The notes under the pieces are model-generated. The model saw only the letters and a program-made list of their open reading frames with translations, was not told the origin of the DNA and did not search any database. Of a DNA stretch of 64,000 bases, positions 1-64,000 are shown one piece after another (positions within the stretch are counted from its first letter, which is position 1; each line of letters opens with the position of its first letter). Origin of the DNA: Thermosynechococcus sp. HN-54 (GTDB taxonomy: Bacteria > Cyanobacteriota > Cyanobacteriia > Thermosynechococcales > Thermosynechococcaceae); NCBI RefSeq assembly GCF_023650955.1, contig NZ_CP098039.1:1-64000 (forward strand), given 5' to 3'. The position numbers and the translations under genes are program-made.

Positions 1-1362
1 GTGATTAGCTCTGCCGAAGATCTCTGGCACCAAATTTTGGAGCGGTTGCAACTATTGCTCAGTCGCCCGACGTTTGAAACTTGGATTAAGACAGCAACAG
101 TGCAGTCCTTTGATGGTCAGACGTTGACCATTTGTACCCCCAATCCCTTTGCCCGCAATTGGCTACAAAAGTACTATTTGAAAACTATTGCCGATGTGGC
201 ACGGGAAATTGTCGGTGAGGCGGTGGAGATTGAGCTGGCGATCGCCCAAGGGGCAGAGCATGACACCAGTATTCGCCCGACCAGTCGTGCTGAGGTAGAG
301 GCCACCACCCCACCCGCTCGCCATCGCGGCACTGAACTGAATCCTAAGTATGTCTTTTCCCGCTATGTTGTTGGCCCCAATAACCGCATGGCCCATGCCG
401 CCTGCTTGGCAGTGGCAGAATCGCCGGGGCGGGAGTTTAATCCCCTCTTTCTCTGTGGTGGTGTTGGCTTGGGCAAGACCCATCTGATGCAGGCGATCGG
501 TCACTATCGCTTGGAAATTGACCCCAATGCCAAGATTTTCTATGTCTCGACCGAGCAGTTTACGAATGATTTAATTGCCGCCATTCGCAAAGACAGTATG
601 CAGAGCTTTCGCGAGCACTATCGGGCGGTGGATGTGATGCTCGTGGATGACATTCAATTTATTGAGGGCAAGGAGTACACCCAAGAGGAGTTTTTTCACA
701 CCTTCAACACGCTGCACGAGGCCGGTAAGCAGGTGGTCTTGGCCAGCGATCGCCCCCCCAGTCAAATTCCCCGCCTGCAAGAGCGCCTCTGCTCCCGCTT
801 TTCCATGGGGCTGATAGCGGATATTCAACCTCCCGACTTGGAAACCCGCATGGCCATTCTCCAGAAAAAAGCGGAGTACGAAAATATCCGCCTGCCCCGC
901 GATGTGATTGAGTATATTGCCGCCAGCTACACCTCCAACATTCGGGAACTAGAGGGAGCACTGATTCGAGCCGTGGCCTACATTTCCATCTCTGGACTAC
1001 CAATGACGGTGGAAAATATTGCCCCAGTGCTCAGTCCATCCATCCGCAAAATTGAGACCTCCCCAGAGGTGATCCTAAAGGTGGTCTCTGAAACCTTGAA
1101 CGTGTCCATCAGTGATCTCAAGGGCAACTCCCGCCGTCGCGAAATTAGCATGGCGCGCCAAGTGGGGATGTATCTGATGCGCCAATACACGGGCTTGAGC
1201 TTGCCGAAAATCGGTGAAGAGTTTGGCGGCAAGGATCACACCACTGTGATGTATAGCTGCGACAAGGTGGCCGAACTCCAGCGCACCGATCCGGAAATGG
1301 GCAGTTTGCTGCGACAAATCAGCGATCGCATTAACTTGGCCAGCCGCCCCAGTGAGCCATAG
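1..1362 (+). CDS. dnaA: Chromosomal replication initiator DnaA
   Basis: ATP-dependent initiator that binds DnaA boxes and opens the replication origin. The 453-residue product has the full family layout. Domain I (about 1-85) includes RPTFETW. A short linker follows. The AAA+ domain has Walker A GGVGLGKT at 153-160 and Walker B LVDDIQF near 214-220. The C-terminal helix-turn-helix carries the signature GGKDHTTV at 409-416. The start is a GTG at the first base of the window, so the promoter and ribosome site lie outside. It is followed 44 bp later by ispD, not dnaN, and I see no cluster of DnaA boxes. This agrees with the scattered origin genes common in cyanobacteria. Confidence 0.97.
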
Positions 1363-1406
1363 TCCCTTCCTATGCAAAGATAAAAATAGTCTGCAAAGGG
1401 GCATAG

Positions 1407-2114
1407 ATGCACATCCTGATTCCCGCCGCCGGCATGGGAAAACGCATGGGAGCCAGCCACAATAAACTGCGTTTGCAGCTGCTTGGTAAGCCCCTTTTGG
1501 CGTGGACATTGGAAGCGGTTGCTGCGGCTGAGCGCATTGAATGGATTGGTGTCATTGGCCAACCTGAAGACTTTCCCCTTTGGAAAGCTCTGCTTGCAGA
1601 CCTAAAGCTACGGCAACCCGTGCACCTTATCCTAGGGGGCAAGACCCGCCAAGCCTCCGTTTTTAATGGTTTACAGGCGCTCCCCGAAACGGCTGACCAT
1701 GTCCTGATCCACGATGGTGCCCGTTGTCTTGCCACCCCTGATCTGATTGATCGCTGTGCCCAAGCCCTAGAGACCTATGCGGGACTGATTGCAGCGGTGC
1801 CTGTTAAAGATACAATTAAAATTGTCAATCGTGAAGGGGTTGTCGTCCAGACTCCAGAGCGAGATTCCCTGTGGGCGGCTCAAACTCCCCAAGGCTTTCG
1901 CGTCGAACCTTTGCGTATTGCCCATGAAATGGCGGTGGCTAAAGGCTGGGAAGTCACAGACGATGCTGCCCTCTTTGAACGCTTAGGCTATGCCGTACAC
2001 ATTGTCTTGGGCGAAGAAACCAATCTCAAGATAACGACTCCTAGCGATCTCCCCCTTGCAGAACGAATCTTGCAGCATCGCCGGGAGCAAGGCCACAGGG
2101 ACACACTACCCTAG
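1407..2114 (+). CDS. ispD: 2-C-methyl-D-erythritol 4-phosphate cytidylyltransferase
   Basis: Transfers CMP from CTP to methylerythritol phosphate, the third step of the MEP isoprenoid pathway that feeds carotenoids, phytol and quinones. The 235-residue protein starts with the glycine-rich nucleotide-binding loop PAAGMGKRMG near residues 6-15. It contains LIHDGARC, the family metal and CTP site, and ends with the usual EETNLKITTPSDL segment that contributes a catalytic lysine. Length is normal. It follows dnaA in the same direction. Its TAG shares four bases (CTAG) with the stop of the opposing small gene. Confidence 0.95.
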   Translation: MHILIPAAGMGKRMGASHNKLRLQLLGKPLLAWTLEAVAAAERIEWIGVIGQPEDFPLWKALLADLKLRQPVHLILGGKTRQASVFNGLQALPETADHVLIHDGARCLATPDLIDRCAQALETYAGLIAAVPVKDTIKIVNREGVVVQTPERDSLWAAQTPQGFRVEPLRIAHEMAVAKGWEVTDDAALFERLGYAVHIVLGEETNLKITTPSDLPLAERILQHRREQGHRDTLP

Positions 2115-2500
2115 GCCAAGGTTTCAGGGCAGTAGCCCAAGCCTTGAATAAACTGTTTGCGAAATGCTTCGATGTCATCGTAGTTGGGGTAGCCATGGGA
2201 GACAATCGCCACTTGATAACGGCGCATTACATCCACCATTGACTGTCCGGTTTCCAGTGCCCAGAGAGCCATTTTGAGTGAAATCCCTGGTGTGTAGGGG
2301 AATCCCAATTCGTTCAAGAAGGCGCGGAAATTCCCTGCTTGTTCGGCGGAGAGGGGAGAATGCATTTTAATGCGAATCACCCACCCATCCACTTGATGAA
2401 TCACTGTAACAAACTGAACTGGTAGCTTGGCGTATTCATGCAAGAATTGCACAACCCGCAGGGTAAGGCTGGCATTGCTGAGGTGATAGATGAAATCCAT
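2111..2500 (-). CDS. Conserved small protein of unknown function
   Basis: A 129-residue protein with no signal peptide or membrane segment. It opens MDFIYHLSNASLTL, has a mixed alpha/beta look, and contains HSPLSAEQAGNFRAFLNELG and YPNYDDIEAFRKQF. I do not recognise a characterised family. Codon use resembles the neighbours, and the 4-bp tail-to-tail overlap with ispD argues for a genuine gene in a compact genome. No function is proposed. Confidence 0.7.
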   Translation of the reverse strand: MDFIYHLSNASLTLRVVQFLHEYAKLPVQFVTVIHQVDGWVIRIKMHSPLSAEQAGNFRAFLNELGFPYTPGISLKMALWALETGQSMVDVMRRYQVAIVSHGYPNYDDIEAFRKQFIQGLGYCPETLA

Positions 2501-2594
2501 GGTGTTGACCTCTTACCCTTGATACTTTCATTGTCGGCGGCAGGTGGGGCGATCGCCTAGGGGAATTGTCCGCGATTTGCTGGGGGAAACTCCC

Positions 2595-3782
2595 CTATCC
2601 TGAGGACTGGGACAATCGCTGCTGGGGAGTCCCACTCAGCAGATCATGAGCCGCTTGCAAAATCTGTGGGATCTTCTGGCGATGGGGACTGTTCTGTAAA
2701 GAGGGCGCTAAATCCAAGTGTTTCACCTGTGCCGCATTCGCTCCCGGAAACCAGTGGCCGCCGTTGCCGAGCAGGTTATAGCGCATACGGGCGTAGTCGA
2801 GCAAATCGTAGGCCTGCGCTAGATTCCACAGCCAGAGGATCACTGGGATATTCACTTCAGCGGGAGTGTGCCGATAGTCGGGCAGTCCCTGATGCCAAGT
2901 GCGGTACCAGTCTTCCCCTAGGCGCTCAATGGCGGCTTGCTCCAGCTGTGCCAAGATCGGCGGTAGAATCTCCTCCGCCTGATCCAACAGATCTAGGGCC
3001 TTGAGGTGCTCATCAAAATCACTGGGACGCGCCGCACCAATACTCAGGGTATGCACTTGGGGATGGGACAGGCAAAAGAGATCGTTAAAAAGCATTGGGC
3101 TTAAGGGGGCGCACAGTTCCACAAGGCGTTGGGGTGGTTTGTAGAGCATTCCCCCCTTATCGGCAGGGCTAATGATAAAGACGCCCATATCGCGGGCTTG
3201 GGCATCGAGAATCGCCGGCCAATTCTGCTGATTGATGTAGTACCAGTGCAGGTTGACATAGTCAAACACATCGCTGGCGATCGCCTGCCGAATCACCTCT
3301 AGGCTGCCGTGGGTAGAAAAGCCAATGAAGCGAATCTTGCCCGCTGCTTGAAACTCCCGCGCCACCTCTAGGCATCCCCGCGGTCGCAGCACCTGTTCTA
3401 GATGCTCGGGTAGGTTAATGCCATGGATCCCCAGTAAATCAATGTAGTCCAGCCGCAGATTGCGCAGCGAGGTTTCCAAGGTTTCCCGAAATTCCTTGGC
3501 GGTGGGTCGCGGACCCACTTTGGTTTGCACAATCAGTTTTTCCCGAGGTAACCGAGGCAGAATTTTGCCCAACTGCACTTCTGAGGTGCCATAGCCACGG
3601 GCGGTTTCAATATGGTTAATCCCCAGCTCCACGGCACGGCGAATCGTCGCCTCTAAATTGCGTTGATTCTCCTCAGGAATTGTACTCGGACTGACATCCT
3701 GCCATGAAAACTGATAGCGCATGCCGCCACAGGAAAAGACAGGCATCGGTAGTTGGGTGCGACCAAAGCGACGGTAGCGCAT
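2595..3782 (-). CDS. Aldo/keto reductase family protein with C-terminal helical extension
   Basis: Predicted NAD(P)H-dependent oxidoreductase of the AKR superfamily, 395 residues. The TIM-barrel part starts MRYRRFGRTQLPM, has IETARGYGTSE at the usual D-T-A/Y-G position, a lysine in VQTKVGP and a histidine in LLGIHGIN. The last 110 residues (from GLPDYRHTPAEVNIP) match the shape of the extension that in many relatives binds a 4Fe-4S cluster, where CPxGVNIP is typical. Here it has no cysteine at all, so it probably holds no cluster. The usual barrel aspartate is read as Glu (IET). Substrate unknown. Divergent from the binding-protein gene downstream. Confidence 0.88.
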   Translation of the reverse strand: MRYRRFGRTQLPMPVFSCGGMRYQFSWQDVSPSTIPEENQRNLEATIRRAVELGINHIETARGYGTSEVQLGKILPRLPREKLIVQTKVGPRPTAKEFRETLETSLRNLRLDYIDLLGIHGINLPEHLEQVLRPRGCLEVAREFQAAGKIRFIGFSTHGSLEVIRQAIASDVFDYVNLHWYYINQQNWPAILDAQARDMGVFIISPADKGGMLYKPPQRLVELCAPLSPMLFNDLFCLSHPQVHTLSIGAARPSDFDEHLKALDLLDQAEEILPPILAQLEQAAIERLGEDWYRTWHQGLPDYRHTPAEVNIPVILWLWNLAQAYDLLDYARMRYNLLGNGGHWFPGANAAQVKHLDLAPSLQNSPHRQKIPQILQAAHDLLSGTPQQRLSQSSG

Positions 3783-3904
3783 GTTGAACTTAATGAACCT
3801 TCCTTCACTATTTTGTCGGAATTGTCAGCCTCTAGTCATTAGCGGCTAACTCAGGAAGACTCAACCGAGCCGCCAACACCAGCCATTGGTTTGGGCTAGG
3901 CTAG

Positions 3905-3925
3905 AAAAAATTACAGCAATTTTTT
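3905..3925 (+). promoter_or_regulatory. Perfect 8-bp inverted repeat directly before a start codon
   Basis: AAAAAATT, a 5-base loop ACAGC, then AATTTTTT, ending 3 bases before the ATG at 3929. It could be a weak operator, part of the promoter, or a hairpin occluding the translation start. There is no Shine-Dalgarno sequence in this space, which makes a role in translation plausible. Sequence observation only. Confidence 0.35.
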
Positions 3926-3928
3926 GGT

Positions 3929-4966
3929 ATGTCTCAAGGGAAAAGTCATTCTCTTCTACCCTTACTTCTTTCCCTGTTTGCCACCCTGGGTCTTTTGGGG
4001 ATTGGTGGGGTGTTGGTGCTGCGTCTGCTCAATAGTGGCCAGACCATTTCTTTCAATGGGAGTTTGAATCCAAGCACAGGCGGTCAATCCACCTTTAGGC
4101 AAGTCAAGGATGTTCCCAGTGGTCTTTTCAATTATGGCGGTAGCACCACTTGGGCACCCATTCGCCGCGATGTCGATCCGCTGCTGCAAGCCGCTTGGCC
4201 GAATTTTCAGTTGCGCTACGTGGATCCCCCCGCGGGCACTCCCGGATCGGGGAGTGGTATTCGCATGTTGCTAAACAATCAACTGGCCTTTTCCCAGTCT
4301 TCGCGCCCCCTCAAGGAGGAGGAGTTAGCCAAAGCGCAAGCTCAAGGGCTGAAATTACAGGCTATTCCGGTGGCAATTGATGGGCTGGCGATCGCCGTCA
4401 ACCCGAGGCTGGGGATTCCCGGCCTGACCGTGCAACAGGTGGTGGACATTTACACCGGCAAAGTGACCAATTGGCAGCAGGTGGGCGGGCCAAACGTCAA
4501 GATTACTCCCTTTTCCCGTCGTCCTGAGGATGGCGGTACCGTCGAATACTTTATTCAGGAGGTTTTAGGCAAGCAGCCCTTTGGCAGGAATGTAGTCATG
4601 GTTCGAGATACCACTGATGGCCTGCGGCGGGTCGCAGCGACCCTTGGGGGCATTTATTATGCCTCTGCTCCAGAGATAGTCGGTCAATGTCGTATCCATC
4701 CTCTGCCCCTTGGACGCCAAGCCAACGAATACGTGCCTCCCTATCAAGACCCCTATGTTCCCCCTGAACAGTGTCCCCAGCAGCGCAACCAACTCAATCA
4801 TCGGGCTTTTCAAGAGGGCACTTATCCCATCACCCGCCGCCTATTTGTCATTACCAAGGAGGACAATAGCCTTGATGCCCAAGCAGGTCGTGCCTACGCT
4901 GCCCTCTTGCTTACTGATCAAGGACAAGCGGCCATTGAAAAGGCAGGGTTTGTGCGCCTGCGCTAG
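3929..4966 (+). CDS. PstS-like phosphate-type substrate-binding protein
   Basis: Predicted periplasmic or membrane-anchored binding protein of the PstS superfamily, 345 residues. It has an N-terminal hydrophobic anchor (about residues 8-32, LLPLLLSLFATLGLLGIGG...). A binding-lobe segment FNYGGSTTWAP corresponds to the GAGATFPAP loop of PstS. Further PstS-like elements are SGSGIRML, AIDGLAIAVNP, VVDIYTGKVTNW and RRPEDGGTVEYF. No lipobox cysteine is seen, so it is probably tethered by an uncleaved helix. It stands alone, far from pstSCAB. Whether it binds phosphate or another oxyanion, or works in signalling, cannot be told from sequence. Confidence 0.85.
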   Translation: MSQGKSHSLLPLLLSLFATLGLLGIGGVLVLRLLNSGQTISFNGSLNPSTGGQSTFRQVKDVPSGLFNYGGSTTWAPIRRDVDPLLQAAWPNFQLRYVDPPAGTPGSGSGIRMLLNNQLAFSQSSRPLKEEELAKAQAQGLKLQAIPVAIDGLAIAVNPRLGIPGLTVQQVVDIYTGKVTNWQQVGGPNVKITPFSRRPEDGGTVEYFIQEVLGKQPFGRNVVMVRDTTDGLRRVAATLGGIYYASAPEIVGQCRIHPLPLGRQANEYVPPYQDPYVPPEQCPQQRNQLNHRAFQEGTYPITRRLFVITKEDNSLDAQAGRAYAALLLTDQGQAAIEKAGFVRLR

Positions 4967-5058
4967 GGGATAATCCGTCTAGAAAAAGAAATCTCCTGTT
5001 TTGGCACCGCCACCACAGATAATAGATCCTGTCACCTGCTCTCTTCAACTCTGGATCC

Positions 5059-5775
5059 ATGACCTACAAGCGACTCAGTGACAGCGAACGCCAGTGTATC
5101 TTTCAACAGTACACCGCTGGGCAAACAATTAAAGCGCTCGCAGCGGCATTTGGTGTGAGTGAAAACACCATTCGGCGTGTCATTAAGCAAATGGAAGAGG
5201 ACATCGCTGCTCCTGATGCCCAAGAAGCCCCCTTACCCGCTGGAGCGACCGCTGATGCCATAGCTGAGGAGGAGGAGCTGGATGTAGAGATAGCGACGGC
5301 AGAGGCCGTTGTCCTTGGCGAGGACGACTACAGCGATGACGCGGATGACGATCTTGAGGACGAAGAGGAAGAGGAACTTGAGGGGGACATTCCCCTGCCG
5401 GATTTGGCCGATGTGGAAGTGGTGGAGTCGGTTGAGGTCATTCCCCTTTCGGAAGCGGTGTTGCCCCGTCCCTGTTATGTTGTGGTTGATCGGCGAGCGG
5501 AATTGCTGACTCGTCCCTTGGAGGCTTTTCGCGGCTTAGGGGCGCTCTCCAGTGAAGAGGCTCAACAAAGCACCCTGCCTATTTTCGATAGTCGTCCGGT
5601 GGCGCTGCGGTATTCCCAGCAAAATCAACGTCTCTATAAGGCGAACGATGTGCAGTGGCGCAAGACGGTGGTTAAAGTACCAGATGGGGAAATGTTACGA
5701 AAAGTGCGCAGCTATCTTCAGTCGAAGGGGATTACCCGATTGCTCTACCATGGACGAGTGTATGCCCTTGATTGA
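5059..5775 (+). CDS. HTH-domain protein with acidic linker and conserved C-terminal domain
   Basis: A 238-residue protein. Residues 1-50 form a homeodomain-like helix-turn-helix (RLSDSERQCIFQQY, then ALAAAFGVSENTIRRVIKQM), like the N-terminus of some transposases and small regulators. Residues about 75-120 are extremely acidic (DDYSDDADDDLEDEEEEEL). The C-terminal 100 residues (from RPCYVVVDRRAELL to ITRLLYHGRVYALD) form a compact domain I do not recognise. There is no DDE nuclease domain, so it is not a transposase. A DNA-binding regulator is a reasonable inference. It is followed 70 bp later by the nucleotidyltransferase gene. Confidence 0.75.
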   Translation: MTYKRLSDSERQCIFQQYTAGQTIKALAAAFGVSENTIRRVIKQMEEDIAAPDAQEAPLPAGATADAIAEEEELDVEIATAEAVVLGEDDYSDDADDDLEDEEEEELEGDIPLPDLADVEVVESVEVIPLSEAVLPRPCYVVVDRRAELLTRPLEAFRGLGALSSEEAQQSTLPIFDSRPVALRYSQQNQRLYKANDVQWRKTVVKVPDGEMLRKVRSYLQSKGITRLLYHGRVYALD

Positions 5776-5845
5776 GGTAAGCTAGGGGCATTGATAATCA
5801 TGGGGACAATGTCCCTCGACGTTTGAGGAGATTGGTAAAAGTTTT

Positions 5846-6991
5846 ATGAAAGCAATGATCTTGGCGGCTGGAAAAGGCACGCGGGTACGCCCGATTACAT
5901 ACACCATTCCGAAGCCAATGATCCCAATTCTGCAAAAGCCAGTGATGGAGTTTTTGGTGGAACTCCTGCGGCAGCATGGCTTTACTGAGATTATGGTGAA
6001 CGTGAGCCACCTTGCCCACGAAATTGAAAGCTATTTTCAGGATGGGCAGCGCTTTGGTGTAGAGATTGCCTACTCCTTTGAGGGCTACATCAAGGATGGG
6101 GAACTCGTGGGCAAAGCCCTAGGATCGGCGGGTGGCATTAAGCGAATTCAAGATTTTCACCCCTTTTTTGATGACACGTTTGTGGTACTGTGTGGGGACG
6201 CCCTCATTGACTTAGATTTGACGGCAGCGGTGGCTTGGCATCGCAAAAAGGGGGCGATCGCCACTGTGATTATGAAAACAGTGCCTAAAGAGGATGTCTC
6301 TAGCTATGGCGTAGTCGTTACCGATGAGAGCGATCGCATTGTCGCCTTTCAGGAAAAACCGGCTGTCGAGGAAGCCTTGAGCAACAATATCAACACCGGT
6401 ATTTATATCTTTGAGCCAGAAATTATCGACTACATTCCTTCCAATCAAGAGTACGACATTGGCAGCCAGCTGTTCCCTAAATTGGTGGAAATGGGTGCTC
6501 CCTTCTATGGCCTAGCAATGGACTTTGAATGGATTGACATTGGTAAAGTCCCCGACTACTGGCAGGCAGTGCGCGGCGTTCTCAATGGCACGATCAAGAA
6601 TGTCTCGGTTCCCGGCCATGAGCGGTTTCCCGGCATTTACACTGGGCTGAATGTGGCGGTCAATTGGGATAAAGTCACGATCCAAGGCCCCGTGTACATT
6701 GGTGGCATGACCAAGATTGAAGATGGAGCAACGATTATTGGGCCGACGATGATTGGTCCCAATTGCCACATTTGTAGTGGCGCTGTCGTCGATAACTGTG
6801 TGATTTTTGAGTATTCTCGCCTTGGTTCAGATGTCCGGTTGGTGGACAAATTGGTCTTTGGGCGCTACTGTGTCGACAAAACCGGCACAACAATTGATCT
6901 AAAGGCTGCTGCCCTTGATTGGCTGATTACCGATTCGCGCCAAACGGATATTCAGCCCAGTCCCCTTGAATTGAGGGAGATTGTGTCCTAG
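5846..6991 (+). CDS. NDP-sugar synthase (mannose-1-phosphate guanylyltransferase-like)
   Basis: Nucleotidyltransferase that should activate a sugar 1-phosphate with an NTP for polysaccharide or glycoconjugate synthesis. The 381-residue protein begins MKAMILAAGKGTRVRP, the family's pyrophosphorylase signature. It has VVLCGDALIDLDL as the metal site and FEWIDIGKVPDYW near residue 230. A left-handed beta-helix tail of hexapeptide repeats follows (TIIGPTMIGPNCHI and neighbours, about 280-340). The exact sugar (mannose or glucose) is not fixed by sequence. The Shine-Dalgarno-like GAGGAG lies 17 bases before ATG. The permease gene follows 15 bp later. Confidence 0.88.
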   Translation: MKAMILAAGKGTRVRPITYTIPKPMIPILQKPVMEFLVELLRQHGFTEIMVNVSHLAHEIESYFQDGQRFGVEIAYSFEGYIKDGELVGKALGSAGGIKRIQDFHPFFDDTFVVLCGDALIDLDLTAAVAWHRKKGAIATVIMKTVPKEDVSSYGVVVTDESDRIVAFQEKPAVEEALSNNINTGIYIFEPEIIDYIPSNQEYDIGSQLFPKLVEMGAPFYGLAMDFEWIDIGKVPDYWQAVRGVLNGTIKNVSVPGHERFPGIYTGLNVAVNWDKVTIQGPVYIGGMTKIEDGATIIGPTMIGPNCHICSGAVVDNCVIFEYSRLGSDVRLVDKLVFGRYCVDKTGTTIDLKAAALDWLITDSRQTDIQPSPLELREIVS

Positions 6992-7006
6992 ACGCCGCTC
7001 AAGCCC

Positions 7007-8011
7007 ATGACACTTGCGAATCAGTTGCAAAGCGGTTTGACGCTGTTTCTCAGCCTCTTGGTGGAGGCACTGCCCTTTTTGCTGCTGGGCATTTTGCTCT
7101 CTAGCGTGCTGCTGCTGTTTGTAGATGAGCAGGCGCTCATTCGTCGCTTGCCGCGATCGCCCCTGCTGGGAGCGTTGGTGGGCAGTTGTATTGGGTTTCT
7201 GTTTCCTGTGTGCGAGTGTGGCAATGTGCCGGTGGCGCGGCGGTTATTGGTGCAAGGACTCCCCCCCTCGGTGGCCATTGGCTTTTTGTTGGCGGCACCC
7301 ACGATCAATCCAATTGTGATCTGGGCTACTTGGACGGCCTTTCGCGATCAGCCAGAGATTGTGGTGTTTCGGGTGCTCTTCTCGCTGGCGATCGCCACGA
7401 TTATTAGCTGGGTTTTTAGTTTCCAAAAGAATCTAACCCCCTTTTTGCAGCCTACGGTAACCAGTCTGATGCGTCGCCCCCAACCTCAAGCAACGGCTGT
7501 GCCGGCCCTGCTCCAGTCGGGCACCTACCTATTGGGGATTCCCGGTCAACCCCTTGCCATGGAAACCCTAACGCTTTCCCCACCTACTGCAACAATTCCT
7601 TGGCAGCAGCGTCTGCCCCAAGTCCTAGAGAATGTAGTGCAGGAATTTCGTGAACTGGGGGGAATTTTAGTCCTTGGTAGCCTAGTGGCGACGATCATTC
7701 AGGTAGCCGCCCCCCGTGAACTCATCCTCGGCCTTGGCCAAGGGCCGGTGATCTCCATTGTGGCGATGATGATCTTGGGCACCGTAATTTCCATTTGCTC
7801 GACTGTTGATGCCTTCTTTGCCCTTGCCTTTGCTGCCACGTTTACGCCGGGGTCAATTCTTGCTTTTCTCGTCCTCGGACCCATGGTGGATCTCAAGGGA
7901 CTGGGGTTATTGCTGACGATTTTTCGTCCCCGTGCCCTGATGTACATCTTCCTGTTGGTGGCACAATTGACGTTTTCCTTTTGTTTATTTTTGAACTTGC
8001 AGTGGAGTTAG
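7007..8011 (+). CDS. Permease of the DUF318/ArsP (YraQ) family
   Basis: Integral membrane protein, 334 residues, with about eight hydrophobic segments in two inverted halves separated by a loop (about 145-205). Family motifs are [14 protein letters not shown] with its CxC pair near residues 67-69, then [12 protein letters not shown], and in the second half [11 protein letters not shown] and GPMVDLKGL. Relatives export organoarsenicals or handle metal ions. The paired cysteines suggest thiol or soft-metal contact, but the substrate is inferred only. The stop overlaps nothing; lipA begins 2 bp later, so the two are probably cotranscribed. Confidence 0.85.
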
Positions 8012-8013
8012 CC

Positions 8014-8910
8014 GTGGTTGTTAAGCCAGAGTGGTTACGGGTCAAAGCCCCTCAATGGCAGCGGGTGGGTTCGGTCAAGGAACTGCTGCGGGACTTAAAC
8101 CTGAATACCGTTTGCGAAGAGGCCTCCTGCCCCAATATTGGCGAGTGTTTCCATGAGGGAACGGCCACCTTTTTAATGATGGGGCCGGCCTGTACCCGAT
8201 CTTGCCCCTACTGTGACATTGATTTTGCGAAAAAGCCACTGCCTTTAGACCCCACTGAACCCCAGCGACTGGCGGAAGCGGTGGTGCGGATGCGTCTCAA
8301 CCATGTTGTCATTACCTCGGTGAATCGCGACGATTTACCCGATGGTGGAGCCTCCCAGTTTGTGGCCACAATTGAGGCAGTGCGGAAGCGATCGCCCCAG
8401 ACGACCATTGAAGTGCTGATTCCCGATCTCTGTGGCAATTGGCAAGCCTTGGATCAAATTCTCGCCGCCAGTCCAGAAGTGCTGAACCACAACACCGAGA
8501 CGGTGCCGCGTCTCTATCGGCGGGTGCGTCCCCAAGGCAACTATCAGCGCAGTCTGGAACTGCTGCAACGGGTGCGCGATCGCGCCCCTTGGATTTACTC
8601 CAAGTCAGGAATGATGGTGGGCTTGGGAGAAACCCCTGCGGAAGTGACGGCAGTGATGGCGGATCTGCGCCAAGTGGGCTGTGACATTCTCACCATTGGC
8701 CAGTACCTCCAACCCAGTGCCAAACACCTACCTGTGCAAGCTTTTATTCCGCCAGAGCAATTTGAAGCATGGCGCCAACTTGGCGAATCCATGGGCTTTT
8801 TGCAGGTGGTGTCCTCTCCTCTGACCCGCAGTTCCTACCATGCCGAACAGGTGCGTGCCCTGATGCAACAATATCCTCGCCAGCGTCCTGCAACAAACTC
8901 CATCCGATAA
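8014..8910 (+). CDS. lipA: Lipoyl synthase
   Basis: Radical-SAM enzyme that inserts two sulfurs into octanoyl groups on E2 and glycine-cleavage H proteins. Two cysteine motifs define it: the auxiliary-cluster [12 protein letters not shown] near residues 31-42 and the radical-SAM CTRSCPYC near 61-68. The C-terminal RSSYHAE segment supplies the serine ligand typical of LipA. I place the start at GTG 8014, giving 298 residues ([13 protein letters not shown]). An in-frame TTG at 7981 would lie inside the permease gene and adds 11 residues that do not look like the family. Glycine cleavage GcvT is encoded elsewhere in the window. Confidence 0.95.
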
Positions 8911-8970
8911 ATTTATTGCAATTTAATTGCAACTAGGTTAGGCTAAGCAGTAGGAAAATTCTGCATTAAG

Positions 8971-8996
8971 AAACCCCCAAGATGGGGGAATTTTAT
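8971..8996 (+). terminator. Rho-independent terminator after lipA
   Basis: CCCCC (8974-8978), loop AAGAT, GGGGG (8984-8988), then AATTTT. It lies 60 bp after the lipA stop and before the convergent dpsA gene. The short GC stem with a modest T-run fits a terminator that could also work weakly in the other direction. Confidence 0.6.
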
Positions 8997-9045
8997 GAAT
9001 AACTGTCATCTTGTGTTAGGGTTCGTTAACCAAAATTGCGAAAGA

Positions 9046-9576
9046 CTACGCCTTCAGGCTGTCATTGGCCAGAAAATGGCCAATATGATAAGCGCGTTCT
9101 TCCGTTTGCAGGAGGATTTGATCATACAGATAAGCCGTGGCGCGATCGCCCAAACTTTCTGCTTGGGTCGCCTGTTGCCGCAGAATACTAATAATGGTCT
9201 GCTCCGCTTGCAAATCATTGTTAAGCATTTGCCGGCAGTTAAAAGCCCCTTCCGGTTCAGGGGTAAAGCAGCAGAGAGCAGCCAACTGTTGGAAACCAGC
9301 CACAGGCACGCCCCCCAGACCATTCAGGCGTTCTCCCAAGTTATGGACATGACCTTGCACCTGCTCATAGCAGTCTTGGAAAAACTGATGCAAGGGATAA
9401 AATTCTGCCCCCTCAACGACAAAATGATGTTTTTGGTACTGCAAATACAGGGCTTGAAAACTGGCCAAGAGGCGATTCATCCCCTCGCATACCGGCGTGG
9501 TGGTGGCTTTCTCCAGCAACACAACGGTGTCACCCATCTCGCCAAAGGCTTGGCGTGGCACTGCACTGGTCGTCAT
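9046..9576 (-). CDS. dpsA: Dps-family ferritin-like protein, DpsA type
   Basis: Forms a 12-subunit shell that oxidises and stores iron and protects DNA from oxidants. The start is taken at ATG 9576 because AAGGAG lies 9 bases upstream; an in-frame GTG at 9600 is possible. The resulting 176 residues have the inter-subunit ferroxidase motif with H51 (KHHFVVEG) and H63 (FYPLHQFF), then H78 and E82 in HNLGER. Most Dps proteins have Asp at position 78. The substitution to His matches what is known for T. elongatus DpsA, whose three-histidine centre binds zinc and favours O2 as oxidant. Expression control is not visible. Confidence 0.95.
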
Positions 9577-9681
9577 AGCACGATGCTCCTTTGCGGACAC
9601 TAGTGAGCTAACTAACTTAGCTCTGACAGCCCGATCTTAAACTACCCACCTGTACATTTTCAATAATGGAGTGCTTATTGA

Positions 9682-9948
9682 ATGTCTATAAACCCCCACG
9701 TTATTGCAGTTCAGTGGCAATTACGCTGGCCAATTTACCAACGGTTGACTGAGCTAGAGGTGCCCTGTGAGTACCTTCCCTATCAACCCCTGACCGTGGA
9801 GGTCAATTCCCCCCTAGCAGCGCTGCAAGTATGGTCAGTCGTGCGGCAGATGTCTGCTGCCCGTGATACCCTAGTAGATTGGCTGGAACAGTGCTGGCAG
9901 TGCCCCTTGACCGATTTAACCGAATACCAAGATTCTGCTGAGCATTAG
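9682..9948 (+). CDS. Small conserved protein of unknown function
   Basis: An 88-residue soluble protein (MSINPHVIAVQWQLRWPIY...). It has a tryptophan-rich N-terminal strand-helix and a helical C-terminal half (AARDTLVDWLEQCW). I do not recognise the family beyond its being cyanobacterial in style. Divergent from dpsA, with 105 bp between starts. Its TAG overlaps the stop of the large surface-protein gene by four bases. Confidence 0.65.
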   Translation: MSINPHVIAVQWQLRWPIYQRLTELEVPCEYLPYQPLTVEVNSPLAALQVWSVVRQMSAARDTLVDWLEQCWQCPLTDLTEYQDSAEH

Positions 9949-12900
9949 GGGAATGTACAGCCAGCAGGAGGTGCAGCATTGAATGTGGCAGTCGTGATAT
10001 TGGTGACTGTTCCTGCGCCACTGGTGCTGATAGCCACGCCACCATTGTTCAAACTGAGGCTAGGAGCATTAACAACACGGAAGGTAACAGGAACATTCTG
10101 GGGTTGTAAGCGGAAACCCGCACCACTTGTTTGGATATTACTCAATACGTTTGCACACAGTGTTGCACTATTATCAGCCCGCAGCTCTAAACTTCGGGTG
10201 GCAGGGTTCCCTTGAGTGAGGGTGTTGTTACTGAGGGTGGCATTGAGGCGAGAAGTATTTTGAGCACGCAGTCGCACTGCTTCACCGCCAGCCGTTGTTT
10301 GGATACTGTTATTGCTCACTTCAAGTTGCAAGCCAGCATTGTTAGTGGTGTCAATTTCTATCCCGCGATCGCTGACACCAGACAGCTGATTGCCGACAAT
10401 TCTGACCCGTGCCGGTGCTGGACTAGCAGCCGTCGTCGTGAACTCAATGTCAATGCCATCATTACCACCACCAATATTTTGCATCACATTATTTTCAATG
10501 TTCAGCACCACCTGTCCCGCACTATTCGACTCTAGGGTGATGGCATCATCATTTAAGATATTGCGTATCTCATTGTTGCGAATCGTGATATTCGCACTGG
10601 GATTTGCAATTGGAGCTGCACTGCTGACGATATCAAACGTAATCCCCGCATCAGAAATACTGTCAACCACGTTGTTTTCCAAGACAGCTGTGAGGCTAGC
10701 GCCATCCCCAATGTTGAAGTCAATGCCATCACTGCCATCAGCCCCCGTACCAATGTTGCGAATCTGATTGTTCCGAACGGTAACCGTTGCACTCGCGGGA
10801 GCCGCACAGTTCGCAAACTGATTATCACTGAAGCGGTCAGGCACCGCAAAGCTATCTCCACGGCAGAGGTTGAATTCAATTCCATCCACACGATTCCCTG
10901 CCGTCAGGTTGTTTTCAGTCACGTTATTTTCGATGGTGATATTGGCATTCCCGCGGTTGTTGCGGATGAAGATACTGGATTCTAGATTGGTATCTGTTGC
11001 CGTTTGCCCAACATTACGCACAGTATTACCGCGAATAATGACGTTTCCAAGGGCGTTGTCTAGACCAATTCCCTCACCAATGCCACCATTGACAGTGTTA
11101 TTTTCAATCGTTGCGTTGGTACTTTCAGTGAGGCTGATGCCACGGCGGTTAAAGGCAGGGGCAGCCGTACTGGTAATTGTAACGGTGTTATTGCGGATGA
11201 CTGGCGATTGGACATTCTGTAAGACAATACCTGCGGCATTTGTTACGGTGATCGTATTATTGTTGACTTGAGGAGTTAACACAGAGTTATTTTGACCACG
11301 TAAGCGAATTGCTTCACCTGTATTCGTTAACGTATTGTCGCTGATTTCAATCTCTAGACGAGCATTGTTACTTGTATCGACTTCAATCCCGCGATCGCTG
11401 ACACCAGACAGCTGATTGCCGACAATTCTGACCCGTGCCGGTGCTGGACTAGCAGCCGTCGTCGTGAACTCAATGTCAATGCCATCATTACCACCACCAA
11501 TATTTTGCATCACATTATTTTCAATGTTCAGCACCACCTGTCCCGCACTATTCGACTCTAGGGTGATGGCATCATCATTTAAGATATTGCGTATCTCATT
11601 GTTGCGAATCGTGATATTCGCACTGGGATTTGCAATTGGAGCTGCACTGCTGACGATATCAAACGTAATCCCCGCATCAGAAATACTGTCAACCACGTTG
11701 TTTTCCAAGACAGCTGTGAGGCTAGCGCCATCCCCAATGTTGAAGTCAATGCCATCACTGCCATCAGCCCCCGTACCAATGTTGCGAATCTGATTGTTCC
11801 GAACGGTAACCGTTGCACTCGCGGGAGCCGCACAGTTCGCAAACTGATTATCACTGAAGCGGTCAGGCACCGCAAAGCTATCTCCACGGCAGAGGTTGAA
11901 TTCAATTCCATCCACACGATTCCCTGCCGTCAGGTTGTTTTCAGTCACGTTATTTTCGATGGTGATATTGGCATTCCCGCGGTTGTTGCGGATGAAGATA
12001 CTGGATTCTAGATTGGTATCTGTTGCCGTTTGCCCAACATTACGCACAGTATTACCGCGAATAATGACGTTTCCAAGGGCGTTGTCTAGACCAATTCCCT
12101 CACCAATGCCACCATTGACAGTGTTATTTTCAATCGTTGCGTTGGTACTTTCAGTGAGGCTGATGCCACGGCGGTTAAAGGCAGGGGCAGCCGTACTGGT
12201 AATTGTAACGGTGTTATTGCGGATGACTGGCGATTCAGCATTGACTAAAATGATGCCACTGCCATTGGTACTCGTAATTTGGTTATTTGTAATTTGTACA
12301 CCAGTACTATTCGTTATACTGATACCGCTTGCATTAATAGTCGTAATTTGGTTGTTGAGAATCCGGGGTGGGTTGACGTTATTACCAATAATTGCAGGCT
12401 GGCCAAGGGGCGGTGTAATATTAAAGCCATCAATTGTATTATTTCTAGCTAAAACAATAGTGGCAGCAATGGTAGGCTGTTGGTTGCTCGGTGTAAGCGC
12501 AGGGATAGTAATCGTTCCGAGTGTACTTGGAAGTTGTCGGTTCACAGTGGCTGCAAGCAGTTGAACTCCATCTTGGAGATTAATGGTGCCTTGACCTCCC
12601 GTGTTACCATCCGTGTCAGCAACACCAACCAAGACAATGTCATTTTGAGCAAGGGATAAATCATTAATACGGGCAGCACTACCAGCTCCAGTATCAACTG
12701 TAAAAACTCGATAGGGTTGACCCGTGGCAGGATTAATTGCCGCAATTTGATCCTGAACCAGTTCGTTATCAACGGTAATAAAGCTGAGACGCTCTGGGGA
12801 TTCGCCTAAACGGGCTGCGATATTTTGGCCAATTTCAGGAGCACGGCGACGACTGCCGGTCACGCCCGGAAAAGAAACCCCAATGCCAAACCAAGCCTTT

Positions 12901-13646
12901 GTACCAAAACGATCATCATTTTGCACAGTCGCACTTAAGCTCAGATATTCGATGGGGCGCATGGCTAAGCGTGCACGGACGCCAATAAAATCAGCAATAC
13001 TCTCCCCACTGTAGTAGTACAAGCCTGCATAACCCCGCAAATAGTCTTTACCGACTGGAACCAAACGGGTGCCTACTTCCACGTCAAAACCAGTCAGTGC
13101 TTCTTGGAAAAGACGATTGCGATCAAGGAGAATCTGGTTATTTTGAATGGTGCCAATAGAGCCAATTGCTTGGTTGAGGAGCACTTGCCGAGTACCTAGG
13201 GGAATATAACCGTTGATACGAACATCAACATCGCCTAAGAGTTCTAGACCAAGTCCCAGCTGGTTAAAACCAGCGTCTCCCGTATTGCGAAAGTCATAGG
13301 ATACATAGCCACCAAGGGAAAATTTTTGATTAGCTATCAGTCCACGGTAGCCCAGCATCAGATTGTAACCCAAGGCCGTATCAGGTGTGGCCATGAGAAG
13401 TTTGCCTTCAAAGAAACCAACACTAGCACCCGTCTGCTGAAAGAAAGGAATAAATGTCTCTGCACTGAGGTAGTGGTCAAAGCCAGCGCCTTCACTGTTG
13501 AAGCGAATGGTTCCACGGGGCTGAATTCGAGGTCCTAAAATTTCCTCTGCTGAAGATTGACCAATGGCTGCATTGCTGAACCCTAAAATCACACCCAAGC
13601 CAAGTAAGCAGCTCCCTAAAAGCTTGCCCCAAGAACCCATATTCAC
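9945..13646 (-). CDS. Large surface protein: N-terminal outer-membrane barrel plus beta-helix passenger (inverse-autotransporter-like)
   Basis: 1233 residues. A signal peptide (about 1-29, LLGSCLLGLGVILGFSNAAIGQ) is followed by a predicted outer-membrane barrel to about 285, built of alternating strands such as FSLGGYVSYDF, LGLGLELLGDVDVRINGYIPLG and YLRGYAGLYYYSG. The order and wording resemble the intimin/invasin inverse-autotransporter barrel. After a linker, residues about 400-1233 are Asn/Ile-rich parallel beta-helix repeats (IRNNTVTIT, ITIENNV and many NN turns). Residues about 471-753 and 813-1095 appear identical. Expected role: surface display, adhesion or glycan contact; all inferred. 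No LysM or Ig-like domain and no sortase signal is seen. Confidence 0.85.
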   Translation of the reverse strand: MNMGSWGKLLGSCLLGLGVILGFSNAAIGQSSAEEILGPRIQPRGTIRFNSEGAGFDHYLSAETFIPFFQQTGASVGFFEGKLLMATPDTALGYNLMLGYRGLIANQKFSLGGYVSYDFRNTGDAGFNQLGLGLELLGDVDVRINGYIPLGTRQVLLNQAIGSIGTIQNNQILLDRNRLFQEALTGFDVEVGTRLVPVGKDYLRGYAGLYYYSGESIADFIGVRARLAMRPIEYLSLSATVQNDDRFGTKAWFGIGVSFPGVTGSRRRAPEIGQNIAARLGESPERLSFITVDNELVQDQIAAINPATGQPYRVFTVDTGAGSAARINDLSLAQNDIVLVGVADTDGNTGGQGTINLQDGVQLLAATVNRQLPSTLGTITIPALTPSNQQPTIAATIVLARNNTIDGFNITPPLGQPAIIGNNVNPPRILNNQITTINASGISITNSTGVQITNNQITSTNGSGIILVNAESPVIRNNTVTITSTAAPAFNRRGISLTESTNATIENNTVNGGIGEGIGLDNALGNVIIRGNTVRNVGQTATDTNLESSIFIRNNRGNANITIENNVTENNLTAGNRVDGIEFNLCRGDSFAVPDRFSDNQFANCAAPASATVTVRNNQIRNIGTGADGSDGIDFNIGDGASLTAVLENNVVDSISDAGITFDIVSSAAPIANPSANITIRNNEIRNILNDDAITLESNSAGQVVLNIENNVMQNIGGGNDGIDIEFTTTAASPAPARVRIVGNQLSGVSDRGIEVDTSNNARLEIEISDNTLTNTGEAIRLRGQNNSVLTPQVNNNTITVTNAAGIVLQNVQSPVIRNNTVTITSTAAPAFNRRGISLTESTNATIENNTVNGGIGEGIGLDNALGNVIIRGNTVRNVGQTATDTNLESSIFIRNNRGNANITIENNVTENNLTAGNRVDGIEFNLCRGDSFAVPDRFSDNQFANCAAPASATVTVRNNQIRNIGTGADGSDGIDFNIGDGASLTAVLENNVVDSISDAGITFDIVSSAAPIANPSANITIRNNEIRNILNDDAITLESNSAGQVVLNIENNVMQNIGGGNDGIDIEFTTTAASPAPARVRIVGNQLSGVSDRGIEIDTTNNAGLQLEVSNNSIQTTAGGEAVRLRAQNTSRLNATLSNNTLTQGNPATRSLELRADNSATLCANVLSNIQTSGAGFRLQPQNVPVTFRVVNAPSLSLNNGGVAISTSGAGTVTNITTATFNAAPPAGCTFP
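10361..11209 (-). repeat. Copy A of an 849-bp direct repeat inside the surface-protein gene
   Basis: Begins TCCCGCGATCGCTGACACCA and ends CTGGCGATT on the plus strand. It matches copy B 1026 bp downstream without a difference that I could find. It is exactly 283 codons long and in frame. It encodes the downstream copy in the protein (about residues 813-1095). Confidence 0.9.
11387..12235 (-). repeat. Copy B of the 849-bp direct repeat
   Basis: Same sequence as copy A, offset by 1026 bp. The 177 bp between the copies (11210-11386) and the outer flanks are related but diverged. For example, GACTTCAATCCCGCG before one copy corresponds to AATTTCTATCCCGCG before the other. It encodes about residues 471-753. 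Confidence 0.9.
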
Positions 13647-13755
13647 TCCTCAACACCCAAATTGACGGTAGCCGATGATGTGCGACTGCTTTTTATTCCT
13701 CGATAAGCGTATTGGTTTACATTTAAGGAGCGATAAAGAACTGCTTAGCTCAACG

Positions 13756-14952
13756 TTAAGGAATTAGACGCAACAGTCGGCCATTTTGGGGATCATCAGT
13801 GAGAACGTATAGGTAGCCATCAGGGCCTTGGCGCACATCCCGTACTCGCTGATCAATGGGGATGCGTCCTTGGCTTGTGACCCTGTTATTGACATTGACC
13901 CGAATTTTGCGCACATCTTGGGAGACAAGACCACCGGCAAAGAGGGCACCTTGCCACTGGGGAGCGCGATCGCCCCAATAAACTGCCAGCCCGGACGGCG
14001 CGATCGCAGGCGTCCACACCACCAGCGGATCAATCATGCCCGGACGGCGCCGCTCTGTGGTAATTTCTGCGCCCCAATACTCACGGCTGTGGGTGACCAC
14101 TGGCCAACCGTAGTTGGCACCCCGTTCAATGCGGTTTAGTTCATCCCCCCCTAGGGAGCCATGCTCCGTTGACCACACTGTTTCTGTAACTGGATCAAAG
14201 ACCAGTCCTTGAATGTTGCGATGACCATAGCTCCAGAGTTCGGGTGCTGCCGTGGGATCACCCACAAAGGGATTGTCTGCTGGAACAGTGCCATCGTCCC
14301 GCAGGCGAATAATTTTACCTAAATGACTACGGCGGTTTTGGGCTTGCTCGCGAATTAATTTACCCTCTAGTTCAATTGGGGGATTGCCGCCATCGCCAAT
14401 GGCCATGAGCAATGTGCCGTCGGAGAGCCAAGTCAAGCGGGAGCCAAAATGTTGTCCCCCACTTTTCGCTTGCGAGACTTCAAAAAGAACTGTCACGTCC
14501 TCAAGGCGATCGCCCACTAGACGCCCCCGTGCTAGGCAAGTACGATTAGTGGATACCGTGCCATGGGCATAGGTAAGATAGACCCACTGGTTTTCGGCAA
14601 AGCGAGGGTGAAGGGCGACATCCAATAAGCCCCCTTGGCCTTGGGCAAAGACCGGCGGCACCCCACGAATGGGGGCTTCCAAACGCCCTTGGTGAAATCG
14701 CCGCAACCGTCCAGGGCGCTCTGTAATCAAGGCACTGCCATCGGGTAACCAAGCCACTGCCCAAGGATGCTCCAATCCTTCGACAACGGTTTCAATGCGT
14801 ACCGCTAATGTTGGTGGTGGCTCCGATTCTAAGAGTGGTTCAGATGTTGATAAAGACAGCGGGGTATCTGACTGCGCCATCGGACTACAGCCAAGGAATA
14901 CCCCGATCGCCCCCATAAGGGAGAGTAATTTGATAAATCGATAACTAGGCAA
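13756..14952 (-). CDS. PQQ-dependent sugar dehydrogenase-like lipoprotein
   Basis: Predicted exported six-bladed beta-propeller of the soluble glucose/aldose dehydrogenase family, which oxidises sugars with PQQ. The 398-residue product has a short signal with lipobox FLGC near residue 22. Propeller motifs follow: EHPWAVAWLPDGSALITERPG, GQGGLLDVALHP, GQHFGSRLTW, YGHRNIQGLVFDP and WSTEHGSLGGDELN. The start is TTG 14952, overlapping the previous gene by 8 bp, which suggests translational coupling. No PQQ synthesis genes are in view, so cofactor and activity are family inference. Confidence 0.88.
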   Translation of the reverse strand: MPSYRFIKLLSLMGAIGVFLGCSPMAQSDTPLSLSTSEPLLESEPPPTLAVRIETVVEGLEHPWAVAWLPDGSALITERPGRLRRFHQGRLEAPIRGVPPVFAQGQGGLLDVALHPRFAENQWVYLTYAHGTVSTNRTCLARGRLVGDRLEDVTVLFEVSQAKSGGQHFGSRLTWLSDGTLLMAIGDGGNPPIELEGKLIREQAQNRRSHLGKIIRLRDDGTVPADNPFVGDPTAAPELWSYGHRNIQGLVFDPVTETVWSTEHGSLGGDELNRIERGANYGWPVVTHSREYWGAEITTERRRPGMIDPLVVWTPAIAPSGLAVYWGDRAPQWQGALFAGGLVSQDVRKIRVNVNNRVTSQGRIPIDQRVRDVRQGPDGYLYVLTDDPQNGRLLRLIP

Positions 14953-15277
14953 TGGGTGTCACATCTTCAGAACGCTCTGCACCTTCAGACTCCGGTAAGA
15001 CCACCGGCAGTTCCAAAGAGGCAGCATCAGAAGCAGGGGTCGGGGCATCAGTTTGCTGCCGCCGTTGCCAGAGGGTCACCCCCACTGCCGCTGCTGTAAT
15101 TGCACCTGCACCCAGTCCAAGGGCGATCGGCAACTTGTTGCTATCGAAGAATGAGGAATTGCTCAGACTTTGACTCAACCCCTTGGCATAAGCACAGGCT
15201 TGGGCAGAACTGGGTTGCGGCATTGCCACGAGGGTGGCAGACAGACCAACAGTCAGGGCAATGAGGGGACGCAACAT
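14945..15277 (-). CDS. Small exported, membrane-anchored protein of unknown function
   Basis: 110 residues with a signal peptide ending about AQA (residue 27), an extracytoplasmic stretch with one cysteine, a transmembrane segment (PIALGLGAGAITAAAVGVTL, about 51-70) and an acidic, Ala/Pro-rich tail. No family recognised. The 8-bp overlap with the sugar dehydrogenase start implies one transcript. It ends a short run of genes that follows sigA 15 bp downstream. Confidence 0.65.
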   Translation of the reverse strand: MLRPLIALTVGLSATLVAMPQPSSAQACAYAKGLSQSLSNSSFFDSNKLPIALGLGAGAITAAAVGVTLWQRRQQTDAPTPASDAASLELPVVLPESEGAERSEDVTPIA

Positions 15278-15292
15278 AAATGACTCGACTCC

Positions 15293-16459
15293 TTAACGAA
15301 TGTATTCTTTGAGGACACTGTTGCGGTTGGGATGGCGCAGTTTCCGCAGGGCCTTGGCCTCAATTTGGCGAATGCGCTCACGGGTGACGTTAAAGAGTTG
15401 ACCAATTTCCTCCAACGTTTTCATGCGACCATCGTCCAAGCCATACCGCAGTTTTAACACATCTCGCTCGCGGGGGCTAAGGGTGCACAATACCGTTTCT
15501 AAATCTTCGCGCAGCAGGTGCTTCGACACTTGATCTTCAGGGGTTTCACCGTCGGATTCAATGAAGTCTCCAAGACGGGAATCCTCTTCTTTACCGATGG
15601 GGGTTTCTAGGGAGATGGGGAGTTGTGCCGATTTGGCAATGAAGCGCAGTTTTTCAATCGTCATTTCCATGCGATCGGCAATTTCCTCTTCGGTGGGTTT
15701 GCGCCCCATTTCCTGTGAGAGGAGCTTGGTGGTTTTCTTAATCCGCGAAATGGTTTCGTACAGGTGCACGGGCAGACGGATGGTGCGGGATTGATCGGCA
15801 ATAGCGCGGGTAATCGCTTGGCGAATCCACCATGTAGCGTAGGTGGAAAATTTATAGCCCTTTTCGTGGTCAAATTTCTCGGCAGCGCGGATTAGCCCTA
15901 GGCTGCCCTCTTGAATCAAGTCCTGAAAAGATAGCCCCCGGTTCATGTATTTTTTGGCGATCGACACTACCAGTCGCAGGTTCGACTGCACCATTTTTTC
16001 CTTGGCTTTGCGACCGACAAAGAGACGATGGCGAAATGCCTGCACCGTCATCCCCAGTTCTTTGGCCCAAGGTTCGGGATTGCGCTCTAGTTCCTCAGGG
16101 GTACAGCCCAGTTGTTCGCACAGGCGATCGCGCACTCGCTCCATTTCTAGGAGATCGGCAATTTTACGAGCGAGTTCAATTTCCTCGTCGGCACGCAACA
16201 GGCGAATGCGGCCAATTTCTTGCAAATAGAGGCGAATTGAGTCCTCAGTGTAATGTTTTTTCTTGACCTGTGTCCGTCGTCGGCTGGCACGACCTTTTGT
16301 GGGCTTGCCGTCAAGATCATCGCTGACCTCCTCAAAGTCCTCGCTCTCCTCTTCCTCGATCTCTACCGCATCAAGGCCATAGTCACTGAGTAGAGCCACC
16401 TCATCTTCAAGGGGGGCTGTTGCGGGGTCGTAAACGTCAAGTACATTCGCTTGGGTCAT
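15293..16459 (-). CDS. sigA: Principal RNA polymerase sigma-70 factor (SigA/RpoD)
   Basis: Directs RNA polymerase to housekeeping promoters. ATG 16459 gives 388 residues ([12 protein letters not shown]). An in-frame ATG at 16549 would add 30 residues that lack family character. An acidic N-terminus is followed by region 1.2 ([15 protein letters not shown]), regions 2.1-2.4 including [16 protein letters not shown] and [12 protein letters not shown], region 3, and region 4.2 ([20 protein letters not shown]). The complete region 1.2 and exact core sequences mark the group 1 sigma rather than a SigB-E paralogue. The genes downstream (15277 to 13756) may be read through from it. Confidence 0.95.
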
Positions 16460-16935
16460 GCCGTTGTCCTCGTAAAATCTCCCTAAAAGTGTATTGTCAG
16501 TGTGTTGTCGGCAACCGTTGCCTTCGGTGACGCTAGAATCGTCAGCCACATTTCAATCATGGAATGCAGCTAAGGAAAGCGGTTGGACGGGGGAATAGAC
16601 TCTAGATTCCACATCCTCAGGAGCTCTGCCGCTGGATCATCTTGAAAAATTTCCTGTGTGACCCACGGGGTCAGGGAGCAGGCAGTAGGGAGCGGTTGAG
16701 ACTGTGCAGGAATCTTTTGACTAATTTTAACTAAAACCTCATTGATTGTAGCCTTTCTAACAGAAATCGCCCACAGCAAAGGGATAAATTTTTCGGAAAT
16801 TCAGGGCTAGCGATCGCTTGCGTCAACAACCGCTAACAAATTCTAATTTACTGTTCTCAGATAAAATTTCTATCCCTGCTGAGGGAAATTTCTTGCTTCT
16901 AGCCTAGCTAATTTATGCCCGTTTCGCCGCACCCG
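16460..16935. other. Gene-free spacer upstream of sigA
   Basis: Holds the sigA leader and promoter region (minus strand) and the 3' flank of the neighbouring membrane-protein gene. A 69-codon minus-strand frame (16570-16779) has no protein-like features. The segment 16800-16900 is AT-rich and contains one GCGATCGC. I cannot place a promoter with confidence. Confidence 0.5.
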
Positions 16936-17715
16936 TTACGTTTGATCACGAACGACACGAAACGCTCGAATCGTGGCTTGCAGTGCCTGAGTGCCCCTGA
17001 CATCACTGCTGTAATAGAACCGCAGGGGAATCACCCAACCATTCTGCAATTCCAGAGCCAAACGAGCTGATAATCTGCCCTTCTTACCACGGGAGAGCTG
17101 TACGACGACATCCTTGAGGTCATGCCAAGGGAAGGTTTTCTTTTCTGTTCTGAGAAGACTACTATATTGCAGCGATACCACGCCTGCACTTTTATCAAAA
17201 ACCAGCACCAGCACCTTGGCACCGATAAAGATCAGGGGTAAGCCTAGGCTCCAGCCAACAGCTAAGATCAAAAATCCCCACCAGTGGTTGTCTTCCACTA
17301 ATGTCAAAGGGGGATGTTGCGGTTGCTGCAAAAAGCGACGGATGCGTTCAGCAACGGCTTCCCGACTCTGGCGATCGCGGGTAAATTCACCAAAGGCAAT
17401 GGAACCCCCGGTGGTTTGTAGATGCACCTGATAGACACGGTAGCGTCGTCCGCGACTAGAGCGCCACTGCTCGATAATGCCCACTTGGAGCCGATTCAGG
17501 GGAATGTGGGTGATCTGTACCCCCGTTGCCCCAGATCGCACCCAGCGACAGCGACTATCAATAACGCGAACCTCATGGCGGCACACCAGCTCATAGCGGA
17601 CTGCAAACCAAATCGGTACAGCAGCACCGACGCAGAATATCAGACCTGCCAGCCACACTCCCCAAGGGCGACTGCGCAAAATCAGTCGCTGCTGAGATTT
17701 TTCAATAATTTCCAT
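16936..17715 (-). CDS. Membrane protein with PH-like extramembrane parts, unknown function
   Basis: 259 residues. Two hydrophobic hairpins (about 18-40, and about 145-178 WGFLILAVGWSLGLPLIFIG) each precede a beta-rich segment of the kind seen in bacterial PH-like membrane proteins: ITHIPLNRLQVGIIEQW in the first, VVSLQYSSLLRTEKKTFPWHDL in the second. No catalytic motif. It begins 9 bp after sphX on the same strand, so it probably shares the sphX transcript. A link to phosphate uptake is possible but unproven. Confidence 0.7.
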   Translation of the reverse strand: MEIIEKSQQRLILRSRPWGVWLAGLIFCVGAAVPIWFAVRYELVCRHEVRVIDSRCRWVRSGATGVQITHIPLNRLQVGIIEQWRSSRGRRYRVYQVHLQTTGGSIAFGEFTRDRQSREAVAERIRRFLQQPQHPPLTLVEDNHWWGFLILAVGWSLGLPLIFIGAKVLVLVFDKSAGVVSLQYSSLLRTEKKTFPWHDLKDVVVQLSRGKKGRLSARLALELQNGWVIPLRFYYSSDVRGTQALQATIRAFRVVRDQT

Positions 17716-17724
17716 GCCCCTATT

Positions 17725-18774
17725 CTAGGGGGTTGGATTATTGGCATGGGCTTCTTGGAAGATCACCTGACGCCGCAGCACCTCTTCAATTGTCACATTG
17801 GGTTCAGGCACTCCCTTGAAGGCAGTCCCCACCTCTAGACGAATAAACTGAATGCCTGCCAAGCGATAGCCTTCGGGCGTAAGGGGGACATAGCCGACCT
17901 TGGGAACCACTGTCGGTGCCTGCTGGATGTAATACTCCACAAATTGCCGCAGCAGGGGCTTGTCTTGGGCATATTTGGCATTGACATAGAGGAAGAGAGG
18001 GCGCGAGAGGGGCTGATAGGTACTGTTTTGCACCGTTTCCACTGAAGGCAGAATGGCGCCTCGGTCATCACTGACCGGCACAGCCCGCACACGATTCTGA
18101 TTGGCCATGTAGTAAGCATAGGGAAGATAGCCAAGGGCATTCACATCCCCAGCAATACCCGCTACGATTTCGTTATCGTCTTCACTAGCTTTGTAGTCAG
18201 TGCGAGAGCCGCGCTGATTGCCAAGAATGGCCTCGTTGAAATAATCAAAGGTACCTGAATCTTGACCCGGTCCCCAGAGCACAATGGGTGCATTCGGAAA
18301 GTCGGGGCGTAATTGGTTCCAGCGAGTGAGTTTTTTCTCCGCCGCTTTTTCCCAAAGTTTTTTCAGCTCAGCGACAGAAATTTCCTTCAGCCAAGTATTT
18401 TGGGGATGGACGGCGATCGTCAGCGCATCAAAGGCAATGGGCAACTCAATAAAGGGGACACCATTGGCAATGCACTCATTCATTTCGGTAATGAGGATTG
18501 GGCGGGAGGCGTCACTAATATCCGTTTTGCCGCTACAAAAGGCTCGAAAACCAGCAGATGTCCCTGAAAAGGCAACAGCAATATCGGCCTCTTGACCATT
18601 GGGCGTGGTCTTAAACCCTTCCGCGATCGCCTTGGAAATCGGATAAACCGTGCTCGAGCCATCCACCCGAATCACCCTCAGCATTGGATCATTGGAGGCG
18701 GCCTCTGTTGCACAGCCCACAAGGGTGATGGCCACAAGGGGTAAAACTCCGCGCCTCAATTCCTGAAACTTCAT
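17725..18774 (-). CDS. sphX: SphX-like phosphate-binding lipoprotein
   Basis: Substrate-binding protein of the PstS superfamily, 349 residues. The signal peptide has lipobox LVGC (Cys about 21). Phosphate-site style loops are DGSSTVYPIS, FSGTSAGFRAFCSGKTDISDASRP and GPGQDSGTFDYF, the last placing Ser/Thr/Arg/Asp near the anion as in PstS. In cyanobacteria SphX is a low-phosphate-induced protein working with Pst. Here it lies beside pstSCAB on the opposite strand. The spacer between them now contains an insertion element. Confidence 0.88.
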   Translation of the reverse strand: MKFQELRRGVLPLVAITLVGCATEAASNDPMLRVIRVDGSSTVYPISKAIAEGFKTTPNGQEADIAVAFSGTSAGFRAFCSGKTDISDASRPILITEMNECIANGVPFIELPIAFDALTIAVHPQNTWLKEISVAELKKLWEKAAEKKLTRWNQLRPDFPNAPIVLWGPGQDSGTFDYFNEAILGNQRGSRTDYKASEDDNEIVAGIAGDVNALGYLPYAYYMANQNRVRAVPVSDDRGAILPSVETVQNSTYQPLSRPLFLYVNAKYAQDKPLLRQFVEYYIQQAPTVVPKVGYVPLTPEGYRLAGIQFIRLEVGTAFKGVPEPNVTIEEVLRRQVIFQEAHANNPTP

Positions 18775-18804
18775 AACTCAAGCCTCACTCTAAAAATGAC
18801 AGGT

Positions 18805-18810
18805 ATTGTA
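18805..18810 (-). promoter_or_regulatory. Possible -10 element of sphX
   Basis: TACAAT on the minus strand, about 30 bp before the sphX ATG. A -35 element and a convincing Pho box are not apparent on this strand, only a repeated CTAATT. Weak call. Confidence 0.3.
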
Positions 18811-19246
18811 TCAATTAGAAAATTAGTAGATTCAACTATTTTTCCACTAAAAAAATCACTAAAAACAATGAAAAAACGCTCTATTCATGCTTCAAAAATG
18901 CTTCAAAGATGAGTTGATGATATAAATCCCTCTAAATTAAATTTAGTAGCTTCAATTCAAAAAGTTGAGAATTAATCAAATATTATCTTAAAGAACTTTG
19001 TTAGCTCTTCTCCCCAAGGAAAGTATTGCTGAGAATACATCAGAAAACTAACCCTAGAGCTAATTTTAGGCTGCTTTTGGTCTGGGTGGCCTAGAGATTA
19101 AGAAAATTTTTATAAATTGCTTCCTTGAAAGTATTCCTCACTACACTTGACAACAAATTAAGCTTAGACTATCCTACCCAAGCTTTGGTTCGGAGCGATA
19201 GGCGCTGCAAAACAATAAAAAAACTTAATTAACAGATAGAGTCGTT
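18811..19246. other. AT-rich spacer between sphX and the Pho-box promoter
   Basis: About 430 bp with no credible reading frame and a base composition far richer in A+T than the surrounding genes. It contains short repeats (CTTCAAAAATG/CTTCAAAGATG) and a palindromic TAAATTAAATTTA. It may hold upstream regulatory sequence for sphX. Nothing specific is assigned. Confidence 0.5.
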
Positions 19247-19279
19247 CTTAACCTAACCTTTACATCGTTCCGGTATTAT
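19247..19279 (+). promoter_or_regulatory. Pho-box-like direct repeat and -10, ancestral pstS promoter
   Basis: CTTAACCT (19247-19254), AAC, then CTTTACAT (19258-19265), followed after 8 bp by TATTAT (19274-19279). Two 8-mers with 3-bp spacing placed just before a -10 is the arrangement of cyanobacterial SphR (PhoB) boxes, whose consensus half-site resembles CTTAACCT. It points toward pstS, but the IS element begins 90 bp downstream, so pstS is now 1.3 kb away. Confidence 0.6.
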
Positions 19280-19359
19280 CTCCCTAGCTTGTTTTTGAGT
19301 TGCGATAGATTTGTCGTTGCTATCGAGCAAGCTGTCATGCAGCCCTTGTTCTAAAAACT

Positions 19360-19368
19360 ATGGAGTAC
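19360..19368. repeat. Target-site duplication, left copy
   Basis: ATGGAGTAC immediately left of the element; the identical 9-mer lies immediately right of it. Confidence 0.9.
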
Positions 19369-20457
19369 CAGAAGTGTTGAATTCTGCAACAAAACTTAAC
19401 ATCCTAAGTGACAAGTAGCTCTGGCTGCCAATCAAAGCTCCAATGCACTATCGAGCAGCGGCGACTCAGTTCCAGTTGCAAATATCGCAATTTGTCTAAT
19501 AGCTTCCTGCCAAAGTATTCAGGTATCTCCATTAGCTCTAAAATTAAGTACCCAATCAAAACCATATAAATCTGATTTATCACCCCATTCAAACTCTTCG
19601 TAATCAGCTTGTCTAATGATAAATGCATCTTTAGAAACTTCCATAAGTTCTCAATCCCCCACCGATGCCGATACAGCTCACTCACTTCCTCATCACTTAG
19701 ATGCATTAGATTCGTCGCAATACGAAACTCTGTTCCATGCTCATCAAAAAATTGAACCACTCGGTATCTCTCATGATTGAGCTTCATTCTCATGTTATTC
19801 TTGATACGCACAACAAATAAACACTTCCTCTCACTCAGCCGCTCTAAAAATCTCCAACTCGCAAACCCTCTATCCATGATGGCAACGGCATTCTCAGGGA
19901 TCATTTCTAAAATCTCGTCTTGAAAGCTTAGGTCATGTCTCTCCCCAAAAGAGACTACTGCCTTACCCAGGATGTTCTCTGTTAAATCAAATCCTGTAAT
20001 TAACTTCACTTGATGGTATTTGTAGAACCAAAAGAGCTTACTCGTCAGGGTAATGACGGTTGAATCAATAGGAAACAGCATCAGACTTGAACAACGATGT
20101 CTCTTGCGAGCTTGAGACATGAGATGAGTGTAAATCCTCTCAAATAAGGTGGTTGTTCGAGTTTTGTTCGCCTTGGAAAACGTGGACATATCCACTGTAA
20201 TCCCCGAATGATTCAAGCGATAAAATAAGGCTCTCATGCTGGTTAATCCTTGGTCGAGAATGTAGGTCAACCAGATTTTGAAGAACAATTGAGAGTTGAG
20301 GACGGGGTAGTCGCAAGGGCTGAGCTGCTTGAGAATAGACTTGACAAGAACTGAAAAAGATGCCATAGTAAGCTGATTAATTTTTCTTCTTTTGAGGGAA
20401 GAATACGACATTTCTTCCCTTTTTTCTAGCCTCTTAAACTATCTTTCAACACTTCTG
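19369..20457 (-). mobile_element. Complete IS4-type insertion sequence
   Basis: 1089 bp bounded by 13-bp perfect terminal inverted repeats (CAGAAGTGTTGAA at the left, TTCAACACTTCTG at the right) and flanked by 9-bp duplications of ATGGAGTAC. It encodes a single intact DDE transposase on the minus strand. Exact duplications and an open transposase frame point to recent insertion. It is richer in A+T than the neighbouring pst genes. It lies between a Pho-box-like promoter and pstS, with its transposase reading against pst transcription. Confidence 0.93.
19404..20411 (-). CDS. IS4-family DDE transposase
   Basis: 335 residues. The catalytic acidic residues are in FPIDSTVITL (first Asp), AIMDRGFASW (second Asp) and YRHRWGIENLWKFLK. 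The last carries the Glu together with the Y-R-E-K spacing that defines the IS4 family. The frame is uninterrupted with a normal N-terminal helical region, so the enzyme is probably functional. The ATG is 46 bp inside the right end of the element. Confidence 0.93.
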   Translation of the reverse strand: MSYSSLKRRKINQLTMASFSVLVKSILKQLSPCDYPVLNSQLFFKIWLTYILDQGLTSMRALFYRLNHSGITVDMSTFSKANKTRTTTLFERIYTHLMSQARKRHRCSSLMLFPIDSTVITLTSKLFWFYKYHQVKLITGFDLTENILGKAVVSFGERHDLSFQDEILEMIPENAVAIMDRGFASWRFLERLSERKCLFVVRIKNNMRMKLNHERYRVVQFFDEHGTEFRIATNLMHLSDEEVSELYRHRWGIENLWKFLKMHLSLDKLITKSLNGVINQIYMVLIGYLILELMEIPEYFGRKLLDKLRYLQLELSRRCSIVHWSFDWQPELLVT

Positions 20458-20466
20458 ATGGAGTAC
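20458..20466. repeat. Target-site duplication, right copy
   Basis: ATGGAGTAC directly after the right terminal repeat, identical to the left copy. Confidence 0.9.
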
Positions 20467-20608
20467 ATGAACGGGGATGAAATCCTCGTGCCTGCTGTCA
20501 GTGCACAGTAGTTCTAACTGTTTTGAGTAGTCTCAATCCTCACGAGAGGGGCTGTAGGTACTGATGCGTCAATGCATTTGTTCATTGTTCTTACTGGCGA
20601 TCGCGCTT

Positions 20609-21679
20609 ATGATCTTCAAACTCAGAAAATCTCGAATTCTTATGATCCTCTCCGCTATTATTACCGCTGGCATCGTTGTTGCTTGCGGTCCTCAAGGAAA
20701 TGGCGGTGCACCAACTGGCGAGGTCATTAGCATTAATGGTGCAGGAGCAACATTTCCAGCACCTCTCTACCAAAACTGGTTCAAAACCTACGCCCAAAAC
20801 GTTGATCCCAAGGTTCAAATCAGTTATCAATCCGTTGGTAGTGGGGCTGGCCTAGAGCAGTATATCAATGGCACGGTGGATTTTGGTGCTTCCGATGCGC
20901 CGATGAAAGGCGATCGCCTGAAATCCTTTCAGGAGAAATACAAGGCGAATCCTATTCAGGTTCCCATGACTGGTGGTGCCGTTGTCTTTGCCTACAACCT
21001 ACCCGGTGTGGATGAACTGAAGCTACCCCGTGAAGTCTACTGTGGCATTGTTACGGGCAAAATTACCCGCTGGAATGATGCGAAACTCGTGGCTGCCAAC
21101 CCCGGGAAAACTCTGCCAGACAAGGCGATCACCTTTGCTCACCGCTCTGACGGCAGTGGTACCACATTTATCTTTACGAACCACATCAATACTGTCTGTC
21201 CTGGCTGGCCGGCGGGTGTCGGAACCTCTGTGAATTGGCCTGTCGGTGTTGGTGGTCAAGGAAATGAAGGGGTGGCTGCTCAGATTCAGCAAAATGAAGG
21301 CACCATCGGCTACGTGGAGTATGCTTACGCCAAGCTCAACAACCTCTCGCGGGCACTTGTAGAAAATAAGGCCGGCAAATTTATTTACCCTTCTCCAGAG
21401 GCAGCCTCCAAAGCCTTTGAAGGAGCCACGATTCCTGAGGACTTTGGTTTGTTGGTGCCTGACCCCAAAAATCCGGAAGCCTTCCCAATTGCCGGTTTGA
21501 CTTGGATTATGGTGTACCCTGAGTATGCTGATGCTAAAAAATGGCAAGCGCTGAAAGGTGCCTTGACTTGGGCACTAACCGATGGCAAGTCCATTACTGA
21601 AAAACTGGACTATGTGCCGATGCCTCCCGACATCGTCGAGCGGGTTAAAGCAACCTTGGAGAAAGTGAAAACTGCCTAA
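20609..21679 (+). CDS. pstS: Phosphate ABC transporter substrate-binding protein PstS
   Basis: Captures periplasmic phosphate for PstCAB. ATG 20609 gives 356 residues starting with a classic lipoprotein signal (MIFKLRKSRILM, hydrophobic core, VVACG). An upstream in-frame ATG at 20564 would add a second hydrophobic stretch and seems less likely, although GAGGGG precedes it. Phosphate-contact loops: GAGATFPAPLYQNW, SVGSGAGLEQYINGTVDFGASDAPM, and HRSDGSGTTFIF. First gene of pstSCAB. About 140 bp upstream lies the right end of an insertion element that separates it from the Pho-box-like promoter. Confidence 0.95.
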   Translation: MIFKLRKSRILMILSAIITAGIVVACGPQGNGGAPTGEVISINGAGATFPAPLYQNWFKTYAQNVDPKVQISYQSVGSGAGLEQYINGTVDFGASDAPMKGDRLKSFQEKYKANPIQVPMTGGAVVFAYNLPGVDELKLPREVYCGIVTGKITRWNDAKLVAANPGKTLPDKAITFAHRSDGSGTTFIFTNHINTVCPGWPAGVGTSVNWPVGVGGQGNEGVAAQIQQNEGTIGYVEYAYAKLNNLSRALVENKAGKFIYPSPEAASKAFEGATIPEDFGLLVPDPKNPEAFPIAGLTWIMVYPEYADAKKWQALKGALTWALTDGKSITEKLDYVPMPPDIVERVKATLEKVKTA

Positions 21680-21687
21680 TCCAAGGG

Positions 21688-21709
21688 GAGGGGGTCAACA
21701 TGCCCCCTC
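21688..21709 (+). promoter_or_regulatory. Hairpin between pstS and pstC
   Basis: GAGGGGG (21688-21694), an 8-base loop, CCCCCTC (21703-21709), starting 9 bases after the pstS stop and without a T-run. Such intercistronic hairpins commonly stabilise the upstream mRNA or cause partial termination. This would give more binding protein than membrane components. Confidence 0.6.
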
Positions 21710-21793
21710 TAGTCATCGTTGAAATTCATCCCCTAGGATAAGAAGAAACCAATCTTTAGCATTAAGAAATCCTAACTTCCCCAACACAAGACC

Positions 21794-22762
21794 ATGTCTG
21801 TCTCAGATAACTCACCTGAAGCTCCTGATGTAGCTGCCATTGAGGCGCGAAAAAATCTACGTTATTACCTTGACCAAGCCTTTTACTACACAACAATGAT
21901 CTTTGCCCTCGCTCTTGCGGTTGTCTTGGCGTGGATCATTATTCAAATCGGCATTACAGCACTCCCCGCTATTAGCAGATTTGGCCTAGACTTTCTGGCG
22001 AGCACCACTTGGGATCCGGTGCGAAATATTTATGGCATTCTACCACAGATCTATGGCACCCTTGTCAGCGCCATTATTGGCCTAGTAGTCGCTGTTCCCC
22101 TCGGGCTAGGCATTGCTGTTTTTCTAAGTGAGGACTTCCTGCCGACTTACGTTAGCACCCCCATTACCTTTGCCATTGAGTTGTTGGCGGCCATTCCCAG
22201 CGTCGTTATTGGCCTGTGGGGTATTTTTGTCCTGATTCCCTTTCTGCGGCCATTTTACGCTTTTCTGCGTCAATACCTCGGCTGGATTCCGCTCTTTGGG
22301 ACGGAGCCGCGGGGCAATAGTCTGCTGACACTAGGCCTCGTTCTAGCCTTTATGATCTTGCCCCTGATTACCTCAATCTCGCGGGGCACGTTAGTTTCCC
22401 TACCCCCTCACCTGCGTCAAGGGGCGATGGCTCTAGGCGCCACCCGTTGGGAGACCATTTTACGGGTGCTGATTCCCGCTGGATTTTCAGGAATTGTGGG
22501 TTCGATTATGCTTGCCCTCGGCCGGGCGATGGGAGAAACGATGGCCGCAGCCATGCTGGTTGGGAATGCTAACCGTATCAACATTTCTATCCTTCAACCT
22601 GGCTCGACGATCGCTTCCCTGATTGCTTCTCAGTTTGGTGAGGCCGGGCGCGATCAGGTGGCCGCTCTGCTCTACGCGGGTTTAATCTTGATGATTTTGA
22701 CACTGATCGTCAATATCTTGGCAGAAATGATTATTAAGAAGTTTCAAAACGTTGAGCGATAG
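21794..22762 (+). CDS. pstC: Phosphate ABC transporter permease PstC
   Basis: 322-residue inner-membrane subunit with six predicted helices. The first follows a charged cytoplasmic N-terminus (about 32-58). The permease coupling segment is LRQGAMALGATRWETILRVLIPAGFSGI (EAA-like loop), followed by ALGRAMGETMAAAMLVGNA, the motif characteristic of PstC. It pairs with PstA to form the phosphate channel. Starts 114 bp after pstS, beyond the hairpin; pstA follows after 8 bp. Confidence 0.95.
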   Translation: MSVSDNSPEAPDVAAIEARKNLRYYLDQAFYYTTMIFALALAVVLAWIIIQIGITALPAISRFGLDFLASTTWDPVRNIYGILPQIYGTLVSAIIGLVVAVPLGLGIAVFLSEDFLPTYVSTPITFAIELLAAIPSVVIGLWGIFVLIPFLRPFYAFLRQYLGWIPLFGTEPRGNSLLTLGLVLAFMILPLITSISRGTLVSLPPHLRQGAMALGATRWETILRVLIPAGFSGIVGSIMLALGRAMGETMAAAMLVGNANRINISILQPGSTIASLIASQFGEAGRDQVAALLYAGLILMILTLIVNILAEMIIKKFQNVER

Positions 22763-22770
22763 GTTCCACC

Positions 22771-23661
22771 ATGACAGAGAGCAGTCAACCCCATTCTTCA
22801 GGCTCGGAGAATATTCAACTCGATCTAGTTTTGACGGCACGTACCCTCTTTGGCTTTTTCATGACAGGCCTAACGGGGCTGTTTGCGGCGATCGCTATTA
22901 TTCCCCTCGCCGCCATTATCATTAATGTGGCCTCTCAGGGGCTACCTCTGATTAACTTGAACTTGTTTACAAAGCTGCCGCCGCCGCCCGGCTTGAGTGG
23001 TGGGGGTCTTGGCAATGCCATTGTGGGCACGTTGATTGTCTTAGCAGTGGCCGTCGTCATTAGTGTTCCCATTGGTGTTTTGGGCGCTGTGTGGCTGTCC
23101 GAATTTGGGCGGGGGAGTAAAATCGCCTATTGGGTGCGGTTTTCGGCAAACGTTCTCAGTGGGGTGCCCGCTATTATTGCGGGTTTGTTTTCCTATACGA
23201 TTGTGGTAATGACCATGGGCACCTTTAGTGCCTTTGCAGGTGGGGTTGCCCTTGCAGTTGTCATGCTGCCCATCGTGATGCGAACCACAGAGGAGGGGCT
23301 AGTCTTGGTTCCTGAAGAGGTTCGTCTGGCGGCATTGGGGTTGGGGGCGACTCGTTTTGAAACTGTCAGTCGAGTCGTGCTTCCTGCGGCGTTGCCCTCT
23401 ATCGCTACTGCGGTAACTCTAGCGGTGGCACGGGCAGGTGGCGAGGCGGCACCTCTACTCTTTACGGCTCTGAATAATAATTTCTGGTCAACGGATCTGT
23501 TTCGCCCCATTTCTACGCTTTCAGTGCAGGTTTATTTCTTTGCCATCATTCCCTACAAACCCCAGCAGGAACTGGCATGGGCAGGCGCGTTGGTGTTGCT
23601 GAGCATCATTTTGATCGTGAGTATTGGCTCCCGCTTAGTCACTCGTAAGAAACGCTACTAA
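22771..23661 (+). CDS. pstA: Phosphate ABC transporter permease PstA
   Basis: 296 residues, six predicted helices. Coupling loop [32 protein letters not shown] and the following [16 protein letters not shown] are typical of PstA. Works as heterodimer partner of PstC with the PstB ATPase. The N-terminal 25 residues are polar and cytoplasmic. Tightly spaced between pstC (8 bp) and pstB (22 bp), so one operon. Confidence 0.95.
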
Positions 23662-23683
23662 AGACTTAAAAGGTAACTGTTCT

Positions 23684-24484
23684 ATGACGACTCACCCTAA
23701 ACCCACTCCCAAAGTGGTTCTCCAAGTCCAGAATGCCTCGATTTTTTATGGCTCATTTCGGGCAGTACGGGATGTGACGATGGACATCTATGCCAATGAA
23801 GTGACGGCTCTCATTGGCCCATCGGGTTGTGGTAAGAGCACGCTGCTGCGCTGTTTTAACCGCATGAATGATCTGGTGCCGGGTGCCCGAGTCGAGGGCA
23901 AAATTACCTACCACGGTAAAGATCTCTACGCCCCAAAGGTGGATCCCGTGGAGGTGCGGCGGCGCATTGGCATGGTGTTCCAAAAACCCAATCCCTTTCC
24001 CAAGTCTATTTATGACAATGTCGTGTTTGGGGCACGGGTCAATAAGTACAAGGGAGACTTAGACGAGCTTGTGGAAACGTCGCTGCGGCAAGCGGCGCTT
24101 TGGGATGAAGTAAAGGACAAGCTCAAAGAAAGTGGCCTGTCTCTATCGGGGGGTCAGCAACAACGGCTCTGTATTGCGCGGACGATCGCCACCAAGCCCG
24201 ATGTCATCCTCATGGATGAACCCTGCTCTGCCCTTGACCCGATTTCTACCCTCAAGGTGGAAGAATTGATCCATGAATTAAAGCAAAATTACACAATTGT
24301 GATCGTGACCCACAATATGCAGCAGGCGACTCGGGTGAGCGATCGCACCGCCTTCTTTAATGCCGAGGCCACAGAACGGGGCAACCGAGTGGGCTACCTC
24401 GTTGAGTATGATTACACTAGCGTCGTCTTCAATAACCCCAAAGAGCAAGCCACGATGGATTATGTCAGTGGCCGCTTTGGTTAA
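23684..24484 (+). CDS. pstB: Phosphate ABC transporter ATPase PstB
   Basis: 266-residue ATP-binding subunit that powers phosphate import. Walker [10 protein letters not shown] (about 45-53), Q-loop [17 protein letters not shown], which is the PstB-specific wording, signature [14 protein letters not shown], Walker [14 protein letters not shown] and switch histidine IVTHNMQQA. The frame ends 3 bp from the stop of the convergent gatA, leaving no room for a separate terminator. No phoU gene follows. Confidence 0.96.
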
Positions 24485-24487
24485 AGC

Positions 24488-25936
24488 CTAAAGTTGCGGC
24501 TGCTGCTGGTGCCAAGGGGTTGCCTGTTCATAGGCATAGGCAACGTGAAATAGGGTCTCTTCTCCTAGGACGTTGCCAATCAATTGCAGACCAATGGGCA
24601 GCCCTTCCTGATCAAAGCCACAGGGGAGGCTCAAGCCCGGTAGCCCGGCAAGGTTGACGGGAATGGTCATCAGGTCTGACAGGTACATACTCAGGGGGTC
24701 GGCGGTTTTCTCCCCAGCTTTGAAGGCAGTGGTGGGAGCTGTGGGACAAACCAAAACATCCACCTGTTCAAAGGCTTGGGCAAAGTCTTCTTTGATCAGG
24801 GTGCGTACCTTTTGTGCCCGTAGGTAGTAAGCATCATAGTAGCCAGCGGAAAGGGCGTAGGTGCCAATCATGATCCGCCGCTTCACCTCAGCCCCAAAGC
24901 CTTGGGCACGAGTTTTCATGTACATTTCAAGGAGATCGCTGGCTCCTCCAGCGCGAAAACCAAAGTTCACGCCATCATAGCGGGCTAGGTTCGCCGATGC
25001 TTCCGAAGGAGCAATGATGTAGTAGGTGGGCAGGCCGTAGGCAAAGCGGGGACAGGAGAGTTCAACAATCGTTGCCCCTAATTCCTCTAGGGTTTTTAGG
25101 GCGGCCTCAAGGGCAGATTTCACTTCTGGTTGCAACCCTTCACCCACGGTTTCTTGAATCACGCCAATGCGCCTTCCTTTGAGATCGGGTTTGAGGGCTT
25201 CGGTGTAGTCGGGAATTGAGACGCTGAGACTGGTGGCATCCTTGGGATCATGCCCCGCGATCGCCCCCAAAAGAATTGCAGCATCGGTAACCGTGGGTGC
25301 CAAAGGTCCAATTTGATCTAATGACGACGCATAGGCAACAAGGCCATAGCGCGAGACTAAACCATAGGTGGGCTTAAGGCCGACGACCCCACAAAAGGCA
25401 GCGGGTTGACGAATGGAACCGCCCGTATCGGAACCAAGGGCAGCAGCACATTCCCCGGCAGCAACGGCGGCAGCAGACCCCCCAGAAGACCCCCCAGAGA
25501 CGCGCTCTGGATTCCAAGGATTGGTGGTGAAACCAAAGGCAGAATTTTCAGTGGAGCTGCCCATGGCAAATTCATCGAGATTGGTTTTGCCCACCATAAT
25601 CGCGCCAGCGGCCTGCAATTTTTGGGTCACGGTGGATTCATAGGGGGGAACAAAGTGCTCCAGCATCTTAGAAGCACAAGTGGTGCGCACGCCGTAGGTG
25701 CAAAGGTTATCCTTGATGGCCAAGGGAATCCCTGTGAGTAAACCAATCTCTTCACCGGCCGCAAGACGTTGATCCACCTCAGCAGCTTGAGCAAGGGCGC
25801 GATCGCCCGTCACCGTCAAAAAGCTATGGAGTGTTGGTTCGACTTGAGCAATACGGTCTAGATAGGCTTGGGTAATTTCAGTGGCGGAGCGTTCTTTGCG
25901 AACGAGTTGACGGTGTAGCTCCTGAATCACTGACAT
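24488..25936 (-). CDS. gatA: Aspartyl/glutamyl-tRNA amidotransferase subunit A
   Basis: Glutaminase subunit of GatCAB, which converts Glu-tRNA(Gln), and in some organisms Asp-tRNA(Asn), to the amidated forms. The 482 residues contain the amidase-signature triad: Lys in LAIKDNLC (about 75), the cis-Ser in [12 protein letters not shown], and the nucleophile Ser in [12 protein letters not shown]. Length is typical. gatB and gatC are not in the window, as often in cyanobacteria. Confidence 0.95.
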
Positions 25937-26139
25937 AAATGCACATTCCCTAGTGACAATGCAACACTGGCGATCGCGGGCATGGCCGCAAACAGGCCAA
26001 TCTTCAGTTTAGCAATGTGGCTGATCATTTATCGCCCAAGATCCAGCACTTCGGCACGGGGCTGTCTCTTAATCAATCAGCGATATATTAGGAATCAAGA
26101 AGCCCTGACGACGGTGCTCATGCCCCTGCGGAGTATTTG

Positions 26140-26523
26140 ATGGAACCGCTCGACCCCGTGGATCGGGACGCTTTTACCAACCCGACATTGCAGCGATTGT
26201 GGTTCTTTGTCTATTTGCTGCCCATTTTTGGCATGATTCCGGCGCTGTGGCAGTTGAGCCGCCGGGGGAGCGATCGCCAGACCCGACAAGTGAGTCGCCT
26301 TGCTGTTCTCATTGGTCTCATTTGGCTGTTGGGCTATGGTCTGCTGAATGGGGCTGCCAGTGTGAGTGAAGCCCAGTCCCTGCATCATGGCCTGTTGCTG
26401 TTCCTCAATAGTCTCTGGGGATCCGCTTACTTTCTGGTGAACTTGGGGCTAATGGTGCGCCTATGGCGGGGCCGATCGCTGAAATTGCCCTTCTTACAGC
26501 GTCTGATGAAATACCTGCCATGA
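26140..26523 (+). CDS. Small membrane protein coupled to a GTPase gene
   Basis: 127 residues from ATG 26140, with a TTG directly before it as alternative. Three or four hydrophobic helices (about 20-42, 56-76, 82-110) and a basic cytoplasmic tail. No known domain. Its stop overlaps the start of the GTPase gene (ATGA at 26520-26523), so the two proteins are very probably made together and may act in one membrane complex. Confidence 0.72.
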   Translation: MEPLDPVDRDAFTNPTLQRLWFFVYLLPIFGMIPALWQLSRRGSDRQTRQVSRLAVLIGLIWLLGYGLLNGAASVSEAQSLHHGLLLFLNSLWGSAYFLVNLGLMVRLWRGRSLKLPFLQRLMKYLP

Positions 26524-28076
26524 CCCCTAAGCGTTGGTTTTGGCCACTATTGGGATTCAGCGCCATTCTGGTGCTCATCCTCTGGTTAATATCGGCACTC
26601 ACTTGGCTCTATGTGCAGGTGGCTTTTACGGCGCCCTTTTTGGCCAATCTCTTGGTGCTGATTTTCATTGGTCTATTGGGGGGACTGCTCTATACCTTCT
26701 TTCGTTACCTGTATTTACTTGAACGCAAGGGCAACCACAAGCCCGCCACCGCTGTGTCCCAAGCCCCCCTCGATAAAACAGAGGCCGCCGCTGAAAACCT
26801 CAAAGCCCTACGGCAGCAACTGAGTCAAATTGAAGATGAGGTGGCACGGCAGGCGCTGTTGGCACGGGCACGGGAGCTAGAGGAGGATTTTTACCGCCAA
26901 GAATTGCGCATTGTTGTCTTTGGCACCGGTTCAGCGGGTAAAACCTCTCTCGTTAATGCCCTCATTGGGGAGATGGTGGGGGAAGTGGCACCAACGATGG
27001 GCACTACGGAGGTGGGGCAAACCTATCGCTTTTGGCTACCCCATACAGATCAAGAAATTCTCATTACCGATACCCCCGGTATCTTAGAAGCGGGTGTTGC
27101 GGGAACCTACCGCGAGCAACTGGCTCGACAACTCGCCGCAGAAGCAGACTTACTCCTTTTTGTTCTTGATGATGACCTGCGCCAGTCGGAATATACCCCC
27201 TTGGTCAACTTGGTGGAAATGGGTAAGCGATCGCTCCTAGTCCTCAATAAAATTGACCTGCGCTCCGAGGCCGATCAACTCGCCCTTTTGCGCCATTTAC
27301 GGCAGCGAGTTAAAGGATTGATTCCGCCCCAAGATGTGGTGGGCATTGCCGCCCGTCCTCAACCCATTCGTTTAGAAACCGGCGAGTGGCTAGAACCCGA
27401 ACCCCATATTTGGCCGCTGATTCGGCGGATGAGTGCGATTCTCCGCGAGGAAGGAGATGACTTGGTGGCAGACAATATCCTCTTACAGTCGCAGCGCTTA
27501 GGAGAGCAGGCGCGCAAAATCATTGATCAGCAACGCCGCCGCCAAGCGGATAAGGTGGTGGAGCGCTACCAGTGGATCAGTGCGGGTGTGGTCTGTGTCA
27601 CGCCGATTCCCGGAGTAGATCTGCTGGCTGCCGCCGCTGTGAATGCGCAAATGGTGATGGAAATTGGCAAGGTCTATGGCTGTGACCTGAATCGCGATCG
27701 CGCCCGCGAATTAGCCCTTTCTTTGGGCAAAACCTTGGTCAGTCTCGGCATAGTCAAAGGTGCCATGAATCTGGTGGGGACGGCTCTACAGTTGAGTGTC
27801 GGGGGGCTGGTGGTTGGCAAAGCAGTCCAAGGGATTACAGCCGCCTACCTCACTCGCATTGCCGGCAAAAGTTTTATTGAGTACTTTCGCCACAACCAAG
27901 ACTGGGGGGATGGTGGTATCGGTGAAGTGGTGCAACGGCAGTTTCAACTCAATCGCCGTGATGAATTTATTCGTTCCTTTGTGCAGCAGGCGATCGCCCG
28001 CTTACCCTCACACCTCGGCACCATGATTCCTGAGGCGGTGAAAACTCCCTTATCCCATGAGGAAGAGCGGTCTTAA
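26520..28076 (+). CDS. Membrane-anchored GTPase with DUF697-type C-terminal region
   Basis: 518 residues when begun at the ATG that overlaps the upstream stop. An upstream in-frame codon at 26463 would lie deep in the previous gene. Two transmembrane helices (about 8-30 and 36-60) are followed by a coiled region (EAAAENLKALRQQLSQIEDEV). The G domain has G1 GTGSAGKTSLVNAL at 135-148, G3 DTPGI and G4 LNKIDL. Residues about 350-480 (VCVTPIPGVDLLAAAAVNAQMV) resemble DUF697, found with Era-like GTPases in cyanobacteria and plastids. Role unknown; membrane or chloroplast-type biogenesis is a guess. Confidence 0.85.
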   Translation: MTPKRWFWPLLGFSAILVLILWLISALTWLYVQVAFTAPFLANLLVLIFIGLLGGLLYTFFRYLYLLERKGNHKPATAVSQAPLDKTEAAAENLKALRQQLSQIEDEVARQALLARARELEEDFYRQELRIVVFGTGSAGKTSLVNALIGEMVGEVAPTMGTTEVGQTYRFWLPHTDQEILITDTPGILEAGVAGTYREQLARQLAAEADLLLFVLDDDLRQSEYTPLVNLVEMGKRSLLVLNKIDLRSEADQLALLRHLRQRVKGLIPPQDVVGIAARPQPIRLETGEWLEPEPHIWPLIRRMSAILREEGDDLVADNILLQSQRLGEQARKIIDQQRRRQADKVVERYQWISAGVVCVTPIPGVDLLAAAAVNAQMVMEIGKVYGCDLNRDRARELALSLGKTLVSLGIVKGAMNLVGTALQLSVGGLVVGKAVQGITAAYLTRIAGKSFIEYFRHNQDWGDGGIGEVVQRQFQLNRRDEFIRSFVQQAIARLPSHLGTMIPEAVKTPLSHEEERS

Positions 28077-28156
28077 GGTATTCTTAGGATTCCCCCAAGG
28101 GTCTCGGCAAAAACCGCTACTATGTTCAGTAACTATTTTCATGTTGCCGATTTCGG

Positions 28157-29632
28157 ATGAGTCTCTTGACCCGCAGTCCTGATCTTGAGGTGGAACAACT
28201 GCCGCAGTTATTGCAGGCGGCTCGGTCTCGTTATTTGGCTGGGGAGCGATCGGCCGCTGTGATGAAGCCCCTCTCTCAAGCCCTGCGAGCCATCCTCGAG
28301 CGCAACATTGATGCCCAGCTTAGTCAACGCGGCGGCTATCTCCAACGCCTAGTGGAAGCCTATTTTCGTCTCTTTCCCCGCTGCCTAGAAAACCTGAGCC
28401 GCGATCAACTTCAACAGCAGGCGGTGCAAAAAACGGTACAGCGGCTACTGCAAATTCCTGCCACCGTCATTCAAGATGAGTACGATCGCCTGAATCGTGC
28501 TCAGTACAACCAGCCCCTCAAGCAACTGGTGCTTGCCTTTAGTCGTCCAGCGCTAGCCAACCGCAATCCCACCCCCGCACTGACCGAGGCCGAGTGTTTC
28601 CTTGCCTTTTTTATTCAGTGCCTGCGCCAAGAACTGGGAGCAACCGTTCTCCTTGCACCCCAATTTCGCAACGAGTACCGCGATTTGCTCCGTAGCGTGT
28701 GTTTGGCTAGTCCTGATCCGGAACAGTGCCAAAATAACCTCACGGGCTGGCTCTGGGAAGCGATGAAATCCTTTGATCCCCTCAAACCCTTTGGAGCCAC
28801 CGGCCATGGTCGTCCCACCTTTGAAGCATGGGTGCGCACAGTTATCAGCAACAAACTCGCAGATGAAAAACGCAAACTCCTCAAACGGGAGGCGGATGAA
28901 CTGCTCTTTTATGACAACCGCGCTCTCCAAGTTTTTCAGGATCGCTATCGAGCGGCTCCGCCTGAGATAAAGCGGGAAATTGATCCCCAAGCTTGCTGTC
29001 AGTTGATTACGATTGTGCAAACGGAGATTACCGATCCCCGCATCCGCGCTTCAACGGCTCGTTTGCGCCAGCAAATTGCCCAACTCTTGGGCTGGACGAT
29101 TGAATACACGCGGGAGACTCATCAACAGGTACGACGAATTCTCGGACGCTATGTCCAGTCCACCCGCTCTCTGAACATTTGCTCCACCGACAGCAACCAA
29201 GAGTGGATTGACAACTACCCCGATGCTCGCACCCTGCCAAGTGCCAATGGCCAAGGAGTGGAGTGCATGGTGGAGTTTCTCAATGATCCGCAGACGCCCA
29301 CGTGGGTCAGGGATTGGTGTGAGCGTCGCCGTACCCAAGCAGAAATTGCTCGCGAACTCTTTGTCAGCCAGCCCACGATTTCTCGCTGCCTTGGTCGTGA
29401 ATATCGCCTTTGGCTTTACCGTAAATTCTTTCAGGATCCCCAGATTCCGCAATGGATGAGGCGATGGTATGAAACCCAATCAATTCCGAGTCCCCACCAA
29501 CGACGGCAAGCCCGCCGTGAAATTCACCCTGACTATGCCCGTGGCACCTGCACAGCAAAACAAATCGATGAGCAAATAGAAGCCAAACTTGCCCAGTGGT
29601 GTGAGCTGAACGGCATTTACTACCTGCCCTAG
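28157..29632 (+). CDS. Sigma-70-like protein, cyanobacterial type
   Basis: 491 residues, soluble. Two parts look like sigma regions. Around residue 198, WLWEAMKSFDP...FEAWVRTVISNKLADEKRK resembles region 2 (core binding and -10 recognition). Near 393-415, RRTQAEIARELFVSQPTISRCLGRE is a helix-turn-helix like region 4. The rest, including a long N-terminal helical part and a C-terminal Arg-rich tail, is not recognisable. It may be an alternative sigma factor or a sigma-derived regulator. It is followed 41 bp later by a DUF1822 gene, a pairing I recall as recurrent in cyanobacteria. Confidence 0.6.
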   Translation: MSLLTRSPDLEVEQLPQLLQAARSRYLAGERSAAVMKPLSQALRAILERNIDAQLSQRGGYLQRLVEAYFRLFPRCLENLSRDQLQQQAVQKTVQRLLQIPATVIQDEYDRLNRAQYNQPLKQLVLAFSRPALANRNPTPALTEAECFLAFFIQCLRQELGATVLLAPQFRNEYRDLLRSVCLASPDPEQCQNNLTGWLWEAMKSFDPLKPFGATGHGRPTFEAWVRTVISNKLADEKRKLLKREADELLFYDNRALQVFQDRYRAAPPEIKREIDPQACCQLITIVQTEITDPRIRASTARLRQQIAQLLGWTIEYTRETHQQVRRILGRYVQSTRSLNICSTDSNQEWIDNYPDARTLPSANGQGVECMVEFLNDPQTPTWVRDWCERRRTQAEIARELFVSQPTISRCLGREYRLWLYRKFFQDPQIPQWMRRWYETQSIPSPHQRRQARREIHPDYARGTCTAKQIDEQIEAKLAQWCELNGIYYLP

Positions 29633-29673
29633 GCAGCCTCGCTTTTTCGTACTTGCTTTGGATAACGACAGCT

Positions 29674-30417
29674 ATGACTTCCTTTTTGGCACCGACGGTT
29701 CCCATTCGTTCCCTGATATTGGATGCCGCCCATGCGGTGCTTCAGGGATGTCGTCCCACTCGGCAACGGCAGGTGCTGCCCTATTTGGTTGCCCTCTATG
29801 CGTTCATTGACTGGTGGGAAAATGAGGGAGTTCCTAGCAAGCAGGATGATTTTGAGGAACTGTTAGACGCTCTCACGTTAAGTACCACATGGTGCGAGCG
29901 GCCAGAGGTTCTTGACCTTGTGAACATTGCGGATCTCAATTTGGAAGGGGTGCAGTTATCTATCTATCCTGTCGAGACGGCAGAGTCCCTGTGGATTCAT
30001 TGCCCGACATTTTTGGGGGTGATTAACGCCGATTTGGCGGTTGCTGTTGGTTTGGATCGCGATCGCCGTCAGGCACAGATGCTGGGTTTTTGCGATCGCC
30101 AGACGCTCTTGGACTACTGGCAACACCATCCAGCGGATGCCCAAGGCTATGGCACCTTCCCCCTAGAGCAACTACAACCCATCTTCTACTTGCCCGAGCA
30201 GATTAGCTTCCTCAATCCGCTACCCCAAAGTACACCGCTGGCCACCAAGGGCAATACCTACGGTCAACCCCTCGAAAATCTACCGCAGCTCCCGCAGCGC
30301 ACCGCTGTTGCTGAGCCTGAACGGCTACCCCTCGACAATGAAACCGCAATCCAGCGTCTCCTGCAAGCCCTCCAAGGCTATACTGAAACCTCAGAAATTT
30401 CCCTCTCCCAAGATTAG
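29674..30417 (+). CDS. DUF1822 family protein
   Basis: 247 residues from ATG 29674 (MTSFLAPT); a TTG 21 bp earlier is less likely. The region from ALYAFIDWWENEG through LNLEGVQLSIYPVE resembles the cyanobacterial DUF1822 family, which has no known biochemical activity. No membrane segment. The C-terminal part is Pro/Gln-rich. Directly downstream of the sigma-like gene, so a regulatory partnership is inferred. Its TAG overlaps the opposing GNAT gene's stop by four bases. Confidence 0.65.
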   Translation: MTSFLAPTVPIRSLILDAAHAVLQGCRPTRQRQVLPYLVALYAFIDWWENEGVPSKQDDFEELLDALTLSTTWCERPEVLDLVNIADLNLEGVQLSIYPVETAESLWIHCPTFLGVINADLAVAVGLDRDRRQAQMLGFCDRQTLLDYWQHHPADAQGYGTFPLEQLQPIFYLPEQISFLNPLPQSTPLATKGNTYGQPLENLPQLPQRTAVAEPERLPLDNETAIQRLLQALQGYTETSEISLSQD

Positions 30418-31556
30418 GATTGGGCTTCTGGGGGCGACGTGTTTTCGGGGGGATGCTCGTGGTAGTAGGCCTGTGCTCCCTCTTTGGTATTAATCTGACC
30501 CGGTTGAGGACGGCGATGGGTTTGCAGGCCTTGGAGGACTTCTGATAAGGTCAAGCCTTCCGGCAGGGGCGATCGCACTTCCCGTACCTTGTGCCACACC
30601 GAGCGCGACATCATTAAACTGCGGCGGATAGGCTCAGCCCAGCGTTCAAGGTAGGCTTCTCGCTCCCCTTGGTAATCCGTCGAAGACAGCAGTAGAGGTA
30701 CGGGCGAATAGGCCTGCACCAAGCGAGCAATGTGGGTTAGTACCCTTGGATACAGATTTGTATAGGCAGGATGCACCGTTAAGTCTAGCCAGTGGGGCGT
30801 GTGTCCATCTTGGCTGGTATGGAGTGTGTAGGAGGCGATCGCCACCTTCCGCTGCGGTTCAAACACGTAGGCACGATGCACTTGTACCTGTTGTGACCAA
30901 CTGGCCAAACCGTGGTGTAGCCAATCCAAAAGACTCGTTTGAAAGTCCCGATAATGGCGATTAAAGACTTGGCGCACCAATGCCGGCATCGACATCGTAT
31001 CCAACTCATGTAGCAACCGTGCATCGGCATTCGTGACCTTGAGCAAATTAGGCAAGCAAGGCGTGCCCTGTGCCAGTTCTGCCAACTGATCCGCTGAAAT
31101 CTGCCAGTAGGTGAGATGTGCCAAGGGTTGAAAGCCATTTTGGCGGTAGAGGTCTAGTGCCTCACGGTGGTCAATATTGATTTCCACCATCCACGTACGG
31201 GCTTCCACAAGGGTACTAAAACAGTGGCGTAGGAGTTGTGTACCCACCTCCGTAAACTCTTGGGCGGCCAATTGCTGCACCTGCCATGTGGTGCGACTTT
31301 CATTAAAGGGAGCCACCTGCACAACGCCTAACACTTGGTTGTCCCGCTCCGCAACATAGATGCGCTGCTTGCTCATCCCCGTTAGCCACTGCAGGAGATG
31401 CAGCGGTGAGGTCATCAGTCCGCCCGCCAAGGACGGCAGACCAAAAGGCTGATCGTGTACCCCTTCATGGCACAGCCGCTGTTCCACCACCTCCACATCC
31501 CGATAGGTCAAGGGACGGATAATCAAATCACCAGTGGGGGGCAAGTCGGAAACCAT
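30414..31556 (-). CDS. GNAT-type N-acetyltransferase domain protein
   Basis: 380 residues. The first half reads as an acetyltransferase: IRPLTYRDVEVVEQRL, then VAERDNQVLGVVQVAPF, GTQLLRHCFSTLVEARTWMVEINIDHREALDLYRQNGFQPLAHLTYW. The last is the CoA-binding helix and terminal strand of the GNAT fold. The second half repeats a similar strand-helix pattern (KVAIASYTLHTSQ...LDLTVHPAYTNLYPRVLTHI) and may be a degenerate second GNAT domain. Substrate unknown. Ends tail-to-tail with the DUF1822 gene. Confidence 0.75.
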   Translation of the reverse strand: MVSDLPPTGDLIIRPLTYRDVEVVEQRLCHEGVHDQPFGLPSLAGGLMTSPLHLLQWLTGMSKQRIYVAERDNQVLGVVQVAPFNESRTTWQVQQLAAQEFTEVGTQLLRHCFSTLVEARTWMVEINIDHREALDLYRQNGFQPLAHLTYWQISADQLAELAQGTPCLPNLLKVTNADARLLHELDTMSMPALVRQVFNRHYRDFQTSLLDWLHHGLASWSQQVQVHRAYVFEPQRKVAIASYTLHTSQDGHTPHWLDLTVHPAYTNLYPRVLTHIARLVQAYSPVPLLLSSTDYQGEREAYLERWAEPIRRSLMMSRSVWHKVREVRSPLPEGLTLSEVLQGLQTHRRPQPGQINTKEGAQAYYHEHPPENTSPPEAQS

Positions 31557-31661
31557 TAGCGGGCACCAATCACTACCTCTATCTTAAGGACTCCAGCCTC
31601 AAAATAAAGGGGCGATGCCCAACGACAACCGCCCCAGCAAGATACATTGTGCAAAATTGCC

Positions 31662-31997
<336 letters not shown>

Positions 31998-32156
31998 TCA
32001 CGCTCCAATTTAGATACTAGGGGAAAACCTCAGCCTTGATGGTTGGATTCAAGTCACTCTTTGTATCGTTTTCGTAATTTGAGGCTCCCAAGGTATCTGA
32101 AATACTTATAGACATTGAACTCTATGGCGAAAATTAAACAAACTCGATAGCATGAG

Positions 32157-35100
32157 CTACTCCCCCACTCGATGCCGTGGTGGCACAACCATCTCCCCTG
32201 TCCGATACCGATTTACCATTGCAGCTAGCGCCTTCTCCATCTCGCGGCTAAACCGTTGCGGGTTCCACAGGGGCGCATGGCGCTTAGCCTGCCGCAGTTT
32301 CCAGCTCACCCGCTGTCGCAGTTCTGGCTCTGTTCCAAAACGAATCCCCCAATTCACATACTCCTCATCATTGAAGGCAATCCCCTCCTCAACCCCGACA
32401 TTTTTCAGGAAGGTGTAGGTGTGACGCGCTACAAACTGCTGACCCACCTTCGTAACAATCGGCACCTCTAACCACAGGGCTTCGAGACTCATTGCCCCAC
32501 CTGCATAGGGATAGGTGTCGAGTACCACATCTACATCGTAGAGATTGGCGCGGTGGATCTCGCTTGGATTTGGGGTCAGAAAATAAAGTTTGTTAAGGTC
32601 AAAGCCATAAGCTTCCGCAACACTGCGGCACCACTCTTCAAAAACCGAGCTGCTAGCATGGTACTTGATAATGAGTACGGCATTAGGAACTGCTTCAACA
32701 ATGGCAAATTGCAGCTTAAGCATTTCTGGTTGAATTTTGCTAGCTCGCTGGGCACAGAGAAAGATTACTGTATCGGCACTCAGCCCCAATTGATCGCGAA
32801 TTCCTGTTTTATTAGCGACCTCATAGCCATCAAGGGAGAGATAACAAGCCGGCAGTCGCCACAGCGTCTCTGTATACCATGCTTGCGCCCCCTCAGGGAG
32901 AATGTAGGGGTCAACAATAAAGTAATCTACTGTTGGTATTCCGCTAGCATCAAAACCTACCCATGTTGCTTGTACAGGCGCTGGCTTCAGATGGAGAGCC
33001 ATCCAAGACATATCAATAGTGCAGCTATCAAGGTCAATCAAGACATCCAAGTCGTCATCATGTATGATAGTAGCAATTTTTTCTGGATCAGGTTCCGTAA
33101 GAGGTCGAAAGTAATCAAAAGAAGCCTTGAACCATTCACGCATGCTATCAGATGATTCTTTTCTGTACTCAATGCTGTAGGCGTATAATGTAAGGGTATC
33201 TCTATTGCGCATGCGGATAAAAGAGCGGATTTGATTTCCAGCGGGATGTGTTTTGAAACAAACACCAATAAAGCCCACTTTTATTTTTTCAAGTTTAGAA
33301 ATGTTGTATAAGGAACTTTTCTTTATGCGTTGATACTTATCAAGCTGGTAAAAGAGAGGAACTTTTTCCTGAGCTAATTGGTTTCTGTGGTTGAAAATTG
33401 GTTTTAGAAAATCTGGCTGATCAATATGATGTGTTAATGCAAAATAAGAAGAAACGGTATAAAACAAAGTAGGAAGAGTAATATTCTCGCTATTTAAATG
33501 TTCATAATAGCTATTAAAATTATCAATGTTATCTAGCCACTGCCTGCACAAATAATCAATTTCTTGCAACAACTTTATATTGTATTTATAAGTCTGCAAA
33601 ACTTCTATTTTACGGGTCAAGGCCAAATCTTTACCAATTGGAGTTAAATTCAAGGAATCTTCTAGAAGTGAGTTAACACACACTAACGCTAGCTCTGGTG
33701 ACTTTGACCTAATGAGAGCTGAAGCCAGAAAATGATAGGCAGCAAAGTCAACCACTGAGATTTTCATATAGGTTTTCGCTATACTTTTTGCGATTTTCTC
33801 TGGATTATTTAAGATCAGCTCAAATAGCAAATGGCTCATTTCTTTTTGTAAGTTTAGCTGCTCTGCCCAGTTTTCGATCAATTTATTAGTTTCTTCATCA
33901 ATTTCATAATCAACTAATAGTTTTCTTAATATTTCTAAAACAAATATTTTATCATCTTCTGTTATTTCACTATTTTCAAAGCGAACACTGTTCAAACTAC
34001 TAATCAGAGACTTAATATCATCAGGCGGTAAAGATAGTTTAATAAATAAATCCAAAAGAGTAGCGGATGTTTCAAGAGTAGCTTGGAACTCATAAGCATA
34101 GCTCGCAAAAGCAAATCTATTTTCCAATGAAAACTTTTCATAATTTGCTAAATTAATTAAGATTTTAGACCAATTATGACTAGCATTAAGATACTGCTCC
34201 TCAGGATATTCAGTCATACAGAGAGACCATAACAATTGTGCTTCTGTTTCTTTTCCTTGTAGAATGTACGCAGCACCTTGATATGCAAACCAAACAGAAT
34301 CTTCGGGAAATTTCTCAATCAACTGAATACAAGTATCAATAACTAGTTGATAGTGCCCACTTTTAAGGTGAAATTCAAGACGGCTTTTCCAACTCTCAGC
34401 AGTTAATATAACAGGTTGACTATTTATTAAGGACTCTAAGCAATTGATCCACTCATCTGCACGACGTTGCCAAGTATAGTGATCATGGATATATTCGACC
34501 TGACTTCGTAAATGACTTTCTAACTTGATATGATTCTCTGGGCAGTAGAATCGCTCTACAATTCGTGCTAGAGCCTGACCATACCTTGCTTGGTAAGTTG
34601 GCCAGTCAGTTGTGAATTCCACCAATTCTGCAAAGCCTGCTGTTGTTTCTGGAAGTGCACCTAGTGTAGATGTAACAATAAAGCAACCACTAGCCATTGC
34701 TTCAAGGGCAGAAATACAGGAAGTTTCAGGAAAAGTATTGGGATAACTTAAAATAGCAATCTTCTTTAAGGCTTCCGCTAATGTTCTTTGGGAACACGAG
34801 CCATGGTAGTTGACTCCTGGAAGATTTTTGAATTTTTCATAGAGTGCCTGCCACCTGTCTTCGGCAGGGCTGACTTGATAAACATTCATACTAGAGTAAA
34901 CTTGTAACTCTAGATTTGGGTACCTCTGGTACAGCCTTGGATAAATCTCTAATAACTGCTCTAGTCCACGAAAAGGGGTACTTGTGTAAGCAAGCCTTAT
35001 GTTAGGTAGCTTTTGTTCTAAGATGGATTCTTCTGGAGAAAATAGATGTTCAAAATACGGGCTAACTGCATTACGTAAGACAACGAGCAGGTCAGGCTCA

Positions 35101-35540
35101 AGCTTAAACTTAGTTAGGTATTGCTGCCGCTGCCATTCGCTGACAACAACAATACGATCTATTAAAGATACAACTACAGGATCACTTAAGTCTTGCACTC
35201 CTGGTTGATCAACGTGATGCTGCGTCCACAAAACCAAGCTAGTACTTGTGGGTAGTACTGTTCGTAAATCTTGAATAGAAGAAGTGCTGTTGAGCACAAT
35301 ACAAACATCAGGTTGAATAAAAGTCAAAGTTGCCTTAGAAAGAGCAGATAGTGGTAGATGGAGAATTCCATCAACAACAGCTATCTTTTGACAGTTATTA
35401 GCTAGAAAGACCTCCTGCCCTTTCTCATGGAGGGTAGATAGCAAGTAGCAGAGTGCCGATTGTGATCCTCCCAAAGGATCTTTTTTTGGTGTCTCAACTG
35501 TATAAGAGAGTGATGAAGGATCAACGAACAGTAAGCGCAT
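32157..35540 (-). CDS. Double glycosyltransferase: GT4-like, TPR-like middle, GT41 (OGT/SPINDLY)-like
   Basis: 1127 residues. Residues 1 to about 370 resemble a GT4 retaining glycosyltransferase (GLEQLLEIYPRLYQRYP, then PETSCISALEAMASG with the acidic donor-site motif). Residues about 375-740 are helical and TPR-like. From about 745 the protein resembles bacterial O-GlcNAc transferases (GT41): GFIGVCFKTHPAGNQIRSF with the HP motif, PAPVQATWVGFDASGIPTVDYFIVD, RASKIQPEM with the candidate donor Lys, and LDTYPYAGGAMSLEAL. DNA coding for the middle is strikingly AT-rich, while the 3' end is not. Next gene upstream is a pilin, so surface or pilin glycosylation is a fair inference. Confidence 0.82.
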   Translation of the reverse strand: MRLLFVDPSSLSYTVETPKKDPLGGSQSALCYLLSTLHEKGQEVFLANNCQKIAVVDGILHLPLSALSKATLTFIQPDVCIVLNSTSSIQDLRTVLPTSTSLVLWTQHHVDQPGVQDLSDPVVVSLIDRIVVVSEWQRQQYLTKFKLEPDLLVVLRNAVSPYFEHLFSPEESILEQKLPNIRLAYTSTPFRGLEQLLEIYPRLYQRYPNLELQVYSSMNVYQVSPAEDRWQALYEKFKNLPGVNYHGSCSQRTLAEALKKIAILSYPNTFPETSCISALEAMASGCFIVTSTLGALPETTAGFAELVEFTTDWPTYQARYGQALARIVERFYCPENHIKLESHLRSQVEYIHDHYTWQRRADEWINCLESLINSQPVILTAESWKSRLEFHLKSGHYQLVIDTCIQLIEKFPEDSVWFAYQGAAYILQGKETEAQLLWSLCMTEYPEEQYLNASHNWSKILINLANYEKFSLENRFAFASYAYEFQATLETSATLLDLFIKLSLPPDDIKSLISSLNSVRFENSEITEDDKIFVLEILRKLLVDYEIDEETNKLIENWAEQLNLQKEMSHLLFELILNNPEKIAKSIAKTYMKISVVDFAAYHFLASALIRSKSPELALVCVNSLLEDSLNLTPIGKDLALTRKIEVLQTYKYNIKLLQEIDYLCRQWLDNIDNFNSYYEHLNSENITLPTLFYTVSSYFALTHHIDQPDFLKPIFNHRNQLAQEKVPLFYQLDKYQRIKKSSLYNISKLEKIKVGFIGVCFKTHPAGNQIRSFIRMRNRDTLTLYAYSIEYRKESSDSMREWFKASFDYFRPLTEPDPEKIATIIHDDDLDVLIDLDSCTIDMSWMALHLKPAPVQATWVGFDASGIPTVDYFIVDPYILPEGAQAWYTETLWRLPACYLSLDGYEVANKTGIRDQLGLSADTVIFLCAQRASKIQPEMLKLQFAIVEAVPNAVLIIKYHASSSVFEEWCRSVAEAYGFDLNKLYFLTPNPSEIHRANLYDVDVVLDTYPYAGGAMSLEALWLEVPIVTKVGQQFVARHTYTFLKNVGVEEGIAFNDEEYVNWGIRFGTEPELRQRVSWKLRQAKRHAPLWNPQRFSREMEKALAAMVNRYRTGEMVVPPRHRVGE

Positions 35541-35574
35541 AGATATTACTAAGTAGTGGTAAACATATGATAAA

Positions 35575-35603
35575 CAAAAAAGCTAGGAAAAATATTCCTA
35601 GCT
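35575..35603 (-). terminator. Rho-independent terminator of the pilin gene
   Basis: On the minus strand, AGCTAGGAA, loop TATTT, TTCCTAGCT, followed by TTTTTG. A perfect 9-bp stem with a T-run, 42 bp after the pilin stop. It should separate the pilin message from the glycosyltransferase gene, apart from read-through. Confidence 0.85.
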
Positions 35604-35644
35604 AAGCTTAAGAGTTATTTTATTCTTGACTGGTTTAACTAGCT

Positions 35645-36103
35645 TTAGGTGCAGTTAGTTGGTGCATTATTGTTACTACCTGTTACCACAGTTGCACTTG
35701 TCGTGCCGGTAGTAGCAGTAACGCAGCCTTGAACACCTGTACCAGCAGTGTCAGTGGCAGTGAGAGAAATTTGTGCTGTTGTCGGGTTGCCACCAGCCAT
35801 GGATACACTATATCCATCAACAGCAGTAATGGAGGTACCTACACCCAATTCAGTTACGTTGTTAGCAAAGGCGGTCTTCTCCAGACGATAGGCCTGCTGA
35901 GCACGGTTGACGGCACCAGCCGCGTTTTTGGCAGCAGATAGGCGGGCTTTGGCGGCTTGGTTGAGCATGGAGGGCAGGGCAATGGCGGCCAAAATACCGA
36001 TGATGATGACCACCACCAGTAGTTCAATTAGGGTGAAGCCTTCGTTGGCTTTTTTCTTGGCCAGCAGGTGCTGGAGGAATTTCGCTTTCAGTTCGGTTTT
36101 CAT
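35645..36103 (-). CDS. pilA: Type IV major-pilin-like protein
   Basis: Prepilin of 152 residues. A basic 22-residue leader ends at Gly22, cleaved before Phe23 by PilD. The mature N-terminus FTLIELLVVVIIIGILAAIALP has Glu at +5 for pilus assembly, in a hydrophobic stalk. The globular part is rich in Ser/Thr and has two cysteines near the C-terminus (VQGCVT and PTNCT) that can close the D-region loop. Pili drive twitching phototaxis and DNA uptake in Thermosynechococcus. The many Ser/Thr sites and the neighbouring glycosyltransferase make O-glycosylation plausible. Confidence 0.92.
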   Translation of the reverse strand: MKTELKAKFLQHLLAKKKANEGFTLIELLVVVIIIGILAAIALPSMLNQAAKARLSAAKNAAGAVNRAQQAYRLEKTAFANNVTELGVGTSITAVDGYSVSMAGGNPTTAQISLTATDTAGTGVQGCVTATTGTTSATVVTGSNNNAPTNCT

Positions 36104-36568
36104 ATTGTTGAGACTCCTTAGGTCAAGACATATTCGCCTCTAGCAATCAACATACCCACCTTCTGCGACAAAATTAACACCCCTGCTAAAAATTTCCTTT
36201 ACTCCCTCCGATGAGCTTCAGGAAGGGCAGAGAAACAGCGTAGCTGATGATGTGGCTAGGTACACTCCCTTCAACTATGATTCATCGAGCAACGCAATCT
36301 GAGCTTGTCTAGGTTCCTGCGGCCATTCAAGGGGGCTATTTGTGTTGGCACAGTCGGCAGATGGCGTGGCGATTCTCAACGAGCCGCAGTTTCAGCCCCG
36401 CGCATGGTAAGGCAAGGGAATTCTCTTCTGAGGTGTGGGAGCGATCACCCCCTACGGTATGATTGTAGGGTTAAACTCTGTGAATCGCAGGCAACACCTG
36501 ACTTCAATAGGGCTTGCTGAGCGAGTCTTCCAGAGCCATTGAAAATGATTGGAATTACACATTTTAGG
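36104..36568. other. Long GC-rich spacer between pilA and hemE
   Basis: 465 bp upstream of both divergent genes. It contains a long-range inverted repeat CTGCGGC (36317-36323) / GCCGCAG (36383-36389) and a TATGAT (36458-36463) that could be a -10 for hemE. A 71-codon plus-strand frame has no protein character. The composition is unlike the AT-rich spacers elsewhere, so a structured leader or small RNA is possible; it matches neither 4.5S RNA nor Yfr1 that I can see. Confidence 0.45.
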
Positions 36569-37600
36569 ATGACCACCCCTTTACTTCTACGTGCTGCCCG
36601 TGGTGAAAGTGTTGAGCGTCCCCCCATCTGGCTGATGCGGCAGGCTGGACGCTACATGAAGGTCTATCGTGACCTGCGCGATCGCTACCCCTCCTTTCGC
36701 GAGCGATCGGAAATTCCTGAACTCGCCATTGAAATTTCGCTCCAACCTTTCCGTGCTTTTGCTCCCGACGGCGTGATTCTCTTTTCGGATATTCTTACGC
36801 CCTTGCCGGGGATTGGTATTCCCTTTGACATTGTTGAGAGTAAAGGCCCAATCATCGATCCACCGATCCGCACCCTTGAGCAGGTGCAACAACTCCATCC
36901 CTTGGAAGTGGAGGCGGCTTGTCCCTTTATTCGTCCGATTCTCGCGACCCTGCGCCAAGAGGTGGGCGATCGCGCCACGGTGCTGGGATTTGCCGGTGCC
37001 CCTTGGACCCTTGCGGCCTACGCCATTGAGGGCAAAAGCTCCAAGGACTACATTGAAATTAAAACCATGGCCTACCGCGAGCCAGACCTGCTCCACAAGT
37101 TCCTGAACCATTTGGCCACTGCAATTGCCGACTACCTGTGCTATCAAATTGACTGTGGTGCTCAGGTGGTGCAGCTCTTTGATTCGTGGGCAGGTCAACT
37201 CAGCCGCCGGGACTACGATACCTTTGCCTTCCCCTACCAAAAGCAGGTGATACAACAGGTCAAGGCCGTCTATCCCGATGTGCCCATCATCCTCTACATC
37301 AATGGCAGTGCGGCAGTTGTAGATCGCATGGCGGCAGCGGGGGTGGACATCGTCAGCCTTGATTGGACCGTGGATATTGGCACGATTCGGCAGCAGTTTC
37401 CTGCCAGTGTTGGCCTTCAGGGAAATTTAGACCCCGTGATGCTCTTTGCCCCGCAGCCGGTGCTCAAGGAACGTGCTTTGGAGATTATTGAAGCGGGTCG
37501 CAAGGGCAAATATATCTTTAACCTTGGCCATGGCGTTCTCCAAGGAACCCCTGAGGAGAATGTGGGTTTTCTCTTTGATCTGGTGAAGTCCCTCGGCTAA
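36569..37600 (+). CDS. hemE: Uroporphyrinogen III decarboxylase
   Basis: Decarboxylates the four acetate side chains of uroporphyrinogen III to give coproporphyrinogen III, the common step to heme, chlorophyll and bilins. ATG 36569 gives 343 residues ([13 protein letters not shown]). In-frame TTG 36539 and ATG 36545 would add residues absent from the family. Signatures: [14 protein letters not shown] (about 17-30), [12 protein letters not shown] with the catalytic Asp, [16 protein letters not shown], and [16 protein letters not shown]. The stop TAA overlaps the next ATG by one base. Confidence 0.96.
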
Positions 37601-38547
37601 TGCGCATCTTGATCACGGGTGCCAGTGGTTGCATTGGTCAATACATCGCTGAGGCGCTGATCCAAGAGACGGATCACCAGCTTTTTTTGCTGGTGCGAGA
37701 TCCGGCACGGCTGCAAATTAATCCTCACCAAAGAGCCGGGGTGAACGTGATTCAGGGGGATTTGATGGATTTGACCCCCTTGGAACCCTTGCTGCCAACC
37801 CTCGATATTGCGATCCTAACGGCAACTGCTTGGGGTGGGGACAATGTCTTTGCCATCAACTACGAGCAAACCTGCCATCTCCTCAAGCAATTGGATCCGC
37901 AACGCTGCCAGCGGGTATTTTATTTTTCAACGGCGAGTATTCTCAATCATCAGATGCAGCCGCTGCCAGAGGCAGGTACCCTAGGCACAGAGTATATTCG
38001 CTCCAAGTACAAGTGTCTTCATGCGATTGAGCAGTTGCCTGTGGGCGATCGCGTGATTGAACTGTTTCCAACAATGGTGTTTGGCGGTGGTCCTGATGGC
38101 AAGCGTCCCTCGTTTATCACCGAAGGCATCCGCGAAATCCTCAAGTGGTTGTGGTTGGCTCGCTTTTTCCGCGCTGATGCCAGTTTTCACTTTATCCATG
38201 CCCGCGATATTGCCCAAGTGGTTCTCTACCTGTTGCAGCATCCTGACTATCCGGTGCCGCGGCGGGTGGCTCTGGGTAACCCGCCAATTACTGTCAATGA
38301 GATGTTGGCCCAGTTGTGCGCTGCTGCAAAACTTCCCATTTATCTGCAAATCCCTTTGACATTGCCAGTGATCAACTTCTTTGTGCGAGTATTTCGAGTG
38401 CAGATGTCGCCGTGGGATTATTTTTGCTTGAACTATCGCAACTTTACCTATGAGACGGTGCTCAATCCTCAAGTCTTGGGCCTGACTCCTTACTGTGCAA
38501 CCGTTGAGGATTTGCTACGCTGTAGCTTGGGGACGGCAGACCTCTAA
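37600..38547 (+). CDS. NAD(P)-dependent epimerase/dehydratase family protein
   Basis: Extended short-chain dehydrogenase, 315 residues. The Rossmann start ILITGASGCIGQYIAEAL gives GxxGxxG, and the active-site region has FYFSTASILN with a later YIRSKYKCLHAIE that supplies the Tyr-x3-Lys pair. C-terminal residues around DYFCLNYRNFTYET are typical of the cyanobacterial subgroup. Substrate not predictable. Coupled to hemE by a TAATG junction. Confidence 0.85.
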   Translation: MRILITGASGCIGQYIAEALIQETDHQLFLLVRDPARLQINPHQRAGVNVIQGDLMDLTPLEPLLPTLDIAILTATAWGGDNVFAINYEQTCHLLKQLDPQRCQRVFYFSTASILNHQMQPLPEAGTLGTEYIRSKYKCLHAIEQLPVGDRVIELFPTMVFGGGPDGKRPSFITEGIREILKWLWLARFFRADASFHFIHARDIAQVVLYLLQHPDYPVPRRVALGNPPITVNEMLAQLCAAAKLPIYLQIPLTLPVINFFVRVFRVQMSPWDYFCLNYRNFTYETVLNPQVLGLTPYCATVEDLLRCSLGTADL

Positions 38548-38569
38548 ACCGACGCTTACCAATGGTTTC

Positions 38570-39037
38570 ATGGCAGGGATTTGGTTACTAAAGTCGGAGC
38601 CAAGCGTTTTTTCTTGGCAGGATTTGCAGGCAGCACCCCAACAGACCACTTGTTGGGAAGGGGTACGCAACTACCAAGCGCGCAATTTTATTCGCGATCA
38701 GATGCAGGTGGGCGATCGCGTGCTTTTTTATCACAGCAATGCTCAGCCGACAGCAATCATGGGGATTGCCGAAGTCGTTAAGCCCGCCTATCCCGATCAT
38801 TTTGCTTGGAACCCCGACAGTCGCTACTTTGATCCGAAAAGCACCCCTGACAATCCCCGCTGGTTTATGGTGGATATCCAATATCGCCGTGACTTTGTGC
38901 CCCCGATTACGCTTGCGGAACTCCGGCAAACCCCCGGCCTAGAGGGGATGCTGCTGCTGCAAAAGGGCTGTCGTCTCTCGGTACAACCGGTCACTGAACA
39001 GGAGTGGCAGATTATTCTCAGCCTACGATCGCCCTAG
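38570..39037 (+). CDS. EVE-domain protein
   Basis: 155 residues from ATG 38570. Family hallmarks are WLLKSEPSVFSWQDL at the N-terminus, WEGVRNYQARNFIRDQMQVGDRVLFYHSN, and PRWFMVDIQYRRDF. The EVE fold is PUA-like and in relatives recognises modified bases in RNA or DNA, so a role in reading nucleic-acid modification is a family-level inference. Last of a three-gene run with hemE. Its TAG is shared with the convergent zinc-ribbon gene (CTAG). Confidence 0.88.
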   Translation: MAGIWLLKSEPSVFSWQDLQAAPQQTTCWEGVRNYQARNFIRDQMQVGDRVLFYHSNAQPTAIMGIAEVVKPAYPDHFAWNPDSRYFDPKSTPDNPRWFMVDIQYRRDFVPPITLAELRQTPGLEGMLLLQKGCRLSVQPVTEQEWQIILSLRSP

Positions 39038-39576
39038 GGTTGGCGAGGCAGACGGCGCAGATAGGGTAAATTTTTTAGGTGGCGATCGCTAGAGTATTGA
39101 AAGCCAAAATCTGCGTACTCTGCGGTATTCACCAGTCGTCGAAAGGCCGATAAGCCAATCCGCCGCTTGCCATCGAGGGTGCTAACCTTTGAACGGGGAT
39201 TCGCTGGGTCTCCCCCCAACAGTTGAAAAGCCTCTTCAGGAGTCAACCACTCTTTGTTGGGGTCACCAGTGGGAATTTTCTCCTCTAGGTGTTTGAGTTT
39301 GATGACGAGGCTTTCCCATAGGTTGCGCCGAGGTTGTTGCTGCTGAGAACGGGAGGTCAGGGATCGCCGCAAGAGTTGCAGTTGTACTCCTAGATACTGG
39401 AAAAAACGCTTGATCAACCGCCCGATCTGACTCAAAAGCAGGTGCAATCCCGTGGGTGGCGGTGGCGGCGATCGCTCAATGACCACCATACTCCAACCGC
39501 AGGCACTACACACTTGACGGCCAGAAGACAGCGGCTTTCCTAAACGGGCAGAACAGCGAGGGCAGGTTTCCAGCAT
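39034..39576 (-). CDS. Zinc-ribbon protein of unknown function
   Basis: 180 residues. The N-terminus has two CxxC knuckles (CPRC at 5-8 and CSAC at about 23-26) forming a zinc ribbon. A proline stretch (SPPPPPTG), an amphipathic basic region and a C-terminal segment (WLTPEEAFQLLGGDPAN...LSAFRRLVNTAEYADFGF) follow. The latter is reminiscent of small cyanobacterial conserved proteins. No enzyme motif. The gene lies 60 bp downstream of gcvT on the same strand. Confidence 0.7.
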   Translation of the reverse strand: MLETCPRCSARLGKPLSSGRQVCSACGWSMVVIERSPPPPPTGLHLLLSQIGRLIKRFFQYLGVQLQLLRRSLTSRSQQQQPRRNLWESLVIKLKHLEEKIPTGDPNKEWLTPEEAFQLLGGDPANPRSKVSTLDGKRRIGLSAFRRLVNTAEYADFGFQYSSDRHLKNLPYLRRLPRQP

Positions 39577-39636
39577 TCGTTGCGCTTGACCCCTGATGAA
39601 TCAAAGTTGAATCAAATTTTAGCGGAATTGCAGCGG

Positions 39637-40713
39637 CTACCGAGGACGGCGATAGAAAGGGCGAGGAACCACCACGGCTGGCACGCGGCGATCGCGCACC
39701 TGCACCTCCAGTTCACGACCGATGTGGGCAAACTCTGGAAAAACATAGCCAAGGGCGATCGCCTTCCCCAAGGTGGGAGACAATGTGCCACTGGTGACCT
39801 CCCCCACGGCCTGTGCCTCCGCATAGATAGGATAGCCGTGGCGAGCAATGCCTTTGCCCAGCAGTTCTAAACCCACCAATTGGCGTTCAATCCCCTGCTG
39901 CTTTTGCGTCAAGAGGGCGTCACGACCGACAAAATCGGGCTTTTGCCAATCAATCAGCCAATCGAGACCCGCCTCTAGGGGCGTTGTTTGCTCATCCATG
40001 TCTTGGCCGTAGAGGAGCATGGCTGCCTCTAGCCGCAGCGTATCCCGTGCCCCCAAACCGCAGGGACTAACCCCCGCCGCCAATAGTGTTTGCCACAACT
40101 GTTGCCCCAGTTCTGGTGCGACAAGAATTTCCCAACCCTCTTCGCCCGTGTAGCCCGTACGCGCAATCCAAGCGGGCTGTTCCAAGAGCTTGACCTCGCA
40201 GTGGCGATAGGTTTTGATCTCCCCTAGGGGGCGATCGCACAAGGGAGCCAGCGTTGCCGTTGCCGCCGGGCCTTGGAGCGCAATGAGCACCTGTGTTGCC
40301 GACTCATCAATGAACTCAATGCTAGGGGGCAAGTACTTCTGAAACCATGCCCAGTCCTTGGCAGTGGTGGACGCATTGACAATACAGCGCACTTGGTCAT
40401 CACCAATGTAGAGAATGACATCATCGACAATGCCCCCAGCCTCATTGAGGAGAACGGTGTATTTTGCTTGGCCGGGTTGCAGACGGCTGAGATTGGTGGG
40501 CACCCGTTCTTGCAGTGCGGCAATCGCCTCAGGGCCGCGCAGGAGAAACTTGCCCATGTGGGAAATATCAAACATCCCCACCCGCTGCCGCACCGCTTGG
40601 TGTTCCTGCAAAATGCTGCTGTACTGCAAGGGCATCTCCCACTCGCCAAAGGGGGTAAATCGTGCTCCTTGATGCAGGGGATAGAGGGGCGTACGACGCA
40701 AGGACTCAGCCAT
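39637..40713 (-). CDS. gcvT: Glycine cleavage system T protein (aminomethyltransferase)
   Basis: Transfers the methylene group from aminomethyl-lipoyl H protein to tetrahydrofolate, releasing ammonia. Essential in cyanobacterial photorespiration. 358 residues: TPLYPLHQGARFTPFGEWEMPLQY start, GMFDISHMGKFLLRG near residue 45, the catalytic Asp region VPTNLSRLQPGQAKYTVLLNEAGGIVDD, and GYTGEEGWEI. The start ATG overlaps the DUF255 gene's end by 8 bp. A folate-synthesis gene is two genes upstream, and lipA, which makes the H-protein cofactor, is also in the window. Confidence 0.95.
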   Translation of the reverse strand: MAESLRRTPLYPLHQGARFTPFGEWEMPLQYSSILQEHQAVRQRVGMFDISHMGKFLLRGPEAIAALQERVPTNLSRLQPGQAKYTVLLNEAGGIVDDVILYIGDDQVRCIVNASTTAKDWAWFQKYLPPSIEFIDESATQVLIALQGPAATATLAPLCDRPLGEIKTYRHCEVKLLEQPAWIARTGYTGEEGWEILVAPELGQQLWQTLLAAGVSPCGLGARDTLRLEAAMLLYGQDMDEQTTPLEAGLDWLIDWQKPDFVGRDALLTQKQQGIERQLVGLELLGKGIARHGYPIYAEAQAVGEVTSGTLSPTLGKAIALGYVFPEFAHIGRELEVQVRDRRVPAVVVPRPFYRRPR

Positions 40714-42757
40714 AGTTCACCGCAGGAAATAGAGTCTCCAGTTGTTGTTGCAGTTGGGTGGGGGTCAGCGCCGGTTCACGGCAGCGCAATCCTTCACAGA
40801 CGAGAGCCACAGGCGCTAGGTCATCGCGAACCTTGAGCACAGCAGTGGGTAGATACCGATCTAAGAGTGAAGTCACCTGCTCAGGGCGGGCTTGGACACA
40901 GACAGGGTGGAGATACCACTGCAACGCTGCCAATAGGCTGGGACAGCTCTGGGGGGAGTCCTGTATGAGTTGGCTAAAAAAGCGCAGTCCCTGTTCTGCC
41001 TGTTCGAGATACGCAGCATTCTCCGTGAGCAAAAAGAGTTGGATCAGGTTAGCGATCGCCACCCCATTGGCAGAGGGGGTCGCATTATCCACGCCTTCCC
41101 GCTGGCGGACGATCAAGTCGGCTCGCTCGGGTGCATTGTAGTAGCCACCATCCCTAGCTCCCAATTCCTGATCCAACAGCGTTTGATACCGACAGGCCAG
41201 CTCCAGCCACGGCTGCGCCGCTTCTCCCACGGCTAAACTGGCTTGATGCAAGGCAAGGAGGGCTTGGATCCAGTAGGCATAATCCTCGGCCTGAGCCACC
41301 TCGGCCACAGTGCCGCCATAGTTGAGGCGGTAAAGTTTGCCCTGTTGATATTGGTGCTCGTGGAGCCATTGGGCTGCTTTGGCCGCTCGTTGCCAGTAGG
41401 CATGCTGTCTCCAGACTTGGGCTGCCGTGGCTAAGCCAGTAATCATCAGGCCATTCCACGCCAAAATCATTTTTGTATCGGTGACCGGAGGAATCCGTCC
41501 TGGCCAAGCCCGCTCTTTTGCGCTTGCATTATCGGTGGCCACGGGAAAGGGCTGATCCATGGGCGTATCGGCACCATAGCGGCGGGCAAAGAGGTTGCGC
41601 AAAATTGGCACCAGTACCTCAGGATTCTCCGGGGGGCGCACTTGCTTGAGCACAATCTTGCCCTCGAAGTTGCCCTGAGGAGAAATGTCAAAATAGGTTT
41701 GCAGTTGCGCAAATTCTGTGGAGGTTAAAACTGCCTCTAATTCTGCATACTGCCAGCAGTAAAAGGCACCCTCCTCGGGTTCCGGATCATGAGCACTAAC
41801 GAAGCTATCGGCATCTTGCGCCGCATAGAAGTAGCCCTCAGGGGCAGTCATTTCGCGATCGAGCCACTGAATGGTTTGGGCAATTGCCGCCAGAATTTGG
41901 GGGGAGCGATCGCCCTGCTGCCACAGCCGCGCCAGATACGTCACAATCTGGCCATTGTCATAGAGCATTTTTTCAAAGTGGGGCACTGTCCATTGGGGAT
42001 CCACGGTGTAGCGATGCCAACCACCGCCCACATGGTCATAGATGCCCCCCTGCAAGAGGTTGTATCCCCGCAGCCGACACAGGTGCAATAGTTCGGGAGG
42101 GTTGGGACTGAAAGCCAAGTCCTGGAGCAGCATTTGGGCATAGGGCATCATCGGAAAGCAGGTGCCTTGGGGGCGATCGCGCAAAATCGGCGTTACTTGG
42201 CGAATCCCTGCCCTTAGGAGTTCTTCAGTCAGGGGGACGGCCTCTCCCATCTCAGCGGGGGGGGCGAGATATTGCCAGAGGGTGGCCTGTTGGGCAGCGA
42301 GCTTGTCCTTTTCTTGGTCATAGAAGCGGCGCACTGCCTGCAACACCTGTAAAAAGCCCGGACGACCGTAGCGCGGTTGCACAGGAAAATAGGTACCGCC
42401 ATAAAACGGACGGCGATCCTGAGGCGTGAGAAAGATATTCAGCGGCCAGCCCCCTTGACCCGTCATCAGTTGCAAGGCCTGCATATAGATGCTGTCAATA
42501 TCGGGACGCTCCTCGCGATCCACCTTAATCGGCAAGAAATAAGCATTGAGATAGGCGGCAATCTCCAGATCCGAAAAGGCTTCCCCCTCCATGACGGTGC
42601 ACCAGTGGCAACTAGAATAGCCAATCGAGAGAAAAATCACCCGATCCTCCGCAGCCGCCTTGGCGAGGGCTTCATCACACCACGGCCACCAGTCAATGGG
42701 GTTTTCGGCATGCTTGCGCAAATAAAGACTTTGGCACTGGCTAAGGCGATTTGGCAT
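40706..42757 (-). CDS. Thioredoxin-domain DUF255 protein (YyaL/SPATA20 type)
   Basis: 683 residues from ATG 42757 (MPNRLSQCQSLYLRKHAENPIDWWPW). A longer frame from 42814 runs further into folB and adds non-family sequence. The thioredoxin-like N-terminal domain (about 1-165) has YSSCHWCTVMEGEAF with its CxxC. The remainder is an (alpha/alpha)6 barrel like N-acylglucosamine epimerases, with conserved GGIYDHVGGGWHRYTVD and WNGLMITGLA. Family function is not established. Probably cotranscribed with folB upstream and gcvT downstream, since the coding frames overlap on both sides. Confidence 0.88.
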   Translation of the reverse strand: MPNRLSQCQSLYLRKHAENPIDWWPWCDEALAKAAAEDRVIFLSIGYSSCHWCTVMEGEAFSDLEIAAYLNAYFLPIKVDREERPDIDSIYMQALQLMTGQGGWPLNIFLTPQDRRPFYGGTYFPVQPRYGRPGFLQVLQAVRRFYDQEKDKLAAQQATLWQYLAPPAEMGEAVPLTEELLRAGIRQVTPILRDRPQGTCFPMMPYAQMLLQDLAFSPNPPELLHLCRLRGYNLLQGGIYDHVGGGWHRYTVDPQWTVPHFEKMLYDNGQIVTYLARLWQQGDRSPQILAAIAQTIQWLDREMTAPEGYFYAAQDADSFVSAHDPEPEEGAFYCWQYAELEAVLTSTEFAQLQTYFDISPQGNFEGKIVLKQVRPPENPEVLVPILRNLFARRYGADTPMDQPFPVATDNASAKERAWPGRIPPVTDTKMILAWNGLMITGLATAAQVWRQHAYWQRAAKAAQWLHEHQYQQGKLYRLNYGGTVAEVAQAEDYAYWIQALLALHQASLAVGEAAQPWLELACRYQTLLDQELGARDGGYYNAPERADLIVRQREGVDNATPSANGVAIANLIQLFLLTENAAYLEQAEQGLRFFSQLIQDSPQSCPSLLAALQWYLHPVCVQARPEQVTSLLDRYLPTAVLKVRDDLAPVALVCEGLRCREPALTPTQLQQQLETLFPAVNYG

Positions 42758-43130
42758 GGGGGCGTACCATTTCGACACTAATTTGACCCGTAAAGTTGGG
42801 CACTGGCGGGGCAAGTTTCGTCACACGCACAGCAGCCCGCTGCACTTGGGAAGGGGCAAGGCAAAGGTTCAGAATCGCTGCCGCTAGGGTCTCGATTAAC
42901 TGAAAGCGCTGCTGCTGCATTAACTGTTCAATGGCCTGCAAAAGGGGGCGATAGTCAAGAGTGTCCTCTAGGCGATCGCTGGCCGCTGCTTGTGTCATAT
43001 CAAACCAGAGCTTAATATCAATCTCAAACCACTGGCCGAGAATTTGTTCCTCTGGTAGGGCGCCCGTATAGCCGTAGTAGCGAATTCCCGAGAGGTGGAG
43101 ACAGTCAGTTGATGATTCGCTCAAGGGCAT
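42741..43130 (-). CDS. folB: Dihydroneopterin aldolase
   Basis: Cleaves 7,8-dihydroneopterin to 6-hydroxymethyl-dihydropterin and glycolaldehyde in folate synthesis. 129 residues with IRYYGYTGALPEEQILGQWFEIDI, which contains the active-site tyrosine and glutamate area, YRPLLQAIEQLM, FQLIETLAAAI with the pterin-binding Glu, and the terminal KLAPPVPNFTGQISVEM. Only 6 bp separate its ATG from the divergent antiporter ATG. Confidence 0.92.
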   Translation of the reverse strand: MPLSESSTDCLHLSGIRYYGYTGALPEEQILGQWFEIDIKLWFDMTQAAASDRLEDTLDYRPLLQAIEQLMQQQRFQLIETLAAAILNLCLAPSQVQRAAVRVTKLAPPVPNFTGQISVEMVRPHAKSP

Positions 43131-43136
43131 GGATCC

Positions 43137-44207
43137 ATGACAACACAGGAAAAAATTCTGCTAGGCCTACTGATTTTTGTACCCCTTGCTCTCCTTAACT
43201 TTATCGTCAAAATGCCGCCAATGGTGAGCTTTATCCTCAGTGGCCTTGCCATTGTGCCCCTTGCGGCTTGGATTGCCAATTCTACAGAGGCAATCGCTGA
43301 AGTCATTGGCCCTGCCCTTGGGGGACTCTTGAATGCCACCTTCGGTAATGTGACGGAGATGATTATTGCCATTGTCGCCCTGCGTCAGGGTCTTGCAGAG
43401 GTGGTGAAAGCCAGTCTCAGCGGTGCCATTATTGCCAATTTGCTTTTGGGATTGGGGCTGGCCATTGTTGTGGGGGGCATCCGGTTTCCAGAGCAGCAGT
43501 TCTCGGCACCTGTGGCACGCATTAATGCCTCTGCCCTCACCCTCTCGGTGATTGTGCTGATGACCCCGACGGCGATTCAGGCGGTAGCGCCCAGTGTGCA
43601 GCTTCACTTGATTGATCGCTTTTCCTATGCGTCGGCAATTTTACTGCTGATTTTTTACGGTCTGATGTTGCTCTTTTCCATGAAAACCCATCGTCACCTC
43701 TACTTGCTGGATGAGACGATCGCTGGCCAGGAACCCTCCCCCGCCGTCAATCTCAAGGTGGCCGTTGCCATTCTGCTGGTGGGTACGATTTTGCTGGTCT
43801 TTGTTTCCGACATCCTCGTGGATAGCTTGCAGGACAGCATTAGTGAAATGGGACTGACGCAGTTATTTATAGGCGTATTTCTCATTCCCGTGTTCAGCAG
43901 TGTTGTCGAGTTCATCACCTGTATCAAGTTTGCCCTCAATAATTGTATGGAAGGGGCAGTGGCGGTGGCGATTGGGTCTAGCTTGCAGATCATCCTTTTT
44001 GTGACGCCAGTGCTTGTGCTGGTGGGCTGGTTCTTGGGTCAACCGCAGATGAACCTGAGCTTTAATGTTTTTGAGTTGTTGGCCGTTATGGCCGCAGTTG
44101 CCATCACCAACTCCATTAGCAATGATGGGCGCACGAATTGGCTAGAGGGTGTTTTGCTGATGATCACCTACCTCGTGCTGGCAATCGCCTTCTTTATTCA
44201 CCCATAA
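43137..44207 (+). CDS. Ca2+/H+ antiporter of the CAX family
   Basis: 356 residues, about eleven helices in two homologous halves. The cation-binding alpha repeats are GLLNATFGNVTEMIIAIVAL (about 60-80) and, in the second half, VFSSVVEFITCIKFALNNCMEGAVAVAIGSSLQI, each with the essential Glu. Probably exports Ca2+ in exchange for protons and contributes to salt or pH tolerance. Divergent from folB with a 6-bp gap, so its promoter must lie within folB coding sequence. A tRNA-Leu gene lies directly downstream on the other strand. Confidence 0.92.
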   Translation: MTTQEKILLGLLIFVPLALLNFIVKMPPMVSFILSGLAIVPLAAWIANSTEAIAEVIGPALGGLLNATFGNVTEMIIAIVALRQGLAEVVKASLSGAIIANLLLGLGLAIVVGGIRFPEQQFSAPVARINASALTLSVIVLMTPTAIQAVAPSVQLHLIDRFSYASAILLLIFYGLMLLFSMKTHRHLYLLDETIAGQEPSPAVNLKVAVAILLVGTILLVFVSDILVDSLQDSISEMGLTQLFIGVFLIPVFSSVVEFITCIKFALNNCMEGAVAVAIGSSLQIILFVTPVLVLVGWFLGQPQMNLSFNVFELLAVMAAVAITNSISNDGRTNWLEGVLLMITYLVLAIAFFIHP

Positions 44208-44211
44208 AAAA

Positions 44212-44292
44212 TGCGGATGGCGAGACTCGAACTCGCAAGGCAAAGCCACACGCCCCTCAAACGTGCGCGTATACCAATTCCGCCACATCCGC
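44212..44292 (-). tRNA. tRNA-Leu (anticodon GAG)
   Basis: Minus-strand cloverleaf of 81 nt without encoded CCA. The acceptor stem GCGGATG pairs with CATCCGC, with discriminator A. The D arm is GCG-GAATTGGTATA-CGC, the anticodon stem CACGT/GCGTG with loop TTGAGGG, so the anticodon is GAG. A long class II variable arm GGC-TTT-GCC and T arm GCGAG-TTCGAGT-CTCGC complete it. Reads CUC and CUU leucine codons. It begins 4 bp after the antiporter stop. Confidence 0.96.
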
Positions 44293-44424
44293 GTAGCTTC
44301 ATGATTATAGCGCAGATTAGGCAATTTCTTAAAGGGGTGACCTAGCTGCTAGGGGGCAAAAAATTTAGGATCAAGAGTGGGTCTTCTATGAAATCACTTT
44401 AGGATTGATCTTGGGAAAACGGCG

Positions 44425-44841
44425 ATGAATGCTGCCGCCTATCGAATTGGTACTGTTGCCCACAGCAGTGGCCTGCCCGTCAAGACCATTCGCTACTACG
44501 AAGAATTGGGGCTGTTGCGAACTGTTGGCAGAACTAGTGGTGGCTATCGCCTCTTTGCTGAGGATGTTTTTGCTCGCCTGAGTTTTATTAAGCGCGCCCA
44601 GTCCCTCGGCCTCACCCTGAGTGAAATCAAAGTTTTTCTTGAGGTGTACGATCGTGGTGAGATTCCCTGTGACCGCATCAAGGAAAAGTTAGGGGAAAAA
44701 TTGGCGGCGATTGAGGCGCAAATTCAGCAGTTGCACATTCTCAAGCAGGAACTCCAAGGCCTCCTGTCCGGCTGGCGATCGCCCGCGCAACCCCTAGAGG
44801 GTACCATCTGTCCCATCCTGCAACCCATCGTTCCGTCCTAA
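44425..44841 (+). CDS. MerR-family metal-responsive regulator
   Basis: 138 residues. MerR winged helix at the N-terminus: YRIGTVAHSSGLPVKTIRYYEELGLL, then GGYRLFAEDVFARLSFIKRAQSLGLTLSEI. A dimerisation helix follows. Cysteines sit where metal-sensing MerR proteins have ligands: EIPCDRIKEKL at about residue 79 and GTICPIL near the C-terminus. The set fits ZntR/CadR-like sensing of a soft or transition metal; the ion is not predictable. No transporter is beside it in the same direction, and its target promoter is not visible. Its stop lies 1 bp from the pxcA stop. Confidence 0.85.
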   Translation: MNAAAYRIGTVAHSSGLPVKTIRYYEELGLLRTVGRTSGGYRLFAEDVFARLSFIKRAQSLGLTLSEIKVFLEVYDRGEIPCDRIKEKLGEKLAAIEAQIQQLHILKQELQGLLSGWRSPAQPLEGTICPILQPIVPS

Positions 44842-44842
44842 G

Positions 44843-46228
44843 CTATTCGTTCATATTCTTGTAAGTGGCCACCGCTGAAGGGGAAATCTGGTTGAGATAG
44901 CGGAAAATCCAGTACTTAAACACCGTATCGAGCATCACCGGAAACGTGGCAATAAACATATTGATAAAGTCCTCATTGCGAGGAAAGCCAAAGTGCTCGA
45001 GGGTATTGTTGACCAATACTTCCCAGCCATGGGGGGAGTGGAATCCGACAAATACATCGGTGAACAGGATAATGATAAAGGCTTTGGCACTGTCACTGAG
45101 GCCATAGACGACTTCATCCAAAAAGGCCTTGACAATGGCCAGTTGCCGCTGACCTGTGAAAACCAGCACTAGAAAGACGGTAAACCCCAAGGCATCGGAG
45201 AGGATATTTTTGAGGGGTTCAATAAGTTCCTTTTGATACTCTGTGGATAGCTCGATTGCCTTCTCGCGGATGCGGGCTTGAATTTCCTCGGCGGAAACAG
45301 GGACATTGCTCACCAGACTTTCAAAGCGAATTTTATTTTCAAAGCGAGCCAGTTCATCGAGAATGTTGTCTTCCAATTGTGAGTTAATGATGCGTTCAAT
45401 CTGCCCTACTGCCTTAAAGTGGTTGACCAAGGGACTGACAATCAGTGCTTTGGAAATTTGCTGAGTTAACAATGGCAGAATTACCAGCAACAGCATAAAG
45501 CGCACTGCCAGACGGGTGCGCAGCTTGGAGGTGCGAAAGTCGCGAACGACTTCAGCTTCGGTGGTTTCATCAGAATTGAGTTCACGCCGAAAGCGATCGG
45601 CGGTGCGCAAAATCGAGCGGGGAATAAAACTGCTGCTGTCCAGCTTGGAATCATCGGTGAGATCATCACTGATATATTCCGATAGGTAGAGAGAATCGTC
45701 CTCAATTTTGTCGAGGGCATCCGCCTGCTGGCGTTGTTGGGGGTCTTGGCGACTGAGGCTGGGACGGGCGAGGGCATTGAGTTCCTTTTTGTGCTGCCGT
45801 TTATAGCGGTTGAGAGTGGCGTCAATGACCCGCAGCTTTTCATAAACGCTGGGTTCCGCCGTCGTGCTACTGACGGTAGCCGTCACCGTATAGGTTGCCG
45901 TTGCGTCATTGATACTGCCATTCACAGGAGTGGGGGAACTTTGGGGGGGGGCAAGGGGCAAAATTTGACGGCTCGCGCGAAACTCCGTCATCCGTATACG
46001 AATGGTTTTCAGCAGTTGTTTTAGCTCTGTCTCGAAATAGCTAGAGACTTCGCCCACGGGTAGATTGAGGGGACTAATGGGTTGACCGTCAAAGTGTTCC
46101 AGTTCAATGGCGCGAATTTTCAGAGCGGCTTCATAGGCTTCCTGTAGGGCGCGGTTAGGAGTTGTGAGATACCACTGTTCTGCACGCTTGATCCAGTCTC
46201 TGAGGCGAATAAAGGGATTGCTGGACAT
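44843..46228 (-). CDS. pxcA: Proton extrusion protein PxcA (CotA/CemA family)
   Basis: Cyanobacterial homologue of plastid CemA, needed for light-dependent Na+-driven proton extrusion and inorganic carbon uptake. 461 residues. A long soluble N-terminus includes an acidic, low-complexity part (about 115-220). The C-terminal domain has four predicted helices, including LAVRFMLLLVILPLL and DALGFTVFLVLVF. It ends HSPHGWEVLVNN...FIATFPVMLDTVFKYWIFRYLNQISPSAVATY, the conserved family end. Confidence 0.92.
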   Translation of the reverse strand: MSSNPFIRLRDWIKRAEQWYLTTPNRALQEAYEAALKIRAIELEHFDGQPISPLNLPVGEVSSYFETELKQLLKTIRIRMTEFRASRQILPLAPPQSSPTPVNGSINDATATYTVTATVSSTTAEPSVYEKLRVIDATLNRYKRQHKKELNALARPSLSRQDPQQRQQADALDKIEDDSLYLSEYISDDLTDDSKLDSSSFIPRSILRTADRFRRELNSDETTEAEVVRDFRTSKLRTRLAVRFMLLLVILPLLTQQISKALIVSPLVNHFKAVGQIERIINSQLEDNILDELARFENKIRFESLVSNVPVSAEEIQARIREKAIELSTEYQKELIEPLKNILSDALGFTVFLVLVFTGQRQLAIVKAFLDEVVYGLSDSAKAFIIILFTDVFVGFHSPHGWEVLVNNTLEHFGFPRNEDFINMFIATFPVMLDTVFKYWIFRYLNQISPSAVATYKNMNE

Positions 46229-46293
46229 TGCTGTTGTTCTTAACGGCTACCGCAAAAGCAATAAATCGATAGGATAGATAAAATCGTAGCAAA

Positions 46294-48405
46294 TTGACTT
46301 TGCGGGCTTTGTTGGCGGTGTTGCAGTGGATTAGTGGCGGTAGTCGCAGTGGCAAAACCTATGCCCTCGTGAGGGAGTTTGCTGAGTGGCTCCATGAAGG
46401 GCAGGACACTTCCCAATCGGTTATTCCCCGCGAGCGATCGCTCCTCTTTTTGACGGATACGGTGGAGGGTCGCCAAGCAATTCAGAGGGAAATTCAGTCT
46501 CAATTGGGCAGTGGCTACGCTCCCTACATCGCTACACCCGTGGGATTCATGCAGGACGAAGTGGAACACTTTTGGCCCCTGTTGGTGCAAGTGGGTGCGG
46601 TTCATCCCCATCCGCCTTTGCATCTTCCGCCGGAAACGGAACTGGTGTGGGCACAGCGGCTGTGGCAGCCTTGGCTTGAGAAGAATACCTTTGCTGTCCT
46701 CAGTGAAAATCGCGATCGCGCCACTCGCCATCTCCTCGATATTTTTCAACTGGCTGCCTTTGCTCGCCTTAGCCTTGATGACCTGCCCCAACTCATTTGG
46801 GATCAGCAGCTTGAGATGCCTTCAGAAACCGTGGGGGCGATCGTCAGTGTCCTGAAACAGTGGCAAAGTTGGTGTACTGCCCACAGCCTGCTCACCTACG
46901 GCATCACCACGGATTTATTCGGGCGGGTTCTCCTTGACCATCCCCGATACCAAACCTCCTTGGGGCAACGGTTTCAGTGTCTCTTTGCCGACAACACCCA
47001 CAACTATCCAGCGGTGATGGCAGACTTGCTAGAACGTCTCAAGGAACAGGGGATTAAAATTGTCCTCACCTACCAACCCGTGGGCGCCGTACGTCTTGGC
47101 CTCGGAGCCGATCCCAATGCCTTTCTCAGCCTAAAAAACCAAGCGACGGTGACTGAACGACCCCACTGCTCAGAAACCATTTTTGGCAAGACCAATCTCC
47201 AAGCTGAAATTCAAGCACGGCTGATGACCCCCCAATCCACCCTGCCTGAGAAAATTACGGCAATTCAAACCACCTCGCGGATGCAACTGTTACAGGAGGT
47301 TGTTGAAACCATTGCCACTGCCGTTCATCAGGGGATAGTGCAGCCGACGGAGATTGCTATCCTTGCGCCGGGTTTAGATAGTATTGCCCGCTATGTCCTC
47401 AGCACTGAGCTAAAAAAACGCGGCATTCCCCTTGTGATCTTCAATGAGCAACGCCCCTTAATTCAATCCCCCCACGTGCGTGCCCTGTTGACTCTGTTGA
47501 TTTTTGTTTATCCGCGAACGGGCATTTACCCAGAAGCTACGGCAGTTGCGGAGATGCTCACCGTGTTTCGGCCCCGCGAGATCGATCCAGTACGTGCTGG
47601 CTTGCTCTCCCACTATTGTTTTCAGCCGGATCTCGAGCAACCCCAACTGCTGCCGGCCACGCAGTATCGCCACTGGGATCGCTTTGGCCATCGTGCCACC
47701 GCGGCCTATGAGGACTTTCGCCATTGGCTGAGGAACCTTGATCCCCAGCAGCTCCCTGTGTATCTCCTTGAGGCTGCCATTCAGCGCTATCTCTGGCCGC
47801 AAAATCTAACGACCAGTGAATTGACTCCCCTGCGATCGCTCCTTGAGAGCACCGCCGCCTACTGGCAAATTTATGATCACCTCCCAGAGCACCGAGCCAC
47901 GCCAACGGCTGAGCGACTGCGGGAATGGATTTATCTGCTACGGCGGGGAACAGTGACGGCAGATCCAGCACCGCCATTGCGGCAATCCCAAGGGGTGCTC
48001 CTTGCCACCACGTTTCAATACCGCAGTGCCCAACTGGCTCATCGCTGGCATTTTTGGTTAGATGTTGGAAGTCCGCGCTGGCAGGAGGGCGGTTTGCAAT
48101 GCCTTTGGCAGGCACCGATCTTTTTGCGTCAAGGAGCGGCCAGTCCTAGTGCGCGGCTGTGGCAATTAGAATCGGAACGTCTAGCGCATCTATTGGTGGA
48201 TTTATGCTCACGGGTGAGCGATCGCCTGTACCTGTGCCACAGTGATTTGGCGGCCAACGGGAGAGAACAGGAAGGCTCCCTGAGTATATGGGTGGATCTG
48301 GCGGTGGGCGATCGCCTCCCCGATTCTCAAGAGGATCAAGCCCAAGCTACGACCCTCGGCACTGATGGCACTATGATAAATAACGCGATTTGCTCAACCC
48401 CATAG
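46294..48405 (+). CDS. AddB-like P-loop protein (recombination/helicase-like)
   Basis: 703 residues. The start is uncertain: TTG 46294 or GTG 46318. The P-loop GGSRSGKT lies at about 15-22. Near residue 230, CLFADNTHNYPAVMADLL has the Walker B position but Asn where UvrD-type helicases have Glu. A domain with PTEIAILAPGLDSIARYVLSTELKKRGIPLV...SPHVRALLTLL resembles the UvrD C-terminal half. It looks like AddB-type proteins that keep the helicase fold without helicase activity. I see no C-terminal iron-sulfur nuclease signature. Divergent from pxcA; its stop is 13 bp before metG. Confidence 0.7.
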   Translation: MTLRALLAVLQWISGGSRSGKTYALVREFAEWLHEGQDTSQSVIPRERSLLFLTDTVEGRQAIQREIQSQLGSGYAPYIATPVGFMQDEVEHFWPLLVQVGAVHPHPPLHLPPETELVWAQRLWQPWLEKNTFAVLSENRDRATRHLLDIFQLAAFARLSLDDLPQLIWDQQLEMPSETVGAIVSVLKQWQSWCTAHSLLTYGITTDLFGRVLLDHPRYQTSLGQRFQCLFADNTHNYPAVMADLLERLKEQGIKIVLTYQPVGAVRLGLGADPNAFLSLKNQATVTERPHCSETIFGKTNLQAEIQARLMTPQSTLPEKITAIQTTSRMQLLQEVVETIATAVHQGIVQPTEIAILAPGLDSIARYVLSTELKKRGIPLVIFNEQRPLIQSPHVRALLTLLIFVYPRTGIYPEATAVAEMLTVFRPREIDPVRAGLLSHYCFQPDLEQPQLLPATQYRHWDRFGHRATAAYEDFRHWLRNLDPQQLPVYLLEAAIQRYLWPQNLTTSELTPLRSLLESTAAYWQIYDHLPEHRATPTAERLREWIYLLRRGTVTADPAPPLRQSQGVLLATTFQYRSAQLAHRWHFWLDVGSPRWQEGGLQCLWQAPIFLRQGAASPSARLWQLESERLAHLLVDLCSRVSDRLYLCHSDLAANGREQEGSLSIWVDLAVGDRLPDSQEDQAQATTLGTDGTMINNAICSTP

Positions 48406-48418
48406 GGAGAAACACCGC

Positions 48419-50008
48419 TTGTCACCGCGCTTTTCACTGACTACCCCCCTGTACTACGTCAATGCTCTTCCCCACATTGGCAGTGCCTACACCACAATTG
48501 CTGCCGATGTACTGGCTCGTTTTTATCGGTTGCAGGGCTATCAGGTGCGGTTCATTACCGGTACCGATGAGCATGGCCAGAAAATTGAGCGTACAGCACA
48601 ACAGCGAGGTCTCAGTCCTCAAGCCCACTGTGATGAAATTGCCGCTGGCTTTCAAACCCTCTGGCAGCAACTGCATATCCAGTACGATCGCTTTAGCCGC
48701 ACCACTAGTCCTCGCCATCAGGCAATTGTCACTGAGTTTTTTCAGCGGGTCTGGGACAACGGCGACATTTACCTCGGTCAGCAGCAGGGTTGGTACTGCG
48801 TCGAGTGCGAGGAGTTCAAGGAAGAACGGGAGTTACTTGACGGTCAGCGCTGTCCCATTCATGTCAACCGCGCGGTGGAATGGCGAGACGAGCGCAACTA
48901 TTTTTTCCGTCTCTCGAAGTATCAGCAAGCGCTGCTGGACTACTACGCTGAACATCCTGACTTTGTGCAGCCCCCTAGCCGTCGCAATGAGGTGCTGAGT
49001 TTTATTGAGCGGGGGCTTCAGGACTTTTCCATTTCGCGGGTGAACTTGGCCTGGGGCTTTCCCGTGCCTACAGACCCAGAGCAAACCCTCTATGTCTGGT
49101 TTGATGCCCTCTTGGGCTATGTCACGGCGCTCCTTGAACCGGAGGATGAGCCAACCCTCGCCAATGCCCTCAAAACGTGGTGGCCAATTAACCTGCACAT
49201 GATTGGTAAGGATATTCTGCGCTTCCATGCGATTTCTTGGCCTGCAATGTTGATGTCTGCGGGTTTAGCGTTACCGCAGCAGATCTTTGTCCATGGCTTT
49301 CTCACGAAGGATGGTCAAAAAATGGGCAAAAGTCTGGGGAATACCCTTGATCCCTTTGGCTTGGTGGCACAATACGGTGCCGATGCGGTGCGCTACTACT
49401 TCATGAAGGAGGTGGAGTTTGGTCGCGATGGGGACTTTAGTGAGACCCGCTTTGTCAATATCCTCAATGCGGATCTGGCCAATGATCTAGGGAATTTGCT
49501 CAATCGCACGCTGAAAATGGCGTGGAAATATACCGATGGGAAGGTGCCCAATGTCCAAGGGTCAGCGATTCCACGCGAGCATCCCCTGCGGCAACTGGCA
49601 GAACACCTCTGCCAAACCTATGGCCAAGGGTATCGGCAACTGGCCTTCCATGAGGTGTGTCAACAGGCACTGACGCTGGCACGGGCAGGGAATAAGTTCC
49701 TTGATGAAGAGGCACCTTGGAAACGCTATAAGGCTGGAGAAACTCAAGCAGTTGCGGAAATCCTCTATTGTGTCTTGGAGTCAGTGCGCCTTGTGGCCTA
49801 TGTCCTGGCCCCGATTATCCCCCAACTGAGTGAGGCCATCTATGGACAGTTGGGCTACAATGTGAAATTTAAAGGATCAGTTGCCCCAGACCTTTTGGGC
49901 GATCGCCAAGCCCAGTGGGGTGTTTTACCTGCGTCACAATCTCTGGCCAATCCAGAGCCGATTTTCCAAAAACTGTCGCTCCCTGCAACCGTCGCCGATT
50001 CCCCTTGA
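48419..50008 (+). CDS. metG: Methionyl-tRNA synthetase
   Basis: Charges tRNA-Met and initiator tRNA. TTG start supported by AGGGAG 9 bases upstream, giving 529 residues. The class I signatures are PHIGSAYTT (HIGH) near the N-terminus and DGQKMGKSLGN (KMSKS) near residue 300. The connective peptide has a zinc-type segment WYCVECEE...RCPIH. It lacks the C-terminal tRNA-binding Trbp111-like domain of longer forms, as usual for this class. Probably cotranscribed with the AddB-like gene. Confidence 0.95.
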   Translation: MSPRFSLTTPLYYVNALPHIGSAYTTIAADVLARFYRLQGYQVRFITGTDEHGQKIERTAQQRGLSPQAHCDEIAAGFQTLWQQLHIQYDRFSRTTSPRHQAIVTEFFQRVWDNGDIYLGQQQGWYCVECEEFKEERELLDGQRCPIHVNRAVEWRDERNYFFRLSKYQQALLDYYAEHPDFVQPPSRRNEVLSFIERGLQDFSISRVNLAWGFPVPTDPEQTLYVWFDALLGYVTALLEPEDEPTLANALKTWWPINLHMIGKDILRFHAISWPAMLMSAGLALPQQIFVHGFLTKDGQKMGKSLGNTLDPFGLVAQYGADAVRYYFMKEVEFGRDGDFSETRFVNILNADLANDLGNLLNRTLKMAWKYTDGKVPNVQGSAIPREHPLRQLAEHLCQTYGQGYRQLAFHEVCQQALTLARAGNKFLDEEAPWKRYKAGETQAVAEILYCVLESVRLVAYVLAPIIPQLSEAIYGQLGYNVKFKGSVAPDLLGDRQAQWGVLPASQSLANPEPIFQKLSLPATVADSP

Positions 50009-50073
50009 CGCGCGATACGCTAGAGGTATGACTTCATATTTCGATAACACACTTTTTTTGAGATGATTTCTAC

Positions 50074-50772
50074 ATGGTTACATCTTCGTCTTCAGTTATT
50101 TACACACCAGAACAGGTGTTACAAAATCGCGGGCGCGTTGCCATCTTTATTGATGGCTCGAACCTCTTCTATGCAGCACTGCAACTGGGTATCGAAATTG
50201 ACTATTCAAAGCTCCTCTGCCACCTGACCCAAGGCTCGCGGCTCTTTCGCTCCTTCTTCTACACGGGGGTTGACCCCACCAATGAAAAACAGCAGGGGTT
50301 TTTGCTGTGGATGCGCCGCAATGGCTATCGTGTTGTCTCCAAGGAACTCGTCCAACTCCCCGATGGTTCTAAAAAGGCGAATCTTGACGTGGAAATTGCC
50401 GTGGATATGATGGCACTGGTGGGCTGCTATGATACTGCCATCTTGGTCAGCGGCGATGGCGATTTGGCCTATGCGGTGGATGCGGTGAGTTATCGCGGGG
50501 CACGGGTTGAGGTGGTGAGCTTGCGATCGATGACGAGCGATAGCCTCATTAACGTTGCTGATCGCTACATTGATCTGGAGAGCATTCGCGAAGAAATCCA
50601 AAAAGCACCCCGACCGACCTATACCTACCGCCCCGTCACGGGTAGCCTGACGCCACCCCCCATTGTGACTCCCCATTGGGGTCAAGAACCTCCTGAAACC
50701 CAAGAGACGTCTGCTGCTGAAGACTCACCAGAGACCCTAGACAACCTCGACAATAACAATGCGTCTGCTTAG
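50074..50772 (+). CDS. labA: LabA-type NYN-domain protein
   Basis: 232 residues. NYN (PIN-like) RNase fold: RVAIFIDGSNLFYAALQ with the first Asp, KANLDVEIAVDMMAL, and ILVSGDGDLAYAVDAV, which contribute acidic metal-site residues. In Synechococcus LabA is an output-pathway negative regulator of clock-controlled transcription, and related proteins may act on RNA. The C-terminal 60 residues are Pro/Glu-rich and likely disordered. The last 14 bases overlap lptC, so translation of the two is coupled. Confidence 0.85.
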   Translation: MVTSSSSVIYTPEQVLQNRGRVAIFIDGSNLFYAALQLGIEIDYSKLLCHLTQGSRLFRSFFYTGVDPTNEKQQGFLLWMRRNGYRVVSKELVQLPDGSKKANLDVEIAVDMMALVGCYDTAILVSGDGDLAYAVDAVSYRGARVEVVSLRSMTSDSLINVADRYIDLESIREEIQKAPRPTYTYRPVTGSLTPPPIVTPHWGQEPPETQETSAAEDSPETLDNLDNNNASA

Positions 50773-51988
50773 AAGCACCCTACCACTCTGTCTTTTGCTG
50801 GCCTTAGCCGGCTGTGGTTGGGTGGATCAATGGGTAGGCGAGGAGCCATCGCCAGAACCAGAGATTACGGGTGAGGTGCAGCTCCAGAATCTCACCCTGC
50901 GCCAGACCAATGAAAAAGGTCAACTCCTCTGGCTTCTGCAAGCGGCGGGAGCACGCTACCAAGATGACGATCGCCAGCAACTGGAGATTCAAAACTTAAC
51001 GGGAGAATTAAAGGCAGAGGGCAAGCCCGCCTACAAGGTGGCAGCCAAGGTGGTCAAGGTGCGACAGCGGCAGGGACAGCTCTGGATTGAGGGCCGCACC
51101 ACGCTCACCGATCTCCAGCACAAGGGCAGGATTGTGGCCGATCAATTGGTTTGGCAGGGCGATCGCGGGGTGCTCATTGCCCAGAAAAACCTACAAGCCC
51201 GCTATCCCCAAGTCACCGTTACCGCCAAGCGCCTCGAAGCCGATAGCCAACGCCAAGAACTGCGTGCCCTCAATGCTGTTCAGGTGACTTCAGCAGCCAA
51301 GGAGGTTAAAGATCTGCGGCTCAACACCGAGAGTCTAGTCTGGCAGCAGCAGCCCAATCGCCTATTGGCAGGGGTTGTGGGTGAAGGGGGCGTCACAGTT
51401 GTCGGTGTGGCGGGCGATCGCCAAGGGCAGCGGCTACAAGCCCAAAGGGCGATTTGGTCAATTAGTGATCAAGTGGTCACCCTTGAGGGGGGCGTACAGG
51501 TGCAACTTCCTGACCCTGCCCTACGGGTTGATGGAGAAATGGTGCGCTGGTTGATTCCCCAGCAGCAATTGGTGAGCGATCGCCCCCTGCGCGTAGCGTA
51601 CCCCACCCAAGGAATTCAAGGACAGGCCAATCGCGGTGTCTTCCTGATTGCTGAAAACCGCGCCATCTTTGACAATGCCCAAATCAATAGCCAACCCCAA
51701 CAGGCGCAACTGCGTGCCCAACGCCTCAATTGGTGGATTCCTCAACAGCGGGTGGAAGCCAGTGGTCAAGTGGAAATCCAGCGCCCCAATGCCCACCTAC
51801 GCACCGCTCAACTGATCTGGCGCATTCCCCAACAGGAAGTGGAAGCCCAAGGGGGGGTCTTTTACCGCCAGAGCCATCCCCGTCTCCAAGTTCAGGGACA
51901 GCGGGCAAAAGGGTGGCTCGATCGTCAGGAGGTGATTGTCAGTGGCAATGTTCAAAGTGAAGTGCCGGTGCAACTACGCCTCCCCTAA
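50759..51988 (+). CDS. lptC: LptC-family lipopolysaccharide-export protein
   Basis: 409 residues, a lipoprotein signal with lipobox LAGC (Cys about 19). The remainder is a regular series of beta strands (LQNLTLRQTNEKGQLLWLLQAAGARYQ, TLTDLQHKGRIVADQLVWQ and many similar) typical of the LptC/OstA beta-jellyroll. It should form the periplasmic bridge that passes LPS toward the outer membrane. It is about twice the length of proteobacterial LptC, the usual case in cyanobacteria, which fuse extra strands. ATP-binding and permease partners are not nearby. Confidence 0.82.
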   Translation: MRLLRSTLPLCLLLALAGCGWVDQWVGEEPSPEPEITGEVQLQNLTLRQTNEKGQLLWLLQAAGARYQDDDRQQLEIQNLTGELKAEGKPAYKVAAKVVKVRQRQGQLWIEGRTTLTDLQHKGRIVADQLVWQGDRGVLIAQKNLQARYPQVTVTAKRLEADSQRQELRALNAVQVTSAAKEVKDLRLNTESLVWQQQPNRLLAGVVGEGGVTVVGVAGDRQGQRLQAQRAIWSISDQVVTLEGGVQVQLPDPALRVDGEMVRWLIPQQQLVSDRPLRVAYPTQGIQGQANRGVFLIAENRAIFDNAQINSQPQQAQLRAQRLNWWIPQQRVEASGQVEIQRPNAHLRTAQLIWRIPQQEVEAQGGVFYRQSHPRLQVQGQRAKGWLDRQEVIVSGNVQSEVPVQLRLP

Positions 51989-52021
51989 ACCTATGGTAGA
52001 GATAGCGACAATCTTTGCCCT

Positions 52022-52615
52022 ATGAGTGCTGCACCATTGCAAATTCTTGACTTGGGGGGTGAGATTCTCCTCTTCCAGCGTTTGATTCCGGCTCGCCAGT
52101 GTCAGCAAGTGATTGCTACGGCTGAGAAGGTGGGGTTTGAGGATGCGCAAATTCTCATGGGGACGGTGGATCGCTCGGTGCGCGGTGGCGGCCTACTACG
52201 CTTTGATCCCCAAGACCCTCAACAGGACAAGATGCGGCAGATTCTTCTCCAAGCCACACAAACGATTCAAATCGTCCTCTACCAGCACTATGGCATTCGC
52301 TTTCCTGAAATTGAGAACTTCTCGATCCTGCGCTATCGGGTGGGTGAGGGCTATCGCCGCCATGTGGACAACCTATTGCTGGCCAGTCGGCAAATGGAAC
52401 TGGCACAAGGTATTCCCACGCGGGATGTGAGTCTTGTGGGCTACCTGAACGAGGACTTTCAAGGGGGAGAAACCTACTTCGATCGCCAAGGGGTGAAGGT
52501 CACGCCTCGCACCGGTGATGTCGTTGTTTTTCCCGCCTACTACACCCATCCCCATACGGCTTTACCAGTGGTGCAGGGCACCAAATATGCCTTTGCCACT
52601 TGGTTATTCTATTGA
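52022..52615 (+). CDS. 2-oxoglutarate/Fe(II)-dependent oxygenase
   Basis: 197 residues of the prolyl-4-hydroxylase-like fold. Iron ligands: RRHVDN (His-x-Asp) near residue 117 and the distal His in YYTHPHTALPV near 178, with the 2-oxoglutarate-anchoring basic residue in GTKYAF. VSLVGYLNEDFQGGETYF is the standard strand pair. Substrate unknown; a protein or small molecule is possible. It lies 33 bp after lptC. Confidence 0.85.
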   Translation: MSAAPLQILDLGGEILLFQRLIPARQCQQVIATAEKVGFEDAQILMGTVDRSVRGGGLLRFDPQDPQQDKMRQILLQATQTIQIVLYQHYGIRFPEIENFSILRYRVGEGYRRHVDNLLLASRQMELAQGIPTRDVSLVGYLNEDFQGGETYFDRQGVKVTPRTGDVVVFPAYYTHPHTALPVVQGTKYAFATWLFY

Positions 52616-52658
52616 TGGATGAATGATGAACCCTTTAGGCAATAACTAGGCAACGACA

Positions 52659-53189
52659 ATGACTAAACCCCTGCGCTTCAAAACCTCGCCCTTGATTTCT
52701 GGAACGCTCATTGCCCTTTATGGTGCCCTCACGCTTCCCCTCCCCCTGCTGGCAGTGCAGACGGCGGCTCCGGTGTCACCTCAGCTGCTTTGGGGAGCGA
52801 TCGCCCTTGGCGGCCTTTTGCTCTGGGGTGCGCTGAGTCAACGGGTAGAGCTAGATGCTGAGGGCATCCGTCTCACCTATCCCCGCTGGGTCCCCCCCTT
52901 CTTGCGGCGGCAGTGGCAACTGGCTTGGTCAGACATTCAGGGTCTTCAGCCCCGCCGTACTAGCCAAGGGGGCTTGGTTTATTACCTTGTGACTGCCACA
53001 GGTCAGGGGTATCTCTTGCCGATGCGAGTGGCGGGGTTTGCCCAAATGATGCGTGCCATCGAAGCCCATACGGGGTTGCCTACAGAGGGTGTTAAACCCC
53101 TTGCTCAGCCATGGATGTACGGTATTTTGGCAATTTTTACCCTACTGTTGGCAGCGGTTGATCTGTGGGTTTTGACCACTGTGGGATAA
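52659..53189 (+). CDS. Small membrane protein with PH-like region, unknown function
   Basis: 176 residues. Two adjacent hydrophobic helices near the start (about 12-34, 43-62) precede a beta-rich part (VELDAEGIRLTYPRWVPPF, WQLAWSDIQGLQPRR, YLVTATGQGYLLPM). One C-terminal helix (about 152-172) ends it. The beta segment has the rhythm of bacterial PH-like domains. No known family assigned. Follows the oxygenase by 43 bp. Confidence 0.65.
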   Translation: MTKPLRFKTSPLISGTLIALYGALTLPLPLLAVQTAAPVSPQLLWGAIALGGLLLWGALSQRVELDAEGIRLTYPRWVPPFLRRQWQLAWSDIQGLQPRRTSQGGLVYYLVTATGQGYLLPMRVAGFAQMMRAIEAHTGLPTEGVKPLAQPWMYGILAIFTLLLAAVDLWVLTTVG

Positions 53190-53220
53190 TAGGGGCGTGT
53201 TGAAGTGCTGAGCGATAACC

Positions 53221-53673
53221 ATGAGTGCGAATCGGTTTGTGGCATACCTGCGCCGGGGGCTGCTGTGTGTGCTCCTAAGTGTGTTGTGCTGGTCTAGTAT
53301 TGCAACTTTGCCGGCGATCGCCACCATTCAAGTGCGACTTTTTGACCTAAGTTACCACGGATGCCCGCCGGAGATTGGTGAAGGTTCAGTCACACCCGGA
53401 GGCACCACCCTCAAGGCCAACTGCTATTTGATTACGGGCAAAGCAGAAAATAAATCAGGTAAGACGGTGGTGGATGCTGATGTCTTTGGTCGCATTTATG
53501 ATGCCAATGGCAATCCTGTCCTGCAAAACCGCACACGGGTTGGCACCATTGAGGTGATTCCACCGGGGATCAGCGATTTTGAAATTCGCATTAGTGTCCC
53601 CTACGACCAACCGCCACCTTTACAACTGGAGCAATTTAAGGCCTCTGGCTTTACGGCAAAAGTACGGGGTTAA
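53221..53673 (+). CDS. Exported protein with FxLYD-like fold, unknown function
   Basis: 150 residues, Sec signal peptide (about 1-35: LLCVLLSVLCWSSIATLPAIA). The mature part has two cysteines (GCPPE and NCYLI) that may pair. A strand series YLITGKAENKSGKTVVDADVFGRIYDANGNPV follows, then ISDFEIRISVPYDQPP, as in FxLYD/immunoglobulin-like exported domains. Probably periplasmic or thylakoid lumenal. Function not known. Confidence 0.65.
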   Translation: MSANRFVAYLRRGLLCVLLSVLCWSSIATLPAIATIQVRLFDLSYHGCPPEIGEGSVTPGGTTLKANCYLITGKAENKSGKTVVDADVFGRIYDANGNPVLQNRTRVGTIEVIPPGISDFEIRISVPYDQPPPLQLEQFKASGFTAKVRG

Positions 53674-53789
53674 GCCACTGAGTGCCTCCACAAACTCGCG
53701 CTGACGGGTAAAAATTGTGATACCCTAGAACGCTTGATGCTCCCTTTTTTCTGGGAATACTTTGTAGTTATATTCCCAAAGGATCGCGT

Positions 53790-53876
53790 GTGATTTCTAA
53801 ACGCTTAGCCATTTTGGGAGGGGTTCCCTGTTCTTTGAGTGCCAATGTTGTGGTTGCTGGACTGGTTCATCTATAG
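53790..53876 (+). CDS. Possible 28-residue hydrophobic small protein or leader peptide
   Basis: GTG-initiated frame (MISKRLAILGGVP...VVVAGLVHL) with AAAGGA about 9 bases upstream and a stop 14 bp before the ftn2 start. The hydrophobic C-terminal half could cross a membrane once. It resembles none of the photosystem, cytochrome b6f or NDH small subunits I know. It may be a real small protein, a leader affecting ftn2, or chance. Confidence 0.25.
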   Translation: MISKRLAILGGVPCSLSANVVVAGLVHL

Positions 53877-53890
53877 AGGTTTGGGTTCAG

Positions 53891-55918
53891 GTGCGCATTC
53901 CCCTCGATTACTACCAAGTGTTGGGTGTGCCAATTCAGGCAACGCCGGAGCAAATTGAGCAAGCGTTTCAGGATCGGCTGTTGCAACTGCCCACCCATCA
54001 GCACTCCCCCACCACCGTTGCCACCCGTCGTGAACTCATTGAGCAAGCCTATGCAGTTCTGCGGGAACCTGAGCAGCGCCATGCCTACGATCGCCAGTGC
54101 CGCACCGTTGATTCCGATGATTTGATTGCCCAGTTGGATTCCGATGCCACTGCTCCCCAACTTGAAATCAGTGATCAGCAATTTTCGGGGGCACTCCTCC
54201 TGCTCTATGAACTGGGGAACTACTCCCAAGTGGTCAAACTGGGAGAACAATTTCTGAAGGGGGATGCTTTTGATCTCAACCGCCCCTATACTTCCTCTGC
54301 CGCCGTTGCCGACATTACCCTCACTGTGGCTTTGGCCTATCTAGAATTGGGACGCGAGGAATGGCAGCGGCAGTCCTACCAAGCAGCCGCCTCTCGCCTA
54401 GAAGCTGGTCTCAGGGTACTTCAGCGGGCGAACCTTTTTCCCGACCTCCAGGAGCAATTTCAGACGGAACTGAATCGCCTACGTCCCTACCGAATTCTGG
54501 AGTTACTGGCTCTGCCTCTATCCGATAGTGTCAATCGACAGCGGGGTATTTTATTGCTGCGGGAGATGCTCAGCGATCGCGGAGGCATTGAAGGTCGCCA
54601 TGATGACTACTCTGGCCTAGGGGTGGAGGATTTTCTCAAGTTTATTTTGCAACTGCGCAGCCATTTGACCACCGCAGAACAGCAGGAACTCTTTGAGCGG
54701 GAATCGCGGCGTCCGTCAGCGGTGGCGACCTATCTAGCGGTGCATGCCTTGGTGGCACGGGGGGTGCATGAACTTCAGCCAAGCTATATCCGTCGCGCCA
54801 AGGATTTACTAGAGCGGCTTCTCCCCAATCAAGATATCTATCTCGAACTGGCCAGTTGCCTGTTGCTATTGGGACAACCCACTGAGGCATTGGCAGCCCT
54901 TGAAAAAAGTCAGGATCAGCAGAGCCTCGCCTTTATCCGCCGCCATTCCAGTGATTCCCCAGATCTACTGCCGGGGCTTTACTACTACACCGAACAATGG
55001 CTGAGGGAGGAAATTTATCCAGCCTTTCAGGATTTAGGCGAAACCCCCGTTGCCTTGGAGACCTACTTTGCTGATCCCAATATCCAAACTTACCTAGAGG
55101 CTCTCAGTGACGACTCTATTGCCCCTGAGCCAACTAGCACCACTGCCTCTGCCCTACCCGAAGTCATTAGACCCACGGTGGCTGTGCCGCCGCCCGTCTC
55201 CTTCACAGCGGAAACGTTGCCCTTAGAGTATCATACTGGGCTGGGTCAAGGCTTGTCGGCATCGGCTGCTACCGCTTCTTCAACCGCAACGCAGACAGTC
55301 ACGCCCCCAGCATCCACTCGCAAACGGCGCAGCCCTCCAACCAGTTGCCATAAAAAACGTCAGGCTTGTTTTTGGATGGGTGCAGGGGTTGTTCTTGTTG
55401 GGTTAGGAGCTTTAGCAAAAGTCTATTGGCCAGCCAAAACGGCTGAAGCCCCCACCCCGCCACTGCCAGTGACCCCGATGCCAACTCCTGTGGCAACGCC
55501 GACCCCGACGCCACAACCAACGACCTTAGCCACCACCTTAACGCCCGAGATGACGCGCGCTCGCCTCCGTACGTGGCAGCAAATTAAAGCCCAAGCCTTG
55601 GGTAGGACGTTTCAAGTGGACAAACTCGCAACCATTTTGGCAGAACCAGAACTCAGCCGCTGGCGATCGCGGGCACAAAGCCTTAAATCTGAGGGTAGCC
55701 ATTGGGTGTATACTCTGCGGAACCTAGAGGTGAAGGCAGTGCGTCCTCAAGGGGGCGATCGCGTGGAGGTGTTGGCAGAAGTGGATGAGGATGCCCGTTT
55801 TTATGAACAGGGGACACTGCGCAATGATATTTCCTATAGCGATCCCTACCGCGTGATCTACACTTTTACTCGGCGGGGCGATCGTTGGCTGATTCAACGG
55901 ATGCAGGTGGTTAGCTAA
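53891..55918 (+). CDS. ftn2: Cell-division protein Ftn2/ZipN (ARC6 family)
   Basis: Anchors FtsZ at midcell in cyanobacteria, the ancestor of plastid ARC6. 675 residues from GTG. The N-terminal J-like domain (IPLDYYQVLGVPIQATPEQIEQAF to PEQRHAYDRQ) lacks the HPD triad typical of DnaJ. A long helical TPR-like cytoplasmic part follows, then one transmembrane helix at about 490-512 (FWMGAGVVLVGLGAL), a Pro/Thr linker and a C-terminal IMS-type domain (RLRTWQQIKAQALG...RVIYTFTRRGDRWLIQRMQV). Convergent overlap of 8 bp with the ABC permease gene. Confidence 0.9.
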   Translation: MRIPLDYYQVLGVPIQATPEQIEQAFQDRLLQLPTHQHSPTTVATRRELIEQAYAVLREPEQRHAYDRQCRTVDSDDLIAQLDSDATAPQLEISDQQFSGALLLLYELGNYSQVVKLGEQFLKGDAFDLNRPYTSSAAVADITLTVALAYLELGREEWQRQSYQAAASRLEAGLRVLQRANLFPDLQEQFQTELNRLRPYRILELLALPLSDSVNRQRGILLLREMLSDRGGIEGRHDDYSGLGVEDFLKFILQLRSHLTTAEQQELFERESRRPSAVATYLAVHALVARGVHELQPSYIRRAKDLLERLLPNQDIYLELASCLLLLGQPTEALAALEKSQDQQSLAFIRRHSSDSPDLLPGLYYYTEQWLREEIYPAFQDLGETPVALETYFADPNIQTYLEALSDDSIAPEPTSTTASALPEVIRPTVAVPPPVSFTAETLPLEYHTGLGQGLSASAATASSTATQTVTPPASTRKRRSPPTSCHKKRQACFWMGAGVVLVGLGALAKVYWPAKTAEAPTPPLPVTPMPTPVATPTPTPQPTTLATTLTPEMTRARLRTWQQIKAQALGRTFQVDKLATILAEPELSRWRSRAQSLKSEGSHWVYTLRNLEVKAVRPQGGDRVEVLAEVDEDARFYEQGTLRNDISYSDPYRVIYTFTRRGDRWLIQRMQVVS

Positions 55919-56789
55919 GGGGCATGTCTAGCCGTCGGCCAAACTTGAGATTGAAGAGGGACAACGACAGGATAAACAGGAATAAGACCAGTCCCATCGT
56001 ACAGGCGTAGTTAATCTCCAACCGCTGAAAGGCAGTTTCATAAATGTAATAAACAATCGTCTTGGAGCTATTGAGGGGCCCCCCCTGGGTCATCACATAG
56101 ACTTCTTCAAAGACCTTCGTGGCAGAAATTGCTGAGATAATGCTCACCAAAAAGATATAGGGACGCATCAGCGGTAAGGTAATGTCCCAGTGTTGTTGCC
56201 AGCCCTCACTGCCATCGAGCGCCGCCGCTTCGTAGAGTTCACCGCTAATCCCCTGAAGCCCCGCTAGGTAGATCACCATGTAGTAGCCCAAGCCTTTCCA
56301 AACCGTAACCGCCATGACACTAAAGAGCGCCAAGTGGGGACTTGTCAGCCAAGGAATGGGGGTGTCCCGCAGATGCAGACCCTGTACCAGTTGGTTTAGG
56401 AGGCCATTAGGGGCATAGAGCCAGCGCCAGGCAATCCCCGCCACCACCATTGAGATAATCACGGGGCTGTAGTAGGCAGCACGAAACCAGCGGATGCCCC
56501 GCAGGGGCTGATTGACCAGAATGGCCAGCAGCAGGGGCGCGATCGCCAGAATTGGCACCACCACCACGAGATACAAAAAGGTATTGCCTAGGGTTTTCCA
56601 GAAGACGCCATCGCGCCACAATTGGACAAAATTGGCCCATCCCACCCACACGGGCGGACTCAGGAGATCCGTCTCATAGCGGGTGAAACTGAGGAAAAAG
56701 GCCTGTAGCGCTGGCCAAAAGACCGTCAGTGTGAGTAACCCCAAGGCAGGGGCAAGAAAGAGGTAAGGGGTGAGCGATCGCCCTTTCAT
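55911..56789 (-). CDS. Sugar-type ABC transporter permease (MalF/UgpA family)
   Basis: 292 residues, six predicted helices. The first-helix region is [28 protein letters not shown]. The EAA coupling loop is [31 protein letters not shown] and the conserved end [20 protein letters not shown]. Belongs to the carbohydrate (CUT1) importers, but no second permease, binding protein or ATPase lies beside it. The start overlaps the carA stop by four bases (ATGA), so it is translated from the carA message. Confidence 0.88.
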
Positions 56790-57934
56790 TGGTTGCGGGG
56801 ATGTTGTTGACGGTAAGCGCGCATTTGCGCCACAAACTCGCCAAAGAGATAATCAGCATCATGCGGCCCGGGGCTGGCCTCCGGGTGATACTGCACTGAG
56901 AAAATCGGTAATGTTTGGTGCTTCAGACCGGCAACGGTTTTGTCATTAAGGTTAAAGTGGGTAATCTCAACGGGCGTTTGGGCAAGGGATTCTTCAGTAA
57001 TGGCAAAGCCGTGGTTTTGGCTGGTAATTTCCACTTCCCGCGTCAGGCCAGCGGGCTGGTTCAACCCTCGGTGACCAAACTTCAGCTTGAAGGTTTCCGC
57101 CCCCAAAGAAAGTCCCAACAACTGATGCCCCAGACAAATGCCAAACATGGGACGCTGAGCGGCCAATAATTTTCGTGCTGTCTCAATGCCCTCTTGAACA
57201 GCAGCAGGATCACCCGGACCATTCGAGAGGAAAATACCATCGGGGTCATAGCTGAGAATGGTTTCTGCTGGTGTATCCGCCGGCACGACAATCACACGGC
57301 AGCCATAGCTGGCCAAGCGACGGAGAATGTTGCGCTTCACGCCAAAATCAATGGCCACAACCGTCAAGGGTGGCTCTTCGGTGGCCGTTTGGGGACGAAA
57401 TTCCCAAGCTGGGGGCGTCGGTTCTGTCCATTCATAGGGGGTGCGAGTGGTCACCACCTTGGCGAGGTTTTGTCCCTGCATACTGGGAGCGGCAAGGACT
57501 TTTTGCAGCAGTTCAACGGGGTCAAGGATTTCCGTGGAGATGCCGCCATTCATGGCACCGACGGTGCGAATTTTGCGGGTGAGGGCGCGGGTGTCAATGC
57601 CATAAATTGCAGGAATGCGATGGGCTTTGAGGTAATCAGGTAAGGATTGTTGCGATCGCCAGTTACTAGGCACGTCACAGATGTTGCGAGCAACCGCACC
57701 CCGCACTTGCGGCCGATCCGACTCATCATCTTCGGGGGTGGTTCCGGTATTGCCTAGCTCAGGGTAGGTAAATGTCACAATTTGTCCACAATAGCTAGGG
57801 TCGGTGAGCACCTCTTGATAGCCCGTTATGCCGGTGTTAAAAACCACTTCGCCAATGGCCGTTCCCGGTGCCCCAAAGGAAAAACCGCGAAAGACGGAAC
57901 CATCGGCAAGAACCAGCAAGGCGGGTGTAGGCAT
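56786..57934 (-). CDS. carA: Carbamoyl-phosphate synthase small (glutaminase) subunit
   Basis: Hydrolyses glutamine to supply ammonia for carbamoyl phosphate, needed for arginine and pyrimidines. ATG 57934 gives 382 residues ([17 protein letters not shown]), with GGAGA-like GGAGA 8-10 bases upstream. A longer frame to 58003 is not family-like. Triad: nucleophile Cys in [13 protein letters not shown], His and Glu in [12 protein letters not shown]. CarB is not in the window. Confidence 0.95.
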
Positions 57935-58027
57935 TTCAATATCTCCAACTGGGAAAGCCCAATAGTTTATTGTGCATGATAAAGTCAGCCGTTGACTGCA
58001 CAAGAATTCTCTGATGTTTTGATTTCT

Positions 58028-59086
58028 TTACTTGCGGCGACTCACCTGCTCAGTTAAATAATCTGCCGCTGTGGCCACTAGGGGAATAATCCGTGCATAG
58101 GGCATCCGGGTCGGCCCTAGAATGCCAATACTGCCCACGGGCGAGTTCCCGTAGCAATAGCAAGAATACACCAATGTACAAGACTGCATGGGAGCTAGGG
58201 TATTTTCGCTGCCAATGCGAATTTGCACCTGCGAGGGGGCTTGGCTATTTGCACCGATTAGCGGGGCGAGTTGATCCTGTTGATCCTCAAGAAGATGCAG
58301 CAGCATTTGTACCTGCTCCACTTGGGAGAACTCCGGCTGCTGGAGAACACCGGCAAGACCACTCATGACAAAGGAGGTTCCTTGGTGGCTGTAGCGATCG
58401 CTCAATTGCTGAAGCAGGGTTTGCAGCTGCTGGCCGTAGGCCTGAAACTCCAAGTCCAGTTTTTGCCAGTCAATGGCACTGAGTTCCACTAGCGATCGCC
58501 CCTGCAACTGATGGTTGAGGAAGTTGGTCAGTACCTGTAGGGTGCGCTCCCGTAGCTCAGGGTTTTCTTCCCCTTGACCCAATTGGATGAGGGCGGATTG
58601 GGTTTCGTAGGTATCGAGAACAAGAATCACCATCACCTGATGGGGATCCAAAGCGACCAGTTGAATCACCCGAATCTGCCGCTCCAAACGATTGGGCAGC
58701 GTAATCAGCGTAATGTAACCACTGAGATCCGAGAGTAACTGCGCGGCTTGCCGCAAGATCACCTCAAGGCGTTGTTGTCCCCAGATAAACCGCTCACTCA
58801 AAAGACTCTCAGCTTTACGGGCGACATCGGGAATGGGCTGGACAAGTTCATCCACATAAACGCGATAGCCAGAATCAGAAGGGACTCGTCCTGCGGAGGT
58901 GTGGGGTTGATAGAGCAGGCCACTTTTCTCTAGCAGCAGCATCGTATTGCGCACCGTGGCCGGGCTGACGTTGAGGTTGTATTCGGTGGCGATCGCTTTT
59001 GAACCGACAGGTTCTGCCGTGGCAATGTAATGGTTAATCGTGGCGCCAAGAATTTGCTTTTGGCGATCGCTGAGTTCAATCGTCAT
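58028..59086 (-). CDS. hrcA: Heat-inducible transcription repressor HrcA
   Basis: Represses groESL-type operons at CIRCE elements. 352 residues. The N-terminal winged helix has LSDRQKQILGATINHYIATAEPVGSKAIA and SPATVRNTMLLLEKSGLLYQPHTSAGRVPSDSGYRVYVDEL, the HrcA signature. The rest is the GAF-like dimerisation region. No CIRCE sequence (TTAGCACTC/GAGTGCTAA) is visible in its own upstream spacer, so it is not obviously autoregulated. Confidence 0.93.
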   Translation of the reverse strand: MTIELSDRQKQILGATINHYIATAEPVGSKAIATEYNLNVSPATVRNTMLLLEKSGLLYQPHTSAGRVPSDSGYRVYVDELVQPIPDVARKAESLLSERFIWGQQRLEVILRQAAQLLSDLSGYITLITLPNRLERQIRVIQLVALDPHQVMVILVLDTYETQSALIQLGQGEENPELRERTLQVLTNFLNHQLQGRSLVELSAIDWQKLDLEFQAYGQQLQTLLQQLSDRYSHQGTSFVMSGLAGVLQQPEFSQVEQVQMLLHLLEDQQDQLAPLIGANSQAPSQVQIRIGSENTLAPMQSCTLVYSCYCYGNSPVGSIGILGPTRMPYARIIPLVATAADYLTEQVSRRK

Positions 59087-59268
59087 AACCCCTTACACCT
59101 GCGATTTCTTATTGCTGTTTTTTATTTATTTTATTTATCTATAAACTAGCCTTCCCATTTCAGCAATGATGCCCTGCAACGACTGCGGGGGGCGATCGGG
59201 TTTTTGTAACCAAAAATAATGAGACTATTAAAGTATATCAATTAAGATTGTGAAGTTTTTTATGCTAA
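59087..59268. other. AT-rich spacer upstream of hrcA
   Basis: Contains the hrcA promoter region (minus strand). A run of TTTATTTATTTTATTTATC near 59120-59140 resembles an AT-rich promoter core. No gene or hairpin of note. Confidence 0.4.
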
Positions 59269-59454
59269 GTCAGCGAAAATTCTCAGTCGCTAGGATCACC
59301 TAAGTACAAGCTGCCGCTGCTTTTGTACCCTGATTTAGAAAGGTTGCTCAGCCAACCCTATGAAACCGCAGAACTGCCACAGGAGCGGGAAGCCTATCTC
59401 CTCTCTTGGGAGCCAAACACGGCACTGGAAATGGTTAAGAAACACTGCCAATAG
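59269..59454 (+). pseudogene. Open reading-frame remnant without start codon
   Basis: 61 sense codons from just after an in-frame TAA to TAG at 59452-59454, reading VSENSQSLG... LPLLLYPDLERLLSQPYE ... YLLSWEPNTALEMVKKHCQ. No ATG or GTG precedes it in frame. The residue mix is protein-like, suggesting the surviving 3' end of a gene whose front was lost. Overlaps the recombinase gene's end by 20 bp. I do not recognise the family. Confidence 0.3.
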
Positions 59455-60733
59455 GGGATTCCCAAATAAATCGCAGATGGATAGACCAAGGCTGTGGGGG
59501 GCGGCTGGTGACCTCTATGGCATGTAAAAACTCCCGTAGATAGAACCGTTGCTCTGCTGCCGAGAGTTGGTACCAAAATTGCGGCTGACCAAGGGTAACC
59601 GCCAGTTGCAACAGATTGCTAGGGGGCAATTGTAACCGTTGAGCCTCAAGCTGTGCCCGTTCCCCCGCCAGTTTATAGCGGCGCAGTTGAGCAGTTTCGG
59701 TATCCAAAAGGCCTTGGGTTTCTAGTTCGCCAAGGTGGTGCAGTTGGGCTTCAATCGCCTGAATTTCAGCGGTCAGCGGTGGCGTCGGCACCGACAGTTG
59801 GGCGATCGCGCGCGGCAGGCGTTGGGCAATTTGATCAATCACAGCAGTCAGGGCTGCGTTGTAGGGGATGCTGCGACACTTGGGGGAGAGGGGACAGTGC
59901 AGGGGACGCAAATAGGCGTATTGACTGGGTTGACGATAGGGTTGCACCTGAGTCCGCCCAAAGCGTTGCTGACACTCGCGGCAAACTACCAAGCCTGCCA
60001 GCGGATGGGGGGCACTGGCACTGCGACGGGGTAAAGAGCGTTGCCGCCGCAATAACCGATCCACCTGAGCCGCTTCCTCAGGGGCAATGAGGGGGGGATG
60101 GGTTTGGGGAATCACCGTATGCCCTTGGTAGTAGAGATGTCCCCGATAGACAGGATGCGTCAACCAGCGGCGACCCGTTGCAATGCTAATCCGCTTGTGA
60201 TGGGTATTGGCAATAAAGCGCACCGCGGCACTGAGGGAGCCATAGAGGAGAAAATGCTCGACAAAATCCTTGACAACAGCTGCTGCTGCTCGATCAATCA
60301 CATAGTGCTCCTTGCCGCGGCGATAGCCATAGGGGGCACGCCCAGGGGGAGGACGGTGCTTCAGGCGATTGCGGGCATGGCCATGGCAAAGAGTTTGCTG
60401 GTGGAGTTGCTGCTTGACCTGCTCCCAAAGGGATAACAGTTGATCCCCAGTGGGGGGGCGATCGCTCACGTAGCCTTCGGCTAGGGCAATCACGGTAATA
60501 CCCGCTACCTCTAGATGCCGCAGGCGATCGCTCACTTCGGTAACAGTTCGACCCAAGGCGCTTAACTGCTGTAACAGCCAATAGCCCGGCTCTAGTCGCT
60601 GCAACCAGTACCGCAAGTGCGGACGGCTAGCCTCCACATCCAGTAGCCAGTAGTCAATCTCCTGCCCCCACGCCTGGGGATCAGGTAGGGGCTGCCAGAG
60701 GGGATCAATGTACTCGTAGGCAAGAATGACCAC
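59435..60733 (-). CDS. Serine-recombinase relative lacking the catalytic serine
   Basis: 432 residues with the layout of large serine recombinases. A resolvase-like N-terminus (about 1-95, with LQQLSALGRTVTEVSDRLRHLEVAGITVIAL), a recombinase domain (PPPGRAPYGYRRG, RRWLTHPVYRGHLYYQG), a zinc ribbon (CRECQQRF ... CPLSPKCRSI) and a coiled C-terminus. The first strand reads VILAYEYIDP where active enzymes have Y-x-R-V-S, so both the nucleophilic Ser and the preceding Arg are missing. It may bind DNA without cutting. No attachment sites or phage genes are around it. Confidence 0.8.
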   Translation of the reverse strand: MVILAYEYIDPLWQPLPDPQAWGQEIDYWLLDVEASRPHLRYWLQRLEPGYWLLQQLSALGRTVTEVSDRLRHLEVAGITVIALAEGYVSDRPPTGDQLLSLWEQVKQQLHQQTLCHGHARNRLKHRPPPGRAPYGYRRGKEHYVIDRAAAAVVKDFVEHFLLYGSLSAAVRFIANTHHKRISIATGRRWLTHPVYRGHLYYQGHTVIPQTHPPLIAPEEAAQVDRLLRRQRSLPRRSASAPHPLAGLVVCRECQQRFGRTQVQPYRQPSQYAYLRPLHCPLSPKCRSIPYNAALTAVIDQIAQRLPRAIAQLSVPTPPLTAEIQAIEAQLHHLGELETQGLLDTETAQLRRYKLAGERAQLEAQRLQLPPSNLLQLAVTLGQPQFWYQLSAAEQRFYLREFLHAIEVTSRPPQPWSIHLRFIWESPIGSVS

Positions 60734-60747
60734 ACTCTACACAGCCA

Positions 60748-62175
60748 TTATCCGGTCATTGCCGGTACTAAGGTTGGACTAGGATTGGGCATGGCGTCTG
60801 GGGGCAACCCATAAATCGAGTTATACAGTGCATTGTAGGCTCGTGCTGATTTTGTCCAGCTGAAGTCCTCGCGCATGCCCCGCTGCTGGAGGGTGTGCCA
60901 CTCCCGTTTGTAGCGATACCCCTCCCATGCCCGCACTAGACAGGTATAGAAGTCAAGGGGTTCATAGCGGTCAAAGCAGTAGCCCGTTCCCGTTTGCCTC
61001 TCTGGATCATGGTGAGAAACGGTATCGACAAGGCCACCGGTGCGACGGACAATCGGCACACAGCCATAGCGCAAGGCAATCATCTGGGCAATGCCACACG
61101 GTTCAAAGCGACTTGGCATGATGAAGGCATCGGCACCGCCATAAATCCGCCGCGAGAGGACATCACTGTAGAGCAACTGCACACTACAGCGACCGGGAAA
61201 ACGGGAGGCAATTTGCCACATCTGGGTCTCATAGTAGCGATCGCCCGTGCCCAAGAGAACAAACTGGCTATCGGTGTAGGCTAAAAAGCGATCCAAGACC
61301 TGAATGAGCAGATCCAGCCCCTTTTGCTCCACCAAGCGGGTGACCATCCCCACCAAGAAAGCACCGGAGTTCACCTCTAGTCCCAGTTCCTCTTGGAGGG
61401 CGATTTTGTTGGCCTTACGCCGCTCTAGGGTATCGGCGGTGTAGTTTTGCACAAGGGCGCGATCGGTAGTGGGATCAAAGACCTCTGTATCAATGCCATT
61501 GAGAATCCCCGAAAGCTTACCGCTAATAAAGGACAGCAGCCCCTCCAACTTCTCGCCATATTCCGGGGTTTTAATCTGCTCGGCATAGGTGGGGGAAACG
61601 GTATTCACGCGATCGGCATACTGCACCGCTGCGGCCATTGTATTGTGCCCCTGCATATACCACGGGCACCACGTAATTTGCTCGAGGCGCCACCGCCAAG
61701 GTCCTTGATAGGCCAAGTTATGGATCGTAAACACAGTGGTAATGTCGGGATCCTGATGCATCCACACTGGGATCATTCCCGTGTGCCAGTCATGGCAGTG
61801 GATAATCTGCGGCTTCCAGTAGTTCCAAGCAAATTCTGCTGCCCCATTGGCAAAGAAAGTGAACCGCCAGTCCTCATCCTCCCCATAGTAGATGCGGCGG
61901 GGATTAAAGCAGGGATGGCCAAAAAGGTAAAGGGGAACATCCGACCCCGGCAACATGGTTTCATAGACATGGAACGTCTGAAACATGGCATGGCCAATCC
62001 AGATGGGATCCTTGGGAATCTCCACCTTGTCTGGCAAGAAGCCATAGTAGGGCATAAAAATGCGCACATCATGCCCCATGCGGCGCAACACCTTTGGCAG
62101 GGAGCCAACCACATCTCCCATTCCCCCCACTTTCGCAAGCGGTGCTGCCTCAGCAGCCACAAATAGAATTCGCAT
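60748..62175 (-). CDS. glgA: Glycogen (starch) synthase
   Basis: Extends alpha-1,4-glucan chains from ADP-glucose. 475 residues. The N-terminal [13 protein letters not shown] (Lys15) binds the donor phosphate. [12 protein letters not shown] and later [27 protein letters not shown], the GT5 family acidic-site motif, follow. Length and order are normal. Lies 14 bp after the recombinase gene in the transcribed sense upstream of it, so the two could share a transcript. Confidence 0.95.
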
Positions 62176-62296
62176 GATCCTCCTGAACCTGTCCTTTGGC
62201 CAATTCTAGGGCAACGTAATTGCCGTTAACCTACCACAAGTGCGGGACAATTTGGCGTACGATCGCCCTTATAGGTCTTTGGAATTGGCAACCCCT

Positions 62297-63592
62297 ATGG
62301 CAGATTCTCCCCTCGTGCAACGGGTCAAAGAAGTTCATGAGCAGGCGCGTCTGTTGGCCACCCTAGATACTGCTGCCCGCAATGATGCCCTAGAACAGGT
62401 CGCCTGTGCCCTTGAGGATGCGAGGGAAGAGATTCTGGCTGCCAATGCTGCCGACTGTGAGCAGGCCAAGGCTAATCAGCTCAATCCCTCTCTCTATGCA
62501 CGGTTGGAACTGAGTCCTAGTAAACTAGCGGCGGCGATCGCCGGCGTACGGCAAGTGGCTGCCCTCCCCGATCCCCTTGGTCAGCGCCAACTCCATCGAG
62601 AATTGGACACAGGGCTAGTTCTGAGTCGCGTTACTTGTCCCTTGGGAGTGTTAGGGGTGATTTTTGAAGCGCGTCCCGATGCCGTCGTACAAATCGCTTC
62701 CTTGGCAATTAAGTCGGGGAATGGCGCCATTCTCAAGGGAGGCCAAGAGGCCAGTCGCTCTTGCCAAACGATTATGCAGGCCATTCACAGAGGGCTAGAG
62801 AAGTCGGCGGTGCCCGCTGGGGCGATCGCCCTCCTGATGCGGCGGGCAGAAATTACGGAATTGCTGCAACTGGATCAATGGGTTGATCTCATCATTCCTC
62901 GGGGATCCAATGAATTTGTGCGTTATATCCAGAACAACACGCGGATTCCCGTGCTGGGGCATGCCGATGGTCTGTGTCATCTCTATGTGGATGTGGCAGC
63001 GGATCTCGAGAAGGCGATCGCCATTACCCTTGATGCCAAAACCCAGTACCCTGCCGCCTGTAATGCCATTGAGACCCTCCTTGTCCACCGCGGCATTGCC
63101 GAAGCATTTTTACCTAAGGTTGCCGTGGCGCTGCAAAAAGCCGGTGTTGAACTCCGCGGCGATGCGATCGCCTGTCACCTTGTGCCCATGACCCTTGCCA
63201 GTGAAGCCGACTGGGCGACAGAATACTGCGATTTGATCCTCTCCATCAAAGTCATTCCCGATCTCGATGCTGCCTTGAGCCACATTGCCACCTATGGATC
63301 GGGACACACCGAAGCCATTGTTACCGAGGATGCAGCCGCCGCCACCCGTTTTCTCCAAGAGGTGGATGCCGCTGGCGTTTTTCACAATTGCTCCACCCGC
63401 TTTGCCGATGGCTTCCGCTATGGCTTTGGCGCTGAAGTCGGTATCAGCACCCACAAATTACCGCCGCGAGGACCGGTAGGGCTAGAGGGATTAGTGACCT
63501 ACAAATACCAACTGGTCGGGAATGGCCACATTGTGGCGACCTATAGCGGCGCCAATGCCAAACCCTTTACCCATCGTGATTTGGAATCCTGA
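62297..63592 (+). CDS. proA: Gamma-glutamyl phosphate reductase
   Basis: Second step of proline synthesis, reducing gamma-glutamyl phosphate to glutamate semialdehyde with NADPH. ATG 62297 gives 431 residues ([16 protein letters not shown]); an upstream in-frame codon at 62240 adds residues outside the family. Signatures: [55 protein letters not shown], the catalytic Cys in [14 protein letters not shown], and [24 protein letters not shown]. Confidence 0.96.
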
Positions 63593-63966
63593 CCAATTTA
63601 AGGGATTGTTAAGCAACAAACAAAGCCAATTTTTCTGTTTCAGAATGGAGATGTAGGGCAATAGGGATTTACCACCTTAGCAAATAGAGGCGGCTGCAAA
63701 CCCTACCCATAAAGTCTCCGTTGGGAATCAATTGCGAACCAGACCGCAATGGCTTTACCCACTGTCCTGCAAAAGGGGGGGCTGGTGTCTGTCAACGGAT
63801 AAGTGGGACTTGGGAATTGCGTGCAGTTAGGTGATTGACAGATTCACGATAGCAAAGGGAGCCAAAGACACTCAAAACTTTAACGGCTCAAGCACTGCTG
63901 TTGCCTCCCCAGAGGGACAGCAAACGGCAATTTAATCAATGAAACTTAATGTTTGGGAGCATAACA
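63593..63966. other. Long gene-free leader upstream of the last gene
   Basis: 374 bp between proA and the final start codon. Contains an imperfect hairpin (TTGCCTCCC, CAGA, GGGACAGCAA near 63900-63924) and several GGGAG/GGGGGGG tracts. No open frame of note. It may be a promoter plus structured 5' untranslated region; no known riboswitch class is recognised. Confidence 0.4.
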
Positions 63967-64000
63967 ATGACTCAATCCATCCCTAGACCGACCAGTGAAA
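63967..64000 (+). CDS. Start of an unidentified gene (truncated by the window)
   Basis: ATG with GGGAG 6-7 bases upstream, reading MTQSIPRPTSE before the window ends. The ribosome site makes this start believable. Eleven residues are too few to identify the product. Confidence 0.5.
   Translation, partial: MTQSIPRPTSE

Follow-up and report, generated by a model that had tools for sequence, protein, structure and literature searches.

The window analysed here is a stretch of 64,000 nucleotides of the hot-spring cyanobacterium Thermosynechococcus sp. HN-54 (contig NZ_CP098039.1, positions 1 to 64,000 of the forward strand). The locus under study contains a type IV pilin gene followed by the gene of a fused glycosyltransferase, and its features are as follows.

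35645..36103, minus strand: major pilin gene pilA1, 152 aa, ortholog of T. vulcanus PilA1 (Pfam, comparison)
35648..35938, minus strand: PilA1 head, residues 56-152, the variable part of the pilin (alignment, composition)
35581..35603, minus strand: terminator-like hairpin with a T run after it, within the 104 bases that separate pilA1 from the glycosyltransferase gene (folding, scan)
32157..35540, minus strand: fused glycosyltransferase gene, 1127 aa, GT4 + helical middle + GT41 (ORF, Pfam, models)
34425..35540, minus strand: GT4 domain, residues 1-372 (Pfam, AlphaFold2, alignment)
33306..34388, minus strand: middle module (MID), residues 385-745, modelled as helical with low confidence (model, alignment)
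32160..33305, minus strand: GT41 domain, residues 746-1127 (Pfam, model, alignment)
32160..32960, minus strand: constant part of GT41, about residues 861-1127, near-normal G+C (alignment, GC3)
31662..31958, minus strand: conserved flank gene, 98 aa (100% identical in G002, G003, G004, G006, G007 and G010)

The initial annotation described a single chain of 1127 residues with a GT4-like and an OGT-like (GT41) domain. The chain is real, as seen from the open reading frame, the Pfam matches and the AlphaFold2 models. It is not an artefact, since the fused frame is present at full length and without stops in eight of the eleven genus genomes, the window's own among them. The profile searches that had been proposed as a check gave matches above the curated Pfam cut-offs for both families. 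Within residues 191-299 the matches are Glyco_trans_1_4 (E 2.2e-8, 34.9 bits, cut-off 27) and Glycos_transf_1 (E 4.4e-8, 33.3 bits, cut-off 26.4), while Glyco_transf_41 (PF13844) matches in two stretches, the best of them 914-1101 (E 1.2e-36, 126.5 bits, cut-off 25). The middle had been called a TPR-like stretch, which holds only in part: helices are present in the full-length AlphaFold2 model (about residues 381-741, pLDDT 25-72), but TPR is absent from the Pfam matches to the fused protein at E<=1. This module is the most variable part of the protein. The hydropathy profile of the fused enzyme has no peak that would mark a membrane segment, so the enzyme must meet the pilin before translocation.

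Residues 1-372 have a confident GT-B fold (AlphaFold2 pLDDT 89-97 by ten-residue blocks), and the first-ranked PDB match to the model of the GT4 part is MshA (3c4q, TMt 0.72). An E-x7-E motif is typical of GT4 enzymes. Here the residues E272-x7-E280, together with R191, are invariant in all ten rows of the alignment (the window and nine relatives). For about residues 752-1117, the best solved sequence relatives are enzymes of the OGT/SPINDLY type (5djs, E 5.6e-40). Because the full-length AlphaFold2 model has low confidence in its GT41 part, this part was folded alone (mean pLDDT 87.7). The resulting model has a GT-B fold and matches OGT, SPINDLY and XcOGT at TMq 0.83-0.86, with values of 0.86 for human OGT (4xif) and 0.86 with an rmsd of 2.0 for XcOGT (2vsn_A). 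Residues H765, K935 and D1008 are invariant in the same ten rows; we take them to be the equivalents of the catalytic residues H498, K842 and D925 of human OGT, the correspondence coming from the alignments of the 5djs search.

The upstream gene was annotated as a Ser/Thr-rich type IV pilin, in agreement with its N-methylation motif, its Pilin_GH match and the composition of its head (26 Ser/Thr in 97 residues). The pilin is assigned as PilA1 because the homologous serine of G010, prepilin residue 114, corresponds in position and context to the S114C site of T. vulcanus PilA1. The two genes adjoin in seven of the nine genus genomes having both, and they are unlinked in G001 and G008. The fusion adjoins a pilin gene in G124 and G156 too, which gives three genera of the family in all. 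The hairpin and T run between the genes were found in eight of nine loci inspected, from a reading of the folds by eye and, in G000 only, a scan; Rfam gave nothing in the window besides one tRNA. On the far side of the enzyme gene, the product of the 98-aa flank gene is presumably a 2Fe-2S ferredoxin-like protein, named from its sequence. Loss of the locus was considered for two draft genomes and rejected: in G005 the homology to the flank breaks off about 45 bases before the 3' end of the glycosyltransferase gene would be reached, with the contig ending 55 bases later, and in G009 even the flanking gene is unmatched.

It is important to compare this locus with its surroundings within Thermosynechococcus. 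Identity to the window's proteins is 86-100% for five flanking proteins but only 52-84% for the fused glycosyltransferase. A small open reading frame at 26095-26388, which is not one of these five, has 72% identity in G006. The pilin-glycosyltransferase pair is a mosaic in this genus, which is a new observation. Over nine genomes, distances in the PilA1 head correlate strongly with those in MID (Mantel r 0.87) and in residues 746-850 (0.89), less with GT4 (0.60), and not with residues 851-1127 (-0.02). The control pilin has the reverse pattern (MID 0.27, 746-850 0.11, 851-1127 0.89, GT4 0.28). The segment borders were picked after the alignment was inspected; a sliding scan over eight genomes, independent of these borders, flips between the windows 801-880 and 881-960. 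The glycosyltransferase of G006 is split over two contig ends, and of it the piece beginning at residue 185 was taken alone, unjoined; the GT4 correlations are for this reason restricted to residues 190-372. G001 has two PilA1-like copies, and the copy interrupted by an internal stop was excluded; the pilin of G003 is represented by its matched stretch, with the final residues absent.

This pattern could arise if the pilin head and the enzyme had moved as one DNA block by recombination, the covariation being hitch-hiking with no matching of enzyme to acceptor. The adjoining genes, the low G+C and the breaks in identity all fit such a transfer, and without G004 the correlation of the head with GT4 rises to 0.81, near that with MID (0.86). 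However, the GT4 part lies between the pilin and the middle module and still covaries less with the head; its partial correlation with the head given MID is -0.30, while that of MID, controlled for GT4, lies at 0.61-0.87 across five sets. G004 is a particular case, since its GT4 is 83-86% identical to those of G003, G007 and G010, whereas identity to the same three genomes falls to 43-44% in the middle and 57-61% in the pilin head; the tree topologies also conflict for this genome. In addition, the covariation persists with the unlinked G001 and G008 included. We regard this explanation as unlikely, and whole-block transfer could be the source of a part of the pattern.

The composition of the gene in G000 changes along its length, with GC3 values of 0.33 in GT4, 0.28 in MID and 0.36 in 746-850, against 0.51 in 851-1127. 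The low G+C and the mosaic among relatives are the more interesting part of the locus. A break test on fourfold sites beat all 300 permutations in three of seven pairs, G002-G004 (at residue 867), G000-G010 (at 869) and G003-G007 (at 1013), and was not passed by G000-G004, G000-G002, G004-G010 and G004-G003. The identity of residues 851-1127 is 88-95% among G000, G002, G003, G004, G007 and G010. For G000 and G004 the fourfold identity of this section, 53%, is lower than the 70% of flank gene B, and the constant part of GT41 is therefore not simply clonal. Without G000, G002 and G004 the rest of GT41 correlates with the head too (0.56, p 0.04). In the species-proxy tree the group of G000, G002, G004 and G005 is supported at 79/97 only, and the 746-850 and 851-1127 trees do not decide for any group put to the test (all AU p > 0.09). 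The GT4 tree unites six genus sequences and has G000 and G002 branching off outside them (85/90 for this split; the alternative has an AU p of 0.055). It has two outgroup rows only, so the donor of the low-G+C version cannot be named.

A second genus, that of G186, was analysed in the same manner. A match was found in 22 of 23 genomes searched; 20 regions were taken (G141 and G205 left out), and 19 pilA-ogt pairs were used (G134 left out, no pair being found by the script). The PilA head correlates with all segments (MID 0.76, 746-870 0.74, 871-1110 0.82), and the control pilin, used for nine of these 19 genomes, gives 0.72, 0.77 and 0.75. The dissociation of the segments is thus absent from the 19 pairs, where all r are 0.74-0.82, and to date has been seen in Thermosynechococcus alone. 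In the G186 genus the matching of accessory gene and pilin is not separable from relatedness.

The separation of the two genes in G001 and G008 might suggest that pilA1 is a chance neighbour and that the enzyme acts mainly on a different surface protein or on a polysaccharide. This appears very improbable, as pilA is upstream of Ogt in 19 of the 20 regions of the G186 genus, a pilin accompanies the fusion in all three genera of the family mentioned above, and the covariation is with the PilA1 head and not with the control pilin. Furthermore, in the available parts of PMC12288463 and PMC9260433 the cyanobacterial ogt gene is described beside pilA, and Ogt as glycosylating PilA. The Nostoc punctiforme OgtA and Synechococcus elongatus Ogt have a role in PilA glycosylation and pilus assembly, as outlined in the review PMC12288463, and the present enzyme resembles them in its pilA neighbourhood and its GT41 domain. 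That review, as far as its available text goes, reports no exchange pattern for cyanobacterial Ogt like that of the Thermosynechococcus pair.

Stand-alone Ogts found beside pilA (about 730-790 aa) match the profile of the fused family over positions about 380-1124. The middle module and GT41 are, judged by sequence, homologous to them. These stand-alone proteins, which are other than the N. punctiforme and S. elongatus ones, do not have the N-terminal GT4. What is new is an Ogt, consisting of the middle and GT41, that carries an extra GT4 at a pilin locus. The arrangement had been called unusual, which does not apply to ogt beside pilA, common and published, but holds for the GT4 fusion at a pilin locus, which is less common. 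No report of such a fusion, or of pilin-enzyme exchange in cyanobacteria, was found in the literature titles and abstract openings covered by the searches.

Among the matches listed (at least 80 loci), 33 loci have a GT4 of the same clade as the fused enzyme, and 16 of them also have a GT41, against none of 47 loci with distant GT4s; the GT41 profile was seeded in part from loci later scored, several of the 16 are from congeners and not independent events, one (L109) is the fused family itself in G156, and L133, at a contig end of G006, is scored among the 17 without GT41. The pairing recurs in other lineages. With both motif sets intact, this suggests that one enzyme may start and also extend the glycan. 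A different possibility is that the enzyme modifies PilA1 while GT4 acts elsewhere, on a polysaccharide or other acceptor, or is a scaffold only. The same clade also occurs joined to GT61 or GT17 and as stand-alone proteins, with no motif-recognised pilin near them in four fetched loci, and of all the variable parts it is GT4 that follows the pilin least. The invariant GT4 motif and the repeated joining to GT41 argue against this possibility, which we find rather doubtful.

It is probable, in our opinion, that the locus is a cyanobacterial pilin-accessory gene cassette, formed by PilA1 and a dedicated cytoplasmic O-glycosyltransferase, an Ogt with an added GT4. The helical middle and the first 110 or so residues of GT41 would bind PilA1 before or during its membrane insertion, as the covariation suggests. 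From its family and from published work on Ogt, the GT41 domain would transfer the first sugar from a nucleotide-sugar donor onto Ser/Thr of the pilin head. The GT4 domain probably adds one or more further sugars, in view of the fusion and the recurring pairing. The hairpin after pilA1 may hold the enzyme scarce relative to the pilin. Between species, the pilin head and the part of the enzyme that would recognise it appear to have been swapped or matched anew, and the later, donor-side portion of GT41 would have stayed with the species; phage pressure, for example, could only be guessed as the driver. A more specific proposal is advanced tentatively, as somewhat short of an even chance: the enzyme would be a bifunctional pilin glycosyltransferase, and its acceptor-recognition module, formed by the middle and the beginning of GT41, would be exchanged between Thermosynechococcus species in concert with the pilin head but uncoupled from the GT4 and donor-binding modules.

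Similar cassettes are described for P. aeruginosa in the available text of PMC11841053, in which pilA is accompanied by tfpO, tfpW or tfpX/Y/Z, each pilin group having its typical accessory gene; TfpO and TfpW are pilin-glycosylating proteins that also contribute to the evasion of pilus phages. The two systems share the pilin gene, the terminator hairpin and an accessory gene matching the pilin type (r 0.87-0.89 in Thermosynechococcus). However, TfpO and TfpW are mutually unrelated by that description, so whole genes are exchanged in P. aeruginosa (PMC11841053), while in Thermosynechococcus one homologous enzyme varies over a part of its length. No family named for TfpO, TfpW or TfpX/Y/Z is among the Pfam and NCBIfam matches at E<=1, although these libraries may lack such models.

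The choice of substrate by OGT-type enzymes is still debated. The Thermosynechococcus loci offer natural pairs of enzyme and pilin from thermophiles that can be cultured, and borders in the enzyme separate the parts that follow the substrate from those that do not. If the proposal is correct, natural domain swaps reveal which region of an OGT-type enzyme reads the protein substrate, and the locus would be a surface-type switching system in cyanobacteria and a counterpart of the Pseudomonas cassettes. The possible consequences include phage sensitivity, phototaxis, mat formation and cell-cell recognition. T. vulcanus has been genetically transformed (PMC9090330), and so, by its description, has the culturable thermophile strain NK55a.

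Two further groups of proteins have a related organization. In the OGT-like FlmG of Caulobacter, the TPR part binds flagellins in two-hybrid tests, in line with the recognition role proposed here for the middle module, and an N-terminal repeat module is likewise followed by a C-terminal GT-B domain; it differs from the present enzyme in its flagellin substrate, pseudaminic acid, recognised TPRs, length of 596 residues and, in the part of PMC7591256 available, no described GT4. The GT4 + TPR + GT41 proteins of Microcoleus, Tychonema and other Oscillatoriales (about 1480 aa) and of G180 (1160 aa) belong to the same GT4 clade. Unlike the fused enzyme, they have no motif-recognised pilin at their loci; their GT41 is of a different subgroup (27-35% identity), and the two that were scanned contain long canonical TPR arrays.

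The two genes lie on the reverse strand, the pilin gene upstream of the enzyme gene:

32157-35540, minus strand, fused glycosyltransferase gene, open reading frame of 1127 residues
35645-36103, minus strand, prepilin gene, open reading frame of 152 residues

Both genes are as the initial annotation gave them, and its observation is real and mostly as described. The GT4 and GT41 domains that it placed in one chain were recovered by Pfam profile search (E values of 2.2e-8 and 4.4e-8 for GT4 and 1.2e-36 for GT41). The GT4 part (residues 1-372) has a confident predicted fold similar to MshA and further GT4 enzymes; the GT41 part (residues 746-1127), modelled alone, resembles OGT, SPINDLY and XcOGT with TMq of 0.83-0.86. 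By sequence comparison, the solved structures nearest to the C-terminal part are 5djs (Thermobaculum OGT according to its title), SPINDLY and human OGT. Residues E272 and E280 of GT4 and H765, K935 and D1008 of GT41 are invariant in all ten rows of an alignment of the window protein with nine relatives. The TPR-like stretch is retained in a weaker form: the middle part (residues 385-745) is modelled as helices at low confidence and Pfam finds no TPR in it at E≤1, so that its TPR-like nature is only possible. The top 19-residue hydropathy is 1.66 in the enzyme versus 3.16 in the pilin, and the enzyme should therefore be cytoplasmic, judging from its sequence.

By sequence, the pilin is a PilA1 ortholog. 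The serine in the fragment QTSADDPQG is prepilin residue 114 in one Thermosynechococcus genome (G010), and its context resembles the S114 site at which T. vulcanus PilA1 was labelled (PMC9090330); we translated the S114 oligonucleotide in that source to QTCANDPQG. The same source describes a pilA1 knockout and pilus filaments observed via labelled PilA1. The second pilin at three loci (L059, L061 and L062 of G010, G007 and G003) has GLTLIELL rather than GFTLIELL at the cleavage site, so that in three species the mature protein starts with L instead of F.

Glycosylation of PilA by an S. elongatus protein is described in PMC9260433, so the neighbourhood of pilA with ogt (the gene for a middle plus GT41 protein), the general role and pilin glycosylation by Ogt are already known; what this locus adds is the variant with a GT4 fusion and a matched mosaic. 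In a second genus (that of G186), pilA is located upstream of an Ogt, within about 510 bases, in 19 of 20 fetched regions. Ogt beside pilA is encoded there (L197-L216) by a single gene or by two adjacent genes, the first of about 720-790 residues, and 10 of the 20 regions have a fused protein with two GT41 domains and about 1480-1530 residues.

A profile of the fused family was run against 29 genomes from the taxonomic family, of which 19 matched. Full-length fusions were found in eight genomes of the genus and in G124 and G156 from other genera, where a pilin also adjoins the fusion. The middle plus GT41 alone occurs twice each in G076 and G137, once in G197, G087, G196 and G163, and as a second gene in G124. 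This distribution suggests that an Ogt gained (or kept) the N-terminal GT4. Stand-alone proteins of the same GT4 clade have 475-494 residues; no motif-recognised pilin was found near them in four fetched loci, two of which are short contigs. Among the matches listed, GT41 is present at 16 of 33 GT4-clade loci (6 in the same frame, 10 as a gene in the fetched flank) versus 0 of 47 distant-GT4 loci, where the 16 are not independent (several are congeners and L109 is the fused family itself, from G156), the GT41 profile was seeded partly from loci later scored with it, and the 17 without GT41 include a contig end (L133, G006). The recurring pairing, at the level of sequence, argues that both activities would work on one product. 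Other members of the clade are joined to GT61 or GT17, and the clade appears to behave as a modular glycosyltransferase part. The GT17 partners are found in Azospirillum and Niveispirillum and the GT61 partners in Oscillatoriales; in L126, L129, L113 and L123 the clade heads multi-domain proteins, mostly with TPRs. At L087:5027-8509 (G180) it is fused with canonical TPRs and with another kind of GT41 (27% identity), and the 15 kb of that locus hold no motif-recognised pilin.

Among the genus genomes sharing the site, identity to the window is 86-100% for five flanking proteins, but for the enzyme it is 84% in G002 and 52-56% in the others. This divergence is uneven along the enzyme. Between the window's genome (G000) and G004, identity is 51% in GT4, 34% in the middle, 39% in residues 746-850 and 94% in residues 851-1127. 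The corresponding values against the outgroup G124 are 44, 21, 30 and 51%; over this longer distance, GT4 and the last part are thus under roughly equal constraint. In G000, the same segments have a third-position G+C of 0.33, 0.28, 0.36 and 0.51, compared with 0.56 for one flanking gene (flank gene B). The GT4 tree places G004 with G003, G007 and G010 (support 100/99), a group rejected by a species proxy of one core and four flank genes (AU p 0.009); GT4 data in turn reject G000+G002+G004 (AU p 0.0002). This conflict indicates that G004 carries GT4 of one type with the middle and pilin head of another. Break tests on fourfold sites of the enzyme gene were mixed. The enzymes of G003 and G007 are 97-98% identical in GT4 and the middle but divergent at about 1013-1127, with a break at 1013, another indication that the 3' part underwent exchange.

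Pairwise identities of the PilA1 head (pilin residues 56-152) were compared with those of each enzyme segment in the nine genomes having both genes, a small sample of related genomes with segment borders picked after inspection of the alignment. The Mantel r is 0.60 for GT4 (p 0.01), 0.87 for the middle and 0.89 for residues 746-850 (both p 0.0001), and -0.02 for residues 851-1127. For a control pilin paralog, the values are 0.28, 0.27, 0.11 and 0.89. In sliding 80-residue windows (eight genomes), the correlation with the head is 0.52-0.71 across GT4, 0.80-0.93 for the windows covering 361-880, 0.64 at 841-920 and 0.00 to -0.23 from 881 onward, while that with the control rises from 0.13 (801-880) through 0.40 to 0.86 (881-960). 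With one genome per type (n=6), head versus middle gives 0.82 (p 0.006). Omitting G004, G000/G002, all three or near-duplicates leaves 0.69-0.86, and partial correlations given GT4 of 0.61-0.87. Without G004, head versus GT4 increases to 0.81; without all three, head versus the rest of GT41 becomes 0.56 (p 0.04). Linkage alone would predict the reverse order of correlations, since GT4 lies between the pilin and the middle on the DNA; the two genes are also unlinked in two of the nine genomes. The dissociation between segments was not replicated in the pilA-ogt pairs of the second genus, which counts against the matching, as do the mixed break tests, the small number of related genomes and the way in which borders were picked.

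In OGT-type enzymes, the region ahead of the catalytic domain contributes to binding of the protein substrate. The pilin-following part comprises this region (here the middle) and the initial strands and helices of the first GT41 lobe, with invariant H765 inside; the remaining GT41, holding K935 and D1008, follows the species. FlmG likewise is described as binding flagellins by its TPR part and not by its GT part (PMC7591256). By this analogy, we infer that the middle and the GT41 start form a pilin-recognition module. GT41 would place the first sugar on the pilin, and GT4 probably extends that sugar. Domains, gene neighbourhood, distribution over the searched genomes, mosaic and covariation are thus observations; the substrate, the order of the sugars, the recognition role, the function of the terminator and the cause of the exchange are interpretation.

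Between the pilin and enzyme genes, a hairpin with a T run behind it is present at eight of nine loci (G000, G002, G003, G004, G006, G007, G010 and G124), in at least three sequence types; at the ninth, G156, gene order differs and the gap is not comparable. The window region has 8 such sites versus 4.2 expected (sd 2.1), so one site taken alone is weak, and the case relies on its recurrence at the same place. According to PMC11841053, pilin-accessory gene cassettes of P. aeruginosa commonly have a terminator behind pilA, and attenuation of the accessory gene is its proposed role. The Thermosynechococcus locus, likened to these by its arrangement, may work in the same manner through its predicted terminator.

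Elsewhere in the window, a 491-residue protein (28157-29632) has no Pfam match at E≤0.001 and shows 91-94% identity over the six Thermosynechococcus genomes compared. A right-handed beta-helix protein of 1233 residues (9945-13646) is encoded where G+C is lower, at 0.48. A DDE transposase (19407-20411) is located between two PBP-like (substrate-binding protein) genes at 17725-21679, in DNA of low G+C (0.43 at 18-20 kb).
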